Positions 1 through 64,000 of a stretch of 64,000 nucleotides of DNA are shown here, in pieces (position 1 is the stretch's first letter; each line of letters starts with the position of its first letter). Made by a program: the position numbers and the translations under genes. Source of the stretch: Candidatus Scalindua sp. SCAELEC01 (lineage in GTDB: Bacteria; Planctomycetota; Brocadiia; Brocadiales; Scalinduaceae); assembly GCA_004282745.1 (NCBI GenBank), contig SHMT01000006.1, positions 1-64,000 on the forward strand. The letters run 5' to 3'. The notes beneath the pieces were generated by a model. It made no database searches. It was not told where the DNA came from and saw nothing but the letters and a program-made list of their open reading frames with translations.

Positions 1-1
1 C

Positions 2-91
2 TTAAAGCACTATATCAGAACCGGAAAGCCTTTGTTATTAAAAGAATTTGTAGAGGTAGAAACGCTGAAGAAGGCAGCCAAACTACTGTAA
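2..91 (+). CDS. C-terminal end of an unidentified protein (cut by window edge)
   Basis: An open frame enters from the left edge and ends at TAA 89-91. The last 29 residues are charged and helix-like and contain TGKPLLLKEFVEVETLKKAA. The other forward frames read through less protein-like sequence. Only the tail is visible, so no family can be named. It lies about 90 bases upstream of the siroheme reductase gene on the same strand and may share its transcript. Confidence 0.4.
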   Translation, partial: LKHYIRTGKPLLLKEFVEVETLKKAAKLL

Positions 92-179
92 TGATTAGTT
101 CAATCTGAAGACAGTTTAAACTTACCAGAAATTAAATCCTCAAAAAGAGGAAAACAATTTATAAGAAAAGGAGAAAGAC

Positions 180-977
180 ATGGAAACGACAGCTATTCCT
201 GATCCGGAGCTGAGACAAGAGACTATTGAACGGAAAAAACAACCCGGCTATCGATGCCTGGGAAAACAGAGAGATGGGAACTATTCACTTTGCATTGGTA
301 TTCCGACAGCCTGCTTTTCTGGAGCGCAACTTCGTGAGCTCTCAGAGATTATCGAAAAATTTGCTACCGTTGGTCACTTTTCGACAGCTCAAAGTCTGAT
401 TATCGTCGGAATCCCCGAACAGAAGTACCACGACGCCAGACGCGCGGTCCTTGATGCAGGCTTTGAAATTCGTTCCGTCGGCCGGGACGTTCGACAGGTG
501 AAGAGCTGCACGGGAGCAGATTTTTCACCATTTGGACTCCAGCGGACGATACCGCTGGCAACAGAACTGGAGAAGATGTTTCGAGGACTTCCCACCCCGA
601 TGAAGTTCAAGGTGAGTGTGTCCGGTTGTCCAAACTGTTGCGCAAACACCAAGTTAAACGACTTCGGTATCCATGGAACCGTTGACGGATGGAAGGTTTT
701 CATTGGCGGTAAGATGGGAGCAACTCCTGTTACTGCAGAGGAACTCGCCTCGGGAGTGCAGCCTGATGAGGTCCCGAAGTACCTGGCGGCGGTTTTGAGA
801 GTTTATCGTAAGGAGGCTCAACCAAATGAGAGGCTTGCGAAAACTCTCTCACGCATCGGGTTTGATACCTTCAGAACTGACATTTTGTCGATACTCGACA
901 CCCCATTCGACGACTTGACAAGGATTGCACAGGATGCCTGTGAAAAAGCCGCTGCATCCCATTGCATAGATTTATAA
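180..977 (+). CDS. Small siroheme nitrite/sulfite reductase-like protein with altered Fe-S ligand set
   Basis: 265 residues, in the size range of the small single-chain sulfite/nitrite reductase-like proteins. The N-terminal third matches a ferredoxin-like half domain (around residues 35-95). The siroheme/[4Fe-4S] half follows: Cys110 in CTGADFSPFG and Cys150/Cys154 in SGCPNCCAN. The family pattern is C-x5-C-n-C-x3-C. Here the second cysteine position (residue 116) is serine, encoded by TCA, while an extra cysteine sits at 153. Established for the family: six-electron reduction of nitrite or sulfite at siroheme. Whether this copy is catalytic is open. The start has an AAAGGAGAAAG Shine-Dalgarno just upstream of ATG 180. 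No NADH- or FAD-binding partner gene is visible. A sulfite reductase, nitrite reductase or non-catalytic siroheme protein are all possible. Confidence 0.8.
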   Translation: METTAIPDPELRQETIERKKQPGYRCLGKQRDGNYSLCIGIPTACFSGAQLRELSEIIEKFATVGHFSTAQSLIIVGIPEQKYHDARRAVLDAGFEIRSVGRDVRQVKSCTGADFSPFGLQRTIPLATELEKMFRGLPTPMKFKVSVSGCPNCCANTKLNDFGIHGTVDGWKVFIGGKMGATPVTAEELASGVQPDEVPKYLAAVLRVYRKEAQPNERLAKTLSRIGFDTFRTDILSILDTPFDDLTRIAQDACEKAAASHCIDL

Positions 978-1123
978 GAAAACCCAGTAGCGTTCGGTTA
1001 GGTTTTTGCGGAGGCGGCTTTTGTCATACCCGAAGGCTTTTATCGGATATCAAGAGATTTGTTAATTCTAGATACCCGTAGTTGGTTTATTTCAGATAAT
1101 TGTAATTTTTGGAGGCAATATGA

Positions 1124-2758
1124 ATGCTTGAAAGTAACAGAAATAAATTAGGAATGTTTTCTCATCTCAAACAAGACATCCCGGCAAGTATTGTTTTACT
1201 GTTTGTTGCATTACCGCTCTGTCTCGGAATCGCGTTAGCTAGTGGAGCACCTCTCTTTTCAGGCCTCATTGCAGGGATCATTGGTGGTATCTTTGTGGGA
1301 TCTATCAGTGATTCCGCACATGGGGTCAGTGGTCCTGCGGCAGGACTGGCAGTAATTATTTTGGAAGCACTGCATTCAATTGGTTCTTTCGAAATACTTT
1401 TACTTGCCGTTGTCATCGGGGGGGTGTTACAGATATTGCTTGGCTTGGCTAGAGCGGGCATTATTGGATATTTTTTTCCCTCTGCAGCGATAAAAGGGAT
1501 GCTTGCTGGCATCGGTATCATCATCATCTTAAAACAGATACCCCATGCCTTTGGATATGATAAGGAGTGGATGGGTAGCGATTCTTTTATCCAAGTGGAC
1601 GGTGAAAACACATTTACCTTACTGTGGAAAATTATTCTTGGACATGTAACACCCGGTGCGATAATAATTGCAGCTATTTCAATTACGATTTTGTTGCTCT
1701 GGGAATTGTATCTGACGAAGAAATATAAAATGTTTACATTGATACAGGGACCCATTGTTGTGGTAGTAGTCGCAATTTGCTACCAGGTTATAGCAAAAAG
1801 TTACGTTCCTCTCTACGCCTTAAATCCAGAGAATCTGGTAAGTGTACCGGTCGCGGGGAGTATATCATCATTCTTTAGCCTCTTTACCTTTCCTGATTTC
1901 AGCCAATATGGCAATACAGAGGTTTATTTTTTGGGTGCTACGATTGCTATTGTCGCCAGTTTAGAGACGCTTTTATGTGTGGAGGCTACCGACAAACTGG
2001 ATCCGCACAAGAGAGTGACCTCAAACAACCGGGAGTTATTTGCTCAAGGCATCGGGAACATACTATCCGGAATGATTGGTGGATTGCCTATTACACAGGT
2101 GATCGTTCGAAGTTCTGCTAATATTCAAGCCGGTTCAAGAACGAAACTATCCCCTATCATTCATGGAATTTTATTGTTGATATGTGTCGCGTTGCTTCCC
2201 CGTGTGCTTAATCTGATACCCTTATCCGCTCTTGCGTGTATTCTAATAATGGTTGGATATAAATTGGCCAAACCCTCTCTCTTTGTCCAGACGTATAAAT
2301 TGGGATGGGATCAACTTGTGCCGTTTATTGTCACTATTCTTGGAATTGTATTTGTTGATCTCCTGGTAGGTCTCGGTCTTGGGTGTTGTGTAGGCATTGC
2401 TATAGTCTTAATCCGTAATTATAAAAATTCTCATTTCCTACATATTGAGACAGACAAAGAAGAAAAACAGTTACGGATGACCCTGGCTGAAGACGTCAAC
2501 TTTTTAAATAAAGGGGCAATTATCAAAGAATTAGCCAGAATACCCAGGGGAACATTCCTGACAATTGATCTGAGTAAATGTTACAGTATTGATTACGATG
2601 TGAGGGAGGCGATAGAAGATTTCATTAAGTCTGCAGATGATAGGGATGTGATCGTAAAACTGAAACAACCATTAAATGAGACGAATGGTAAGGAAGAGAT
2701 TTACTCTAAAAAACTTGACAAATGGGTATTAGCCTTGCCAATGAAAGATACCGCCTAG
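1124..2758 (+). CDS. SulP-family inorganic anion transporter, probably bicarbonate
   Basis: 544 residues. The N-terminus (PASIVLLFVALPLCLGIAL) and the SGPAAGLA segment are typical of SulP (SLC26) transporters, followed by about ten to twelve hydrophobic stretches up to residue 430. A short STAS-like tail (roughly 450-535) contains TFLTIDLSKCYSIDYDVREA. Members of this family carry sulfate, bicarbonate or other anions. Bicarbonate is the inference here because the host appears autotrophic and an alpha-carbonic anhydrase lies 11 kb away. GGAGG at 1111-1115 supports ATG 1124. An overlapping four-codon ATG frame begins at 1120. A strong hairpin pair (2816-2908) follows the gene. Substrate uncertain. 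Confidence 0.88.
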   Translation: MLESNRNKLGMFSHLKQDIPASIVLLFVALPLCLGIALASGAPLFSGLIAGIIGGIFVGSISDSAHGVSGPAAGLAVIILEALHSIGSFEILLLAVVIGGVLQILLGLARAGIIGYFFPSAAIKGMLAGIGIIIILKQIPHAFGYDKEWMGSDSFIQVDGENTFTLLWKIILGHVTPGAIIIAAISITILLLWELYLTKKYKMFTLIQGPIVVVVVAICYQVIAKSYVPLYALNPENLVSVPVAGSISSFFSLFTFPDFSQYGNTEVYFLGATIAIVASLETLLCVEATDKLDPHKRVTSNNRELFAQGIGNILSGMIGGLPITQVIVRSSANIQAGSRTKLSPIIHGILLLICVALLPRVLNLIPLSALACILIMVGYKLAKPSLFVQTYKLGWDQLVPFIVTILGIVFVDLLVGLGLGCCVGIAIVLIRNYKNSHFLHIETDKEEKQLRMTLAEDVNFLNKGAIIKELARIPRGTFLTIDLSKCYSIDYDVREAIEDFIKSADDRDVIVKLKQPLNETNGKEEIYSKKLDKWVLALPMKDTA

Positions 2759-2815
2759 TTTTGTGTAGCAAGGACCATGATGACATTAATTCAAAATTGG
2801 AATTTACCAGGCTAA

Positions 2816-2908
2816 CGGGGCTGTTGAGCCGCGAGACTCACGTTCGAGTGCGCAGCACTCAACAGCCCCGATAAGCTGACCCCGAGCGGAGCTCGGGGTC
2901 AGCTTATC
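2816..2908. repeat. Two adjacent perfect palindromes between convergent genes (REP-like or bidirectional terminator)
   Basis: Arms 2816-2828 and 2858-2870 form a perfect 13-bp stem around a 29-base loop. Directly next to it, arms 2870-2887 and 2891-2908 form a perfect 18-bp stem with a 3-base loop. Both stems are GC-rich compared with the surroundings. No T-run follows on either strand, so a REP-like or MITE-like repeat is as likely as a terminator. The rest of the 2759-3073 gap shows nothing else recognisable. Confidence 0.7.
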
Positions 2909-3073
2909 AAAGTCTTGTGATGAATGTTATGCAATATTTAATAAGGATGTTGAAGGTGGATTGGAACTTGATAGTCTAAAAGTCATTTCTCCAGACCAAA
3001 ATGATCGGTTAAGTGAGTAGGTTTTACTCTCCGGACATTTTTATTGTAAAGATATAAAAAACAATCATCGTTG

Positions 3074-6000
3074 TCACCGATTTACAATCTTTTTGGAAAC
3101 GAGAGGTTTCTGTAACTTACTCATCAGAACATAGACGACAGGAATCACAAATAATGTCAAGAATGTGCTTGTTAATAAACCACCAACGGCAGCAACGCCC
3201 AACGGCCGACGGCTTTCAGCCCCGGCTCCGAAACCTATGGCAATAGGCAATATTCCCGCTATCGTAGAAGTTGCCGTCATGAGAATAGGTCTGAGCCTTA
3301 TCTTTCCAGCCAGGAGCATCGCTTCACCGGCAGACTTGCCTTTCTCCATTTGCTGGTTAGCAAAATCAACCAGAAGTATTCCGTTCTTCGTTACAATACC
3401 GATTAACAGTATCAGACCTATCTGGCTGAACAAATTGACTCCCATTGCAGGAATCCGGGGAATAAACCCAAAGAAATGATCTGGCGGCAGGCTGGCTGCA
3501 AACTGGTCTAATTCTCCTAAGGCCCATAATGCGCCAAAAGCGCCAAAGGCTGCTAACGGAATTGTAAAGAGTATGGTTAAAGGGTGGATCAGACTTTCAA
3601 ACTGTGAGGCTAATACCATATAGATAATCAGAACAGCCAGAATCATAACAAACAAAATATCATTGCCGCTTTCTACTAAATCCTTTGCCTCTCCCGCCCA
3701 TTCGTACCGAAAACCCGGGGGTAAATCCTGTCTCAAGATGTCTTCAACACGCTCAACGGCATTGCCAAGCGGAATATTAACAGGGGTCGCTTCAATCGTC
3801 GCTGATCGAAAACGATTATGATGGTTAATCGCACTCGGGCCGGCACCGGTTTCATAACTGACAACATTGCTCAACTGGATGAGTTTTCCATTGGAACTGC
3901 GGATATAAATACGTTCTAAATCTGTCGGAGACAATCTGGATTCACGTGCGAGCTGGACGATCACATCATACTCTTTACCCGACAAATTGAACTTGCTCAC
4001 ATCAGACCCGCCAAACAATACCTGCAGGGTACGCGAAATATCTTGTACAGACACCCCTAATGCTGCAGCACGATCACGGTCTATGTTCACTCTGAGCTCC
4101 GGCTTGCTTAGTTCAAAACTTGTACGGACATTCATGAGAAAACCGCAGTTATTGAGCGTCTCTGTCAGTGACTGTGCATATTTGTTCAGCTCTTTTAGAT
4201 CCTGGTTTTGTAAGACTAGTTGAAAATTTTGTGAAAAACCTCTCCCGATTGCCTTGGGTAGTATGGGAAATGCAAGAGCCCCTTCAATCTCATTAAAAAA
4301 CCGTGCTCGCATACCCATTGGCCCACCGATAATCTCGCGAACGTGCCGGTCTCTCTCTTCCTTCAGCCTGATAAATGCGAGACCCTGTGACGACTGGCCT
4401 ACTCCTCCACGGGCAAGCGCAACGGCAGAGAAAAATCCTTCAATTTCCGGTGTTTCACTGATAATTTTTTCGGTCTTTCTTACCATGCGATCGGTGTATT
4501 CACTCGTTGAACCCTCCGGGGAGATTACCATACAAAAGAGACGCCCTTTGTCCTCGTCCGGCAAAAACTCTTTATCTAGCTGTGTATAAAAATAGATACC
4601 TGCTCCCAGGGCAAGCAAGCTGACAACCATGGTTATGAAAGGGTGTTGTATCGCACGCTTCAGCATCTTCTCATAGAGTAGAGAAGTCTTTTGCAACCCT
4701 TCTTCAAATTTTTTCAATACTGCATTTTTGGTATGAAGAGTGTTTGCCTTCAGCAGCCGTGAGGAAATCATCGGTGCAAGCGTAAGGGCGACAAATGTTG
4801 AAATCGTGACACCAAAAGAGATGGCGACGGCAAATTCAATAAACAGACGTCCCGTAACGCTTGTCTGAAATGCCATTGGTAAAAACACAGCAACCAGAGC
4901 AACAGTAGTTACAATTACGGCAAAACCTATCTCTTTCATCCCTGCAATCGCTGCATTCAACGGCAACATTCCTTCTTCAATATGACGATGGATATTCTCT
5001 AATACAACAATTGCATCATCGACGACAAGTCCTATAGCAAGGACAAAAGCCAGCATGGTAATGATGTTTATCGAATATCCAAATAGGTAGAGAACGCCAA
5101 ATGTTGATATGATAGAAACTGGAATCGTGACAGCCGGGATAATTGTCGCACGCAGATTGTGCAGGAAGATATAAATTGTCAACACAACCAAAAAGAACGC
5201 CATCCCAAGAGTGATCCAGACCTCCCTGATCGATTTTTCGACAAAAACAGACTCATCATAGGGGATGGCAAAATGAATACCTTCCGGAATAAGCGGCCGA
5301 ATATTTTCCAGCTCTTTTTTGATGCCTTTAGCGACTTCAATGGTATTTGCCTTTGATTGCTTCACAACTCCGATACCGACAGCTGGTTCCATATTATATC
5401 GGGCAGCAGAGCGTTCATCTTCAACTCCGACAGCTGCGAAGCCTATATCCCGCAGCCTGACAAAATTGATACCTTCGCGTCTGATAACTAATTTGTTGTA
5501 TTCCTCAGGTGTTTTCAGTTCTCCCCTGGTTTCAATAGACATCTCCCTTTCCCAGCTTTCTACACGACCGCTTGGTAATTCAACACTCTGCTCACGCATC
5601 GCTTTCTCCACATCAAGTACCGTGACGCCACGGGCAGCCATCTTCTCTGAATCTAACCAGATTCTTATAGCAAACCGCTTTGATCCTCCAAACATGATGG
5701 AACTGACACCGGGAACCGTTTGAAGTGCATCCTTAAATACATTCTCGGCCAGTGATGTTAATTCCAGCGTAGAGTAGCGGTCACTGTATAGTGCAATCCA
5801 CAGAGAAGCTTTCGCATCGGCATCCTGCTTGGCTATAATCGGTTCATCAACGTCATCAGGCAGCTTTCCCCGGGCGCGGGACACCCTGTCACGAACATCC
5901 TGTGCGGCAATGTCTATGTCGCGGGAAAGATCAAATTCTATTGTCACGGAACTGGACTGCTCCCTACTGGTGCTTGTGAGGGTTTTTATCCTTTCAATGC

Positions 6001-6217
6001 TTGACAGTGTTTCCTCAAGCGGTTCTGTTACCTGAGATTCAACAACCGATGCGCTTGCTCCGGGATAAACCGTCTGCACATTTATAATAGGCGGATCGAT
6101 ATCCGGGAGCTCCCGTACAGGCAGACGTCCGATACCGATAACACCAAATAAAACTAATCCCAAACTCATCATTGTTGCCGATATCGGGCGTTTTATGCTC
6201 AGTTCCGACAGCTTCAT
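3074..6217 (-). CDS. RND multidrug efflux permease (HAE1/AcrB type)
   Basis: 1047 residues, the normal AcrB/MexB length. It starts MKLSELSIKRPISATMMS, the typical first helix region. It has two large periplasmic loops and two six-helix halves. The TM4 proton-relay pair is visible in GLVVDDAIVVLENI, and the matching lysine/glycine-rich TM10 motif in GIVTKNGILLVDF. Family role: proton-driven export of hydrophobic compounds from the outer leaflet or periplasm, acting with an adaptor and a TolC-like outer-membrane channel. Its first codons overlap the stop of the adaptor gene by four bases, so the two are translationally coupled. No TolC homologue lies in the window. The exported substrate cannot be told from sequence. 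Confidence 0.95.
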   Translation of the reverse strand: MKLSELSIKRPISATMMSLGLVLFGVIGIGRLPVRELPDIDPPIINVQTVYPGASASVVESQVTEPLEETLSSIERIKTLTSTSREQSSSVTIEFDLSRDIDIAAQDVRDRVSRARGKLPDDVDEPIIAKQDADAKASLWIALYSDRYSTLELTSLAENVFKDALQTVPGVSSIMFGGSKRFAIRIWLDSEKMAARGVTVLDVEKAMREQSVELPSGRVESWEREMSIETRGELKTPEEYNKLVIRREGINFVRLRDIGFAAVGVEDERSAARYNMEPAVGIGVVKQSKANTIEVAKGIKKELENIRPLIPEGIHFAIPYDESVFVEKSIREVWITLGMAFFLVVLTIYIFLHNLRATIIPAVTIPVSIISTFGVLYLFGYSINIITMLAFVLAIGLVVDDAIVVLENIHRHIEEGMLPLNAAIAGMKEIGFAVIVTTVALVAVFLPMAFQTSVTGRLFIEFAVAISFGVTISTFVALTLAPMISSRLLKANTLHTKNAVLKKFEEGLQKTSLLYEKMLKRAIQHPFITMVVSLLALGAGIYFYTQLDKEFLPDEDKGRLFCMVISPEGSTSEYTDRMVRKTEKIISETPEIEGFFSAVALARGGVGQSSQGLAFIRLKEERDRHVREIIGGPMGMRARFFNEIEGALAFPILPKAIGRGFSQNFQLVLQNQDLKELNKYAQSLTETLNNCGFLMNVRTSFELSKPELRVNIDRDRAAALGVSVQDISRTLQVLFGGSDVSKFNLSGKEYDVIVQLARESRLSPTDLERIYIRSSNGKLIQLSNVVSYETGAGPSAINHHNRFRSATIEATPVNIPLGNAVERVEDILRQDLPPGFRYEWAGEAKDLVESGNDILFVMILAVLIIYMVLASQFESLIHPLTILFTIPLAAFGAFGALWALGELDQFAASLPPDHFFGFIPRIPAMGVNLFSQIGLILLIGIVTKNGILLVDFANQQMEKGKSAGEAMLLAGKIRLRPILMTATSTIAGILPIAIGFGAGAESRRPLGVAAVGGLLTSTFLTLFVIPVVYVLMSKLQKPLVSKKIVNR

Positions 6218-7281
6218 CGTTTTTCCGTTTCTTCCTGAAATTTCATAGTAACCTTTACCCCTTCGTGAAGTTTCTGGTGGCCTTCTGTCACGACAACTTC
6301 GGCTTCCCTTAATCCGGATAGTATCTGAATCATCCCGTCGAACCGCAGACCCACCTCTATTTTTTTTAGATGGACCTTCTCTTCATTGTCAACAGTAAAC
6401 ACAGACACCTCATCACCTTTTAACATCATTGCCGTTTCCGGAATAATAATGGCATTATTTTGTATATCCACGATCAAATTCAGGTTGGCAAACATTCCTC
6501 TTCTTAATGTTCCGTCAGGATTTGGAACCCTGGCTTTTACAAGAGCCGAACGCGTCAACTCATCAATTTGAGGATCAACAAAAAATACTTTTCCGGTAAA
6601 TATCTTTTCCGGATAAGCTGCTACTGTTATTTCAATCTCCTGACCCAGGTTAACTCTGCTTAAATATCTTTCCGGAACATTAAATTCAGCTTTCATCGGA
6701 TTCTGATTGATGATAGAGGTTAGGCTCGTTCCTTTGGTAACAAACTGGCCTTCGCTGACTGACCGTGCTCCCATGACACCGTCAAAAGGCGCAACAATCG
6801 TCGCATCGTTAAGCTGTGCTTCAGTCAGTTTAACAGTTGCGTCATGTACCTCCAACGTTGCAATGGCTTGTTCATATTCCTGTCTTGATACTACCCTGGA
6901 TTCAATAAGAGCCTTATATCTGGCCGTAGATGCCTGTGATAATTTCAGATTTGCTTGAGCTTGCGCAAGGGATGCTTTCAATTTTTTCTCATCAACTCGA
7001 AAAAGGACCCGGCCCTTTTTAACATTCTGACCTTCCTCAAACCCTATGGACTCAACAATCCCGTCTATCTCACTTTGTATTTTAACATACTCATTTGCAG
7101 CCATATTTCCGACTAGAGATATTTTTTCTGATATATGCTGTCTCCTGCTTTTATAAGCAATGACATTTACGGTCATTCCACCGTAGTGTCTCCCCGACTC
7201 CTTATTCTTACAGCCGGTATTGAAGAGAAGTGACGACAAAAGAAAAAACAGCGCCAGGAATCCTGATAAGATTTTTGTCAT
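6214..7281 (-). CDS. RND efflux periplasmic adaptor (membrane fusion) lipoprotein
   Basis: 355 residues with a lipoprotein signal: a hydrophobic stretch from residue 5, then LFNTGC with the lipobox cysteine at 24. The body has the adaptor layout. The first half of the lipoyl-like domain is near residues 60-85 (QSEIDGIVESIGFEEGQNVK), followed by an alpha-helical hairpin with Ala/Gln repeats (95-150), the second lipoyl half (APFDGVMGARSVSEGQFV), then the beta-barrel and membrane-proximal domains. It should bridge the RND permease 3074-6217 to an outer-membrane channel. Order on the minus strand is small ORF 7303-7704, adaptor, permease. The spacing suggests one operon. Confidence 0.93.
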   Translation of the reverse strand: MTKILSGFLALFFLLSSLLFNTGCKNKESGRHYGGMTVNVIAYKSRRQHISEKISLVGNMAANEYVKIQSEIDGIVESIGFEEGQNVKKGRVLFRVDEKKLKASLAQAQANLKLSQASTARYKALIESRVVSRQEYEQAIATLEVHDATVKLTEAQLNDATIVAPFDGVMGARSVSEGQFVTKGTSLTSIINQNPMKAEFNVPERYLSRVNLGQEIEITVAAYPEKIFTGKVFFVDPQIDELTRSALVKARVPNPDGTLRRGMFANLNLIVDIQNNAIIIPETAMMLKGDEVSVFTVDNEEKVHLKKIEVGLRFDGMIQILSGLREAEVVVTEGHQKLHEGVKVTMKFQEETEKR

Positions 7282-7302
7282 GTTACACTTCGCTTTTCCA
7301 AT

Positions 7303-7704
7303 TTATTTTCCCCATTTACTTTTCCCGATTGTCTTCCAAAACAAATTTAATTGTCTCTTATGTTCATCCTTCATATTTTCCAATTCCTCAAATTCCGGTA
7401 AAAAAGGAACCTCTACAAGCAAGGGCATAGCACTATGAGAGCGGTATTCACCTCTTCTTAGTTGGGCCGCCCACTCTTTTGTTGTACAAATTACGTTAAA
7501 TTTGTAGCAAGGTTTAATCATTTTTTCAATATGTTTTATATCTGAAACGAAAAAAAACGCTTCAAAGCACACGTGTTTCAACAGAAATTGCTTACCCTCC
7601 ACCTGGTCTAATCCAAAGACTGCAACCAAATTGTTTCCACCTGTGACATTTCTGATTTTCATAGCTATCTGTTTTAATATTAGCCGTTTATGCTCCTTCC
7701 ACAA
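7303..7704 (-). CDS. Hypothetical protein upstream of the efflux operon
   Basis: 133 residues if started at TTG 7704, or 119 from ATG 7662. The product is soluble-looking and mixed alpha/beta, with a hydrophobic core around VCFEAFFFVSDIKHIE and a basic C-terminus ending KSKWGK. No family recognised. It ends 21 bases before the adaptor start on the same strand, and no competing gene occupies the region, so it is probably the first gene of the RND operon. A regulator of the pump would be a natural guess but no helix-turn-helix is evident. A GGAAGGAG sequence lies inside the 5' end, leaving the exact start unclear. Confidence 0.55.
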   Translation of the reverse strand: MWKEHKRLILKQIAMKIRNVTGGNNLVAVFGLDQVEGKQFLLKHVCFEAFFFVSDIKHIEKMIKPCYKFNVICTTKEWAAQLRRGEYRSHSAMPLLVEVPFLPEFEELENMKDEHKRQLNLFWKTIGKSKWGK

Positions 7705-7891
7705 AAAATATACGAAACAAAAAGGTTACAGTACTAATTTGACACACGATGTTAATTTAATTATTTACAAATTTTATCTTTATGAGAATCAGACACTTAT
7801 GGATATTTTGCGTCTCATATTTTTTACCGGCATCTCGGTTGCGGAGTAGTGCGTGTGAATTGACTCTGTTTTCCGAAAGAAATTAAAGGTT

Positions 7892-8260
7892 ATGGGAATG
7901 ATATCAAAAAGAATACTGATTGTTGATGATGAAGAGGGGTATCGAAAGGTACTGTCAAATTCATTGACAGATATAGGCTATGAGACAACGGTGGCAACCT
8001 GTGGTTTTGAGGCCCTCCAGGCAATGAAACGAGAGAACTACATAGCGGTATTATTAGACATGGATATGCCCGGTATGGATGGGATCGAACTGTTAGAGCA
8101 GATACAAAAAGCGCACTGTCCCTCCAATATCATAATTATCACTGCTTATATGTGTGAAGATATGGCAAGGAGGGTAATTGGTAAGGGTGCAACAAAAGTG
8201 ATTAGGAAACCGTTCAGAATGGATGATATCAAGGTATGTCTTAACGAAATAGTTGATTGA
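7892..8260 (+). CDS. Stand-alone response-regulator receiver protein
   Basis: 122 residues, a single CheY-like receiver domain. The acidic pocket Asp12-Asp13, the phospho-acceptor Asp56 in LLDMDMPGMDG, the conserved Thr in IIITAYM and the Lys in IRKPF are all present. There is no output domain. It lies 60 bases upstream of a dCache membrane sensor that has no kinase domain, so the phosphate donor must come from elsewhere. The kinase at 32751-35207 is one candidate. A role as phosphorelay intermediate or as a CheY/Spo0F-like switch is inference. Confidence 0.92.
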   Translation: MGMISKRILIVDDEEGYRKVLSNSLTDIGYETTVATCGFEALQAMKRENYIAVLLDMDMPGMDGIELLEQIQKAHCPSNIIIITAYMCEDMARRVIGKGATKVIRKPFRMDDIKVCLNEIVD

Positions 8261-8320
8261 TGAAACAAGGCGCTAATACAACGTATGCCAGAATAATTTT
8301 ATCTTGGAAGAGGTGCGAAT

Positions 8321-9811
8321 ATGAAGAGGTTATTTAAAGAAAGTATTGTAATCATTACTGTTACCCTTATCTTTTTTTCTCTGTTACCACTTATGCTGTT
8401 TAGAGTTGTTGCATTTCCCAATGCAAAGGACGAATTGAAACAGCATGTTAAAACAACTCTGGATGAAGAGCTCATTAAACAAAAAAACAGTCTGATTCTT
8501 TTTCTGGAAGAGAGAAAGTCTCATGCACGCTCACTTTCCGATGCTATCCAAAGTACCGAACTGATTTACGGATACAAAGATTTCGTGAGTATAATAGATG
8601 AGGGAAACGAGCAGGAGTATTTACGATTAAAAGCCCAAATGGAATGTGCAAAGACGGATTATGGTTACAAAGGGATCTTTGTCTGTGATACCACTGGTAA
8701 AATACGCTTGACTACTTTAAGTGAAAAATCACTTACGGGTCTGGATATCATGAAGGAAAACACTTTTAAACTGGAGGGTATGAATATTGAGAAGCACAAC
8801 CCCTTTCAAGTGGCGCTGAAGACTCTGCATAGTGGCAAACCGCATATTTCCGGTGTTACTCACTTCTCCGTCGACAAAATCCTGCATAATAAAACTTCTG
8901 AAGAGCCATACCTTCCATGGAAGAGCACGCAGCGCACACCGGATATATTTACCGATGAAGAACAGGATAAGGCACTTTCTCTCTTTATATCGTACCCCAT
9001 AAAGGGCCCTGACCATCAGATCACCGGGGTGGTTTTACTCTGGATGGAGATGTCCCTGCTGAACGATGTAATGAAAAATTTTGTCTTAGGAAAGACAGGG
9101 GAAACCTATTTAGTAGATACAGGCGGCGTCATGGTTACAGAATCAAAATTTTCCCGTTATCATATGAAAGATTCGGATGGTCCCCACAAAACACGTTACA
9201 CCGTCAAAGACCCTAATACAGGCAGGTTAACAAAAGGAGTATCGGCATGCATAGCGGGAAAGAAAACCGGTCACAACCTGGATGGGTATAATGATTATGG
9301 CGGTATTAAAGTTGTCGGCGCGTGGTCATGGCTGCCAGATCTGGACATGGGACTCATGGTGGAAATAGATGCCGATGAGGCATTCGTTACGGTAAATAAC
9401 ATTAATACCATGATAAAGTCTCTCATGATCATGATTATTATTCCCGCAATCGTTGTCGCCTCGCTGATACACAGAAAAATGAGTGTCGGCTACATGATAA
9501 AAAACATGGCCCTTCCCAAAAAGACCTTAATTGGTGCAGCGATTATTGTAATGGTAGGCTTCCTATCAGCTATCATGGATGGGTATCAATTGAATAAAGA
9601 GCTTGGTTATGTCAGAGAACAGCAGTACAAGATATCCAACCCTTTCAGTGTATTTGGTGAAATCGGTTCAATTAATTTCCGAAAAAGGGAATCCTTTATC
9701 GAAGATAACATTCAGGAGTTCAAGAGAGAGTATCACAATTTGAGATTCAAAAAAATTCTTCAACAGGAGGATGGAGAGGAAGAGATTATAAAGGAGGAAA
9801 ATTCTCGCTGA
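8321..9811 (+). CDS. dCache-domain membrane sensor without a recognised output domain
   Basis: 496 residues. One transmembrane helix lies at about 8-27, then a long extracytoplasmic region (30-360) with double-Cache hallmarks. These hallmarks are shared with three other proteins of this window: YGYKGIFV near residue 105, GKTGETYLVDTGGVMVTES near 265, and WSWLPDLDMGLMVEIDADEA near 345. Two further helices follow (about 363-383 and 403-423), then a charged tail of about 70 residues ending in an acidic stretch. No HAMP, PAS, kinase or methyl-accepting domain is visible. Family knowledge: dCache domains bind small extracellular ligands. The receiver gene 60 bases upstream and the PAS gene downstream suggest a split signalling module. 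Confidence 0.85.
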   Translation: MKRLFKESIVIITVTLIFFSLLPLMLFRVVAFPNAKDELKQHVKTTLDEELIKQKNSLILFLEERKSHARSLSDAIQSTELIYGYKDFVSIIDEGNEQEYLRLKAQMECAKTDYGYKGIFVCDTTGKIRLTTLSEKSLTGLDIMKENTFKLEGMNIEKHNPFQVALKTLHSGKPHISGVTHFSVDKILHNKTSEEPYLPWKSTQRTPDIFTDEEQDKALSLFISYPIKGPDHQITGVVLLWMEMSLLNDVMKNFVLGKTGETYLVDTGGVMVTESKFSRYHMKDSDGPHKTRYTVKDPNTGRLTKGVSACIAGKKTGHNLDGYNDYGGIKVVGAWSWLPDLDMGLMVEIDADEAFVTVNNINTMIKSLMIMIIIPAIVVASLIHRKMSVGYMIKNMALPKKTLIGAAIIVMVGFLSAIMDGYQLNKELGYVREQQYKISNPFSVFGEIGSINFRKRESFIEDNIQEFKREYHNLRFKKILQQEDGEEEIIKEENSR

Positions 9812-9920
9812 AAAAAAAGTAGCAGAATGGGTTTAACGGTTTCTAGGAGCTATAGGAAGTATGGTTAGGTTTGTCAGTGCTATTTTTAGAACACCATATT
9901 TATTATGAAAGGAGTTATTA

Positions 9921-10325
9921 ATGAATGACTCAATGTTGTCAACAGGGGGAAAAATAAAAAACCAGGAAGGAAAACAGGACTTTACAACAAAAACGACAAA
10001 AAAGGGGTGGTTTGAGTATGAATCATCGTATGATGGTGTCCTGTTGAATATTGATATTGAAGGTGCAAAGCTTCTCGGTTTCACCTCTCCTGATGATGTA
10101 ATTGGAAAAAAGATTAATGAGCTGTATGCACACCCCTATGACCATGAAAAGACCTTATCCATGTTGATCAGGGACGGAAAGGTAAATGGGTATTTTACTC
10201 TGATGAAAGGGCGGGAAGACCAATTGTTTTATATCAAACAGAACAGTAAGCTCATTGTTGACGATCACTATTACAATTTACCCTCAAAGGTCCAGTCCAG
10301 CTTCGAATTTTCTCGGTATATATAG
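9921..10325 (+). CDS. Small single-PAS-domain protein
   Basis: 134 residues, soluble. From about residue 45 it reads as one PAS fold: VLLNIDIEGAKLLGFTSPDD, then IGKKINELY, and a C-terminal beta-sheet region FYIKQNSKLIVDDHYYNL. The first 35 residues are polar and probably disordered. AAGGAG lies seven bases before ATG 9921. It sits between a dCache sensor without output and narK. It could be a cytosolic sensor or partner that supplies the PAS module missing from the 8321-9811 protein, which is inference. No cofactor-binding residue can be assigned. Confidence 0.7.
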   Translation: MNDSMLSTGGKIKNQEGKQDFTTKTTKKGWFEYESSYDGVLLNIDIEGAKLLGFTSPDDVIGKKINELYAHPYDHEKTLSMLIRDGKVNGYFTLMKGREDQLFYIKQNSKLIVDDHYYNLPSKVQSSFEFSRYI

Positions 10326-10389
10326 CATTTCAATGCTATGGTTGTTTTGAAAAATTTTTTATCTTATAGGTTACAGGAGATATTGTATT

Positions 10390-11634
10390 ATGAGTAACTC
10401 TGCAGTCACATTACAGGGAAACACAAGAGTTCTGATACTTGGTACGTTAGCTTTTGCCGTATGCTTTGCCGGCTGGTCTCTCTTTGGCCCTTTAGCGGTA
10501 TATATGAAGGCGGAATTCAATCTGTCTTCATCGGCAGTAGGATTGTTACTTGCGACACCGGTTTTACTCGGTTCGATTGTCAGAGTGCCTATCGGTATTT
10601 TAACTGATGAATATGGCGGAAGAAAGATCTTTAGTGCGCTGATGTTATTTACCTTTTTCCCCATGTTCTTTGCGACTTTTGTACACAGCTACCCGATGTT
10701 ACTCCTATGCGGGTTTTTCTTTGGTGTGGCCGGCGCATCATTTGCGGTCGGTATTCCACAGATATCGCAATGGTATCCCAAAGAAAAACAGGGATTGGCG
10801 CTGGGAATTTATGGTGTCGGGAATGTAGGCACTGCCCTGGCAGTCTTTGGCGCGCCGGTTATTGCGGAATCTATAGGATGGAACAAGGTGTTTATCTTCT
10901 ACTCCTTTCCGTTGCTTGGGATGGCCGCCATTTACTGGTTTTTTTCTGCAGATGCACCGAAACCCAAGAACGCCAGACCTCAAACATTTAGTGATAAGAT
11001 AAAGGTATATAAGTCTTCCCACCTGATATGGGTATTTTCCCTTTTCTATTTTATGACCTTTGGCTTTTTTGTATGTTTTGCGTTGTTTCTGCCATCTTAT
11101 CTCATAGATACCTTCGGCGTTACACCGATAAAGGCGGGGACGTTTACTTCAATATTTGTATTTCTGGCAACTTTTGTGAGGATATTAGGAGGATACCTGG
11201 GAGATAAATTTTCGGGAAGAAATCTTTTGACGATTCTTTCCCTTTCACTCATTGGCGTGCTCTTCTATCTGAACCTGAACAGCTCTCTGACACTTGGCCT
11301 TGCGGCATTTTATTGCATGGCATGTTTATTGGGTATCGGCAACGGTGTTGTTTTTAAACTTGTTGCGGAATATTTTCCAAAAGACACCGGTACCGTAGGA
11401 GGTTTGGTGGGAGCGGCCGGAGGGCTTGGCGGTTTTTTTCTCCCGATAGCAATGGGCACCATTAAAGATTATACTAACAATAATTCGCTTGGCTTTATCT
11501 TCATATCTCTTGTCTGTCTGATGTGTCTCTCCTTTATGGAAAAGAAGACATTTAGAAAGAGTGATAGTACAATAACAGAGAAAGAGAGTACCTTCACGAA
11601 GGTTAACAAGAAGAGTGAACCGATTACACTTTAA
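10390..11634 (+). CDS. narK: NarK-type nitrate/nitrite transporter (MFS)
   Basis: 414 residues with twelve predicted helices, the standard NarK/NasA size. The MFS loop GILTDEYGGRKIF lies between TM2 and TM3. The nitrate-signature regions are clear: FFGVAGASFAVGIPQISQWY in the N-half and GNGVVFKLVAEYFPKDTGTV with GGLVGAAGGLGGFFLP in the C-half. The family carries nitrate/nitrite antiport or proton symport across the cytoplasmic membrane. AGGAGA with a nine-base gap precedes ATG 10390. The next gene (a duplicated TDT channel) starts at or just beyond its stop codon, so the two are probably co-translated. In an anammox cell it would feed or balance nitrite/nitrate for the catabolic compartment. 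Confidence 0.95.
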   Translation: MSNSAVTLQGNTRVLILGTLAFAVCFAGWSLFGPLAVYMKAEFNLSSSAVGLLLATPVLLGSIVRVPIGILTDEYGGRKIFSALMLFTFFPMFFATFVHSYPMLLLCGFFFGVAGASFAVGIPQISQWYPKEKQGLALGIYGVGNVGTALAVFGAPVIAESIGWNKVFIFYSFPLLGMAAIYWFFSADAPKPKNARPQTFSDKIKVYKSSHLIWVFSLFYFMTFGFFVCFALFLPSYLIDTFGVTPIKAGTFTSIFVFLATFVRILGGYLGDKFSGRNLLTILSLSLIGVLFYLNLNSSLTLGLAAFYCMACLLGIGNGVVFKLVAEYFPKDTGTVGGLVGAAGGLGGFFLPIAMGTIKDYTNNNSLGFIFISLVCLMCLSFMEKKTFRKSDSTITEKESTFTKVNKKSEPITL

Positions 11635-11638
11635 TAGT

Positions 11639-13900
11639 ATGAATATATTACAATTCACGTTATATTCGGTAAACACCCGCTGGTTCATTGTGGGCATAGC
11701 TACGATCATGATGGCGCTCAGCGCGTCTTCTTATGGCTACAACGCAGTCTCTTTCTATCTCTTTACCACAGGTATGGGAGTGTTCTTTACCGTAGCGCTC
11801 TTTCTGGTTATCAAGGCCCTTTTATACTATAAAGATTTTTTACGCGAGTTGATCGATCCTGCAAAGCTGCACTACTCTTTCTCGCTTGTCGGAATTGTGG
11901 GGCTTACGGGCATCTGTGCCTCTAAGCTGTTTTACTGGCATACCGTTACATACATTTTCTGGTATGCGGCTCTTGTCCTTTGGGTAAGCACCACGCTGTC
12001 TTCGTTTACTGTTTTATTTCTATACCGTAAATCTGAAGATCGAAGGATTGAAGAAATCCTGCACGGGGGGTGGTTCTTTGTGGTTATAGGCACTCAGTTT
12101 ATGGCCCTGTTGAGTATCGATGTTGCCGGACAGGCGACAGGACATACACTACTCATCCAATATTTTTCGTTTGCTCTGTGGTCTGTTGGCACCTTTTTGT
12201 ATCTGATGTTTATGGCGTTCATGATCTGGAGGTTGGTTTTTTATCCGGTTACCCATGATACAGAGCTCTCATCATATTGGTTGATTACCGGAGCTGCGGC
12301 AGTTACCACAATGGCAGGTGTCGCCCTCTATCAACAGGTACAGATGACGGGCGGCCCTTTTGCGGAACTGCTTCCATTCCTGAAGGGATTTTCTCTGTTT
12401 TTCTGGTTTATCGGGCTGTGGTGGTTGCCGTTTCTGATTATCCTGGTGATAAGAAAACAGATTTGCGGCAGCTGGAAATTACCCTTTAACGTGGGGTATT
12501 GGGAAATTGTGCTTTCTCTGTCTTTATATGCGACCGGCACAAAGCAGTTAACCGGATTATTTGATGAGCGATTCATTATCACATTCGCTTTATATATTTC
12601 GATTATCGGTGCTGTAGCCTATTGTTTTGCATCTTCCTTTACTCTTGCACACTTGACGGTGATACCGGTATGGAAGGCAATCCCATTGCAGGCGGTAGCC
12701 GTAAAGTGGCATGCATTACTCGGTAACGTAATACATGTTTTACAGATTGCGGTATACTCGGTAAACGCCCGCTGGTTTATTGTTGCCATGGCAACGATCA
12801 TGATGGCACTCAGCTCTTCATCTTATGGCTACAACGCAGTCTCTTCCTATCTCTTCATCACAGGTCTGGGAGTGTTCTTTACCGTCGTAATCTTTATGGG
12901 TATTAAGGCTTTCCTGTACTATGAAGATCTGTTACACGAGCTGCTCGACCTTGAAAAGCTGCACTACTCTTTCTCTCTTGTCGGAATCGTAGCCCTCACG
13001 GGTATTTGTGTATCTAAACTGTTTGGCCTGCATACCGTTACATACATTTTCTGGTATGCGGCTCTTGTCCTCTGGGTAATCACCACGCTGTCATCGTTTA
13101 CGATTCTTTTTCTGTACCGTAAATCTGAGGACAGAAAGATTGAAGAAATCCTGCACGGGGGCTGGTTCTTTGTGGTTATAGGCACTCAGTTTACGGCCCT
13201 GTTGAGTATCGATGTTGCCGGACAGGTTACAGGACATACACTGCTTATCCAGTATATTTCGTTTGTGTTGTGGTCTGTTGGCACATTTTTATACCTGACG
13301 TTTATGACGTTCGTGGTCTTTAGGTTAGTTTTTTATCCGGTCACCCATGATACAGAGCTCTCATCGTATTGGATGAATACCGGGGCGGCGGCGATTACGA
13401 CGGTTGTCTGCGCAGCATTGCATCAACAGATATACATGACGGGAGACCCCTTGGGAGAGTTGCTTCCGTTCCTGAAAGGATTTGCCCTCTTCTTCTGGTC
13501 CATCGGGCTGTGGTGGTTGCCGTTTCTGATTATTCTGGCAATAAGAAAACAGGTTAAAAAAGGCTGGAAATTACCGTTTACCGTGGGGTATTGGGAAATA
13601 GTGTTCGCCATATGTTTATTCGCTACTGGCACAACACAGCTAACCGGATTATTCGATGAACATTTCATTATCACCTTTGCTTTATATATTTCGATTATCG
13701 GTGCTGTAGCCTATTGTTTTGCATCTTCCTTCACTCTTGCACACTTGATCGTAATACCGGCATGGAAGACAATACCTTTGCAGGCAGTAACAATAAAATG
13801 GCATCCGATACGCAGAGGCACAATACACATTTTACAGATCGCGGCATGCTCGGCCAGTCTTCGCTGGCTTACCAGCGCAATGGTTACCATAACGATTTAA
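11639..13900 (+). CDS. Tandemly duplicated TDT/SLAC1-family anion channel or transporter
   Basis: About 753 residues, twice the usual length of the tellurite-resistance/dicarboxylate (TehA/Mae1/SLAC1) family. Two full copies of a roughly 364-residue, about ten-helix unit lie end to end without a linker. Landmarks repeat in each copy: RWFIVGIATIMMALSASSYG, HYSFSLVGIVGLTGIC, EEILHGGWFFVVIGTQF, SIDVAGQATGHTLLIQY, GFSLFFWFIGLWWLPFL. A third copy begins at 13823 and stops after 25 codons. ATG 11639 lies five bases past the narK stop. A GTG at 11615 would add eight residues. Plant SLAC1 and bacterial TehA relatives pass nitrate, chloride or dicarboxylates. Pairing with narK points to nitrate or nitrite (inference). 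Confidence 0.85.
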   Translation: MNILQFTLYSVNTRWFIVGIATIMMALSASSYGYNAVSFYLFTTGMGVFFTVALFLVIKALLYYKDFLRELIDPAKLHYSFSLVGIVGLTGICASKLFYWHTVTYIFWYAALVLWVSTTLSSFTVLFLYRKSEDRRIEEILHGGWFFVVIGTQFMALLSIDVAGQATGHTLLIQYFSFALWSVGTFLYLMFMAFMIWRLVFYPVTHDTELSSYWLITGAAAVTTMAGVALYQQVQMTGGPFAELLPFLKGFSLFFWFIGLWWLPFLIILVIRKQICGSWKLPFNVGYWEIVLSLSLYATGTKQLTGLFDERFIITFALYISIIGAVAYCFASSFTLAHLTVIPVWKAIPLQAVAVKWHALLGNVIHVLQIAVYSVNARWFIVAMATIMMALSSSSYGYNAVSSYLFITGLGVFFTVVIFMGIKAFLYYEDLLHELLDLEKLHYSFSLVGIVALTGICVSKLFGLHTVTYIFWYAALVLWVITTLSSFTILFLYRKSEDRKIEEILHGGWFFVVIGTQFTALLSIDVAGQVTGHTLLIQYISFVLWSVGTFLYLTFMTFVVFRLVFYPVTHDTELSSYWMNTGAAAITTVVCAALHQQIYMTGDPLGELLPFLKGFALFFWSIGLWWLPFLIILAIRKQVKKGWKLPFTVGYWEIVFAICLFATGTTQLTGLFDEHFIITFALYISIIGAVAYCFASSFTLAHLIVIPAWKTIPLQAVTIKWHPIRRGTIHILQIAACSASLRWLTSAMVTITI
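11639..13900 (+). repeat. 1092-bp in-frame tandem repeat, two full copies and one truncated copy
   Basis: Unit 1 is 11639-12730, unit 2 is 12731-13822, and unit 3 is 13823 to the stop at 13900. The period of 1092 bases (364 codons) was measured on the aligned GTAAAC.CCCGCTGG segments at 11669 and 12761, and on the matching site at 13853. Similarity is high at DNA level. The stretches at 12594-12656 and 13686-13748 (end of each unit) are nearly identical, so the duplication is recent or maintained by gene conversion. Unit 3 loses resemblance near the stop codon. Confidence 0.9.
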
Positions 13901-13964
13901 GACAACGGACATCTTACATACATTGATTAATTTATTTACCGGATAAAAAGTAAGGAACATTTAC

Positions 13965-14717
13965 ATGAAACTAATTATTACTATTTGTACCGTATTTTTA
14001 ATGTCATCCTTTCATATTTATGCAGAAGAAGATACCGTTCATGCTCATAAATATCACAAAGAACAGAGGTTATATTATTGGGAACACCTTGATTCAAAAT
14101 GTACCGTTTGCGGAAGTGGGGGGACCCAATCACCCATCAATATCAGTAAATGTAAAAAGAGAGATTTAGGCAGCCTGGAGTTCTCTTACCGGGAAACTCC
14201 TTTGAAAGCAATCAACAACGGCCATACAATAAAAGTGGAATATGAGAGAGGAAGCACGGTAACGATTGAGAGAGAAGAGTTTACCCTCCTGGAGTTTCAT
14301 TTTCACCATCCAAGTGAACACAAAATAAGAGGAAAAACTTACGACATGGAGATCCATTTTGTACATCGGAGTGAAAGCAAGGGGTTCCTATCTGTTGTGA
14401 GTGTCTTTATCAACGAAGGAAAACATAACGTCACCATCGAACCGATCTGGGACAATATCTTTGAAGGAATAGATGAAAAAAACCAATTGGTACCGTTAAC
14501 TATTAACGCTGAAGAGCTGCTGCCTGATGACAGATCTTACTATTACTATTATGGATCAGTCACTACTCCCCCCTGTAGTGAAGGCGTTAACTGGTACATT
14601 TTTAAATCACCGATTGAGATGTCAAATACGCAGATAAAAAAATTCGAAACTGTTATAGGGTTTAACGCAAGGCCAGTACAACCTATTAATTATCGTTTGG
14701 TTTTTGAATCAAAATAA
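13965..14717 (+). CDS. Alpha-type carbonic anhydrase, exported
   Basis: 250 residues with a signal peptide (cleavage likely after HIYA, residue 20). Alpha-CA motifs occur in order: QSPINI (54-59), NNGHTIKVEY (84-93), zinc ligands His112 and His114 in EFHFHHPSEH, third ligand His131 in MEIHFVH, and the substrate-pocket segment SVTTPPCSEGVNW. The reaction is reversible hydration of CO2 to bicarbonate outside the cytoplasm. Cys46 and the Cys of TPPCSEG could form the usual stabilising disulfide. AAGGA precedes ATG 13965. It fits a carbon-supply or pH role together with the SulP transporter at 1124. Neighbouring nitrate/nitrite transport genes suggest co-regulation with catabolism (inference). 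Confidence 0.95.
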   Translation: MKLIITICTVFLMSSFHIYAEEDTVHAHKYHKEQRLYYWEHLDSKCTVCGSGGTQSPINISKCKKRDLGSLEFSYRETPLKAINNGHTIKVEYERGSTVTIEREEFTLLEFHFHHPSEHKIRGKTYDMEIHFVHRSESKGFLSVVSVFINEGKHNVTIEPIWDNIFEGIDEKNQLVPLTINAEELLPDDRSYYYYYGSVTTPPCSEGVNWYIFKSPIEMSNTQIKKFETVIGFNARPVQPINYRLVFESK

Positions 14718-14830
14718 AAAATGCTCGGTGGACAGGAAAGTTTAAAAGAATGTATTCATAATGTAAATATAGGATGTAATCAGGGATAGCTTCTCTATTT
14801 ATCCGCTTATCACCCTCTTCAATATTCAAA

Positions 14831-15235
14831 ATGGATCTCTATAAAAATCAAATATTTTTGCTTCCCCTGGTCCTTTTTGTGTCCATGAACTGCATAGCGG
14901 GCGACAGAAGTGATCAGAACTCTATTGAAGTAGTTGCTACCGCTTATAACTCTCTGGCAAATCAGACTAACAAAAATCCTGCTATTACCGCGTGGGGCGA
15001 TAAGCTCAAACCTGGTATGAAGTCAATTGCGGTATCAAGAGACCTTATTGCTCTTGGGTTAGTTCATAAAACGGAGGTTTCTATAGAAGGACTACCGGGC
15101 ACATACACAGTTTTAGATAAAATGAATAAGAAATGGAAAAAAAGGATAGACATTTATATGGGTATCGATGTTAAGGCCGCAAAGAAGTGGGGGAAAAAAC
15201 CGGTAAAGATTAGCTGGAAACGGAATAAGAAGTAG
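14831..15235 (+). CDS. Exported 3D-domain protein (RlpA/MltA-like barrel)
   Basis: 134 residues with an N-terminal signal or anchor segment (about 8-23). The remainder is a 3D (Asp-Asp-Asp) domain: VVATAYNSL, AWGDKLKPGMKSIAVSRDLI, TYTVLDKMNKKWKKRIDIYM and AKKWGKKPVKISW. In this family the fold is a double-psi beta-barrel related to lytic transglycosylases. The aspartates at TVLDKM and RIDIYM match two of the signature acids. The function is probably on the cell wall or periplasmic glycan, but planctomycete walls make the substrate uncertain. There is no clear ribosome-binding site. The gene ends 65 bases from the convergent ferritin-like gene. Confidence 0.75.
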   Translation: MDLYKNQIFLLPLVLFVSMNCIAGDRSDQNSIEVVATAYNSLANQTNKNPAITAWGDKLKPGMKSIAVSRDLIALGLVHKTEVSIEGLPGTYTVLDKMNKKWKKRIDIYMGIDVKAAKKWGKKPVKISWKRNKK

Positions 15236-15300
15236 CGTGGGACACGGTGTCACCTCTTGTTTTAGCATCAAGCAAATCCGGGAGGTCGGGAAGTCTGGGC

Positions 15301-15846
15301 TTACACCTCCAGCATCCAGGGTATCTCCTCTTCTCCAAACCTGAGTGACGGTTCCGAAATTACGCGAAATTCGTCTTTAAACTGAACGACATGCTTACCC
15401 TCTATTTCTGCCAATTTTTCGAACAGTTTTTTTGCCTCTCCATTTTTTGACTTTTTCGCGGCCTCTTCATAAAATTTGCACGCCCTCTCCTCAGAGGAAA
15501 TGATTATCTTAATAATATCCTCATACGAGGCCGTTTTTGGAGGTTTCTCAATGGTAACAATCTTGGATTCTTTGATCTCTCTCGTTTTTGGCACGACCCC
15601 GTATTGCTTCTGGCACCACTCTTTCAAAAGTTGATAGTGGTACTCTTCTGAATCAGCCATTATTTCGAATTTCTCTCTTGCTGCCTTATCTTTCAACTGC
15701 ACCGAAACATCCCTATAAAAAGCACTTGCCTTCAACTCTTCAGCCATAGATATTTCAATGGTATTCAATATCTCGTCTTTTATGCTATCAGGTTCCACCT
15801 TCCTCGCTTCCGGTGACTTTTTTGAGGATTTTTTTTTGGTATTCAT
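15301..15846 (-). CDS. Ferritin-like (rubrerythrin-type) diiron protein with basic N-terminal tail
   Basis: 181 residues. After a Lys/Ser-rich first 20 residues come two helical pairs with the Glu/His pattern of ferritin-like carboxylate proteins: EISMAEELKASAFYRDVS, ADSEEYHYQLL, SSEERACKFYEEAAKK and LAEIEGKHVVQFKDEF. No rubredoxin CxxC domain is present. The likely role is iron or peroxide handling (inference from fold). AGGAGAA precedes ATG 15846. It is followed on the same strand side by a Bcp peroxiredoxin, a DUF4149 protein and a 2-Cys peroxiredoxin, so a redox-defence group is likely. Confidence 0.82.
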   Translation of the reverse strand: MNTKKKSSKKSPEARKVEPDSIKDEILNTIEISMAEELKASAFYRDVSVQLKDKAAREKFEIMADSEEYHYQLLKEWCQKQYGVVPKTREIKESKIVTIEKPPKTASYEDIIKIIISSEERACKFYEEAAKKSKNGEAKKLFEKLAEIEGKHVVQFKDEFRVISEPSLRFGEEEIPWMLEV

Positions 15847-15886
15847 AATTCTCCTATTGTGTGAAAAAAGACCTACAGGAAAGACA

Positions 15887-16384
15887 CTACTCCTTTTTCT
15901 GAAGCTCTATAAGAGCCGCTTTCACAACATCAACATGACGCGCTTCACCGTTTTTTCGTTTGGTTCGCACTTTTACGTTATGCCAAATTTTAGAGATCTT
16001 ATTCTTTGGAGAGATGATAAAAGTTGAACGAATGACGCCTTCATACTCTTTCCCATAGTTTTTCTTTGTCCCCCAAGCCCCATATGCCTTGAGCATTTTT
16101 TTATCTGGATCGCTTAACAAGTCAATATCCAGCTTCTGTTTTTCGATAAAATTTCGATGTGACAGGATGCTATCGGGGCTAACGCCCAAAACAACCGCAT
16201 CAAGATCCTCAAATTCTTTGATTGATTCGGTAAAATCACACGCCTCTTTTGTACACCCCGACGTATTGTCTTTGGGGTAAAAATATAACACTTTCCATTT
16301 TTCCGCATAACCGTTCAATGTAACCTCATTACCATCTTGATTCTGCAGACGAATTTCCGGCGCTTTGGCACCAACCTCAAGCAT
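15887..16384 (-). CDS. bcp: Thioredoxin-dependent peroxiredoxin, Bcp/PrxQ type
   Basis: 165 residues from ATG 16384, chosen because GAGGGA lies nine bases upstream. A GTG at 16399 would extend it by five residues but overlaps that site. The thioredoxin-like fold carries the Bcp signature FYPKDNTSGCTKEACDF with peroxidatic Cys and, five residues on, a resolving Cys. Downstream come GVSPDSILSHRNF and RSTFIISPKNKISK. The reaction is reduction of hydrogen peroxide and organic peroxides using thioredoxin. It is the second gene of a minus-strand redox cluster. Confidence 0.95.
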   Translation of the reverse strand: MLEVGAKAPEIRLQNQDGNEVTLNGYAEKWKVLYFYPKDNTSGCTKEACDFTESIKEFEDLDAVVLGVSPDSILSHRNFIEKQKLDIDLLSDPDKKMLKAYGAWGTKKNYGKEYEGVIRSTFIISPKNKISKIWHNVKVRTKRKNGEARHVDVVKAALIELQKKE

Positions 16385-16406
16385 ATAGTATTCCCTCACA
16401 AATCAT

Positions 16407-16892
16407 TTAATAGGCCCCTTTCGGTCTCATATAGACGGCCGTCATAAATAGGGTAATAACTCCCAGGATTAAGATAAGAACATTCATGATCATAGATCGC
16501 CTGTGTAACTTTGAAAATTGTTTTCTTAAATCCTCTCTCTTTTCTCCCTCTTCTGTTGTACGCATCTGCGCTTTAAGATCTCTCGCAGTCGACCCGATAC
16601 ACAACCCGGTATAAAAAGTTGAAACAAACATTACCGACAGCAAGATTACCCTGAACAAAATGCCTGACATACCGGTTTTCCACAAGGATATCAGACTCCC
16701 AAGTGCAATTGTACTACAGACATATCCTATCAACCAGTATTTAGGAAATATGTCTCCAACAACATCGCCAGCTAACTCCTTTCCCAAGATCTTAAAAATG
16801 CTCGGTGCAGCGAAGAAGGAGAAAAAAACAATGCTCCCGATCCAGACAACGAGTGACGTAAGGTGTAAAAACTGAACACAAGACAGGAGCAT
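16407..16892 (-). CDS. DUF4149-family membrane protein
   Basis: 161 residues, four predicted helices. The N-terminal HLTSLVVWIGSIVFFSFFAA with an Asp/Trp-flanked first helix and the SFYTGLCIGS-like third helix (here TFYTGLCIGSTARDLKAQMR) match the DUF4149/TMEM205-like family. A charged helical loop (110-135) precedes the last helix. No biochemical function is established for this family. It sits between two peroxiredoxin genes on the same strand, 22 bases from bcp, so it is probably co-transcribed. A role in membrane redox or metal handling would be a guess. Confidence 0.75.
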   Translation of the reverse strand: MLLSCVQFLHLTSLVVWIGSIVFFSFFAAPSIFKILGKELAGDVVGDIFPKYWLIGYVCSTIALGSLISLWKTGMSGILFRVILLSVMFVSTFYTGLCIGSTARDLKAQMRTTEEGEKREDLRKQFSKLHRRSMIMNVLILILGVITLFMTAVYMRPKGAY

Positions 16893-16936
16893 AAAGAGGG
16901 CCTCTCGAGTAAATAACCAGTGAAATAAATTTGCTC

Positions 16937-17536
16937 TTATAACTTATCCGAATGAGAGGATAGATATTTGGCCACACCGTCGGAATCAGGCTTCATTCCC
17001 TCATCGCCCTTCTGCCAACCAGCCGGGCAGACTTCCCCATGCTTTTCAGTAAACTGTAAGGCATCAACTATGCGAAGCATCTCGTCTACATTTCTTCCGA
17101 GAGGAAGGTTGTTGACTACCTGATGTTGGACGATCCCCTCTTTGTCAATAAGGAATGAGGCACGCAGGGCAACACCGATGGGATGTTCAATACCATATGC
17201 CTGGGTAATCGTATGTTTGATGTCTGCAACCATCGGGAACCCAATAGGACCCACACCACCTTTTTCAACAGGTGTTTCCCGCCAGGCAAAATGGCTGAAA
17301 TGCGAATCGATCGAGACTCCAACGACTTCTACATTACGTTTCTTAAATTCGTCTAATCGGTGATCGTGGGCAATTATTTCCGTTGGACAGACAAAGGTAA
17401 AGTCCAGAGGATAGAAGAAAAGCACTACGTACTTGCCCTTCAAACCGGAAAGCTTAAAATCCTCTTTAATAGTACCGTCTGCCAACACGGCAGGCGCCGT
17501 AAAATCAGGTGCCTCTTTCGTAACTAATACACTCAT
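16937..17536 (-). CDS. Typical 2-Cys peroxiredoxin (AhpC/TSA family)
   Basis: 199 residues from ATG 17536, preceded by GAAAGGA at a normal distance. An upstream in-frame extension to 17608 has no ribosome-binding site. The peroxidatic Cys is in FYPLDFTFVCPTEI near residue 52. The resolving Cys is in GEVCPAGWQKG near 170. The family GVSIDSHFSHFAW segment lies between them. The reaction is peroxide reduction, recycled by thioredoxin or a related donor. It is the first gene of the minus-strand redox block 15301-17536. Confidence 0.95.
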   Translation of the reverse strand: MSVLVTKEAPDFTAPAVLADGTIKEDFKLSGLKGKYVVLFFYPLDFTFVCPTEIIAHDHRLDEFKKRNVEVVGVSIDSHFSHFAWRETPVEKGGVGPIGFPMVADIKHTITQAYGIEHPIGVALRASFLIDKEGIVQHQVVNNLPLGRNVDEMLRIVDALQFTEKHGEVCPAGWQKGDEGMKPDSDGVAKYLSSHSDKL

Positions 17537-17759
17537 TATTCGTTTCCTTTCTACAAAAAAATTAATAGCTAAATTCGCATTGTACTCGTTTAATGGCGCA
17601 ATAATCATACCACCTCAATATCAATTTTACTATAATGGATAAATGTTGCAATAAAAAAGATTTATGTTATTCAGGTAGGAATTGTACGGCAAAAAAGCTA
17701 TTCATTTTTATTATTATCTAAATAATTATTCTAAATCCTTAGATTTTTCGAATTAGTAC

Positions 17760-18007
17760 TACCAGGTTAACCTAAACATTGGCAGAAAAGTTGTCCATGA
17801 AAAGTGTGATGGTTGCCATTCTTGGGTAAGTGTAGTACGTGCCACTCTATTGAAAGAATTTTTAAATTAAGGAAAACGGGTGACGAATGGGTAGAGACTG
17901 TAGCAAAGATGCAGTCGTTTGCCCCTTCTTTGTTGAACAGATCAGAAGTAAACCAGGTGAATCATTTCCTGAAAACAGTCCTTGGACAACAGGATAAGGA
18001 TGAATGA
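17760..18007 (+). pseudogene. Broken c-type cytochrome gene (frameshifted heme-binding segment)
   Basis: Two heme motifs lie in different frames. Frame beginning 17790 reads VVHEKCDGCHSW (motif at 17805-17819). Frame beginning 17813 reads GKCSTCHSIERIF (motif at 17831-17845) and continues as a plausible cytochrome tail, RKTGDEWVETVAKMQSFAPS, to TGA-adjacent stop 18007. Neither frame has a signal peptide and the first is closed upstream by TAG at 17754. The simplest reading is a decayed gene with a frameshift. A short intact 64-residue reading from TTG 17813 is possible but would not be exported, so heme attachment would fail. Confidence 0.5.
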
Positions 18008-18305
18008 AAGTTTTTGACCCGATTGGTTCTCATAGGGTATAGCTGTTCAGACAAACGAGAATACCGCGTTATACTTATAGCAAAATGATTGTTGGGATTT
18101 CGGTGCAGGAGTTTGCTTAAAATTTGATTTTCCCCGGACCAAAACCCCGAGGGTTTTGTGATTGAGAAAAATGTAAGGTTCATGTAGAACCGGCAAGCAA
18201 ATTTTCACCGGATATTATAGAAAATTATACAGTTAATTGCCTCAATCTCTTATCTTATTCAAGATATCAGAGAATTAAGAATACCTCTGACATCTCTTCT
18301 TTCCT

Positions 18306-18794
18306 TCAATACTCATCAGAATGATGCCACTCTGCGTCCTCAAGCCAGCTATCGGGCCTTGATATAAAGTCGATGATATTGCTCAGGAGGATACAGTGGT
18401 CCTTCTCTTCAGATGCGATTTTTAAGATTATCTCCTTTTTCTGCTGGTCCTGCTCCTCTTCGGCTTTTTCGAGATAAAACTTGTGGCTCTCTTTCTCTAT
18501 TGCAAGCGCCTGCTTATAAAATTCCACTTGTGAGGATTCCACATCGAGTTCTTTACCCTCTTCTCTCATTTTCGTGAAAACATTTTTTGCTTCAGTGAAT
18601 ATCTCTGTATCGGTCTCAAATTCCGCTTTTTCATTTCTCTGCATTGCCAATAAGACATTGTAATGTTTCGCTTCGGCATCTGCCATCATTTTCAGGATAC
18701 CCTTAATTCCCGGATTATCCGTTTTTTGGGCCATATCGAGGTAATACTTTCTCCCATCTTTCTCCATCTGCATTGCATAAGTATAAATATCCAT
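18306..18794 (-). CDS. Ferritin-like/rubrerythrin-family protein
   Basis: 162 residues, a four-helix carboxylate protein. Ligand-type motifs are EKDGRKYYLDMAQKT, ADAEAKHYNVLL, IEKESHKFYLEKAEEE and SEEKDHCILLSNIIDF. This gives the paired ExxY and ExxH pattern of rubrerythrin erythrin domains, without a rubredoxin domain. It is related in design to 15301-15846 but clearly divergent. Likely part in iron or peroxide detoxification. AAGAGAG precedes ATG 18794. It stands alone, 340 bases divergent from the transhydrogenase operon. Confidence 0.85.
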   Translation of the reverse strand: MDIYTYAMQMEKDGRKYYLDMAQKTDNPGIKGILKMMADAEAKHYNVLLAMQRNEKAEFETDTEIFTEAKNVFTKMREEGKELDVESSQVEFYKQALAIEKESHKFYLEKAEEEQDQQKKEIILKIASEEKDHCILLSNIIDFISRPDSWLEDAEWHHSDEY

Positions 18795-19130
18795 TTTCTA
18801 ACTCTCTTTTTTAAGTTTTCTTAATTTTATTTGCACCTTACACGCTGAGTGACACAACTTTTTCTCACCGATACCATTCATAGTACCAATTTGAGAAAAG
18901 AGATAACACCGTATAATTATAAACTTTGTCCATCGAAAAACAAACAAATATTGAGAAAAATCTTTGCCATTTCGCCAGCTTTTGGTGACAGTCTGTAATT
19001 GAATTCTTGACATGTTTCCTGGAATATTTTATCCTTATCGCCTGATGTGTTGGGTTTTGCTGGAGACGATCAAGTATATAATTTTTGGGATTGATTGAGA
19101 TTTTGGCAATCGATAAGTCGGAATTAAGTT
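18795..19130. other. Divergent intergenic region
   Basis: About 335 AT-rich bases between the minus-strand ferritin-like gene and plus-strand pntAA. It must hold two divergent promoters, but no strong hexamer pair or palindrome stands out by eye. A minus-strand open frame inside (18798-19013) lacks protein-like character. Confidence 0.4.
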
Positions 19131-20279
19131 ATGAGAATAGGGGTACCAAAAGAGGTTCTCGAAGGAGAAAGACGTGTTGCCGTTGTTCCAAGAATGGTTG
19201 AACAGCTGAGAGAAGATAGCCATGAGGTGCACATAGAGAGAGATGCCGGAAAGGGATCATTTTTTCTCAATAGCGAATACGAAAAGGCTGGGGCATTGCT
19301 TGCCCCTCATGCAAAAGATCTGTATACAGACGTAGAGATGATTTTAAAGATCCATCCTCCCACAAAGTGTGAAGTTGAGATGATGAATCCACGATCAACC
19401 TATATCGGGTTTTTATTTGCCGCATCAAGACGGGAAATCATACGATATATGAAGGAGAAGAGTATCACCAGCTTTGCTATGGAGTGTATCCCACGACTTG
19501 CACGAACACAAAGCATGGATGCTCTTAGTTCTATGGCAAGCATTGCAGGCTATCGTGCTGTGCTTATGGCGGCCAATCACCTTGGTAAGTTCTTTCCTCT
19601 CCTGATGACGGCTGCCGGGACTATCCCACCAGCGAAGGTTTTGATACTTGGGGCAGGTGTTGCAGGCCTGCAGGCAATTGCAACCGCTCGTAGACTTGGA
19701 GCACACGTTGAGGCGTTCGATACACGACCAGCGGTAAGAGAGCAGGTTGAAAGTTTAGGGGCACATTTTGTGGAGATGGAGCCGGTCAAAGATGCTGAGA
19801 CTGCAAGTGGATATGCAAAAGAGATGACCGAAGAATTTTTGAAAAAGGAGAGAGAGGTTATTGGGAACAGGATCACCCTCAATGATGTAGTCATAACAAC
19901 CGCTCAGGTATTTGGAGGTAAGGCCCCTATCTTAATAACCGAAGAGATGGTAAAGACAATGAAGAGAGGGTCGGTAATCGTTGATCTTGCCGCAGAACAG
20001 GGAGGCAACTGTGAGCTTTCGGAAGTGGGAAAAACTATCGTTAAATATGATATTGTCATCTGTGGTGAAGCTAATCTCCAATCGACTCTTCCCGTAGATG
20101 CGAGCAGCATGTATTCAAAAAACATCGTCACCTTTTTTCGGCATTTACATCCGACAAAAGATAGCTCTTTTGATTTTGAAGATGAAATAACGAAGAGTAC
20201 CTGTATTACCCATGATGGTAAAATCAAGAATGAAGTTGTAGAGAAGGCATTTGAAAAGGAGTTAAACGCACATGATTGA
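19131..20279 (+). CDS. pntAA: NAD(P) transhydrogenase alpha subunit 1 (NAD(H)-binding domain I)
   Basis: 382 residues, the length of the separate domain I subunit found in organisms with a three-part enzyme. It starts MRIGVPKEVLEGERRVAVVP. The Rossmann motif ILGAGVAGLQAIATARRLGA is followed by EAFDTRPAVREQVESLGAHF, the mobile-loop side. VIVDLAAEQGGNCE is also typical. The enzyme couples hydride transfer between NADH and NADP+ to proton flow, supplying NADPH. The C-terminus overlaps pntAB by eight bases. Order pntAA-pntAB-pntB with tight spacing shows one operon. Confidence 0.96.
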   Translation: MRIGVPKEVLEGERRVAVVPRMVEQLREDSHEVHIERDAGKGSFFLNSEYEKAGALLAPHAKDLYTDVEMILKIHPPTKCEVEMMNPRSTYIGFLFAASRREIIRYMKEKSITSFAMECIPRLARTQSMDALSSMASIAGYRAVLMAANHLGKFFPLLMTAAGTIPPAKVLILGAGVAGLQAIATARRLGAHVEAFDTRPAVREQVESLGAHFVEMEPVKDAETASGYAKEMTEEFLKKEREVIGNRITLNDVVITTAQVFGGKAPILITEEMVKTMKRGSVIVDLAAEQGGNCELSEVGKTIVKYDIVICGEANLQSTLPVDASSMYSKNIVTFFRHLHPTKDSSFDFEDEITKSTCITHDGKIKNEVVEKAFEKELNAHD

Positions 20280-20565
20280 ATCACTGTTAGTATCAAATTA
20301 TATCTTTGTCCTGGCACTATTTGTCGGTTCCGAGCTCATTTCAAAGGTCCCCCCCCTATTACATACCCCGCTTATGTCGGGAACAAACGCAATTTCAGGC
20401 ATTACGCTTGTTGGTGCGCTCATAAGCGCCGGGGCCGGACACTCGTGGGTGAGTGCGATACTCGGGATGCTGGCCGTAATATTCGCCACGATAAATGTTG
20501 TTGGTGGATTTTTGGTTACCGACCGGATGTTGGAAATGTTCAAGAAAGGGAAAAAGAGAGGTTGA
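20272..20565 (+). CDS. pntAB: NAD(P) transhydrogenase alpha subunit 2 (membrane part)
   Basis: 97 residues with three hydrophobic helices. The conserved FVGSELISKVPPLLHTPLMSGTNAI block and INVVGGFLVTDRMLEMFK at the C-terminus are diagnostic of the N-terminal part of the dII proton channel. It overlaps pntAA by eight bases. pntB starts ten bases downstream. It acts in the cytoplasmic (or anammoxosome) membrane as part of the proton path. Confidence 0.95.
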   Translation: MIESLLVSNYIFVLALFVGSELISKVPPLLHTPLMSGTNAISGITLVGALISAGAGHSWVSAILGMLAVIFATINVVGGFLVTDRMLEMFKKGKKRG

Positions 20566-20575
20566 AAGGGCCATT

Positions 20576-21949
20576 ATGACGACGATAACAACAATCGCTT
20601 ATCTCCTCTCATCAATACTGTTTATCCTCGGCCTTAAGGATCTCAGTTCTCCTAAGAGTGCGCGGAGGGGGAACTTGCTTGCTATGGTTGGTATGCTGAT
20701 GGCAATTGTAGTAACTCTCCTAGATAAGGAGATTTTACATTTTTCTTTTATCGTTATCGGCCTCATCATTGGGAGCGCAATAGGCGTCATCATTGCTAAA
20801 AAAGTCGAGATGACGGCTATGCCGCAAATTGTTGCGCTTTTTAATGGTCTCGGTGGAGGTGCATCCGCTTTTGTCGCATTGGCCGAATACTTCCGAAGCA
20901 ATGGTGTTCTTGAAAAGAGTACGACTGTCTCAGTCGTAATAAGTTTATTCATCGGTGCATTGGCATTTGCGGGTAGCCTTGTGGCCTTTGGAAAATTGCA
21001 AGGTTTTTTTAAATCTATTCCTGTTGTTTTCAAGATGCAGAAATCTTTAAACTTGCTGCTTTTCGCCTCCTTTATCACCTTAAGTGTCCTTGTGGTGATC
21101 TATCCTGCCAATAGTACTGGCCTTTTAGCAATTCTTGCGGTTGCCCTTCTCCTGGGAATTTTGTCTGTTCTCCCTATTGGTGGTGCAGATATGCCTGTGG
21201 TCATATCTTTACTGAATTCCTGCTCTGGATTAGCAGCGGCAGCGACAGGTTTTATCCTTTCAAATAACGTTCTCATTATTTGCGGGGCGCTTGTTGGAGC
21301 TTCGGGTATGATCCTGACCCGCATTATGTGCAGGGCGATGAACCGATCTCTTTCTCGCGTGATTTTTGGAGCTGTTGGAGGTTCTGTTGTCGGGGATGTT
21401 CAGAAGGAAGAGGAGAGGAAAGTTATCAGATATACGGAAGAAGATGCCGTAATGGTGCTTGAGAGTGCGGAATCGATTATTATTATCCCAGGCTATGGCC
21501 TTGCCGTTGCCCAAGCCCAATTTGTCTTACATGAATTGGTAAAAACCCTGATCGATAAAGGTGATAAGAAAATACGCTATGCTATTCATCCTGTTGCGGG
21601 TCGTATGCCAGGCCACATGAACGTTCTCCTTGCAGATGCAAATGTCCCATACGACCTTCTCTTTGATCTGGGAGACATCAACGATGATTTGCAAAACACC
21701 GATGTCGCACTGGTAGTTGGGGCAAACGACGTTATCAATCCGGCGGCACGAGGTGATAAGCAGAGCCCTCTCTACGGTATGCCAATATTGAATGCCGACA
21801 AAGCAAGGAGCGTTATTGTCTGCAAGAGGAGTTTGAGTCCGGGGTTTTCCGGTGTTGACAATGAGCTCTTCTATGAGCCAAAGACAATGATGATCTTTGG
21901 TGACGCGAAAGATAGCATCAGCAAAATGGTAAAAATGCTCACGTCCTGA
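20576..21949 (+). CDS. pntB: NAD(P) transhydrogenase beta subunit
   Basis: 457 residues from ATG 20576 with GAAAGGG upstream. A longer frame to 20495 only overlaps pntAB and lacks family sequence. About nine helices form the rest of dII. The NADP-binding dIII follows, with GYGLAVAQAQFVLHEL, HPVAGRMPGHMNVLLA, GANDVINPAARGD and CKRSLSPGFSGVDNELF. All signature segments are intact. It completes the three-subunit enzyme, and no isocitrate or other NADP gene is adjacent. A hairpin with an A-run on this strand follows at 21957-21998. Confidence 0.96.
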   Translation: MTTITTIAYLLSSILFILGLKDLSSPKSARRGNLLAMVGMLMAIVVTLLDKEILHFSFIVIGLIIGSAIGVIIAKKVEMTAMPQIVALFNGLGGGASAFVALAEYFRSNGVLEKSTTVSVVISLFIGALAFAGSLVAFGKLQGFFKSIPVVFKMQKSLNLLLFASFITLSVLVVIYPANSTGLLAILAVALLLGILSVLPIGGADMPVVISLLNSCSGLAAAATGFILSNNVLIICGALVGASGMILTRIMCRAMNRSLSRVIFGAVGGSVVGDVQKEEERKVIRYTEEDAVMVLESAESIIIIPGYGLAVAQAQFVLHELVKTLIDKGDKKIRYAIHPVAGRMPGHMNVLLADANVPYDLLFDLGDINDDLQNTDVALVVGANDVINPAARGDKQSPLYGMPILNADKARSVIVCKRSLSPGFSGVDNELFYEPKTMMIFGDAKDSISKMVKMLTS

Positions 21950-21956
21950 TAAAAAG

Positions 21957-21998
21957 CAAAAAAAAAAAAAACGCATGTACCAAAAGGGGTACATGCGT
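21957..21998 (-). terminator. Rho-independent terminator for the minus-strand cytochrome gene
   Basis: An 11-bp perfect stem (21971-21981 with 21988-21998) and a six-base loop. On the minus strand it is followed by a long T-run (the A-run 21957-21971 on the plus strand). It lies between convergent pntB and the c'-like cytochrome gene and may stop both transcripts. Confidence 0.85.
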
Positions 21999-22011
21999 TA
22001 TCAGAGACAGA

Positions 22012-22539
22012 TTAACCTCCGGCTGCCTTCATAAACTCTGGCCACTCAATACGGGTAGCCGTATGACAGGCAAAACATGCCTTTCTCAACATATCATCAA
22101 AATTATTATAGGCTTCAACGATATTTTCATTCTTGGAAGATTCTGCTATTTTTTCAGAGGCATCGGTAACTAATTTCACGTACTTTTCAAACTCCTTTTT
22201 TGATACCTTTTTGGCCTCTTTACTCCCCTCAACCTTGAACTCACGCCCATCGCCTCCCTCAGGAAAGAACATGTTCGTTATATTATTACTGATTTGGGTC
22301 ACCTTATTTGTCTCATCAATGACGGCATGAAAGTCGCCAACCAATATAGCGTCCAGTATTTTTGATGTATGAGAACTGATAATCTGCATAAGGGCCCTGG
22401 TCGGAGTTGTTTCATGGACATTCACACTCTTTATATCCCCACCGCAAGCGGTATCACATCTCCATGAAACGGTTAATACCCCGATGGTTAAAACAAACGC
22501 ACAAAACATACTTAAATAATTCTGGTTCATCTTTTTCAT
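22012..22539 (-). CDS. Exported monoheme cytochrome c, class II (c'-like)
   Basis: 175 residues with an N-terminal signal segment (about 10-28). The bulk is helical and low in aromatic residues. The single heme motif sits near the C-terminus in RKACFACHTATRIEW, the placement typical of cytochrome c' and c-556 four-helix proteins rather than class I. Family members carry electrons or bind NO. In an anammox periplasm or anammoxosome an NO-binding or NO-protective role is attractive but unproven. AAAGGAG precedes ATG 22539. A strong terminator follows. Confidence 0.8.
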   Translation of the reverse strand: MKKMNQNYLSMFCAFVLTIGVLTVSWRCDTACGGDIKSVNVHETTPTRALMQIISSHTSKILDAILVGDFHAVIDETNKVTQISNNITNMFFPEGGDGREFKVEGSKEAKKVSKKEFEKYVKLVTDASEKIAESSKNENIVEAYNNFDDMLRKACFACHTATRIEWPEFMKAAGG

Positions 22540-22933
22540 TTAGTGTGTCTCCTTTCTAAAAAACTAAAAGATATCCTAATAGTATCGATCTATTGCACCC
22601 TAATTGTGAAGCCCTGTTCCACCTCCTTTCGGATCTTTATGGATAAAGCTAAAAGAGAACTTTCTCTGAATCTCATATTCTCCTGAGATCCGAGAGAACT
22701 TCTACCTCCATTCTACTACAAAGATTTAGCAAAAGAAATACCAATAATTGTCTTTTATGAAGAGTGTTATTCAATTATGCATAAGCTATAAATAAATAAG
22801 TTCTTAATTATAACTAATACCGGTCAAGAAAATTGTTTTCATTACCCATGCAATCTAATTATTTCTATAAAATTCTAACTTTCTGTATTTCTCTTATACG
22901 GAAAAAACTGGTGACCAAATGGAGTGAAGATGC

Positions 22934-23122
22934 TAAGGGTTCAGAAAAAAATAACTTGTTGTTTTATAGCGCTCAGTTTTAGATCAGATTTGGTCGATCT
23001 GATCGAGCAGGACCGCAGGCGTAGCCTGAGCTACAGCGAGGATACTGCGAGTGAAGAGCGGCCGAAGGTGGCCTGAAAATGAGATGCAAGAACGACAAGT
23101 TATTCTTTCCTGAACCCTAAGG
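22934..23122. repeat. MITE-like element with ~45-bp imperfect terminal inverted repeats
   Basis: The left end (from TAAGGGTTCAG at 22934) and the right end (to CTGAACCCTAA at about 23121) are reverse complements over roughly 45 bases with a few mismatches, sharing the ATAACTTGT core. The interior is GC-rich compared with its surroundings and contains nested hairpins such as GATCAGAT/ATCTGATC at 22982-23004. No open frame is present. This architecture suggests a non-autonomous mobile element or a folded RNA. It lies in the 22540-23233 gap, which otherwise holds only a hairpin near 23180. Confidence 0.65.
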
Positions 23123-23164
23123 AGCTGTCGCCGGGTATTTTTTCTCCAAATTGGGTCTTTAAAC

Positions 23165-23196
23165 GCAAAGACCAGGTTTAAAAACCTGGTCTTTGC
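23165..23196. terminator. Strong hairpin, probable terminator
   Basis: A perfect 15-bp inverted repeat (23165-23179 with 23182-23196) lies about 40 bases beyond the stop of the minus-strand gene 23234-23632. The run GTTTAAA on that strand is only a weak T-tract, so termination is likely but not certain. Confidence 0.6.
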
Positions 23197-23233
23197 TGTT
23201 TCTCCCTCTTTCGATTAATGGTAATCTTTCTTT

Positions 23234-23632
23234 TTACTTTTCCTTCTCTTTCAACTTTTTCCTCAGTTCTGCAATCGTGGATTGTAATTTTGACCGTTCG
23301 GCTAAAAGCTTGGTCTTTGCAGATGCAAGTTCATTATTTATGCGCTTATTTTCGGTAGCGTGCTCCCTCACGGATTTTACGATCCTATCTGCCTCCTCTT
23401 TTTGTCGCGCAGCGTCTTCAACTATTTTATTCATCTCTTCTATGGATCCAAAAGCCCTCATAACCCTTTTTTGCATATACTCTTCGAAGGTCTTTTCCCT
23501 GACATAACCGGCATCCTTCATCTCATTGTATTTGTTTATCATCTTAACGGTAAAGCCAACATTCAAGAACAGTAATATCATAACGATGGTCTTCGCATTG
23601 ACCGAAAGACCCGTACTCTTTCCATTTCCCAT
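23234..23632 (-). CDS. Membrane-anchored coiled-coil protein of unknown function
   Basis: 132 residues. One hydrophobic helix (about 13-31) is followed by a charged segment YNEMKDAGYVREKTFEEYMQ. A long coiled coil from about 60 to the end is rich in Lys, Glu, Ala and Arg. No enzyme motif. AAGGAG precedes ATG 23632. It lies 88 bases downstream of the dCache-HAMP-PAS sensor on the same strand, so it may be its partner or an adaptor (inference). Confidence 0.7.
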   Translation of the reverse strand: MGNGKSTGLSVNAKTIVMILLFLNVGFTVKMINKYNEMKDAGYVREKTFEEYMQKRVMRAFGSIEEMNKIVEDAARQKEEADRIVKSVREHATENKRINNELASAKTKLLAERSKLQSTIAELRKKLKEKEK

Positions 23633-23720
23633 TTCTTTCTACTCCTTGTAAAGTGTATCGAAATTTCTCTTCGTATAAACGTCTCACCTTTCATTTATAT
23701 CCAAAAATACACCTTCTTTT

Positions 23721-25310
23721 TCAACCTTTATCCTGATCATTTTGTTCCTGTTTAGGCTTTTTCGTCCCACTACCCCCTCCAGGTTTCTTATCACTTATAT
23801 CCCTGATCACCCCGACAATGCGTACGGCTTTCCCTTCCGCATCTCTTATCAGATTGGATGTTCGTTCGGTGTTAAATGTCTCTCCATTTTTCTTCTTGCA
23901 TAACGATTCGAAGTCCTTCCAGACATTGTCCTTTTCAAGTTTTTTAATGAGCCTGTCTCTATCATCAGTATCTACGTAAATATCCCTCACCGTAGTACCG
24001 ATCATCTCCTCAGGCGATTGGTAACCAAACATATCGGCACAGGCCTGATTGACCCACGTGAAAACACCGAAGACACCTGGTTCGCACTGATAGATACCGG
24101 CCTTTAGAGAATCAAACAGCTCCCGGTATCGACTCTCAGATTCTTCAATCTCCTTTTTCTTTTCACTAAGGTTTTCTGCCATGGTATTGAAAGATTTTGC
24201 CAGGACACCAATCTCATCTTCCCTGCTCGTCACGTCAGCACGTTGGGTTAGATCCCCAGCCGCCATCTTCTCCGTTATTTCGGTTAAATTGACAATGGGA
24301 GCAGAGAATCTTTTACCAACGAAGTAGGCAACTACGACAATGGGGAACGCGATCGCTAATAACAGGGCCATAACGATGTACTTGAGATTATATGCCGCCC
24401 CATAGGCCTCTCCCCTGTCTATCTCTGTGACAACACCCCAATTAAACTCAGGCGACCAGCTCCACACGCCGAGAACTTCGATACCGGAATAATCTGTGTA
24501 TCCTTTTTCGTCAAAGCCGTCTTTACCTGAGATACATTGCTGAACACCATACGTCAAGTGCTCTTTGCCCGGTTCAGCCAACCTCAACTCTAAGGCGCTT
24601 CGTGTTTTTATCAGACCTAATTTTAGCAACTGCTCGGTAAACCTTGACTCGGTGAGCATGTACCCTTCACTGTTGACAAGAAAAGTCTCCCCCGTCTTCC
24701 CAAACTTATAGCTCTGCAATAAATTACTCAGGGTACTCACGTGGATTCGCAACGACACGACACCGATTATTTTACCCTCCTCCAGAAGAGGAGTTGAAAC
24801 AAACATGGTTGGCAGGCCTATCTCCTTTTCCTCAAATTCGTTTAAAAGTGGGACTTGAGAGGGCACGATGCTCGTTGCATAGGTTTTTCCCCGTATCGCA
24901 TTCGTGAAATAATCGGTCTTTGAAACATCTCTCCCCAAATTATCTTCAACCGTAGCAATTACGACTTTTCCGTTGACGTCAGAAACAAAAGCCCCTTTGT
25001 AACCATATTCGGCAACGACCGTTTCTAAGTATGTTAACGTTTTGTTAAAATCTTCATCACCTCTCTTGAGATCAACGCTATTCACCATGGAAGGATTAGC
25101 TGCCAAAACAATGGCATCTTTCATCCTCTCACGCATCCACGTAGTTACCAACTCCGTCTGCTTATGACCAATAATTTCAAGATTATTCATGATAACGGTC
25201 TTAAGATCGGAATTTATTTTGGGGTATGCAATAATCTTTAACAACACGAACGGAAGCAGAGTAAAGATTATCAGCAAAAGGATAATATAATTTTTTATCG
25301 AGATTTTCAT
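23721..25310 (-). CDS. dCache-HAMP-PAS receptor without kinase or methyl-accepting domain
   Basis: 529 residues. TM1 is at about 7-27. A double-Cache sensor domain follows (YGYKGAFVSDVNGKVVIAT, GKTGETFLVNSEGYMLTES, WSWSPEFNWGVVTEIDRGEA). TM2 is at about 312-334, then HAMP (KRFSAPIVNLTEITEKMAAG) and a helical linker. A single PAS at about 395-505 has GIYQCEPGVFGVFTWVNQAC. The protein ends in a Gly/Lys/Gln-rich tail with no kinase, GGDEF or chemoreceptor tip. Its N-terminus is nearly a copy of the 37015-39327 receptor, and the ribosome-binding site context (ACGGAGAAAAA) is shared too. It must signal through a partner protein, or it is a truncated kinase. Confidence 0.9.
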   Translation of the reverse strand: MKISIKNYIILLLIIFTLLPFVLLKIIAYPKINSDLKTVIMNNLEIIGHKQTELVTTWMRERMKDAIVLAANPSMVNSVDLKRGDEDFNKTLTYLETVVAEYGYKGAFVSDVNGKVVIATVEDNLGRDVSKTDYFTNAIRGKTYATSIVPSQVPLLNEFEEKEIGLPTMFVSTPLLEEGKIIGVVSLRIHVSTLSNLLQSYKFGKTGETFLVNSEGYMLTESRFTEQLLKLGLIKTRSALELRLAEPGKEHLTYGVQQCISGKDGFDEKGYTDYSGIEVLGVWSWSPEFNWGVVTEIDRGEAYGAAYNLKYIVMALLLAIAFPIVVVAYFVGKRFSAPIVNLTEITEKMAAGDLTQRADVTSREDEIGVLAKSFNTMAENLSEKKKEIEESESRYRELFDSLKAGIYQCEPGVFGVFTWVNQACADMFGYQSPEEMIGTTVRDIYVDTDDRDRLIKKLEKDNVWKDFESLCKKKNGETFNTERTSNLIRDAEGKAVRIVGVIRDISDKKPGGGSGTKKPKQEQNDQDKG

Positions 25311-25585
25311 TTTTTTCTCCGTAATTTAACAATTTTTTATCATGTGTACTCACCTACCCTGGATAGCTTAACGGAGGAGTCAATCCTCCATCACTCTTTT
25401 TATAATCAAGTATCTTGAGAAAAAAAATGCTTTTCTTAACGATACAAGCTATAACTTTTTTACAAATAATGTATGAACAGCGTCCGCCTCTCCCGATGGG
25501 ATGAAAAAGCGAGGCCCACCTGATGCGAACGCCCCGTACCGAAAGGCAGCTGTTGATAAGAGCTAGTCCAAAGGAAAAAACCTGG

Positions 25586-26113
25586 TTACCACCAATGCGA
25601 AGGATAATCCCTCTTTGCGACTTTGCTTACCAAAACAGCAACCAGCGTTAAAATAAAGACCCCTATGAGGATAGGATTAAATATGAAACTATATCCCTGG
25701 CCTAATCCTCCCGTCAGAACCGCCACGTATGCAGTGGCACCGGCAGGCGGATGCATAGAATAGGTTGCCGCCATAAAAATAGTGGCAATGGCGACGCCAA
25801 GCGCAATAGACCACCATGTGGTACCAAAAAAATCATAAACGGCGACCCCCGTTAATGCGCTGAGAAAATGACCCAATAAAACATTTCTTGGTTGTGCCAA
25901 AGGCGCCTTATAAGCGCCGTAAATAATTGTTGCCGTTGAACCAAAAGGCCCAGCCAGCATGGGACAGCTCCATTTATAAGCCAAGGCTCCCGTAATTCCC
26001 AGACCAATTGTCGTAGCAATGAGAGTAATCCATATCTCTCTCCCAGGTATTGCCGGCTGCGGCGCTCTGGGCAACCCTTTTATCTGATTATAGATACTAT
26101 TAATTATCGACAT
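25586..26113 (-). CDS. HPP-family membrane protein (putative nitrite transporter)
   Basis: 175 residues with four or five hydrophobic helices. The defining signature is TYSMHPPAGATAYVAV. GPFGSTATIIYGA and LAQPRNVLLGHFLSALTG also match the family. HPP proteins of cyanobacteria and chloroplasts are reported to transport nitrite. Together with FNT and NarK genes nearby this supports a nitrite role here (inference). AGGAG lies nine bases before ATG 26113. A GTG one codon earlier is also possible. Same strand as the upstream FNT gene, but 370 bases separate them. Confidence 0.9.
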   Translation of the reverse strand: MSIINSIYNQIKGLPRAPQPAIPGREIWITLIATTIGLGITGALAYKWSCPMLAGPFGSTATIIYGAYKAPLAQPRNVLLGHFLSALTGVAVYDFFGTTWWSIALGVAIATIFMAATYSMHPPAGATAYVAVLTGGLGQGYSFIFNPILIGVFILTLVAVLVSKVAKRDYPSHWW

Positions 26114-26385
26114 CACGCCATTCTCCTCACTTAAAGATCTTATGTGTAATAGGTCGGCACTATCTGAACCTCCCCTTATTTTTTTACGCGTATTCTACGA
26201 GTGCAAAATTCCAAAACCAGGTTGTAGCAAACAAAAGAGAGCCCCTCCTGAAATTTCTCTTTTTACCAAGCAAAATCCAAAACGTTTACTCAATTTGACA
26301 TGAACCAATTCATTTCAAGCAAAACGGGTGGACATACGATAAGCTAAAACCATTCAACAATGAAATCACAATAGGCAGAAGATGT

Positions 26386-26439
26386 ACACAACCATGGTCA
26401 GATAACTGTAACATCGCTCAGCCTCTACCATGGTTGTGT
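26386..26439. terminator. 13-bp perfect inverted repeat downstream of the long FNT gene
   Basis: Arms 26386-26398 and 26427-26439 are exact reverse complements (core ACCATGGT), with a 28-base loop. It lies 50 bases after the stop of the minus-strand FNT gene, so a transcript end or processing structure is likely. No T-run follows, so it is not a classical terminator. The remainder of 26114-26490 shows no gene. Confidence 0.5.
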
Positions 26440-26490
26440 CTCTTCCGTTTACGCAAAGAGAAAACTTCAAATCAAAATTTTGTTACGAAT

Positions 26491-27951
26491 CTAAGACAAC
26501 GCAGCAAAATTTTCGTTCAACTCAAATTTGAGCGCATTGAGCTCAAAAATTGCTTCAGCCAAGAGTGACTGTCCGCCAGAAAGATCACTGCCATAGTTTG
26601 CAGGATTCTTTACCTTCAAGGTGGTCGATTCTACCTTGCTGCACAGTTCGAGAAATGCAGTAATTTTGCTCCGAGCATCACTTGGCAGGATATCGGAAGC
26701 AGAAAGGGACTTTATCGTACCTTTGCTAAGCGCATATCTTTCAAAATCGGGACACATCTCCCCTGCCAATTTACGGATAAGCGCATCCTTCAGGTAAATT
26801 GGGCTCTGTGCATCTCTTTGAAGTTGAAGCTGTGTCAAAATCTCAGAGAACTCTTCGTAGGAGAGCACGTGCGTTTGTGACCTCAAGTGAGTTAGGATCG
26901 AACTCAGCTGGTCACACCACTGTGTCAACTCTTTCACGCATGACTCTGCTGCGGTAATGTATTTTTGTGTGTGCAATTCTCTTTGCGGTATAAACCGTTC
27001 CAGAGAATCCTCAATCCCATTGACCTTTTCACCTTTAGCGATTGATTGACCTTTTACCAGCATCGGCTTTATAGAGCTCGAAAGCGCTTCCATGTCGCCT
27101 TTACCGCCAAGCATATCTACAGCACTATCATCCATAAGGAGTGCCACACCACCATCTTTTTGAAAATCTGTTCCCGTCTCCACAGATTCAGGTTCATGTG
27201 TAGCGTAACAGTAAAGTGCTGCCAGAAACACACCGCCAACAATATTCCCCAGGGTAACAGGCAACATGTTCCATGCAAAGCCTGCGCAGGTAACATTATC
27301 CGGATGTGCAACCATAAGACTCGTTCCAAAAATCGTCATATTGGCGATGCTATGCTCATAACCAGAGGCGATAAAGCCATAGAGGCACCAGAATATGAGA
27401 AATATTTTTGAGATATCGTCCTTTGCCTTTGCCGACATCCAGACGGCCAGACACACCAGCATGTTACAGAGGATGGCCCTGGTAAACAGATGAAAGAAAG
27501 TCCCATTCATCTTGGCGCCGGCGACCTTTCCGAGAAAAGCACCGGTAGCGTTTCCGTCCGCCAGTCCCGTGCAGGACATAACAGCAGACAGAGCCAAGGC
27601 GCCGGCAAGGTTCCCGAACCAGCATACGAACCAGAGCCAAAGCATCATACCCCATCCGGACTTACCCTTAATGGCACCGATCATCATCACCATGTTGTTA
27701 CCCGTAAACAATTCGGAACCAGCAAAAATAACGAGTGTCAGGGCGAGTCCGAACGAGCATCCCATAACCATCTTCTTGGCACCAGCGGATGCATCGACAA
27801 AATTCCCACCAACGGTGAAAATAAGGAGTATTGCAAACCCTATATACGCACCTGCAATAAACGATAAACAGAAGTACTGGCCAATTCTATTCTTGACCAT
27901 GTCCTCTTTCATCACTGCCATATTAGCAAAAGTTGCAATTGTCGGTTTCAT
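26491..27951 (-). CDS. FNT-family nitrite/formate channel with a ~235-residue extra C-terminal domain
   Basis: 486 residues. FNT channels are normally about 270-300. Residues 1-251 are a complete six-helix FNT core: AGAYIGFAILL, GSELFTGNNMVMM, RAILCNMLVCLAVW, and the central pore His200 in SGYEHSIANM, then the last helix after VTLGNIVGG. From about 252 to the end is a hydrophilic, helix-rich domain with several Cys/Leu-spaced helices, including ITAAESCVKELTQWCDQL and SKITAFLELCSKVES. That part matches no family I recognise. GGAGGGGG lies upstream of ATG 27951. The core should pass nitrite. The tail could gate the channel or bind a regulator (inference). Confidence 0.9.
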   Translation of the reverse strand: MKPTIATFANMAVMKEDMVKNRIGQYFCLSFIAGAYIGFAILLIFTVGGNFVDASAGAKKMVMGCSFGLALTLVIFAGSELFTGNNMVMMIGAIKGKSGWGMMLWLWFVCWFGNLAGALALSAVMSCTGLADGNATGAFLGKVAGAKMNGTFFHLFTRAILCNMLVCLAVWMSAKAKDDISKIFLIFWCLYGFIASGYEHSIANMTIFGTSLMVAHPDNVTCAGFAWNMLPVTLGNIVGGVFLAALYCYATHEPESVETGTDFQKDGGVALLMDDSAVDMLGGKGDMEALSSSIKPMLVKGQSIAKGEKVNGIEDSLERFIPQRELHTQKYITAAESCVKELTQWCDQLSSILTHLRSQTHVLSYEEFSEILTQLQLQRDAQSPIYLKDALIRKLAGEMCPDFERYALSKGTIKSLSASDILPSDARSKITAFLELCSKVESTTLKVKNPANYGSDLSGGQSLLAEAIFELNALKFELNENFAALS

Positions 27952-28645
27952 CTAAATTATCCCCCTCCAATAAATTAAGACAAATTTTAAGATAAAAAAT
28001 TAGACCCATAATACAAATACCACAACTCTTTCTTTTCTTTTACCTCCTTTACTCTCAAGTTAAAAGGGTTAAAAAAAATAGGTTAAAAAACAGAGTTTCC
28101 TACCATACACGTCCACCTATCCACTTCATGAAAAGTAAAAAAAATTTGGTCTCGAAATAGCTTCGGATCACAAAGGTGCGCAATCGCGATACCAAAATCA
28201 TAAGGAACGAAAAGTTACATCCTAACCGTCTGATATACAGTAGGATGCAAGTATTTTTGCTATTACGACTAAAGACCAAAAGTTCATTGTGATTGACAAA
28301 TTGTCAATTATGGGTAGAGAAGTATATTTGTTAAAGACAATATGTCTCTGATGTCTAATACTCATTGCTTCGGGGAAAAATGTTTTTACCGATTTGGTGG
28401 GAGTGTTACAGAAGGGTGAAGTGTGATACCTGATTTTTGTGAGTTTTTTTGAGGCACTAAACAGTGGTCGCAGCCAGGCAGAGATAGCAGGAAAAAGATC
28501 GTGTATCCTGGAATGAAATTCAGCTATTGTTTTCATACAGGCCTCTCCTTGAGAAGTAACTATTACATTAATAACATTCCAAAGCTGTTCGCCTCAATGC
28601 CAATCCACTGCGCCGATATAGTGAAGATCTATTCTTACCAGCAGT
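27952..28645. other. Long non-coding gap between FNT and CBS genes
   Basis: About 690 AT-rich bases upstream of the FNT gene. Contains the palindrome at 28292-28308 and a run of A-tracts near 28060-28095. A minus-strand open frame (28222-28536) has a good Shine-Dalgarno but unconvincing protein sequence. The region should hold the FNT promoter. Confidence 0.4.
28292..28308. promoter_or_regulatory. 17-bp palindrome, candidate operator
   Basis: ATTGACAA-A-TTGTCAAT is a perfect 8+1+8 inverted repeat, in the size and symmetry range of dimeric repressor or FNR/CRP-class sites. It is not an exact match to the FNR box. It lies 340 bases upstream of the FNT start, which is far for direct control. 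Confidence 0.4.
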
Positions 28646-29080
28646 TTACATACTACCCGTAATGAAATTTTCGAGTTGTTGTATGGTGAATTCTTTTTCC
28701 GCTACATACTGTTTCACCGCGTCCCCTATGCTGATAATACCCACCAACTTCCCTTCATCGATAACAGGTAAATGGCGGGTGCGTTTTTCTGTGAATAACA
28801 CCAAGCATTCATCTAATGTCTGTTTGGGGCCGACATAGCTCACCTTGCTATTCATAAGCTCCCTGACCGCTGTGTCTTTAGAAGTCTTTCCTTTCAGGAC
28901 AACGTTTCTCGCATATTCACGTTCCGAAAAGAGCCCAACAACTTTTTCGTTTTCAACTACCACCAACGCGCCCAGGTTTTTTTCAGCCATTATCTCTAAT
29001 GCTCGGTATATAGAATCTTCCGGAGAAATAGTGAGAACTTTGCCCGTTTTTCCCTTTAAGATTTCTTTCACCGTTGTCAT
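28646..29080 (-). CDS. CBS-domain-pair protein
   Basis: 144 residues made of two CBS motifs. The first is TISPEDSIYRALEIMAEKN with GALVVVENEKVVGLFSERE. The second is SYVGPKQTLDECLVLFTEKR with RHLPVIDEGKLVGIISIGD. These are typical of small stand-alone proteins that bind adenosine nucleotides and adjust partner activity. No catalytic domain. AGAGGA precedes ATG 29080. It is the nearest gene upstream of the long FNT channel on that strand, 700 bases away, so a link is speculative. Some plus-strand genes start beyond the 29081-29586 gap. Confidence 0.93.
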   Translation of the reverse strand: MTTVKEILKGKTGKVLTISPEDSIYRALEIMAEKNLGALVVVENEKVVGLFSEREYARNVVLKGKTSKDTAVRELMNSKVSYVGPKQTLDECLVLFTEKRTRHLPVIDEGKLVGIISIGDAVKQYVAEKEFTIQQLENFITGSM

Positions 29081-29412
29081 TGTTTTATCCTCTGTATCTA
29101 CTTAAATAAAATTGTGTAAAGTTAAAAATAATATTTGATAAACTTTTTCATAAAGGAGCCGTTATTGTTTGAGAGAGCACTCTCATCCGTACGAAATTGC
29201 ACAACAAAACCTCTTTAATACGAAAGGCCTAGCAAATAAGAAAACGGTAGGGTAACAGATGTTAAGATGGGAATCAAGCATAAATATTAAGAGAAGTGGT
29301 CTTTAATCGTGGTAAGGAAGTAAACGTATCTCCTTTCCAAGGAGCCAGCACGATGTGGTGCAAACAGATCTTATAATTTTTGTCAAACTTACTACTGCTT
29401 TTAAAATTTTTT

Positions 29413-29440
29413 TTGAAATTACATAAAATGATGGTATAAT
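29413..29440 (+). promoter_or_regulatory. Sigma-70-type promoter with extended -10 for the cytochrome/HAO operon
   Basis: TTGAAA (29413-29418), 16-base spacer, TATAAT (29435-29440) preceded by TGG, giving an extended -10. Transcription would start near 29447 and leave about 140 bases of leader before the diheme cytochrome gene. That leader has a CCGCATGCGG palindrome close to its 5' end. The rest of the 29081-29586 gap shows no gene. Confidence 0.6.
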
Positions 29441-29586
29441 CGCGGCCGCATGCGGTCTCATGCGCATTATCGTTATATCGCATATATCGGTTTTCACGAA
29501 CGACTATGTTATATTTCGCTAATGGAACCTATCGGAATAGCTTCTAGTATGTCTGTTGTTTTTATTTTTTTAAGATAGTTAGGAGG

Positions 29587-30489
29587 ATGAATGTGGGATA
29601 TTTAAAGATGAGGAGAGTTTTGTTGAACGCTTTTGTTTTGGTTACCATGCTATGCCTCTGCAAAATGGTAGCGGTACAGGCATCGGACAATGTTTGGGCT
29701 AAACCAAGGACGAAAAGTCCTGAAAAGGCTGCAAGCCCTGCAAAGAGTACCAGCACTAAAACAGTAGCGAGCGCTGCAAAGAGTATCAGCCCTAAAAAGG
29801 CTTCAGCTGGTGATTTACCAATGGGGAAAGACCTTTACCTCAAGTCCTGTGCTCCATGCCATGGCGAAGAAGGTGACGGATGGGGGCCGCTTGCACACGC
29901 TCTCTATCCAAAACCAAGGGACTTCACAATGGGGCAGTACAAGATCAGGACTAACCCAACCGGTTCTTTACCGACCGATGAAGACCTTATTCATATCATA
30001 TACACCGGCCTTCATGGAACATCCATGATTCCATGGGATATCCTGAGCATGGAACAGATCGAGTCATTGTTGCCTGTTTTAAAGGGCTTTTCAGAGGCAT
30101 GGCAATACCGAAAACCGGAACCACCTGTAACCATTGGAAGGGAAATTCCATCGAGCAGGCAGAGTATTGCCAGGGGGAAAGAGCTCTATTTTGAGAAAGA
30201 GTGCTGGAAGTGCCATGGGGAAGAAGGACATGGAGATGGCCCAAGCAGTTACGACCTGAAAGATGAATGGGATTTTCCAATACAGGCCTATGATTTTACA
30301 CGAGCCAGTAAGTTTAAAGGGGGCGCAACAAGCCGTGATATCTATCTGAGGTTTACGACAGGTATCAATGGCACACCAATGCCCTCCTTTGCGAGAGAAC
30401 TTTCGGATGAGGATCGCTGGAGCCTGGTACATTTTGTACAATCTCTTGCCAAAAAAGCAGAGAAGCATGAGCATCATGGGCATGAGTAG
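29587..30489 (+). CDS. Diheme cytochrome c, partner of the HAO-like protein (kustc0457-like)
   Basis: About 300 residues. A hydrophobic signal region (residues 8-30) is followed by a low-complexity Lys/Ala/Ser/Pro linker (39-77). Two class I-like cytochrome modules follow: Cys88-x2-Cys91-His92 in KSCAPCHGEEGDGWGP, and Cys206-x2-Cys209-His210 in KECWKCHGEEGHGDGP. Methionines in TSMIPW and GTPMPSF are likely axial ligands. AGGAGG abuts ATG 29587, so GTG 29593 or ATG 29608 may be the true start. In Kuenenia an equivalent diheme protein and octaheme protein form a large heterododecamer. The gene order here (42-base gap to the HAO-like gene) supports the same pairing. Confidence 0.88.
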   Translation: MNVGYLKMRRVLLNAFVLVTMLCLCKMVAVQASDNVWAKPRTKSPEKAASPAKSTSTKTVASAAKSISPKKASAGDLPMGKDLYLKSCAPCHGEEGDGWGPLAHALYPKPRDFTMGQYKIRTNPTGSLPTDEDLIHIIYTGLHGTSMIPWDILSMEQIESLLPVLKGFSEAWQYRKPEPPVTIGREIPSSRQSIARGKELYFEKECWKCHGEEGHGDGPSSYDLKDEWDFPIQAYDFTRASKFKGGATSRDIYLRFTTGINGTPMPSFARELSDEDRWSLVHFVQSLAKKAEKHEHHGHE

Positions 30490-30540
30490 TACACGATTGA
30501 TTCTATAACTTACAAAATAACTTTAAGGAGAATGTGTGTT

Positions 30541-32211
30541 ATGATTTATGTAAAAAACCTTCGGTTTTTCCTGAGCGCATGCCTGCTGACTATGGCTGTT
30601 CTTTGTGCCGGCGTTGTCCAGGCGCACGAGGAGGAGAAGAAACCTTATGAACCAAAATACGTAGATATCTATGAAGGGTTTCCCGATTGGTATAAGGGGG
30701 TTTTTGCGGACAATGTTGGCCTGAAAGAGGGCGCCGGTCTGTTCAAAGACTACTATAAACCAGCATTTATGAATATGTATATGTATCCTGGGAGACATTA
30801 TGAACCACCTACGAGATTTGACCATGCGCTGTTTATCGAAAATGAGCGCAGGGACCTCTGTATCAGGTGTCATGAGGAGATAAACACCGGAGCCGTTGAA
30901 GATTGGAAGGTGTCCGCACACTACAACCCAAGGAAGACAGAGATCATTGCTCGAAAGACAAAGATCATTGAAGAGAGTATAGGGAAAGAGATTGTGGTAG
31001 TTGATTGTTACGACTGCCATGTAGATAAAGAAAAAAATCTGATCAGGATGCCTATAGCTAGGGTCTGTAGCGAATGTCACGCAAGACAGGTCACCGAGTT
31101 TGCAAGTGAAAAGAATCACGGCAGGCCTAACCATATCCAGACACTCGAATCGAATGTTCATGTTCCCTGGTACCAGGAGGCAAACAGGAGAGGATATGGG
31201 GCGGGAAATGCCGGATGTGATATGTGTCATGGCGCTACAGACAAATGCGACCCGTGTCACACGAGACACACCTTTTCAGCAGCTGAAGCGAGAAGGCCTG
31301 AGGCCTGTATGACCTGCCACATGGGGCCAGACCATCCGGATGCTGAATCTTACGGTGAATCAAAGCACGGAAAGATCTATGAGCTTGAAGAGGAGCACTA
31401 TAACTTTGATAAACCGCTTGCACATGTTTTAGTTGGCGAAGAGTACCGAACACCAACCTGTCAGTTCTGTCATATGTACCAGGGTGGTGATACCTTTACG
31501 CACAATTTCGTTTCAAAGGGGATCTGGCGAATGGGTACGGTACCTCCGTCAAATATCGAATATGAATCATCTCTCAAGGATTATCCATACGGGATAAAGA
31601 TCATTGCCGATAAGATCGACGTACACTCTGATGAGAACCTCGACAAGAGGGACAAATGGATCGAGCTCTGCTCGAATTGTCACAGCCCCCGTTTTGCCGA
31701 TGGCTGGCTAACGCAAATGGATGAGTATATGTTCCAGGCATTCAAGCTGACGGATAAAGCGCAAAAGATTTTAGACGATCTTATTGCTGACGATATTCTG
31801 TATCCGTCTCCTGCGGAGCGTGATATCTATCCCGGAGGTGACTGGCTCGCTGATGTTCTGCCGGCATCGTTACTCGGCGAGGGTGTATGGAATGCCTTTA
31901 AGTCAACAGGGGGAAGGGTGCCGGTCATTGGCCCTATTCTCGGTGTCTATGCCCTGTTTTATCAGGGAGAGGGTAATCCTACCCAAATTGAGACCTCGTA
32001 TGCCAAGATGTGGTTCTGGTATAAACTACAGGGCTACAAAGGCTATGCCCACGTCCAGCAGGATATCATGTGGTGGTGGGGGCAGTCTCCAATGTTGCAG
32101 GAGTTGGGCAACATACAAACCGAGGCTGCAAGAATGCGGAGAGAGGCGGCATTGGAGAAACATGTTGATCTAACTCCAGCATACAACCATTATAGCCCAC
32201 AGGGTAAATAG
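30541..32211 (+). CDS. Octaheme hydroxylamine-oxidoreductase-like protein (kustc0458-like)
   Basis: 556 residues with an N-terminal signal segment. Eight CxxCH motifs occur in order: CIRCH, CYDCH, CSECH, CDMCH, CDPCH, CMTCH, CQFCH, CSNCH (first Cys at about 107, 156, 176, 226, 236, 256, 307, 377). The C-terminal helical region ends in a His-containing tail. ATG 30541 is preferred over 30532 because AAGGAG (30525-30530) then has a ten-base spacing. In oxidising HAO a C-terminal tyrosine cross-links the catalytic heme. The comparable stretch here reads AHVQQDIMWWWG, apparently without that Tyr, suggesting a reductive enzyme (nitrite or NO reduction). That reading relies on remembered family alignments. 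The protein acts in the anammoxosome lumen if the host is anammox. Confidence 0.9.
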   Translation: MIYVKNLRFFLSACLLTMAVLCAGVVQAHEEEKKPYEPKYVDIYEGFPDWYKGVFADNVGLKEGAGLFKDYYKPAFMNMYMYPGRHYEPPTRFDHALFIENERRDLCIRCHEEINTGAVEDWKVSAHYNPRKTEIIARKTKIIEESIGKEIVVVDCYDCHVDKEKNLIRMPIARVCSECHARQVTEFASEKNHGRPNHIQTLESNVHVPWYQEANRRGYGAGNAGCDMCHGATDKCDPCHTRHTFSAAEARRPEACMTCHMGPDHPDAESYGESKHGKIYELEEEHYNFDKPLAHVLVGEEYRTPTCQFCHMYQGGDTFTHNFVSKGIWRMGTVPPSNIEYESSLKDYPYGIKIIADKIDVHSDENLDKRDKWIELCSNCHSPRFADGWLTQMDEYMFQAFKLTDKAQKILDDLIADDILYPSPAERDIYPGGDWLADVLPASLLGEGVWNAFKSTGGRVPVIGPILGVYALFYQGEGNPTQIETSYAKMWFWYKLQGYKGYAHVQQDIMWWWGQSPMLQELGNIQTEAARMRREAALEKHVDLTPAYNHYSPQGK

Positions 32212-32284
32212 CACATTGCCTTCATTCGAGGGCACTCGTGGTTTAACTACGAAAAGAAGAGACTGGATGTTAGTATAGGTTCTG

Positions 32285-32330
32285 ATAGCGCATCTGCTGA
32301 GAAGCGGATGCGCTATTTTTTTTGGTTTTT
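32285..32330 (+). terminator. Rho-independent terminator after the HAO-like gene
   Basis: A 13-bp stem (32285-32297 with 32304-32316, one G-U pair) and short loop, followed by a T-run interrupted by GG (TATTTTTTTTGGTTTTTT). It ends the diheme/HAO operon. Confidence 0.88.
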
Positions 32331-32750
32331 TTAGGTACAACAGATTACGGAACTCTTTGGATCTGATATCTATTATGGGAGAAAGATAAAGGTGTTAAGA
32401 ATCGCTCTTTTCCATTCAGTCGCTGGGAGCAAAATGTTTGAGAAACAATCTTTGATACTATTAACATACGCTTAGTCAATTACGTTGTAATGATTGTTAT
32501 TTTCTGGTTTTTTAAACACTTTTCCTTTACAATGTGGGCAACCAGACCCATAAAAAAGCTTTTTGATACGTATGTGAGAGATCAGGGAAAATAATGCAAC
32601 ACACACTCACTTCAACCCCAATGTTTCAGGATAAATACCAAGGTATTTTTTACTGACGCCTAAACTCACTATACTTATACCGCTTAGAGATTACAATAAG
32701 TGGGGTGTTCCTGTCATGCTAAAATTTCTGTTTTTTAAAGGATTTTTGAA
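32331..32750. other. Intergenic region upstream of the dCache kinase
   Basis: About 420 AT-rich bases with no open frame of protein-like character. It should contain the kinase promoter. No strong hexamer pair was picked out. Confidence 0.4.
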
Positions 32751-35207
32751 ATGGAAAAGAAAGAAATTTTTTTCTTAGAAGCCGTTAAAGATTATTTACC
32801 TCCTACCCTCCTTGAAAAGTGGAAGACAATCTTGAACACTTTTGGCTTCCACTCAATAAAAAAGAAGATCATTATCTTGTTTGTCATACTGACCCTTATC
32901 CCTTTGGTAGTGATGAGATTGGTCGTCTATCCCAAAGCACAGACGGCACTTCAGGAAACATTAATACAGAACCTGCAAAGCGTAGGACACAAACAGGCCG
33001 AGCTGATCAAGGGTTGGTTGGAAGAGAGAAAAGGTGATGCAAGGGTTATTGCCGAAAACCCTTTCACCCTCCTAGCAACAAGAATAACGATGAAAGACGA
33101 TCGATTCTGGAGATTGTTAAGTTATGCCGAATATATTAAATATGAGTATGGTTACAAGGAAATTCTGATAAGTGATGCAGATGGGAATGTGAGGATCTCT
33201 ACTACAAAAGGGAAAGAGAGCAGAAATATCTCTGGAACAGAATATTTTAAAAAAGCAATGGATGGCATTACCTTCATCTCTCAGATAATTCCATCAGAAA
33301 TACCTATTGAAAATGAATTTGGCCAATTGGAAGAGGGCCTGCCAACTATGATTGTTTCGACCCCTATTGCAGATCGTAACAGGATTATGGGGGTCGCATG
33401 TCTTAGGGTTGATGTAAAGAAGATAAGCGACTTGATGAGGAGCATTAAATTAGGTGAGAGTGGTGAGACATATCTCATTAACAAACAAGGCTTTATGGTA
33501 TCAGAATCACGCTTTATTTCTGATCTAAAGAAAGAGGGTATGATAGATAAAAGGACAGCCCTGGTAAAAAAATTGATCAATCCTGAAACAGGAAAATTGA
33601 CCAAGTCTGTTTCTGAATGTTTAAAAGGATACGAAGGGTATGATGGTGATGGGTATATCGATTATCGGGGAGTAAAAGTGATAGGTTTCTGGAGCTGGAT
33701 TCCGGAGCTCGACTGGGGCGTCGTTGCGGAGATTGATTTTGAAGAGGGGTATCAGGCCGTTCACGGGCTGCATCGGAAAGTTACCTCTATTATGATCATT
33801 CTTTCAATGGGAATGTTGGTGTTAGCTATCTTTTTGGGACAGCGGATGGCTGCCCCAATACTCTATTTGACAGAAGCAACAAGAAAGATGGCCTCCGGAG
33901 ATCTGACTCAAAGTGTCAATATTCACTCCAAGGATGAGCTTGGTGAACTTGCTAATGCATTTAATATAATGACCACAACTATCAGGAAGAGAAACGAGGA
34001 GCTTCAATCCACCAGCAACTTCATGGAGTCAATCTTCAATGCGATTAAAGACACCATGACCGTGCTGGATAAAGATGGGAATATATTGCAGGTTAATAAG
34101 GTTGCCATGGATACCTATGGTAAAGACATAATTGGCAAGAAATGTTTCTGTGTTTATAAAGGCAGAGATTCGATCTGTGATGCCTGTCCGACAATGAAGG
34201 CGATTGCCACCCTCTCTCCGTCAACCTCCGAACATTACATAGAACGAGACAAAAAACATGTCTCTATTGCTTCTTATCCCATTCTTGATAGCGACGGTAA
34301 GTTAAAGTCGGTCATCAAGATTGTTCGGGATATTTCTGAACAGAAGAAATTGGAACATGAGCTTCAAAATTATACGACGAATCTTGAAAAGACCATTGAG
34401 GAGAGAACAAGTGATTTGAAGCTGAGTAACAAAGAGTTAGAGCAGAGGAACCTGGAGATAGAGAAGGCAAATGAGGAGCTACGCGGCCTTGATAAGATGA
34501 AGGATACCATGATTCGTGATGTATCTCACGAATTAAAGTCTCCCGTCGCACAGGTCAAAATGGCAATAGATCTTTGGAATATTGAAGTGAATAAGGAAAA
34601 CGTAGACCGGGCCAAAGAGCAGAGATTGAATCAAATAATCAATGACAATATCCAACGGTTGCAGAAGACTATTCAGAGTATCTTGGCGTTGTCAGTATTG
34701 GAAGCTGGCCGTGCTAAATATGAAAAAGAGAGGTTGAACCTTACGGAATTAATACTGCAAACAGCCGAAGGTCTAAAGCTTATAGCGGAGAAGAAAAATT
34801 TATCTTTAGAAACGAAAGTTCCCGATAAACTTCCTGAAGTATTAGGAGATAAGCAGGAAATTACGAGGGTCGTTTCTAACTTAATTGACAATGCTATAAA
34901 GTACTCTGAGACGGGAGAAATTGTTGTTTCCGCTATGAGACGGACAAAGGAGCTAGAGGTTGCGGTGAAAGATACCGGTATTGGTCTCTCTTTACCAAAA
35001 GAGGAGTACTATAAACTCTTTGACAGGTTCTTTCAGGAAAAGGCCAGAAGTGATGGATCCGGTGTCGGTCTGGCTATCTGTAAAAAAATAATTGAGGCTC
35101 ATGGTGGTAAGATGTGGGTTGAAAGCGAAGGGAAGGGAAGAGGATCAACCTTTAAGTTCACTCTACCTTTTATTACTGCCGAAGATGATGACCAAAAAGA
35201 ATCATGA
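32751..35207 (+). CDS. dCache-HAMP-PAS sensor histidine kinase
   Basis: 818 residues. A cytosolic N-terminus of about 35 residues precedes TM1 (about 38-57). The double-Cache domain has YGYKEILISDADGNVRIST, GESGETYLINKQGFMVSES and WSWIPELDWGVVAEIDFEEG. TM2 follows near 345-365, then HAMP (QRMAAPILYLTEATRKMASG) and a PAS with a CFC...CDACP cysteine set (460-485). Next come a coiled coil, HisKA with His593 in SHELKSPVAQVK, and HATPase with NLIDNAIKYS, VKDTGIGLS and GSGVGLAICKKIIEAHGG. It is the only one of four paralogous sensors here that keeps a kinase. The receiver 35382-35747 is the likely target. Confidence 0.95.
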   Translation: MEKKEIFFLEAVKDYLPPTLLEKWKTILNTFGFHSIKKKIIILFVILTLIPLVVMRLVVYPKAQTALQETLIQNLQSVGHKQAELIKGWLEERKGDARVIAENPFTLLATRITMKDDRFWRLLSYAEYIKYEYGYKEILISDADGNVRISTTKGKESRNISGTEYFKKAMDGITFISQIIPSEIPIENEFGQLEEGLPTMIVSTPIADRNRIMGVACLRVDVKKISDLMRSIKLGESGETYLINKQGFMVSESRFISDLKKEGMIDKRTALVKKLINPETGKLTKSVSECLKGYEGYDGDGYIDYRGVKVIGFWSWIPELDWGVVAEIDFEEGYQAVHGLHRKVTSIMIILSMGMLVLAIFLGQRMAAPILYLTEATRKMASGDLTQSVNIHSKDELGELANAFNIMTTTIRKRNEELQSTSNFMESIFNAIKDTMTVLDKDGNILQVNKVAMDTYGKDIIGKKCFCVYKGRDSICDACPTMKAIATLSPSTSEHYIERDKKHVSIASYPILDSDGKLKSVIKIVRDISEQKKLEHELQNYTTNLEKTIEERTSDLKLSNKELEQRNLEIEKANEELRGLDKMKDTMIRDVSHELKSPVAQVKMAIDLWNIEVNKENVDRAKEQRLNQIINDNIQRLQKTIQSILALSVLEAGRAKYEKERLNLTELILQTAEGLKLIAEKKNLSLETKVPDKLPEVLGDKQEITRVVSNLIDNAIKYSETGEIVVSAMRRTKELEVAVKDTGIGLSLPKEEYYKLFDRFFQEKARSDGSGVGLAICKKIIEAHGGKMWVESEGKGRGSTFKFTLPFITAEDDDQKES

Positions 35208-35381
35208 AATTCCAAAAATCATTTTATCATGGGTATACATTGAGTTATTTGTTATAATACCCTTTACATTGTTACCGTTTCACGGTAAAATCCACCTTTT
35301 ATACATTTTCACGTTCACTTTACTAACCTTTTTCTATGTTTCGATCCACGGTGGTTAAAATGAGGGGAGGCGGCTGATAAT

Positions 35382-35747
35382 ATGAGCAAAACGATTATGA
35401 TTGTGGAGGATGAACAAGCGTTCCAGGATCTCTACGCCATGATGCTAGAAGGCACTGGCTATGAGATAATTACTGCCTACGATGGTGATGAGGCACTATC
35501 AAAACTGGAGGAAAAAAAGCCCGATTTGATTATCCTTGATATACTTTTAGACCTGGTAACCGGAGATACGTTTTTCTTATACATAAAAGGTATGGCCGAA
35601 TATGCAGATATTCCGGTTATTGTGTCGAGTAGTTTTTCCCCAAAGGCATATAAAAACTTGAAGGATATGGATCCAGAGCTTGTATTTCTTGAAAAGCCAG
35701 TTACGCAAGAGAAACTCCTTGAGACGATTAAGGCGAAGATCGGGTAG
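35382..35747 (+). CDS. Single-domain response regulator
   Basis: 121 residues, receiver only. Acidic pair Glu9-Asp10, phospho-acceptor Asp53 in PDLIILDILLDL, Ser/Thr switch in VIVSSSF, Lys in FLEKPV. GGAGG lies about ten bases upstream of ATG 35382. It follows the dCache kinase by 175 bases and is probably its cognate receiver. With no output domain it may pass phosphate on or bind a target protein. Confidence 0.93.
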   Translation: MSKTIMIVEDEQAFQDLYAMMLEGTGYEIITAYDGDEALSKLEEKKPDLIILDILLDLVTGDTFFLYIKGMAEYADIPVIVSSSFSPKAYKNLKDMDPELVFLEKPVTQEKLLETIKAKIG

Positions 35748-35815
35748 AGGTGTTTTCTGTTCTTAACCGTCGGTGGGCGTTGTTTTCTTTCATGGATTGT
35801 GGGTAAGTCAACACC

Positions 35816-36340
35816 CTACCTCTGAAATATTCTCATGGCAGAATAGATCCCTTTCCGTGGAAATCGTAATAACTTCCTGAAAAAGACCAACGAGGAGTCT
35901 TCGATCGTAACGCTGTCCCCTACCCGGAGCCTACCCCCCCTGATGACCCTGCAACGGATGCCCCCTTTGCCATTCATCGCCTCCTTTGCACCAGCACCAA
36001 TCCTTTGATCCATATTACTGCATGGCTTACAGAGCGCTTCTCCTTCTAGAAGTACGGAGCCTAGACGTAACCTATGCCCTATTAAACGATTTAATGAAAT
36101 ACCCTTAACCATAATCTGCCTCCTGCTTGCTCCTGCGGATATTTCATAGCCAAGTCTACGCGATGCCTTGTCCATCGCTTCTGCTTCCACTAACGTAATC
36201 TGGCCATCTTGATATTTTCCCGAACGATAATCCCCTTCAATTCCAAAATTTGCACGTACCGTAACCAAATTACAGGGTTCCACGGTTGATTTTTGTTTTT
36301 TCACGATATGAATAGAGACAACTTCGGCGGTTAGATTCAT
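35816..36340 (-). CDS. MOSC-domain protein
   Basis: 174 residues. The MOSC core is visible: GIEGDYRSGKYQDGQITLVEAEA near residue 34, RRQIMVKGISLNRLIGHRL near 72, and EGEALCKPCSNMD with the conserved cysteine near 105. Established: MOSC domains relate to molybdenum cofactor sulfuration and to mARC-type N-oxide reductases. Small stand-alone forms are of uncertain role and may bind Moco or sulfur carriers. It is likely relevant because nitrate-handling enzymes such as nitrite oxidoreductase need molybdenum. There is no operon partner. Shine-Dalgarno weak. Confidence 0.88.
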   Translation of the reverse strand: MNLTAEVVSIHIVKKQKSTVEPCNLVTVRANFGIEGDYRSGKYQDGQITLVEAEAMDKASRRLGYEISAGASRRQIMVKGISLNRLIGHRLRLGSVLLEGEALCKPCSNMDQRIGAGAKEAMNGKGGIRCRVIRGGRLRVGDSVTIEDSSLVFFRKLLRFPRKGIYSAMRIFQR

Positions 36341-37014
36341 AATTGAAGAAAGATCGTTTTTTGATTTTTTACAAAATAGTAAGGAGCCTTCCCGATTGCC
36401 TCACAAGTCCGTAAATACATACATGGATTTGAATTCTCACATAAAGTTTTTCAGAAGTCAAGGAGAGGTTTGAAAAAATTCTTACAATACCTACCTCTCA
36501 TATAGACAAAATTGTCGCTGAGGTATCTTTTGTTCTGAAACAAAGGTTTCTATCCCTACACGGAACCGGCTTGACCAATAAATACCCCACTTTGTATTAC
36601 CGCATTTGCTACCAAGAAAAGGTGATTTCACACTTCCCAAGGAACCTAATTATACCACTAATTTTTCAACCTTTCTGCGAGAAAACACTCGCACTGAATG
36701 GGCATAATCTTAATAAAATTTAATGGTAGTTGATCACTATCAATAGTTGCTAAATGCCTGAGTTACACCCAATAAATTTCTGTTTCGAAAGAACCGAAAA
36801 CCCTTGTAATTAAACTAATTTTTGCTTTAATACTGGTTCTGACAAATAAAGCAGTTGCCTATTACCTTATTCATTTCTGATGGATTGATATCAGTTTTTT
36901 ATATTCTTACGTGAGCGGATGTGTTCTTTTCTTATCTTTACACTCACTCATTAACAAAAAACTTTTAGAATGAGTCCGAAAACTATGGATATCGCATATT
37001 ACGGAGAAAAATAA
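36341..37014. other. Long non-coding gap upstream of the triple-PAS receptor
   Basis: About 670 bases, AT-rich, with no convincing gene on either strand. Ends in ATTACGGAGAAAAATAA before ATG 37015, matching the leader of the paralogous receptor 23721-25310. No palindrome or promoter pair was clear. Confidence 0.4.
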
Positions 37015-39327
37015 ATGAAAATATCTATTAAGAACTACATCATATTAATTCTCATTTTCTTTACTTTACTACCTTTTATTTCACTCAGGATTATCGCTTA
37101 TCCTAGAATACAGTCCGATCTTAAGACGGTAATTATGGATAATCTCGAAATTGTTGGTGACAAGCAAGCAGTACTCGTCTCTACCTGGATGCGTGAAAGG
37201 ATGAAGGATGTCTTAGTTATTTCAGAAAACCCTTATATGGCTAATAGCCTGAATCTTACCAGAAAGGATAAGGAGTATGCAGAAACCCTGAGATATCTAG
37301 AGATGATTGTGGTTGAATACGGTTACATGAGTGCTTTTATATGCAATGAAAAAGGATTAGTCACAATTGCAACAATCGAAGAAAATGTCGGTAGAAATTT
37401 ATCAAAAAAGGACTATTTCAAGCACGCTTTACAAGGGAGAACATTTGCAACAAGCATCATACCATCTGAGATCCCGCTAGTAAATGAGTTTGATGAGAAG
37501 GAGATAGGGTTTCCAACATTACTTGTTTCAACCCCCTTAAAGAACAAGGAGGATGAAATAACCGGTGTTGTTGCATTGAGGGTCCATGTGGGCACCCTCA
37601 GTAACATGATGCATAGTCAAAAGTTTGGAAATACGGGAGAGACGTATCTTGTGAGTGATGACGGATACATGCTATCAGAATCGAGGTTCACCAAACTCTT
37701 AACTATGCGAGGTATAGTAAAAACAAGGAGTGCACTAGAGCTGAAATTAGTTGACCCTGATACTGGTAAGTTGACCTATGGTGTCGCACAGTGCATCGCC
37801 GGCAATAATGGTTCTGATTCCGTAGGGTATAACGATTATGGGGGTATACCCGTATTGGGAGTATGGCGCTGGTTGCCTGAGTTTAATTGGGGTGTTGTTA
37901 CTGAAATCGACAGGGCTGAAGTGTATGGAGTCGCGTATAACCTGAAAACTCTTGGTGTGGTATTGTTGCTTGGGATTGCATTTCCCATTGTATTTTTTGC
38001 ATACATTGTTGGTACACGACTATCTAACCCGATAATCGAACTGACTGAGGCAACCGAAAAGATGGCCGCAGGAGATTTAACCCAAAGGGTAAACATAAAG
38101 AGAGAAGATGAGCTCGGAGTTCTGGCCGAATCCTTCAATACAATGGCAATGACTCTCGACAAAAAGACAAAAGAGATAGAGAAATCCGGACGTCACTATA
38201 GGGATCTCTTTAATACCCTAAAGGCCGGTATTTATCAGTGCGAACCGGGTGTTGAAGGATCGTTTACGTGGGTTAATAAAGTCTTTGCAGAGATGTTTGG
38301 TTATGAATCACCGGAAGAGATGATAGGGACAAAGGTACGGGACATTTACGTAGATCAAGCCGATAGAAAGATGCTCGTAAAGAGTCTTGAAACAGCGGTG
38401 GGTTGGAAAGATTTTACCTCCTATTGCATAAAGAAAAACGGAGAGAAATTTTACACTGAACGTACTTCCAGCATGGTGAGAGATGATGACGGTGTTCCAA
38501 TTCGTATTGAGGGTGTAATGAGGGATACTACTGAGCGAAAGAGGCTGGATGATGAGTTGAGAGAGTCTGAAGAGCACAAAAGGCAGCTATTGGATTCACT
38601 TATAGAGGGGATATTTCAAAGCGAACCGGGAGTTGAAGGAACGTTTACGTGGGTGAATCAAGCGTGTGCAGAGATGTTTGGCTATAAATCTCCGGAGGAG
38701 ATGGTCGGGACAAAGGTGAGGGATATTTATGTGGATCCTAATGAGAGAAGAAAACTCGTCAAGAAACTTGAAAAAGAGGGAATCTGCAGGAGCTTTCAAT
38801 CCCTTTGTCAGAGGAGAGATGGCACGCACTTTTACGCAGAGCGCTCCTCTCAGATGCTGAGAAACGAAAAAGGTGAACCTGTTCGTATTGAAGGAATATT
38901 AAGAGATATTACTGAGCGAAAGAGGCGGGATGATGAGCTACGAGAGTCTGAAGAACACAAAAGACGGCTATTGAATTCACTTAAAGAGGGTATATACCAA
39001 TGTGAACCGGGAGTTGAGGGAACGTTTACGTGGGTGAATCAAGCGTGTGCGGAAATGTTTGGCTATGAATCACCGGAAAAGATGGTTGGAATAAAGGTAT
39101 GTGATATTTATGTAGATCCTGATGAGAGAAGAAAACTCGTCGAAATACTTGAAAAAGAGGGAACCTGCAGGCACTTTGAGTCCTTATGTAAGAAAAAAGA
39201 TGGGGCACATTTCTCCATAGAACGCACCTCCCATATGATTAGAGACGAGGAGGGTAAACCTGTCCGAATAGAAGGAATATTAAGGGATACTACTGGGCGA
39301 AAGAGGCGGGATGATGAGCTGAATTAA
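37015..39327 (+). CDS. dCache-HAMP receptor with three tandem PAS domains and no output domain
   Basis: 770 residues. TM1 is at about 7-27, then the double-Cache domain (YGYMSAFICNEKG, GNTGETYLVSDDGYMLSES, WRWLPEFNWGVVTEIDRAEV). TM2 is near 313-335, with HAMP after it (TRLSNPIIELTEATEKMAAG). Three PAS units of exactly 127 residues span 390-770, each with a version of EPGVEGTFTWVNQACAEMFG. The protein stops precisely at the end of the third unit (RKRRDDELN), where a kinase or another PAS would normally begin. It is near-identical in its first 60 residues to 23721-25310. Possibilities: a receptor that works through a partner, or a kinase that lost its C-terminus by repeat-driven rearrangement. 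Confidence 0.92.
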   Translation: MKISIKNYIILILIFFTLLPFISLRIIAYPRIQSDLKTVIMDNLEIVGDKQAVLVSTWMRERMKDVLVISENPYMANSLNLTRKDKEYAETLRYLEMIVVEYGYMSAFICNEKGLVTIATIEENVGRNLSKKDYFKHALQGRTFATSIIPSEIPLVNEFDEKEIGFPTLLVSTPLKNKEDEITGVVALRVHVGTLSNMMHSQKFGNTGETYLVSDDGYMLSESRFTKLLTMRGIVKTRSALELKLVDPDTGKLTYGVAQCIAGNNGSDSVGYNDYGGIPVLGVWRWLPEFNWGVVTEIDRAEVYGVAYNLKTLGVVLLLGIAFPIVFFAYIVGTRLSNPIIELTEATEKMAAGDLTQRVNIKREDELGVLAESFNTMAMTLDKKTKEIEKSGRHYRDLFNTLKAGIYQCEPGVEGSFTWVNKVFAEMFGYESPEEMIGTKVRDIYVDQADRKMLVKSLETAVGWKDFTSYCIKKNGEKFYTERTSSMVRDDDGVPIRIEGVMRDTTERKRLDDELRESEEHKRQLLDSLIEGIFQSEPGVEGTFTWVNQACAEMFGYKSPEEMVGTKVRDIYVDPNERRKLVKKLEKEGICRSFQSLCQRRDGTHFYAERSSQMLRNEKGEPVRIEGILRDITERKRRDDELRESEEHKRRLLNSLKEGIYQCEPGVEGTFTWVNQACAEMFGYESPEKMVGIKVCDIYVDPDERRKLVEILEKEGTCRHFESLCKKKDGAHFSIERTSHMIRDEEGKPVRIEGILRDTTGRKRRDDELN
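38182..39324 (+). repeat. Three in-frame 381-bp PAS-coding repeats
   Basis: Units 38182-38562, 38563-38943 and 38944-39324. Units 2 and 3 are very similar at DNA level (for example GTTTACGTGGGTGAATCAAG in both), while unit 1 is more diverged. The anchor GAACCGGG recurs at 38242, 38623 and 39004, giving the 381-base period. The stop codon falls directly after unit 3. Confidence 0.9.
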
Positions 39328-39336
39328 TAACCGTTT

Positions 39337-39469
39337 AATGCCCAGGATGAGGAGCGCGTTTTTGCGACTGCTCAATCCGTTTGTTGGCCGAACGTTGGAT
39401 AACTGAACATCTTAATAGCGGAGAGCTCCTCGTCCTGGGCATTGGCCGCCATTTTCTGGCGGCCAACAA
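39337..39469. repeat. Nested inverted repeats between convergent genes
   Basis: Arms 39337-39355 and 39425-39443 pair over 19 bp with one G-U. A second hairpin uses 39442-39450 with 39458-39466 (seven-base loop). A third possible pairing joins TTGTTGGCCG (39381-39390) with 39460-39469 and would compete with the second. The block lies between the stops of the triple-PAS receptor and an FNT gene. A bidirectional terminator, a folded RNA or a decayed mobile element would all fit. Confidence 0.6.
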
Positions 39470-39495
39470 ATTACTATGCTGTTTTTAGATTCAAC

Positions 39496-40626
39496 TCAGT
39501 CACCCTGTTTAAAGTCTTCTTTTATGTTAACTGAAAAGGTAATTTTGGGACGCAGGTATACAAACCAGAACGCCAGGCCAACCAGAATAGTACCACCCAG
39601 GATATTGCCCAGCATAACGGGGAATTGATTGTTTACAAAAAAGCCTTTCCAGGTAAGCTGGGTGAGGTTTACGCTCTTGCCTGCCATTTTATTTGCAGCG
39701 GCAACAACTTCTGGATTTTTCCTCAAAACAAGTCCCATCGGAATGAAATACATATTTGCAACGCAGTGTTCAAATCCGCTAGCGATGAATCCCGCCACAG
39801 GAAATAACAGCGAAATGATCTTGTCTGTCACATTTCTTGCACTAAAACATAACCAGACTGCCAGGCATACCATCGCATTGCAGAGAACCCCCCGTGCAAA
39901 TGCTGCTTCAAATGATAGATTTACCTTTTTGTTGGCAATAAGCAACGCCTTTGCACCAACCATATGATTAAAGAACTCCCATTGATGCGACTGATACATA
40001 AAGTAGACCAAAATGAGGCTGCCTACCAGGTTACCAATCAATGAAAGAGACCAGTTATGAAGCACTTCTCCGGTGGTAACCCTTTTATCAATATATCCGA
40101 TAACAATCAGGCTATTACCCGTAAAGAGCTCCGCACCTCCAACGACTACCAGTATGAGGCCGAGAGAGAAAACGATACCAGCAATGATTGCCGTAAGACC
40201 AAAGTGGAGTGTTGAATCACTGATCACCAGGGTGGCAAATTGTGCACCCAGCGCGATAAAAACACCGGCATTGACACCCATCCAAAATGTCTGCGCACTG
40301 GAATAGCTTGCCTTCACTGTGGCCACGGCATCAATTCGTGATGCAATCTGTGCGGGAGAATAGGCATCTACATCAAAAACCTTGGTACTTTTTGATACCT
40401 CAACAGTTTTTACACTCTCAACCGGTTTTGTTCTGGTAGTTTTTAGTGTCTTAACTGACCTCGCACTCTTAACGATTTTCGGTGCCTTAACAGTTTTTAC
40501 CTCCTCAGCCGGTTTTGTTGTTTTGATAGTTTTTGTCGTCTTGACTGACCTTGGACTCTTAACCGTTTTTGGAGCCTTAGCAGTCTTTGTTGTCTTAACA
40601 GATTTTGGTGTCTTGTTTTCAGCCAT
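39496..40626 (-). CDS. FNT-family nitrite/formate channel with a basic repetitive N-terminal extension
   Basis: 376 residues. The first ~85 are almost only Lys, Thr, Val, Ser, Pro and Ala, with an internal repeat of about 30 residues (APKTVKSPRSVKTTKT and APKIVKSARSVKTLKT). The FNT core follows: AGVFIALGAQFATL, GGAELFTGNSLIVIG, RGVLCNAMVCLAVW, the pore His in SGFEHCVANM, and the last helix after MLGNILGG. The C-terminus is short. It is 17 bases downstream of a second FNT gene, so both sit in one operon. The transport substrate is probably nitrite. The tail could bind nucleic acid, phosphate-rich partners or the membrane (inference). Confidence 0.92.
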   Translation of the reverse strand: MAENKTPKSVKTTKTAKAPKTVKSPRSVKTTKTIKTTKPAEEVKTVKAPKIVKSARSVKTLKTTRTKPVESVKTVEVSKSTKVFDVDAYSPAQIASRIDAVATVKASYSSAQTFWMGVNAGVFIALGAQFATLVISDSTLHFGLTAIIAGIVFSLGLILVVVGGAELFTGNSLIVIGYIDKRVTTGEVLHNWSLSLIGNLVGSLILVYFMYQSHQWEFFNHMVGAKALLIANKKVNLSFEAAFARGVLCNAMVCLAVWLCFSARNVTDKIISLLFPVAGFIASGFEHCVANMYFIPMGLVLRKNPEVVAAANKMAGKSVNLTQLTWKGFFVNNQFPVMLGNILGGTILVGLAFWFVYLRPKITFSVNIKEDFKQGD

Positions 40627-40643
40627 ATTTTCGACCTACTTTC

Positions 40644-41552
40644 TTATTTTTTGGGTGCTCGTAAAAAAATAAACCAATATACCCCCGCAACTAAGATAAT
40701 ACCGCCAAATAAGTTTCCCAGGACAACAGGAAATAAATTGTGAATTAAAAATCCCTTAGAGAAGGTAAGAGTTGCAATATCCAGATTACCCCCCTGCACT
40801 CTTTCAGCAGCCTCTATTACAAAACGGTTGCCTTTCAAGACAATAGCCATTGGAATAAGCCACATATTGACTACGCAGTGCTCAAATCCGCAGGCTATCA
40901 GACACGCTATTGGCCAAAGGAGTGATAATATCTTATCAAGATTATTTCTTGCACTAAAACAGAGCCAGATAGCCAGACATACCAGGGCATTACAAAGTAC
41001 CCCTCTCGAAAAGGCAACACCAAATGGCAGATTTACTTTATCGATGGCTGTGATGAGAATTTTGGCTCCTAACAGATGGTGATTGGTCGTCCACTGTGCG
41101 GAAACGTATATCCAGAAAACCATACTCAATGCACCGATAAAATTTCCAATAAATGCGATGATCAGATTTCTTGCAAGGTCTTTCCCCGAAATCTTACGGG
41201 CAAAAAAGGACATGGCAATCAGGCAATTACCTGTAAAAAGCTCTGCACCCGTGATTACAATCAAAATCAGAGCCATGGTAAAGACAATACCCCCGACTAA
41301 TGCATTTAAACCGTAATTCGAGGTTGCAGTGTGCGTGACCAACATAGCCAGCTGGATACCTAATGCAATAAAAACACCGGCAAGAATACTCAGGGCAAGT
41401 GTTGTTAAGAAGCCCAGATTTGCCTTTGCTATTCCTACCTGCCCAACCCTGTTTGCCATTGCTTTGGGTGCATAGGCGTCAATGTCAATAAACGGTGTGC
41501 TGGACAACTGGCTTGTACTCGTAATATTTTCCGTTTTCGTCTTATTAGGCAT
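40644..41552 (-). CDS. FNT-family nitrite/formate channel
   Basis: 302 residues with a 35-residue polar N-terminus (TKTENITSTSQL) leading into FIDIDAYAPKAMANRVG, which matches VFDVDAYSPAQIASRI of the next gene. The core is complete: AGVFIALGIQLAML, GAELFTGNCLIAM, RGVLCNALVCLAIWLCFSAR, pore His in CGFEHCVVNM, final helix after LGNLFGG. Family role: pentameric channel for nitrite, formate or similar monovalent anions. AAAGGTGG precedes ATG 41552. It is the first gene of the two-FNT operon, and both genes are close paralogues. Confidence 0.94.
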   Translation of the reverse strand: MPNKTKTENITSTSQLSSTPFIDIDAYAPKAMANRVGQVGIAKANLGFLTTLALSILAGVFIALGIQLAMLVTHTATSNYGLNALVGGIVFTMALILIVITGAELFTGNCLIAMSFFARKISGKDLARNLIIAFIGNFIGALSMVFWIYVSAQWTTNHHLLGAKILITAIDKVNLPFGVAFSRGVLCNALVCLAIWLCFSARNNLDKILSLLWPIACLIACGFEHCVVNMWLIPMAIVLKGNRFVIEAAERVQGGNLDIATLTFSKGFLIHNLFPVVLGNLFGGIILVAGVYWFIFLRAPKK

Positions 41553-42342
41553 AGCCTACCACCTTTCAATATAAGTGATCTAAAGTGAAGTTCTTTCACC
41601 GTCCTATCCTAGTACTGTATGAGGGAACTTTTTTTGCCCCCGATTATACTCACCTACCTCTTAGTCGTAAATCACCCCTTACGCATATCATCATATCAAA
41701 CCTGCCGGCAGGTTTTTCCGTTCTCTAAAAAACATATGTGCTCAGCTTCTCGCTGTAGTTTGAAAATATGTAAATGCGTTAGAATTTTCTGAAGAGATTT
41801 AAAGATAGTGAAACTAAAGGGTGTATGAAGTGTCCCCTGGAATGCAGGAATCTGCGATGATGACAGATTTTGCATTGATGATTGAAAAGATGCAATAGCC
41901 AATACCACTTTTTGCATAACCACTTCTCTTTCTGAGTAATTGTGAGAAATTACCAACAAGCTACGAAAAGCAGATTTAATTTACAGCAAATACAAGTGGA
42001 GCATTCATGCCACTTTATTTCGGAAATAAGTGGCGTATTAAAGCCACTACAGTGACAGGAATCCTACTTTGTTTGGAACGTGTTGTCAAGAAAAAACAAA
42101 ACAGAATCGTAATCATAATATATTTGGTGTTTCGATAAAATAACAACATTTTACTTGACAAAAAAGAGAGCATTTTTGAACTTCATACTAAGTACGTTTT
42201 CGCCACCATCACAAATTCTCATGTTGATGATGAAAGAATTATATCGTAATAGGAGCGGTTCAAATCAGTCAAATAATTTTTCACTCTATCTGATTTGAAA
42301 CGAAGTATTGACACACGGTTTACCTTATGATACTTTTTTCCC
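41553..42342. other. Divergent regulatory gap with palindromes
   Basis: About 790 bases between the FNT operon and the leucine-dehydrogenase gene. It contains an 18-bp perfect palindrome (41698-41715, AAACCTGCC then GGCAGGTTT). It also has two small hairpins built from AAGTGG...CCACTT (41994-42015) and AGTGGC...GCCACT (42029-42048), and the inverted repeat at 42259-42299. A minus-strand frame at 41696-41959 is not convincing. Several protein-binding or RNA structures are plausible here. Confidence 0.45.
42259..42299. promoter_or_regulatory. 10-bp inverted repeat upstream of a possible leaderless promoter
   Basis: TTCAAATCAG (42259-42268) pairs perfectly with CTGATTTGAA (42290-42299). Ten bases on is TTGACA (42309-42314), and 17 bases further TACTTT (42332-42337). 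A start near 42343 would coincide with the ATG of the next gene, which also lacks a Shine-Dalgarno. Candidate operator plus promoter, moderate evidence. Confidence 0.4.
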
Positions 42343-43401
42343 ATGGACGTTTTGACAAAAATGATCGATGAAGATCACGAAGGGGTAGTTTTCTGTACCG
42401 ATAGGGTTTTGGGTTTGAGGGCCATTATTGCCATTCATAGTACAAAGTTAGGACCGGCAGTTGGTGGCTGCCGTTTTATGGCCTATGGATCTGAAAATGA
42501 GGCCATACAGGATGCCCTTAGGCTTGCAAAGGCAATGACTTATAAATCAGCGGTAAGCGAGCTTCACTATGGTGGTGGGAAAACGGTGATAATAAAAAGT
42601 GACTCGTGTGGAGACAGAACACTTCTTTTTAAGAAATTTGGCTATTTTGTCGAATCACTCAAGGGAAAATATATTACAGCCGTTGATTCGGGAACAACAA
42701 CGGTGGATATGGAGAACATTCATTCTGAAACAAGATATGTAACCGGTATAACAACAAAGCGAAGTGGTCTCGGAAACCCCTCTCCGATTACGGCACGAGG
42801 TGTTGTGTGGGGTATGAAGGCGAGTATGCTTGAACTTTGTGGCAATGCATCTCTCCATAACAAAGTTATTGCCATCCAGGGAGTAGGAAATGTTGGTTAT
42901 TATCTCGCCCTATTCCTCAAAAAAGAGGGTGCCAAGCTGATCGTATCAGATATTAACAATGAAAGGGTAAAAAAATTAGCAAATGAAATTGAGGTGAAGA
43001 TAGTTTCTCCTGAAGAAATTTGTGTACAAGAGGTGGATATATTATCTCCGTGCGCATTATCTGCTACGGTAAATGAAAGCGTAATTCCGTTTTTCAAATG
43101 CAAGATCATTGCTGGTGCTGCCAATAATCAACTTTCAAAACCGGAGGATGCTGACTCGCTTCTTCAGAAAGGGATTGTATATGTACCCGATTATGTTATT
43201 AATGCAGGAGGGCTCATTCATGTTGTTGCTGAATATGAAGGGCTGTCAATGGAGTATGTGTACGAAGCGGTTTCGAAGATCTACCAGAGAGCGTGTAATA
43301 TTCTGTCTCGATCAAGAGAAAAAAATATTCCAACAATTTCGATAGCGGACATGATGGTGAAGGAGAAGATAAACAAATCGACAACCAATCTGAAAACCTA
43401 A
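42343..43401 (+). CDS. Leucine/valine/phenylalanine dehydrogenase-family enzyme
   Basis: 352 residues, normal length. The N-terminus aligns with leucine dehydrogenase from its first residues (VFCTDRVLGLRAIIAIHSTK). Catalytic Lys68 and Lys80 lie in MTYKSAVSELHYGGGK, with LGPAVGGCRF before them. The NAD-binding Rossmann motif is VIAIQGVGNVGYYLALFLKK, then CALSATVNE and IIAGAANNQL. Reaction: NAD-dependent oxidative deamination of branched-chain or aromatic amino acids, or the reverse amination, which would assimilate ammonium. No ribosome-binding site precedes ATG 42343. Substrate specificity cannot be fixed by eye. Confidence 0.92.
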   Translation: MDVLTKMIDEDHEGVVFCTDRVLGLRAIIAIHSTKLGPAVGGCRFMAYGSENEAIQDALRLAKAMTYKSAVSELHYGGGKTVIIKSDSCGDRTLLFKKFGYFVESLKGKYITAVDSGTTTVDMENIHSETRYVTGITTKRSGLGNPSPITARGVVWGMKASMLELCGNASLHNKVIAIQGVGNVGYYLALFLKKEGAKLIVSDINNERVKKLANEIEVKIVSPEEICVQEVDILSPCALSATVNESVIPFFKCKIIAGAANNQLSKPEDADSLLQKGIVYVPDYVINAGGLIHVVAEYEGLSMEYVYEAVSKIYQRACNILSRSREKNIPTISIADMMVKEKINKSTTNLKT

Positions 43402-43747
43402 AACCAATTTGTGATGGGTATATCTCCTATCCGTGCCGGTTTTATTTGGCAACGTTATTCAGGCGTGCGGATGCTGGTTTGAGAATGGCCTGTGGCTCAG
43501 ACGAGCCTGTTTTCTCACGGATCCACCCAGGCGGCAACTACTTCTCGTTAGTTACTGCACACCTTGGTTATGTGCTTCGGGGCCTTATCTGTCTAACGGA
43601 TAGATGCGGATTATCGGCTAAACCCTAAACCTTTGAACCGTGAACTCATGAACGGTTATTTTATTTTTATTGTTGATTCAGGGATAAGGATTCTTTAAAA
43701 TCATCATTGAACGTAAACCTATGAAAGTACATTAAAGACGATATACT
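43402..43747. other. Intergenic region with a small hairpin
   Basis: Contains a short AACCGT/ACGGTT stem (43636-43641 with 43652-43657) followed by a T-rich stretch, possibly the terminator of the dehydrogenase gene. A 60-codon open frame (43446-43628) has no family resemblance. Nothing else seen. Confidence 0.35.
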
Positions 43748-43951
43748 ATGGGAAGAATTGTAATAAAGGAAGATCGGTGTAAGGGATGCGAGTTGTGCGT
43801 ACCGGCATGTCCTTACGGACTTATCGAGATGTCCGTAGAAGTAAATCATTTCGGTTATCACACTGCACAATTTGTAAACGGGGACAAATGTACTGCTTGC
43901 AAGTTTTGCGGCATGTTGTGTCCGGATTTTGCAATTGATGTCTACAAATAA
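43748..43951 (+). CDS. Ferredoxin with two [4Fe-4S] clusters (KorD/VorD-like)
   Basis: 67 residues with two cluster motifs: CKGCELCVPACPYG (first three Cys plus the Cys-Pro) and CTACKFCGMLCPDFA. The start MGRIVIKEDRCKGCELC resembles the delta subunit of 2-oxoacid:ferredoxin oxidoreductases. In an anammox host that enzyme family feeds the acetyl-CoA or reductive TCA branch. No alpha, beta or gamma subunit gene follows, so it is an orphan ferredoxin or a displaced subunit. No Shine-Dalgarno is evident before ATG 43748. Confidence 0.9.
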   Translation: MGRIVIKEDRCKGCELCVPACPYGLIEMSVEVNHFGYHTAQFVNGDKCTACKFCGMLCPDFAIDVYK

Positions 43952-44290
43952 ATATAGCCCCAAATAATTTCTCCAATGATCGTTTATAATCTATTTCGTA
44001 ATTACACTGGATAAGCAATCGGTGTGTTGTTAGTATAAGGGCCGCTTATATTTACATTTTTGCCCACAATACAGGAACCTTTCCAAAAAGAATACTCCAC
44101 AATCCCCTTTGTGAGTAAAGTTCGCTAGGCTTTAAGGTAGAAATTTCCTCTTTTCTATTTGACGGTACCATAATTTCAAAATGACCAAAAGAGTCCTGCC
44201 CGTTACAAATTGGGCAAGTCTCAAAGTTAAGAATACAATCTTTTGTGACACCCTGGTATTTTTTATCTTTGCTTAAGGAGTAATCTTTCT
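43952..44290. other. Intergenic region upstream of hslVU
   Basis: About 340 bases with no gene. AAGGAG (44274-44279) near the right end serves hslV. No convincing promoter or palindrome could be fixed by eye. Confidence 0.4.
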
Positions 44291-44821
44291 ATGTTTAAAG
44301 CGACAACAATATTAGCCGTACGGCACAAGGGAAAAATCTCGATAGGCGGCGATGGGCAGGTAACGATGAATTCTGTTGTTGTTAAGAAATCTGCTCGCAA
44401 GATACGAAAGTTATATCATGAGAAAGTAGCTGTGGGTTTTGCTGGCTCTGCTGCAGATGCATTTGCTCTTTTAGAGAGGTTTGAGTCTAAACTGGAGGAG
44501 TTCCAGGGAAATGTTTTGAGAAGTGCGCATGAACTTGCAAAAGACTGGCGTACAGACAAGGTATTAAGAAGGTTGGAATCTCTCTTGATAGCAGTTGACA
44601 AGGATTATTCTCTTTTGATATCGGGGAACGGAGAGATTATTGAACCGGATGATGGCATAATAGGTATTGGTTCTGGCGGACAGTATGCTACTGCCGCTGC
44701 GAGGGCTCTTGTAAAACATTCAGGCCTTGACGCAACACAAATAGTGGAAGAAGCGTTAAAAATAACCGCCGAGATTTGTGTATATACAAATGAAAGTATA
44801 CATGTGGAGGAGATTAAGTGA
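44291..44821 (+). CDS. hslV: ATP-dependent protease peptidase subunit HslV (ClpQ)
   Basis: 176 residues. The catalytic threonine follows a four-residue leader, MFKA then [10 protein letters not shown], so processing at Thr5 is expected. GGDGQVTM and KSARKIRKL are family hallmarks, and [15 protein letters not shown] marks the second half. It forms the proteolytic double hexamer. The stop codon overlaps the GTG start of hslU by four bases. Confidence 0.96.
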
Positions 44822-46164
44822 ACGATTTGACACCCAGGAAAATTGTTGCTGAATTGGATAAATATATAATAGGTCAAAAAGAGGCAAAAAGAGCTGTTGC
44901 TATTGCAATTAGGAATAGATGGAGGAGGCTTCAGCTTTCAAATGAGCTAAGGGAAGAGATTACGCCAAAAAATATTATCATGATTGGACCAACAGGTGTC
45001 GGGAAAACCGAAATAGCTCGCAGGATTGCAAACCTCGTGAAAGCTCCCTTTATCAAGGTTGAGGCATCCAAGTACACAGAAGTCGGTTATCATGGTCGAG
45101 ATGTAGAATCGATGATCAGGGATATTGTAGAGATAGCTGTCAATATGGTAAGAACGGAGCAGATGGAGAAGGTGAGTCAAAAAGCGGAGGTCAACACTGA
45201 AGAGCGGTTATTGGATATGCTGTTACCATTACCTGAAACAAAGGAGAAAACGGAGAATGAAGAGGGCAAAACGGGAATCGTTGAAAAACAGGAGACTACT
45301 CGCGAAAAATTTAGGAACCAGTTGAAACAAGGAAAGCTCGAAAACCGCACGGTAGAGATCAAGACCCAGGAAAAACCGGTTATTATGCAAGGTGTCATTG
45401 CCGGAATTGAGGAGATAGGTGTTGATTTTCAGAATGTTATTGAAAAGATGATGCCACAACGCGCGCAAGTAAAAAAGGTTTCCATTAGCGAAGCGAGAAA
45501 AATCCTCAAGCAAGAAGAGGCCGAAAAACTTATTGATAAGGACAAGGTCATTAAAGATGCCTTGTACCGTGCAGAGAATACGGGAATAATATTTATTGAT
45601 GAGTTAGATAAGGTTGCAAGCCGTGAATCTGGCCATGGACCCGATATATCACGTGAGGGAGTACAGAGAGATATTCTCCCTATTGTTGAAGGTTCCACTG
45701 TTGTAACCCGTTACGGCATGGTGAAGACTGATAGGATCCTGTTTATTGCCGCAGGAGCTTTCCATGTATCAAAGCCCTCAGATCTCATACCAGAACTTCA
45801 AGGCCGTTTTCCGATACGGGTAGAGCTTAAGGATCTGAGTAAAGAGGAGTTTATCAGGATACTTACAGAACCAAAAAATGCTCTGATAAAACAGTACACC
45901 GAGCTGTTAAAGACTGAAAAAGTAACCCTTCAATTTGGAAAAGATGCAATTGAAGAGATAACTGACATATCTGTGAAGATAAACGAGAGGAGTCAAAGTA
46001 TTGGTGCTAGAAGATTGCATACGGTCATGGAAAAATTATTAGAAGATGCATCTTTCGATGCTCCGGAATTAAATGGCAGTGTTATAAAAGTTGACGCTGA
46101 CTATGTGAAGGAAAAGATGAAAGAGATCATAAAAGATGAGGATTTAACGAAATATATTCTCTAA
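44818..46164 (+). CDS. hslU: ATP-dependent protease ATPase subunit HslU (ClpY)
   Basis: 448 residues starting with GTG. The N-domain is [20 protein letters not shown], Walker A is [13 protein letters not shown], the pore loop VGYHGRDV follows, and Walker B is [11 protein letters not shown]. An intermediate domain rich in Lys, Glu and Gln (about 120-230) separates the halves. The C-terminal DLTKYIL is the tail that docks into HslV. It unfolds substrates and feeds them to HslV. Translational coupling with hslV is shown by the GTGA overlap. Confidence 0.96.
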
Positions 46165-46321
46165 TTAGTGGTAATTCCACATATCACGTTAATGTAAAAA
46201 CAATTTTTATTCATCTCATAATGGTTTTCGGATAAAATTGAGCGAGTAAAGTCCTCGGAGTCTGGGGATACCTTCACCAAGATTTGGTTTTCGGTTTTAG
46301 TATACCAATAGAGAATTATCT

Positions 46322-48109
46322 ATGCAAAATATACAGTTAGAATATGATAACGTTCGACTGCCTGTCAAAGGATTATTGGAAAAAGGGATTGAAGGGAAAC
46401 ATGAGCTTACATCTATCATTCAAAAAATAATCTTACAGTTAAATGACGGTTATGAATTTGGCATGGGGTTGGCTGAAGAGTGGGTCCATTATTTAACTTT
46501 GCTCGTTAATGGCTATAGCAATAATTTATCAAATCCCTATTCTGATTTGGTAAATTACAAAATTGAGACTCTTTCTGAAAGTTCAGAGTATTTAACCGAA
46601 GTTGAAACAATTAAAGTACTTGGAAAAACACCTACCACACCTTTAGAGGAAACTACTCTAAACAATCTCCCTCTCATGAGTAAGACAATATGTATTATTG
46701 CGATAGGGGGTACAGATACGACTTTTTATAAAGGGTTATCAAAATCTGATCTCGAAATTTTTAACAGAGAATTATACTCTCCTGAATTATATTCTCTCTT
46801 TAAAAATCATAATTCCGAAGAATTTATCCCCAGGGGTTTAAGCGCAAAAAAAGATAAAGAGGGAAACTATCTTTCTAATGTTGAGAGTATGATTATGCAT
46901 GCCTACTGTTCCGGTATCCGACATGTTGCCGTAATCGCAAATTCCAAATCGTGCAAGCCAATTAATGAATACCTGAAAAAACGACTGAATTATTTAAAGG
47001 ATTTAAAGGTTATCGTTACTGTCCAACCTCTTTTACCTATGATTAAGGCGTGCAATAAGGCAAAAGAGTTTGTGATTTCCGCAGAAAATGGCGGTTATCC
47101 TGGTGGACACGGCCATGGTTTTAAATATTGTCTGAGAAATAGCGATATCCAGAATGTGATAAAGGATGAAAATTTAGAGTTCTTTATCTTTAGTAATGGT
47201 GACAATGGGGTGGTATTAAACTGGGGGGCAAACCATTTTATAACAGCAATTCATGAAATGAAGAGCTTGGAAGAAGATCCAAAATATAAAAATCTGCGAA
47301 TCGCTTTCTTTCTGGTATGGGAATACTTAAGAAAGGGAGGGTTCTCCTTTTTGCTGAAAAACAGGTCTACGGGAGATTATATTACACAAATCTTTGAGGC
47401 AGAACTTGCAGAAAAAAGCGGTGCAGATATTGAACAGTTAAAAAAATCCAGGGGTGCTTATAATACAAATGTAGCAACCGGAAATTTGAGAAATGTTTTG
47501 TCACATTTTGATACTATCCCAATGGCTTTAAAGAAAAAAGAGAAGGATGGCTCTATTCATTATTTGTTTGAAGCCTCCTTGGCTACAGCCATTACAACAC
47601 ACCAGGATTCTGAAGGTGTCTCATTTTTCGATAATCACGCAGCACTTAATATCTTAGGACCGAAAGAGGCTAAATATCAACATTGGAACCATATCGCAAC
47701 AAGGAAAAGAGATGATTTTTTTGCTTTTTTCTCTTCAATTTTTAAAATAGTTACCAAGGTGACAAAATATGGAACTGCACTATGCATTGTTACGCAGAGA
47801 GATGCAACACATAACTATCCACTCTTAAAGGGTAATTTTGTTGATCAAAGCATACTGAATTCAAAAGCTTTTTTTGATATTTTTAAAGACGCCTTTTTAG
47901 ATGTTGATGATTTCAGCGGTACTTTAACCATCAATTTATTAAAGCAAAACAATAGCTCTCAGGGACGGATAAAGTTTGAAGGAGATATCAAACTGATTGG
48001 CACAGGTGAAATTTCTATTTCTGTTCCTGCCGGAAAACTCTGGATTATCAAAGACAAGACAATTGATACCCAAAATAGTGTGTATAAAGTGGAATTTCCT
48101 ATGGAGTGA
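46322..48109 (+). CDS. Divergent UDP-sugar pyrophosphorylase-like nucleotidyltransferase
   Basis: 595 residues, soluble. Segments resemble the UDPGP (UGPase/UAP1) fold: an N-terminal beta strand with ICIIAIGGTDTTFY in place of the usual GGxGTRxG loop, then YPGGHGHGFK near residue 258 (compare PPGHGD in UGPases). FSNGDNGVVLNWG near 295 sits at the usual metal Asp/Asn site, and the C-terminus ends in beta-strand sequence GDIKLIGTGEISISV. If the assignment is right it would make UDP-glucose or UDP-N-acetylhexosamine from UTP and a sugar-1-phosphate. The missing canonical loop makes specificity or even activity uncertain. It stands alone downstream of hslVU. Confidence 0.5.
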   Translation: MQNIQLEYDNVRLPVKGLLEKGIEGKHELTSIIQKIILQLNDGYEFGMGLAEEWVHYLTLLVNGYSNNLSNPYSDLVNYKIETLSESSEYLTEVETIKVLGKTPTTPLEETTLNNLPLMSKTICIIAIGGTDTTFYKGLSKSDLEIFNRELYSPELYSLFKNHNSEEFIPRGLSAKKDKEGNYLSNVESMIMHAYCSGIRHVAVIANSKSCKPINEYLKKRLNYLKDLKVIVTVQPLLPMIKACNKAKEFVISAENGGYPGGHGHGFKYCLRNSDIQNVIKDENLEFFIFSNGDNGVVLNWGANHFITAIHEMKSLEEDPKYKNLRIAFFLVWEYLRKGGFSFLLKNRSTGDYITQIFEAELAEKSGADIEQLKKSRGAYNTNVATGNLRNVLSHFDTIPMALKKKEKDGSIHYLFEASLATAITTHQDSEGVSFFDNHAALNILGPKEAKYQHWNHIATRKRDDFFAFFSSIFKIVTKVTKYGTALCIVTQRDATHNYPLLKGNFVDQSILNSKAFFDIFKDAFLDVDDFSGTLTINLLKQNNSSQGRIKFEGDIKLIGTGEISISVPAGKLWIIKDKTIDTQNSVYKVEFPME

Positions 48110-48120
48110 GCCTGTTTTTC

Positions 48121-48203
48121 CTCACGCCAAGGCGTAAAGAACGCAAAGGGGATTCACTTTTGTACCATGTTTTTTCTTAGCGAACTTTGCGGCTTTGCGT
48201 GAG
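48121..48203. repeat. Imperfect inverted repeat of the CACGCAAAG type
   Basis: Left arm 48121-48143 and right arm 48181-48203 match as reverse complements at about 18 of 23 positions, around a loop that carries TTTTTTCTTAG. Short 'acgcaaag' repeats of this kind occur dispersed in many bacterial genomes. It could serve as a terminator for the preceding gene. The remainder up to 48331 shows nothing else. Confidence 0.5.
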
Positions 48204-48331
48204 AATGAGTAAATGCATCTGAAATTCTCATTTTAAACACTACAAACATAACAGCTTCTAAAACACAGACAACGTGTTTGTCATAGAAAGACTATACATA
48301 AAGTTCTTTTTTCTGAATCCTTACTACCATC

Positions 48332-48724
48332 ATGTCTGAGCTACCTGGTCCATTGAAGTTTTTTGGATTCTCGAGAAGAGAAATGGTTGCAACCTTTTTC
48401 CTCGTCACCTCTCTCCTCATTGGAATAGGAATTAAATATTCAATAGACCAACACTGGTGGCTTCCAAAAACAGAGGTAGTGGACATTGATCCTGAATCAA
48501 TTAAATTAAAGATTGACCTTAACAGGGCTGAATGGTATGAACTTATTATATTGCCTGGTATCGGTGAGAAAAGGGCTAAAACGATCATTGAATACCGGAA
48601 AGAGAAAGGTCCTTTTCTGACCTTAGAGCAATTGTGTGAAGTTGATGGTGTCGGCGTGGGAACAGTAAAAAAAATTAAAGAGCTGGTCTTTATCAATGAG
48701 CGAAGAGAAGGAACTAATCGATAA
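48332..48724 (+). CDS. ComEA-like membrane-anchored helix-hairpin-helix protein
   Basis: 130 residues. The N-terminal membrane helix is at about 19-36. The C-terminal half is a ComEA-type HhH domain: KIDLNRAEWYELIILPGIGEK (positions ~66-86), AKTIIEYRKEKGPFLTLEQL and VDGVGVGTVKKIKELVF. In competent bacteria ComEA binds double-stranded DNA at the cell surface for uptake. Many genomes carry similar proteins without competence genes, and no comEC is in the window. It may simply bind DNA outside the membrane. There is no clear ribosome-binding site. Confidence 0.88.
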   Translation: MSELPGPLKFFGFSRREMVATFFLVTSLLIGIGIKYSIDQHWWLPKTEVVDIDPESIKLKIDLNRAEWYELIILPGIGEKRAKTIIEYRKEKGPFLTLEQLCEVDGVGVGTVKKIKELVFINERREGTNR

Positions 48725-48895
48725 AATTTTCTGCCCAAAAGGCTTATCCATGCCCACTATGGAATCGGCTCATAGGCAAACATATCCAACCGCACGTTAG
48801 CTTTGATTTAACGTATAGTCTTTCAATGATTATTATCCCAATAAATAGACTGATACAGAAGAGGTAATTCGTCCCGGAAGGAAGTGAGATCATTT

Positions 48896-50116
48896 ATGGA
48901 AAAGAATAAACTATTTGAGAATATGTGGGTGAGGGCCATCATAGGGTTTTGTATAATTGTTCTTTTCTTTTTCTTGGGTTATTTCCTCAGAGGGATCTTA
49001 ATCTCTCTCTTTCTTGCCTTCACACTAGCGTACATTTTTGATCCGGTCGTGGACTTTATTTCAGGCACAAGGATCTTCTTTTCAAAGAGGTACGTCCCAC
49101 GTGGTCTCGCAATAGGAGTGCTTTTAACGGGTCTCTTCTTGATTATGGGGGGATTATTAACATACACGATTCCTAAAACGATTACGGGTATTCAGCACGT
49201 TGGAACTGTCCTCAAGGACCATTACCCAAAATACCAGGAGGGTGTGGAAAAAATTATTGAAGAATACCGTGATACTGAGATTGGAGCATTCCTTATCGTA
49301 CAGCTCGAAGGTAAGACTGCTGGAAAAGAAGATTCCAGAAATAAGGAGCAGGCAGCGGGAGAAACACCACCTTCAACTGAAAAACCGTCCACTTCCACTC
49401 GCTTTTCCATTCCACAATCCATACTCAATTTGAAGAGATATATACCGGAGGCAATAAATTTTTCGATAAAGATTTTTAAAAATATATTCTTTAGTACGTT
49501 TGGTTTTTTTGGGATAATTATGAACATCCTTCTGTTTGGGGTTGTAACGGTATATCTCTTAAAGGATTTTGATATCATCATAGCAAAGGGTAGAGAATTG
49601 TTGCCACTTGATAAAAAAGAGAAGGTTTCCGATATGTTTACCAAGATAGACGAAAATCTCAGGGCATTTTTTAGAGGACAGATAACGGTTTGTGTAATCC
49701 TGACATTCATTTATGGAACCGGGCTTACCATAATCGGGATACCCATGTCTTATCTGTTGGCCGTTATGGGGGGATTTGGAAACATCATACCCTACATTGG
49801 TATATGCTTTGGTCTTGTACCCGCCCTTATTCTCTGCTATATCCAATTTCAAGATATCACCCATTTACTTTTGGTAGGAACGGTTTTTGGTATCGGACAA
49901 TTTTTTGAGGGTACGCTGATAACGCCAAAGATTGTGGGCACTAAACTCGGCCTCAATCCCGTGGCCATTATCCTTGCAATACTCGTGTGCAGTCAATTAT
50001 TGGGTTTTTTGGGGCTTTTGCTCGCCGTACCCATTTTGTCCGTTTGTAAGGTATTAATAGATGAAGGTATTGTCAAATATAAGGGTACAGACTTTTTTCG
50101 AGGAAGTAAAGGGTGA
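48896..50116 (+). CDS. AI-2E/PerM-family permease
   Basis: 406 residues from ATG 48896. A GTG at 48884 would add four residues, but GGAAGGAAG would then abut it. Hydrophobic helices flank a soluble insert (about 125-160, Lys/Ser/Pro/Glu-rich). The conserved C-half is PYIGICFGLVPALILCYIQF and GTLITPKIVGTKLGLNPVAI. Family members move AI-2 or act as Na+/H+ transporters, so the substrate cannot be stated. It lies 24 bases before uvrB and may be co-transcribed with uvrB and nadC. Confidence 0.92.
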   Translation: MEKNKLFENMWVRAIIGFCIIVLFFFLGYFLRGILISLFLAFTLAYIFDPVVDFISGTRIFFSKRYVPRGLAIGVLLTGLFLIMGGLLTYTIPKTITGIQHVGTVLKDHYPKYQEGVEKIIEEYRDTEIGAFLIVQLEGKTAGKEDSRNKEQAAGETPPSTEKPSTSTRFSIPQSILNLKRYIPEAINFSIKIFKNIFFSTFGFFGIIMNILLFGVVTVYLLKDFDIIIAKGRELLPLDKKEKVSDMFTKIDENLRAFFRGQITVCVILTFIYGTGLTIIGIPMSYLLAVMGGFGNIIPYIGICFGLVPALILCYIQFQDITHLLLVGTVFGIGQFFEGTLITPKIVGTKLGLNPVAIILAILVCSQLLGFLGLLLAVPILSVCKVLIDEGIVKYKGTDFFRGSKG

Positions 50117-50140
50117 GTCAAAGAGTCTTATGGGGAAAAA

Positions 50141-52132
50141 ATGTCAATTTTTAAATTAGTAGCGGAATTCGAACCTCAAGGTGATCAACCCGAGGCAATT
50201 AAAACGTTAACAAACGGATTTAAGGCTGGGAATAAAGAGCAGACCCTTTTAGGGGTAACTGGTTCTGGTAAGACGTTTACGATGGCCAATGTTATTGCTG
50301 AATTAGGAAAACCGACACTTGTGATGTCACACAATAAGACCCTTGCAGCCCAACTGTATAGTGAGTTTAAAGAGTTCTTCCCCGACAACGCAGTTGGTTA
50401 TTTCGTTAGTTACTACGATTATTACCAACCCGAGGCGTATATTCCCCAGAGAGATATCTATATTGAAAAGGAGGCAACCATAAACCAGGAAATCGATCGC
50501 CTTCGCCTGGCAGCGACAAGTGCTCTCATGACTCGCAAAGATGTAATACTGGTGGCAAGTGTATCGTGTATCTATGGTTTAGGGTCTCCCGAAGAGTATA
50601 GGGAGATGTACGTCCACTTAAAGAGAGGAGAAGAGATAGAACGTAATGTACTCTTAACCAAATTTATAGATATCCTTTATGAAAGAGATGATGTAAAATT
50701 TGAACGAGGGGTGTTCCGTGTACATGGCGATGTCATTGAGCTGTATCCAGCCTATGAAGAATTTGCATACCGTATTGAGCTGTTTGGGGATGAGATAGAC
50801 AAACTTTCAATTATTGATCCATTGACAGGTGATAGGCTTCATGAATTGGAAGAGATCTCTATTTACCCCGCCAAGCACTTTGTGATGCCTGAAGGGAAAG
50901 TTGAAAAAGTTGTCGAGTCAATTGAGATTGAACTCAATGCCTGGTTGAAGGAACTCCGCTCTCAAAACAGAGATTTTGAGGCACAGCGTTTAGAAGCAAA
51001 GACCCGTTATGATATGGAAATGCTCTCTGAGATAGGGTATTGTCACGGTATAGAAAACTACTCTCGACATATAAGTGGTCGTGCCCCCGGAGAGCGTCCT
51101 TATACATTATTAGATTATCTGCCTGATGATTACTTCCTTATTATTGATGAGTCCCACGTTGCTACACCTCAGATTAGGGGAATGTATCATGGTGACCGAT
51201 CACGCAAGGAAACCTTGGTAAAGCATGGGTTTAGACTCCCTTCAGCATTGGACAACAGGCCTTTACGTTTTGATGAATGGGAAACAATGATTAATCAAGT
51301 TTTATATGTATCTGCAACGCCTTCAGAGTATGAATTATCCAAATGTAATGGTAAAGTTGTTGAACAAATCATAAGGCCTACCGGCCTTCTCGATCCTATC
51401 GTCAGGGTGTTGCCTGCAAAAACACAAGTCAAAGACTTACTCAAACAGATTAAAAAGAGGGTGATCAAAAAAGAGCGCGTTATCGTTACAACGTTAACAA
51501 AACGGTTGGCAGAAGATTTATATGAATATATAAGCGAAGAGGGGTACAGTGGAATGTACCTGCATTCAGAACTCAATGCCATTGAACGTGTTGAAATACT
51601 GAGAGATCTTCGACTCGGAAAGTTTGACGTCGTAATTGGCGTAAACCTCCTGCGAGAAGGGTTAGATTTGCCTGAGGTGTCATTGGCTGCAATACTTGAC
51701 GCGGACAAAGAGGGTTTTCTTCGTTCTGAAACATCACTTGTTCAGACAATTGGGAGAACCGCCAGAAACGTGAATGCAGAGGTAATCCTCTATGGAGATA
51801 AGGTTACACGGTCCATGCAAAAGGCAATTGAAGAAACGGAGAGAAGACGTAAGATTCAGATGAAATATAATAAACAACACAATATCACACCACAGACTAT
51901 TCGTAAGGGAATCAGAAAAAGCATTGATGAAGAGATTGCCTCTAGGAAAGTTGTGAGAGAGATGGTCAAAGAAGAAGAGAATGTGTATATAACACAAGAA
52001 TATATGCGAGAGCTTGAGGAAGAGATGCTTAACGCAGCACGCGAATTGCAATTCGAGAAAGCGGCAGAAATCAGAGACAGAATCACCCAGTTGCAGACAG
52101 AAGTTGGAGATTTACATGCCGGTACAGTTTGA
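50141..52132 (+). CDS. uvrB: Excinuclease ABC subunit B
   Basis: 663 residues. Walker A is [14 protein letters not shown], the damage-binding beta-hairpin [19 protein letters not shown]-like [15 protein letters not shown], helicase motif QTIGRTARN, and the C-terminal UVR domain is [23 protein letters not shown] (read as two segments). It acts with UvrA and UvrC in nucleotide-excision repair, loading onto damaged DNA after UvrA. GGGGAAAAA precedes ATG 50141. The last 17 bases overlap nadC. Confidence 0.97.
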
Positions 52133-53045
52133 GACAGATCAGATAAAAGAGATTGTTCGCTTGGCCCTGAACGAAGACATCGGTAGCGGAGATATTACCT
52201 CAAGAATCTTTGTGCCGGAAAGATCTGAGACAGAAGGGACCTTTGTGGCCAAGGAATCTGGCATTCTCGCAGGCTTACCTGTTGCCGAATATGTCCTTTC
52301 TCAAATAGACAAAGAGGTAACATTTACACCGAATATTGAAGATGGGGTTAAAATTGAAAAGGGTACAAAAATAGCAAAAATAGAGGGTTCTACAATCTCT
52401 ATACTAACAGCGGAGAGACTGGTGCTCAACTTTTTACAAAGACTTTCAGGTATTGCGACAATGACAAACAGCTTTGTTGAAAGAGTAAAGGGTTACTCAA
52501 CACGGATTATGGACACACGAAAGACCACTCCGGGACTGCGCCATTTAGAACGGTATGCCGTTCAGGTTGGGGGTGGCCATAATCATAGAATGGGACTGTA
52601 TGATCAGATTTTGGTGAAAGATAATCATCTTAAAATTATTGAAGCTGATACACTTGATAGACAAAACCGGGACGTACCGAGGGGTAAAAGTGTGTCGAAA
52701 ATTCACAGGCTTGTGCAAAGAGCCAGAGAATTGACGAAAAATGAAGTCCTTATAGAGGTAGAAATTGAAGACATTGGCATCATCAAAACAGTCTTGGAAG
52801 CCGGTGTTGACATTGTTATGTTAGATAATATGAGTCCATCAGAAATGGTAAAAGCCATAAAGATCATTAAAGAACATGACGCGGTTGAAAAAAAAACCAT
52901 AATGAAACAGACGTTGATAGAGGCTTCAGGCAATATTTCACTTGATAATATTGAAGCGTATGCAAAGACCGGCGTAGATAGAATCTCCGTCGGGAGGATC
53001 ACCCACTCAGCAAATGCACTTGACATATCCTTGGATTTCTCATAA
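52116..53045 (+). CDS. nadC: Nicotinate-nucleotide pyrophosphorylase (quinolinate phosphoribosyltransferase)
   Basis: 309 residues from ATG 52116. A longer frame to 52014 overlaps uvrB and is not supported. QPRTase motifs: [63 protein letters not shown] and [12 protein letters not shown]. It converts quinolinate and PRPP to nicotinate mononucleotide in NAD synthesis. The partner nadB lies convergently only 117 bases away, so the two steps of the de novo pathway are linked. Confidence 0.95.
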
Positions 53046-53162
53046 CTCAATATAAAATTAGTGACCCATTATATCCAAAAAGGATAGAAAGGAATACATG
53101 CCACGAAATTCCAAAGGTGATAGAACAAATATCCCAAACATACCTGACTCATGAGAAATTGA

Positions 53163-54797
53163 TCAACACGATTCAAAGTTGTATTTACCTTTACATACCG
53201 TTATATGCTTTTTCCACTTTTCATCATCACATTCAGGAAAATCTAAACGATAGTGAACGCCCCTTGATTCAGATCTTTTTGAGGCTGAGATACAAATTAA
53301 CCTGGTAACAGTTAACATATTCTGGACTTCCCAACCAAGAGGAGTCGAAAATTCATTGTCGATAATATATTTAGACCAGTGAGTAATATTTCTTACCGCT
53401 TCAGCAATGTATTTACCCTCCCTTTCAATACCAATATTGCGCCACATGATACTTCTGAGGGAATTTATTACATCTTCTAAATCGAGTTCTCCATATCTAC
53501 TGTTTTGTAATGATTTTTGGACAAAACAAGATGATAAATCTCCTGTCTTCTTATTATCCGATCTTGAACTGATATGTTTTCCGATCCTGTTACCAAAAAC
53601 CAAACCCTCGAGTAGTGAGTTGCTGCCCAAACGGTTTGCACCATGCAATCCCGAACATGCCACTTCACCAGACGCATATAAATTTTTAATGTTTGTCCTA
53701 CCCTGTTTATCTACTTTCACACCACCGATAATATAATGGGCACTTGGATGCACCGGTATCAATTCTTTGGTTATATCGATACCAAATGAGGCACAAAGTT
53801 TATTTATTTTAGGAAATCTTTTACAGAGCTTCTCTTTGGGAATATGTCTCACATCAAGAAAAACGTGGGTATAATTTGTCTTCCGTATCTCATGTAAAAT
53901 GCTCTTACTAACAATATCTCTCGGAGCCAATTCTGCTTTTGGGTCGTATTTAGGCATAAATCTCTCGCCATACTTGTTTCTTAAAATTCCACCCTCTCCT
54001 CGTACCGTCTCTGAAATAAGGATTCTCTCTGCTCCAACAACATAGAGGGTTGTCGGATGAAATTGCATAAATTCCAGATCCTGAAGTACCGCTCCAGCGC
54101 GATAAGCCATTGCAATCCCATCACCAGTTGATACTTCCGGATTTGAAGTCTCTCGGTAAACCTGTCCACAACCACCCGAAGCTAATACGACGGATTTAGC
54201 ACGTATAATTATTTTTCCCTCTTTTTCTCTCCAAGCCAGAATACCTTTACAAGAGTTATTCTCTATGAGAAAATCAATAGCAAACATATACTCAAAAACT
54301 TCAATGTTCGGATGGTTTAATACAACATTTATGAGAGTATCTTCGATCTCTTTACCCGTTGAATCTCCTCTTGCTCGAAGTATTCTCGTAAAGCTATGCC
54401 CTCCTTCTTTGGTACAGACTAATTCACCATTTTCTTTATCAAAGTTTGCACCCCACTTTATTAATTCTTCTATTCGTTCCGGTCCTTCACGTACTACGCC
54501 ACTCACTATTTCCTTATCACAAAGACCATGACCGGTATCAAGTGTATCGTTAATATGTTTTGTAAAACTGTCCTTGGGACTTATACATGCTGCTATTCCT
54601 CCTTGTGCATATTCGGTACTGTTTTCGTTAATTTTCGACTTCGAAACAATTAAGACAGACCCTCCTTCTGCCGCATGAATGGCAGCACTCAAACCACCAA
54701 CCCCACTACCTATGATAAGCGTATCAGTATAAATATGTTTCAATCTATTACTATCAAACGAAACTAAATAATTTTTAAATACCTTTTCTGTCGTCAT
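53163..54797 (-). CDS. nadB: L-aspartate oxidase
   Basis: 544 residues. An unusual 25-residue start precedes the FAD dinucleotide motif TLIIGSGVGGLSAAIHAAEG. Next come SKINENSTEYAQGGIAA, HTLDTGHGL-like sequence (here NDTLDTGHGLCDKEIV), FMQFHPTTLY, RGEGGILRN with AELAPRDIVSKSI, and GGVKVDKQGRTN with ANRLGSNSLLEGLVFG. All match the succinate-dehydrogenase/aspartate-oxidase flavoprotein fold. The reaction is aspartate to iminoaspartate, the first step to quinolinate. AAGAG lies close to ATG 54797. It is convergent with nadC, so the two cannot share a transcript. Confidence 0.95.
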   Translation of the reverse strand: MTTEKVFKNYLVSFDSNRLKHIYTDTLIIGSGVGGLSAAIHAAEGGSVLIVSKSKINENSTEYAQGGIAACISPKDSFTKHINDTLDTGHGLCDKEIVSGVVREGPERIEELIKWGANFDKENGELVCTKEGGHSFTRILRARGDSTGKEIEDTLINVVLNHPNIEVFEYMFAIDFLIENNSCKGILAWREKEGKIIIRAKSVVLASGGCGQVYRETSNPEVSTGDGIAMAYRAGAVLQDLEFMQFHPTTLYVVGAERILISETVRGEGGILRNKYGERFMPKYDPKAELAPRDIVSKSILHEIRKTNYTHVFLDVRHIPKEKLCKRFPKINKLCASFGIDITKELIPVHPSAHYIIGGVKVDKQGRTNIKNLYASGEVACSGLHGANRLGSNSLLEGLVFGNRIGKHISSRSDNKKTGDLSSCFVQKSLQNSRYGELDLEDVINSLRSIMWRNIGIEREGKYIAEAVRNITHWSKYIIDNEFSTPLGWEVQNMLTVTRLICISASKRSESRGVHYRLDFPECDDEKWKKHITVCKGKYNFESC

Positions 54798-54962
54798 TCT
54801 CTTGCCGAGTTAAACAAATCTCAAAATTTTAGAGGGATTATTGCGTTGCTGATAAAGATGATCTTAAATTGTTGCTACAGATATTGATTCTTAAAAGGTG
54901 GGATAATATCATTCTTTAAAGGCTCCCTTTTTTTCGAACGGTTCACGGGTATCCTCCTCCGA

Positions 54963-55427
54963 CTATTCATCTATTACTCTCACCTCACAGGTAACTCTTT
55001 CCTGAATTTCAGCGACAGCAGATCCAAATAAAAATCTCGACATACTCAATCTTTTCCTTCTTGTAACTAAGATGAGGCTCACATTTTCTGCTTCAGCTAC
55101 TGCCAACGCCTCTTCGATAAATGTACCTTTTCTTATAATCGACTTAAACTCTAAACCCCTACTTTTTGCCATCTCTTCAATCTCTGCTACTTTTTCCCTG
55201 CCCTGAACAGAATATTCTTCCAATACTGCATTAAAGAGACTCTCGGTAGGTTTTCCACCAATCCAACCATCTTCTCTCATTTTTTCCAATATCTTCTGAG
55301 GAATCTCTTCATCAATAACGAAGAGTATAATCAAAGGAATGTTTCCCTTGCTTGCAACGTCAATTGCCTCTTTAATACACTTATTTGATCTTCTTGTCGT
55401 TGAAAGTATTAATAGTAATTTATCCAT
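54963..55427 (-). CDS. Universal stress protein (UspA family)
   Basis: 154 residues, one Usp domain. It starts MDKLLLILSTTRRSNKCIKE and has the ligand-like segment LILVTRRKRLSMSRFLFGSA near the C-terminus, close to the ATP-binding pattern G-2x-G-9x-G(S/T) but not an exact match. It begins three bases after the DASS transporter stop, so it is co-transcribed and may regulate that transporter, a pairing common in other bacteria. Confidence 0.9.
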   Translation of the reverse strand: MDKLLLILSTTRRSNKCIKEAIDVASKGNIPLIILFVIDEEIPQKILEKMREDGWIGGKPTESLFNAVLEEYSVQGREKVAEIEEMAKSRGLEFKSIIRKGTFIEEALAVAEAENVSLILVTRRKRLSMSRFLFGSAVAEIQERVTCEVRVIDE

Positions 55428-55430
55428 TCT

Positions 55431-56828
55431 TCACCACGTAATTCCCAATATTGGCCAATAAAAATAGGCAAAAATCACAAAGAAAATCCATGCAACAATT
55501 TTTAGAATAAATCCACTTTTGAGAGTATCCCGTGGTCTAATGAAGCCGGATGAATATGCGATCGCCATTGCGGGAGTACCCATGGGTAAAATAAAAGCTA
55601 ATCCAGAAGGAACTGTCACTGCTAATGTCGTTAAGATGGGATTGATTGAAAGATCAATTGCAAGACCTATTGTGATAGGCATCATAAGTGCGACAACTGC
55701 CGTGTTGCTTATAGCTTCGGTTAAAAAAATTGCTATGAACGATATCACCATAATTAAAATAAATGGTGATTGAATCGAACCCAAAGGGGTTATATCAACC
55801 AACCATTTGACGGCCCCTGTCTTTCCTAAAGCTAACCCAAGACATATTGCACCTCCATACATAAGAATAAGACCCCAGTTTACATCCTCCTCAACATCCT
55901 TCCATTGCAATAGATTAAAAATAAAGGCAATAACTACTGCGGCTAAAGCAATATTTGCAAGGCCATATTTCTCTCCAAAACAGATCCATGAAAAAATTGT
56001 TCCAACCATCAAAATTCCAACAAACCACTCTTTCTTTTTCGTTTTGCCTACCGATGAGATTCTATTGAGCAGGAACTTTTGTGCCTTCGCAACCTCCTTT
56101 ACTTCGATAGGATAGAGTAAAATCAGTAACCAATATACAGCAAAGAGAGTGACAATCACCGTTGGCAAAGTAGCTAATGTCCACGTAATAAAATCAATTG
56201 ATTCCCCGGTAGTATCGCGAAGTATTCCAACCGCCAATGGTGCCCTTGCTCCCCCTAAAAATGTTGCAACTCCACCAATAATACAACCCCATGCCATTGC
56301 TAAGAAAAGCGCCTTTCCATAATTACTCTCATAAGGCCTTAACTCTAAACTCTCGGAAAGAGCTAATACAATAGGAAACATCATAGCAGCAACCGCATGT
56401 TCTGACATCCAAAACGAAAAAAAAGCCGACAACACCATTACCCCTAAAAGCAATATTTTCGGTGAACGGCCAAACCATCTTAAAAAAATTAATGCCATTC
56501 GATTACTCAGTCCTGTTCTCGTAACAGAAGATGCAAGAATAAATGAACCTAAAATAAAAAAGACTGCCTGATTACCGAAAAGTGAATAAACCTTATCTGC
56601 CGACATCACTCCCATAAGAGGAAAGAGTATAATGGCAAGAAGGCTTGTTATCATTAAGGGTATTATGTGGGTTACCCAAAAAAGAACACAAACAACAAAT
56701 ATGGCTAAAGCTTTTCTACCATCTTCTGTAAGTCCTTCCGTTTTAGGTAAATACAATATAATGATAAATACCAAAATGGCAAAAAATATGATGAAATATC
56801 GGTAACTTTTTCTATAGGAAGATTTCAA
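55431..56828 (-). CDS. DASS-family (SLC13-like) sodium-dependent anion symporter
   Basis: 465 residues with about eleven helices. The DASS signature is split into GKALFLAMAWGCIIGGVATFLGGA and the C-terminal twin ISNTAVVALMMPI with FILPMGTPAMAIAYS. The family carries sulfate, dicarboxylates, citrate or arsenate with sodium. The short SNT motif and the absence of a TrkA-C loop do not fix the substrate. The start is a TTG at 56828 without a good Shine-Dalgarno, so the true start may differ. It is the first gene of a two-gene operon with the stress protein. Confidence 0.92.
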   Translation of the reverse strand: MKSSYRKSYRYFIIFFAILVFIIILYLPKTEGLTEDGRKALAIFVVCVLFWVTHIIPLMITSLLAIILFPLMGVMSADKVYSLFGNQAVFFILGSFILASSVTRTGLSNRMALIFLRWFGRSPKILLLGVMVLSAFFSFWMSEHAVAAMMFPIVLALSESLELRPYESNYGKALFLAMAWGCIIGGVATFLGGARAPLAVGILRDTTGESIDFITWTLATLPTVIVTLFAVYWLLILLYPIEVKEVAKAQKFLLNRISSVGKTKKKEWFVGILMVGTIFSWICFGEKYGLANIALAAVVIAFIFNLLQWKDVEEDVNWGLILMYGGAICLGLALGKTGAVKWLVDITPLGSIQSPFILIMVISFIAIFLTEAISNTAVVALMMPITIGLAIDLSINPILTTLAVTVPSGLAFILPMGTPAMAIAYSSGFIRPRDTLKSGFILKIVAWIFFVIFAYFYWPILGITW

Positions 56829-57223
56829 TTTATATTATTACTAGAAATTTTTTGTTTGAGGTTTTGTTACTCAAACAGTATTGATTATATCTCTTATTTA
56901 CTCATTCACTGGTTCAGTTTATACAAAAATAAGAGCTTTACGAAATTGTGGATTTTGCTATTTTCGCTGGATTACACATGATATCAGATGAGTTCATGAA
57001 GAAATACTCTATAAAGGTAAGTTACATTATAGTCCTGCTTCTTTTGGAGAAAAGTTTTTTAAAAAGGAATGGATAGGTTCAAAAACCTCTTGCAAGATGG
57101 AACGCAATATACGAGTTAGGGCTTTGAATAATATTTACCCTTTATACATTTTGATATGAACTGCCTTTTGAGTAAACTGGTTAGAAAAACTATCAATGGC
57201 TTTACCATTTTTCAAACCACCTT

Positions 57224-57265
57224 AATGCCTAAAGTTGAGAAAATATCTCTTTAACTTTAGGCATT
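57224..57265. terminator. 13-bp perfect hairpin downstream of the cupin cluster
   Basis: Arms 57224-57236 and 57253-57265 pair exactly, with further GAGA/TCTC pairing inside the loop. It lies 90 bases past the stop of the minus-strand DUF2249 gene. No T-run is visible on that strand. The remaining 56829-57356 gap (about 530 bases) is otherwise empty of features. Confidence 0.5.
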
Positions 57266-57356
57266 TGGTACTTATTCTGTGTTTTCAAGGCAGATTTGTT
57301 ACCCACCAAAAATCTCTGGCGACATTGAATTTCTATACAAAAAAGCTATTGAGTTC

Positions 57357-57593
57357 CTATTTTTTTACAATCTCAACCTTCCACTCTTCCGGCCCAGTGA
57401 GTATATATTCCCAATCAAACTGTCCTGTCCTCTCTGCTTCAAGCTGATATTTGAGGGGTTTTGGATCATGATCATTGATTAGTACCATCATATCTCCGGC
57501 TTGTAAAGAGTCAAAGGTATTAAATATTTTCGGGTGCCTTTCACGCGGTTGAATCTCTCGCACATCTAGTGTAACAGTTTTACTGTCAGACAT
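57357..57593 (-). CDS. DUF2249-domain protein
   Basis: 78 residues from ATG 57593, preceded by AAGGAAGAAG. A longer frame to 57698 overlaps the next gene and is not supported. The family core is present: TLDVREIQPRERHPKIF, LQAGDMMVLINDHDPKPL, LEAERTGQFDWEYI and GPEEWKVEI. DUF2249 proteins are often found beside hemerythrin, cupin or nitric-oxide-stress genes. It lies 31 bases downstream of a cupin-like gene, so it is probably the last gene of a three-gene cluster. No function is firmly established. Confidence 0.88.
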   Translation of the reverse strand: MSDSKTVTLDVREIQPRERHPKIFNTFDSLQAGDMMVLINDHDPKPLKYQLEAERTGQFDWEYILTGPEEWKVEIVKK

Positions 57594-57624
57594 TATCTTC
57601 TTCCTTTCCTTAATCGAAAAATAA

Positions 57625-57921
57625 TCACTCTTGTATAAATGTAACGACGGCCGTAAGCTTCGTTTTTGCTTTGAGCACTCGAGCCTCGTTTCTCTCAACT
57701 ACAATTAAGTCCTGTTCTTCAACATCACATTCGCCCTCTTTAGTAGACACACTTCCGTTTCCAGAAAATACCAATATCGCAACCTTGCAGTTCACACTAT
57801 CTTGTAAATCTGTTTGCCCCTCACTCATACAAAGAAAAATTGACTTTACTTTTTGTGTTTCATGTAAGGTCCTTGAAACTGTTTTTTCATTGGAAAACTC
57901 GGTAATATCGTCTAATTTCAT
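57625..57921 (-). CDS. Small cupin-like protein
   Basis: 98 residues. The beta-rich sequence shows a cupin shape: KSIFLCMSEGQTDLQ, CKVAILVFSGNGSVSTKEG, CDVEEQDLIVVERNEARVL and a final strand LTAVVTFIQE. No metal-binding histidines are visible in the usual motif 1 position, so it may not bind metal. GGGA precedes ATG 57921. It lies between a second cupin (58084-58383) and the DUF2249 gene on the same strand. Confidence 0.72.
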   Translation of the reverse strand: MKLDDITEFSNEKTVSRTLHETQKVKSIFLCMSEGQTDLQDSVNCKVAILVFSGNGSVSTKEGECDVEEQDLIVVERNEARVLKAKTKLTAVVTFIQE

Positions 57922-57951
57922 ATTTTTCCCATCTGTTTATTGAATTATAAG

Positions 57952-58079
57952 CCGTAGTAGAATCAAAACTGCACAGATACAAGACGCGTAACAATTCCGT
58001 AACCGGAATGTACTCATGTACTTGAGGAGTACGAAATTATTACAGCAACGAAGTAGATGGGTAGTTTTGGTTCTACTAC
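57952..58079. repeat. Short element with 17-bp inverted ends and internal hairpins
   Basis: Ends 57954-57970 and 58062-58078 are reverse complements with one mismatch (GTAGTAGAATCAAAACT against AGTTTTGGTTCTACTAC). Inside are ATTCCG/CGGAAT and GTACT/AGTAC pairs, so the whole block folds. The 12-mer CCGTAGTAGAAT is repeated at 58406-58417, just beyond the neighbouring cupin gene. It looks like a small non-autonomous element or a duplicated regulatory RNA structure. Confidence 0.65.
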
Positions 58080-58083
58080 TGTC

Positions 58084-58383
58084 TTAAGAACTTACATGAA
58101 AAGCTAATGCCACTATATTATCCGTACTCTTAATCCCCCTTTTAGCTCCCTCTGGGGCAACCACAACTTGTCCGGGAGATACGCTTACCTCTTCACCTTC
58201 AATAACCATTACACCCTCACCTTCCAAAACACAAAAAACCCCTGTTCCGCTCGGATGCGGGGGAATCTCCTGCCCAGCTTCAAGGCAAATAAGTGGTACC
58301 TTTAAATCAGGCGAAGCATACAATATTTGAGGGCTAAATTGCTTATTAAACTTAACCCTCTCTTTCAACTTAATAATATTCAA
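58084..58383 (-). CDS. Cupin-domain protein
   Basis: 99 residues starting with TTG 58383, chosen because GGGAGG lies eight bases upstream while the nearby ATG is out of frame and stops at once. Cupin core: PLICLEAGQEIPPHPSGTG (motif 1, with His), VFCVLEGEGVMVIEGEEV, VSPGQVVVAPEGAKRGIKST (motif 2 region, without a clear His) and FHVSS at the end. Such small cupins can bind metal ions or sense small ligands. Upstream partner of 57625-57921 and the DUF2249 gene, separated from them by the inverted-repeat element. Confidence 0.85.
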   Translation of the reverse strand: MNIIKLKERVKFNKQFSPQILYASPDLKVPLICLEAGQEIPPHPSGTGVFCVLEGEGVMVIEGEEVSVSPGQVVVAPEGAKRGIKSTDNIVALAFHVSS

Positions 58384-58970
58384 TTACCATTCCTCCCTGC
58401 TGCAACCGTAGTAGAATAACCTCTTTGCTCTGCATCAAACAATTTCTCAATTTTGCGAAGTCTGTCGCTAACATCTATTATGACAAATGATAGAGACGGC
58501 TGTACGGTATCATAGTACCCGAAAAATAACTACGGTTATTTCCGTATTCCTCTTTTCAGTTATCGCTTGATATTATACAAATTAGCAGTATAATTCCACT
58601 ATAAAATTTAGTATAAATAATTCCAATTCTCCTTAATTACTCTCTTTGCTTTAATACCTTTAGGAATATATGTAACACTCTTCTCACGATCTGTTTTAGC
58701 TAAAGGCAATAGGTATCAACGCAAGTTTTGAACTATACCTGCCGGCAAGGTAAGGTTTTCATTTTCATCTGTTAATGTAACTTCTTGTAATACAAGTAAT
58801 TAAACAAAAAATTCCTTTCCTCTTACGTTAAATTCGAACAAATCAGAAGCTAACAGCGAACCTTAATAGAGTTGCATAATTTAATAGTCCGGGGACACCG
58901 GCAACCAAATCGGTTTTAGTAGAGTAATCAAAAAACTTCAAGACTACACCGAACTATTCTGAACTTATCA
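58384..58970. other. Gap upstream of dnaA; possible origin segment without clear DnaA boxes
   Basis: 587 bases, AT-rich, between divergent cupin and dnaA genes. Replication origins commonly sit next to dnaA, but no canonical TTATNCACA box was seen on either strand. TTATACAAA near 58572 is one mismatch away. It also contains a copy of the 12-mer from the neighbouring inverted-repeat element (58406-58417). The dnaA promoter must lie here. Confidence 0.4.
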
Positions 58971-60299
58971 ATGAGTGATTTACCCCTAAAAGAAAAAGAT
59001 ACCTGGTTTTCTATTCGAGAAAAAATTAAAGAAAAAATTTCTCCACAACAATTTACTACCTGGTTTGAAAACTTAAGTCTTATTAACCTAAATAGATATG
59101 AAATTTCCATTAAAGTGCCAAATCTATTTTGTAAAGAGTGGATAGAAAAAAATTACATGGACGTTATTGTATCTGCTATTTTCGAGACGATAAATTCTAA
59201 GATAAATATATCGTTTGTTTTAGATGAAAATAAACCAGAAGTTGTAAACTCCGTACCAGAATCCATTGTCCCAAAAACTATCAACAATCTGTCTTATATA
59301 AATAAGAACTATACATTTGATAATTTTTTAGTTGGTCCCTGTAATCGCCTAACACATGCTGCTGCACTTGCCGTTGCAGAATCACCCGGTACCTCTTATA
59401 ATCCTCTATTCGTCCACGCCCAGGTAGGTCTGGGAAAAACACACCTGCTCCAGGCAATATATTTACAACAACAAGCTCGTCCACACAAAACTCTATTTCT
59501 ACCTTGTGAAAGTTTTATTAATCACTATATCTCCACGATAAGGACCGGAGATTGGAATGGTTTTAGAGATATGTACAGAAATATAGATTTTTTATTAATA
59601 GATGATGTGCAGTTTTTAGCAAAATCGCAAAGTTCACGTGAAGAGTTCTTCCATACTTTTAATAGTTTGTATAACAGGCAAAAACAAATTGTTTTGTCAA
59701 GCGATTGTCCACCTGAAGAGATACCAACAATTGAGGAACGTCTCATATCTCGGTTTAGGTGGGGACTTATAACGAGAATTGATCCACCAAGTTTTGAGAC
59801 AAGCATAGCAATTATACAAAAAAAAGCTGCCTTGGCGAACTTAGAGATTTCAAACGATGTTGCGAGCTTCATTGCCGAGAATGCTTCCTCAAATGTGAGA
59901 GAAATCGAAGGTACCTTGGTTAATATCGCTAAATACTCATCAATTAATAAAGATGTCGTAACTCTAGATCTCGTTAAAAAGGTAATTGAGGGATTTTCTG
60001 AGAGAAAAAAACTTCTTGGAATAGAAGATATATTAAAAACGGTTACGAGACATTTTAACATACAAATTTCTCAGATCCTCTCTAAACGAAAATTTCAATC
60101 TATTACGTTACCCAGACAGGTTGCAATGTATTTAGCACGTAAATTTACAAATCTGTCTCTTCAAGAAATAGGTGGTTATTTAGGCGGTAGAGACCATACA
60201 ACGGTGATACATGCTACGGAAAAAATAAAAAAATTAAATAAAACAGATCGAAATATTTCTATGATGCTCAGAAAAGTAGAAAAAGAACTAACAAAGTAA
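58971..60299 (+). CDS. dnaA: Chromosomal replication initiator DnaA
   Basis: 442 residues. Domain I opens with DTWFSIREKIKEKISPQQFTTW (read as two segments). A short domain II is followed by the AAA+ core with Walker A HAQVGLGKTHLL and Walker B FLLIDDVQFLAK. The C-terminal DNA-binding signature is SLQEIGGYLGGRDHTTVIHA. It unwinds the origin and loads the replicative helicase. There is no obvious Shine-Dalgarno before ATG 58971. The gene is followed by dnaN in the order usual near bacterial origins. Confidence 0.97.
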   Translation: MSDLPLKEKDTWFSIREKIKEKISPQQFTTWFENLSLINLNRYEISIKVPNLFCKEWIEKNYMDVIVSAIFETINSKINISFVLDENKPEVVNSVPESIVPKTINNLSYINKNYTFDNFLVGPCNRLTHAAALAVAESPGTSYNPLFVHAQVGLGKTHLLQAIYLQQQARPHKTLFLPCESFINHYISTIRTGDWNGFRDMYRNIDFLLIDDVQFLAKSQSSREEFFHTFNSLYNRQKQIVLSSDCPPEEIPTIEERLISRFRWGLITRIDPPSFETSIAIIQKKAALANLEISNDVASFIAENASSNVREIEGTLVNIAKYSSINKDVVTLDLVKKVIEGFSERKKLLGIEDILKTVTRHFNIQISQILSKRKFQSITLPRQVAMYLARKFTNLSLQEIGGYLGGRDHTTVIHATEKIKKLNKTDRNISMMLRKVEKELTK

Positions 60300-60596
60300 A
60301 TGTTGAAAAAGTATGTAGAAATCCTGTTTATCATTGTCACATTTGTGTCATCAAAATACCAGTTTCCCTTTTTAGTTTTAAATATCATTGGAAAATATGA
60401 CGATTATTCTTCAAAAATCGACAATTATGAACAAAGTTATAGACAGTATAAATATTCCTATGTTTTTTGGATACATTATGTTATAAATTATTTAATACGT
60501 TATAAACATAATTGACAGGCAATAATAAAGAGAATAATAAAAATTTTTATAACTACTACTTTATGTTACTTCGTTGAATTAAAATAAATAACTCCA
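60300..60596. other. dnaA-dnaN spacer
   Basis: About 300 very AT-rich bases with several short A/T tracts and no gene. Such spacers can hold origin elements, but no TTATNCACA repeat was seen. An open frame of 71 codons here (60300-60515) looks random. Confidence 0.4.
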
Positions 60597-61706
60597 TTGA
60601 AAGTTACTTGTGACAGCAATATCCTTAAAAAGGGTTTTCATCTGGTAGAAAGCGTTATTTCTAGTTCAAACTTGAAACCTATATTACAAAATGTAAAAAT
60701 TACCGCATATGATAACAGATTAGAGTTGTCAACTACCGACCTTGAAGTGAGTATCACGTACCACATTAATCCTCTTAATATTTCAGTACCTGGTACAATA
60801 GTATGTCCTGAACACAAAATCTCCTCAGTTGTCAAAGAGTGGAAAAATAATACAATAGATTTAATTGAGAATGAAAGGGTTTGTGAAATAACAGGAAAAG
60901 ATGGTTACTTTAAAATTCTCTGTGCAACTCCAGAGGATTTCCCTCATATTCCAAATTTTATTGATGAAGATTTTATAGAAATTGATAGTCAAGTTTTCGC
61001 TGAGATGATAAAAAAAACAATGTTTATTGCTTTAGCGGATAAGACTAAAACAGCCTCTAGTGGTATATTTTTCGATATAGATGGTAATCAGGCGAAAATG
61101 GTAACTAATGATGGTAGAAGACTTGCTGAAATAAAAAGGAAAATAAACAACTCAAAAGAACAGACTAAGAGTTGTGTAATACCGATAAAAAGTGCCTCAC
61201 AAATTTTGAAAATACTTGTTGAAGGTGAAGAGAGTGTTAAAGTAAAAATAGATGAAAAACGTATATTGATAAGGACTGAAAATGTAACTTTATCTTCCCA
61301 GCTAATTGACGGTAGTTACCCCAATTATGAAAAGGTAATACCTTCGGATTTAAATAAAACTTCGGTGTTAAACAGAGCCGAATTTATATCTGCCGTGAGA
61401 AAAGGTGCGATTATGACGGTTGAAGATTATAAATTGCTCTGTTTCAAATTTTTTAATAACATGCTAGAAATAAAGTGTTTAACACCAGATGTGGGAGAAG
61501 CGAGACTGTCAATGGAAATAGAATATACAGACGAGGAGTTAGAGATCGGATTTAATCCAGACTATATATTAGATTTCCTGAGAGTTGTTGAAGATAATCA
61601 AGTACAGTTTGATTTAAAAGATAAGGGAACCGCTGGTATATTTAGGATTGGAAACCAGTACCAATATATGCTTATGCCTCTGAAGTTGCGGGAAATTAAA
61701 AAATGA
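60597..61706 (+). CDS. dnaN: DNA polymerase III beta subunit (sliding clamp)
   Basis: 369 residues from a TTG start (MKVTCDSNILKKGFHLV), typical clamp beginning. Family features: LKPILQNVKITAYDNRLELS, TDLEVSI, RRLAEIKRK, LIDGSYPNYEKVIP in the second half and a C-terminal YMLMPL segment. It forms the ring that tethers polymerase to DNA. The ribosome-binding site is weak. The stop codon overlaps the ATG of the next gene by four bases. Confidence 0.96.
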   Translation: MKVTCDSNILKKGFHLVESVISSSNLKPILQNVKITAYDNRLELSTTDLEVSITYHINPLNISVPGTIVCPEHKISSVVKEWKNNTIDLIENERVCEITGKDGYFKILCATPEDFPHIPNFIDEDFIEIDSQVFAEMIKKTMFIALADKTKTASSGIFFDIDGNQAKMVTNDGRRLAEIKRKINNSKEQTKSCVIPIKSASQILKILVEGEESVKVKIDEKRILIRTENVTLSSQLIDGSYPNYEKVIPSDLNKTSVLNRAEFISAVRKGAIMTVEDYKLLCFKFFNNMLEIKCLTPDVGEARLSMEIEYTDEELEIGFNPDYILDFLRVVEDNQVQFDLKDKGTAGIFRIGNQYQYMLMPLKLREIKK

Positions 61707-62035
61707 TGATGAACAGTTATTATGGAAAAATCGATAAAGATGTGAAACCGCTCAAGGGGTTTATCATAAATACGGTTAAAAGGCTAAATACCGAGCGATA
61801 TAAAAATAGTAGTTTGATAAATGCTTGGAGGAAAAATGTGAGCAGCGATATTTTGGAACACACAGAAGTCGATGGGATAAAGGGAGGTGTACTAACGGTT
61901 AAAGTGGACTCGGCCATCTGGCTACATACTATTGTTGCATTTCGCAAACAGGAATTGTTAAGGAGTATGCAGGAGGGGTATAAGAGTAGGTATATTTCTG
62001 AGATAAAATTTAAGATAGGTAAAATAAGAGAATAA
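61703..62035 (+). CDS. DUF721/DciA-like protein
   Basis: 110 residues. The DUF721 pattern is visible: INAWRKNVSSDILEHTEV (here with LINAWRKNV), GVLTVKVDSAIWLHTIVAFRKQELL and a basic C-terminus. In other bacteria proteins of this family between dnaN/recF and gyrB (DciA) help load the replicative helicase. Here no recF is present between dnaN and gyrB, and this gene occupies that place. ATGA overlap with dnaN implies coupled translation. Confidence 0.78.
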   Translation: MMMNSYYGKIDKDVKPLKGFIINTVKRLNTERYKNSSLINAWRKNVSSDILEHTEVDGIKGGVLTVKVDSAIWLHTIVAFRKQELLRSMQEGYKSRYISEIKFKIGKIRE

Positions 62036-62076
62036 TTGTAAGGAGTGAATGAGGGTTCGCAGTCCCTTAAGAATAA

Positions 62077-64000
<1,924 letters not shown>

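Follow-up and report, generated by a model that had tools for sequence, protein, structure and literature searches.

Is a gene that encodes two TDT/SLAC1-type channel units in one frame, followed by the beginning of a third, a lasting form of the channel, an assembly error or a recent accident? Such a gene lies in a 64,000-nucleotide stretch of contig SHMT01000006.1 from the marine anammox bacterium Candidatus Scalindua sp. SCAELEC01, called the window here. We find that the fused gene is a lasting variant, neither assembly error nor recent accident, and that the two-unit form is a conserved variant of a known channel superfamily, undescribed within the searches made. Our explanation as a whole, which we consider rather probable, combines a covalently joined two-pore TDT/SLAC1 anion channel, its module context, an early array, recombination, selection and a gate difference.

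Two units in one reading frame

The gene and its parts are as follows.

11639-13900, + strand: two-unit TDT/SLAC1 gene, 753 amino acids, stop TAA at 13898-13900
11639-12730, + strand: unit 1, 364 codons, predicted ten-helix unit, Leu at the TM9 gate position
12677-12766, + strand: linker from TM10 of unit 1 to TM1 of unit 2, about 30 residues, limits taken from the helix model
12731-13822, + strand: unit 2, 364 codons, Phe at the TM9 gate position
13823-13897, + strand: third-unit stump, 25 codons, covering about TM1

The frame is free of stops from 11576 to the terminal TAA. ATG 11639 is the likely start codon, just preceded by the stop of a NarK-like gene (11632-11634). Because unit 2 begins with ATA (Ile) in place of a start codon, there is no separate start at the unit border. 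The initial annotation had described two units sharing one frame with an exact 1092-base period, and self-comparison bears this out over the full length with zero indels. The units are 82.5% identical at the DNA level and 78% at the protein level, far above chance, and their mismatches at the three codon positions (52/38/101) have the pattern expected of constrained coding sequence. The stump, also noted before, is confirmed to start at 13823 in phase with units 1 and 2 and to end after 25 codons.

Each unit separately matches PF03595 (Pfam SLAC1), at 105.3 and 108.2 bits with a curated cut-off of 27.9 bits, so the proposed TDT/SLAC1 membership passes a profile search. The score for TIGR00816 (tdt), 90.7 bits, is below its curated cut-off of 237.25, and the fused protein is therefore filed under the PF03595 SLAC1/TDT superfamily only.

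An AlphaFold model of unit 2, folded as a single unit with 41 sequences, has ten long helices (pLDDT 83, pTM 0.84). Unit 1, being 78% identical to unit 2, would adopt the same ten-helix fold. Among PDB structures, the unit model has 22 fold matches at E ≤ 0.001; every one is a TehA, SLAC1 or SLAH chain, and TehA reaches the highest target TM-score (0.86). PDB sequence searches with the family profile gave no match at E ≤ 0.001, nor did those with canonical TDTs of the same genome; the PDB kinship is seen by fold only. Residue positions were numbered by way of E. coli TehA as an intermediate. Structure prediction of the 753-residue chain, a check suggested at the outset, supports the fold class, as the top eleven structure matches are still TehA/SLAC1-type, but not a domain arrangement, as the double chain folded poorly (pLDDT 58) and unit placement was not taken from the model.

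A close comparison is H. influenzae TehA of the TDT family (PDB 3m71, 8en9), which has the ten-helix fold in common with the fused protein (target TM-score 0.83-0.86) but carries one unit per chain rather than two, at about 12% identity. Plant SLAC1/SLAH anion channels likewise share the fold and superfamily, but they are single-unit chains with regulatory cytosolic domains.

Relatives and history of the array

NarK-linked TDT genes are present in seven of the 17 genomes of the window's family. Fused doubles, all with 364-residue units at the same locus, occur in G000 (the window genome), G006, G012, G013 and G015, and single units in G001 and G010. The survey of copy number in Scalindua-like genomes that the initial annotation had called for has thus found doubles in four other genomes and singles in two. 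No double was found outside the window's family among 392 Planctomycetota genomes drawn, 52 of which have a PF03595 match. A contig scan returned nine loci with the alignment as query and none with one unit as query; the matching loci include ones from Candidatus Scalindua RBC_AMX3, OFTM1, OFTM180 and P6-7 and from Brocadiaceae bacterium S225. In open-access full texts, no description of fused or tandem TDT proteins was found.

The window genome is a draft of 104 contigs, in which an assembly artefact might be suspected. However, the copies have diverged and the frame is open throughout. Since the two-unit frame recurs at this locus in five separate assemblies, with 191 differing sites between the window copies, assembly collapse is unlikely, and we regard an artefact as extremely improbable. 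Incidentally, a Brocadiales-type TDT in another Planctomycetota metagenome assembly (L068 5712-7273) is spread over two frames; this split is a frameshift or sequencing error.

In Brocadiaceae, single-unit TDTs behind NarK (e.g., L045, L055) hold the same module position and are about 50% identical to unit 2. They differ in having one unit followed by a different C-terminal tail of about 70 residues, with the gate Phe kept (L045, L055). This tail is a conserved domain at L045 4149-5402, L055 3990-5243 and other Brocadiaceae loci. Scalindua would have lost it when a unit start replaced the tail.

In every double, and in the G001 single as well, the C-terminus continues into a stretch similar to residues 1 to 25-45 of a unit. 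The continuation extends 65-108 residues in the fused relatives, and the G010 single unit is without a stump. Homology between the window and G001 stumps ends at 13893, and from 13911 the window DNA matches the carbonic-anhydrase region of G010.

13911-14724, + strand: carbonic-anhydrase segment (gene of the alpha type at 13965-14717), also present in G010 and here following closely on the stump

The third unit had been read as one that 'dies'. This reading is not supported, and the stump is no accident of the window genome, as a longer tail is found at the end of all fused relatives and one like it closes the G001 single. The stump is rather a conserved tail, shortened in the window genome where the carbonic-anhydrase segment joins, and its predicted contribution is a TM1-like helix following unit 2. 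The carbonic anhydrase gene lies directly behind the TDT gene in the window and in G010 but not in G001, where a ferritin-like gene is found. The segment was gained or lost as a block.

Between unit 1 and unit 2, dS is 0.54 and dN/dS is 0.22, and dN/dS is 0.24 when single-unit relatives are compared. By these ratios, both units are constrained, and the fused form seems to be kept by selection. From the sister species G001, the two window units are equally far, with dN of 0.115 and 0.127 and dS of 0.47-0.51. Since the dS between units is close to that between species, the units were duplicated, or last homogenised, at about the time when the two species separated. A recent duplication, as had been proposed, is therefore contradicted, 0.54 being near the divergence between two species of the window's genus.

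In the tree, the two window units group with each other (support 92/95). One origin each for all first units and for all second units was rejected (AU p 0.0006 and 0.035). Thus, recombination or parallel expansion must have acted. In the other genus, second units form a firm clade (100/99) and first units a weak one (66/79). G010 branches near the tree base with weak support (68/53).

A local trace of conversion is possible in the window.

12587-12639, + strand: candidate conversion tract, a 53-base run identical in both units (partner 13679-13731)

The run of shared variants in the window has p 0.004 at all sites and 0.12 at third positions, and a stronger run in G015 has p 0.0005 on third positions. 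The idea of ongoing conversion thus retains a local signal in both genomes, but third positions in the window do not support it. The single unit of G001 has a u1-like 5′ end and a u2-like 3′ end (24:5 and 7:20 informative sites, p 0.009). This mosaic is compatible with contraction of an array, as well as with one unit in the ancestor that was later duplicated twice.

Because junction lengths are equal everywhere, copy number would have changed in register. We propose an early origin of the array within the Scalindua line, in which a single-unit gene would have exchanged its ancestral cytosolic tail for the beginning of a further unit. Recombination in register, involving units and stump, may then have moved copy number between one and two, which would keep the 1092-base period and the reading frame exact. 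Given the shared junction, the tree and the mosaic similarity, such recombination between units and stump would best explain the copy-number changes.

How often doubling occurred is a separate matter. In one history, the ancestor had one unit and a stump, and doubling took place twice independently, once in the window species and once in the other genus, when the stump of one copy crossed over unequally with the matching beginning of a unit in another copy. The single unit with stump in the sister species suits this history, as do the pairing of the window units and the rejection of shared first-unit and second-unit clades, and the stump provides homology for in-register crossing-over. On the other hand, dS between the window units is not below their dS to G001, so that doubling should not postdate the species split, and local conversion could yield the same tree. 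We find this history possible, if somewhat short of probable. In another history, one ancient doubling preceded the split of the two genera, followed by conversion in the window lineage and unit loss in G001 and G010. It would account for the identical junctions, the same dS relation, the conversion tract in G015 with its weaker counterpart in the window, and the mosaic ends of G001. However, it needs conversion over much of the window unit to override the tree as well as two losses, and it has to accommodate a stumpless G010 weakly placed near the base. It, too, may be true without reaching an even chance. One old doubling with conversion and two stump-seeded doublings are about equally likely.

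Gate positions and assembly of the fused chain

The codons aligned with the gating Phe262 of H. influenzae TehA (HiTehA) on TM9 differ between the units.

12512-12514, + strand: unit 1 codon 292, CTT (Leu)
13604-13606, + strand: unit 2 codon 292, TTC (Phe)

One chain therefore combines two gate types. In HiTehA, Phe262 blocks the pore, and F262A raises conductance (PMC11050165). F450A likewise raises the conductance of unphosphorylated SLAC1 (PMC10645844). Scalindua module units have Leu at the gate position in all cases except window unit 2. Phe occupies this position in every canonical TDT examined and, L041 aside, in every Brocadiaceae module TDT examined; a gating Phe is not a strict defining feature of the PF03595 superfamily.

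At other mapped pore positions, the window units differ at 20 (I/M) and 215 (L/M). No enrichment of differences at pore positions is claimed, as these are too few against a 22% background. At position 81 on TM3, all four second units of the other genus (L035, L036, L037, L038) have His, and all other aligned TDTs except E. coli TehA have Phe. His81 is not claimed as pore-lining because the register of TM3 relative to TehA is uncertain.

Two complete ten-helix pore units would be covalently joined in one membrane anion channel chain. Since each unit has an even number of helices, both should have the same membrane orientation and each should form its own pore, giving two parallel pores per chain. 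The linker length is identical in every fused relative, which have the same period.

Channels of the TDT/SLAC1 family normally consist of three single units. Repeat fusions are well known from channels with four-fold symmetry, whose assembly takes up two or four units without remainder. Three is no multiple of two, so the fused protein tests whether the TDT/SLAC1 trimer is obligatory. TehA is a single-unit chain that assembles as a trimer (PMC11050165). SLAC1/SLAH trimers of mixed subunits are deposited in the PDB (9m7s, 9m7w).

It is plausible that fusion changes the oligomer, and the question of stoichiometry raised by the initial annotation is valid and testable. Tentatively, and with less than even confidence, we suggest a non-standard assembly of a natural two-unit concatemer with two differently gated pores (Leu, Phe) per chain. 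For example, two chains might provide four pores, two trimers might be linked by three chains, or a fused pair might combine with a single-unit TDT encoded at another locus of the genome. Within a SLAC1 trimer, the protomers open in concert (PMC10645844), and fusing two protomers may therefore reinforce this coupling. The fused protein also tests whether gating can be permanently coupled between neighbouring pores.

Alternatively, the duplication could be passive and the trimer ordinary, with the units cut apart after translation or with only one of them conducting. Cleavage could occur in the linker. However, both units are equally constrained, the fused frame is retained in five genomes, and unit 2 does not begin with a start codon, making a passive duplication quite unlikely. 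Sister species have one or two units at the same locus, and comparing them would be a ready natural experiment.

Genomic context and likely substrate

The fused gene is preceded by the following genes.

3074-7281, - strand: RND-type efflux pump and its membrane-fusion partner, upstream of the module
7892-10325, + strand: response regulator, Cache-domain protein and PAS-like protein, in the same order in Brocadiales relatives
10390-11634, + strand: NarK-like MFS transporter, directly upstream of the fused gene, with TIGR00886 NarK as best NCBIfam model

The MFS protein matches TIGR00886 over the full profile length with 244.4 bits, the best of all models. Because this is below the curated cut-off of 311.7, we call it NarK-like. 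The earlier placement of the TDT gene is thus correct in position, the neighbour being NarK-like.

The order response regulator, Cache, PAS-like, NarK-like and TDT is found at nearly all Scalindua loci and at most Brocadiales loci examined; at locus L063, the response regulator was not matched. Together with the TDT gene, the genes at 7892-11634 look like an anammox-wide module for nitrate/nitrite sensing and transport. Since the TDT gene ends this conserved five-gene module behind the NarK-like transporter, nitrate or nitrite is, by gene context, the likely substrate. The fused channel would conduct nitrate or nitrite through an anammox membrane, with the linked sensor genes exerting control, and it is an overlooked candidate nitrate/nitrite channel in anammox bacteria, of which the full texts searched gave no description.

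The fused NarK1-NarK2 of Paracoccus also joins two transporter domains of the same family in nitrate/nitrite traffic. As its MFS fold functions singly, a conflict with three-fold assembly does not arise there.

SLAC1 conducts chloride and nitrate (PMC10645844). TDT and SLAC proteins are unmentioned in a transcriptome study of Kuenenia transporters (PMC7438415). In S. profunda, the flanks of narK could not be assigned to nitrate assimilation (PMC3655542). There, narK is scal03007 and carbonic anhydrase is scal03005 (PMC3655542), and the single gene number between them would correspond to the place of the fused gene here.
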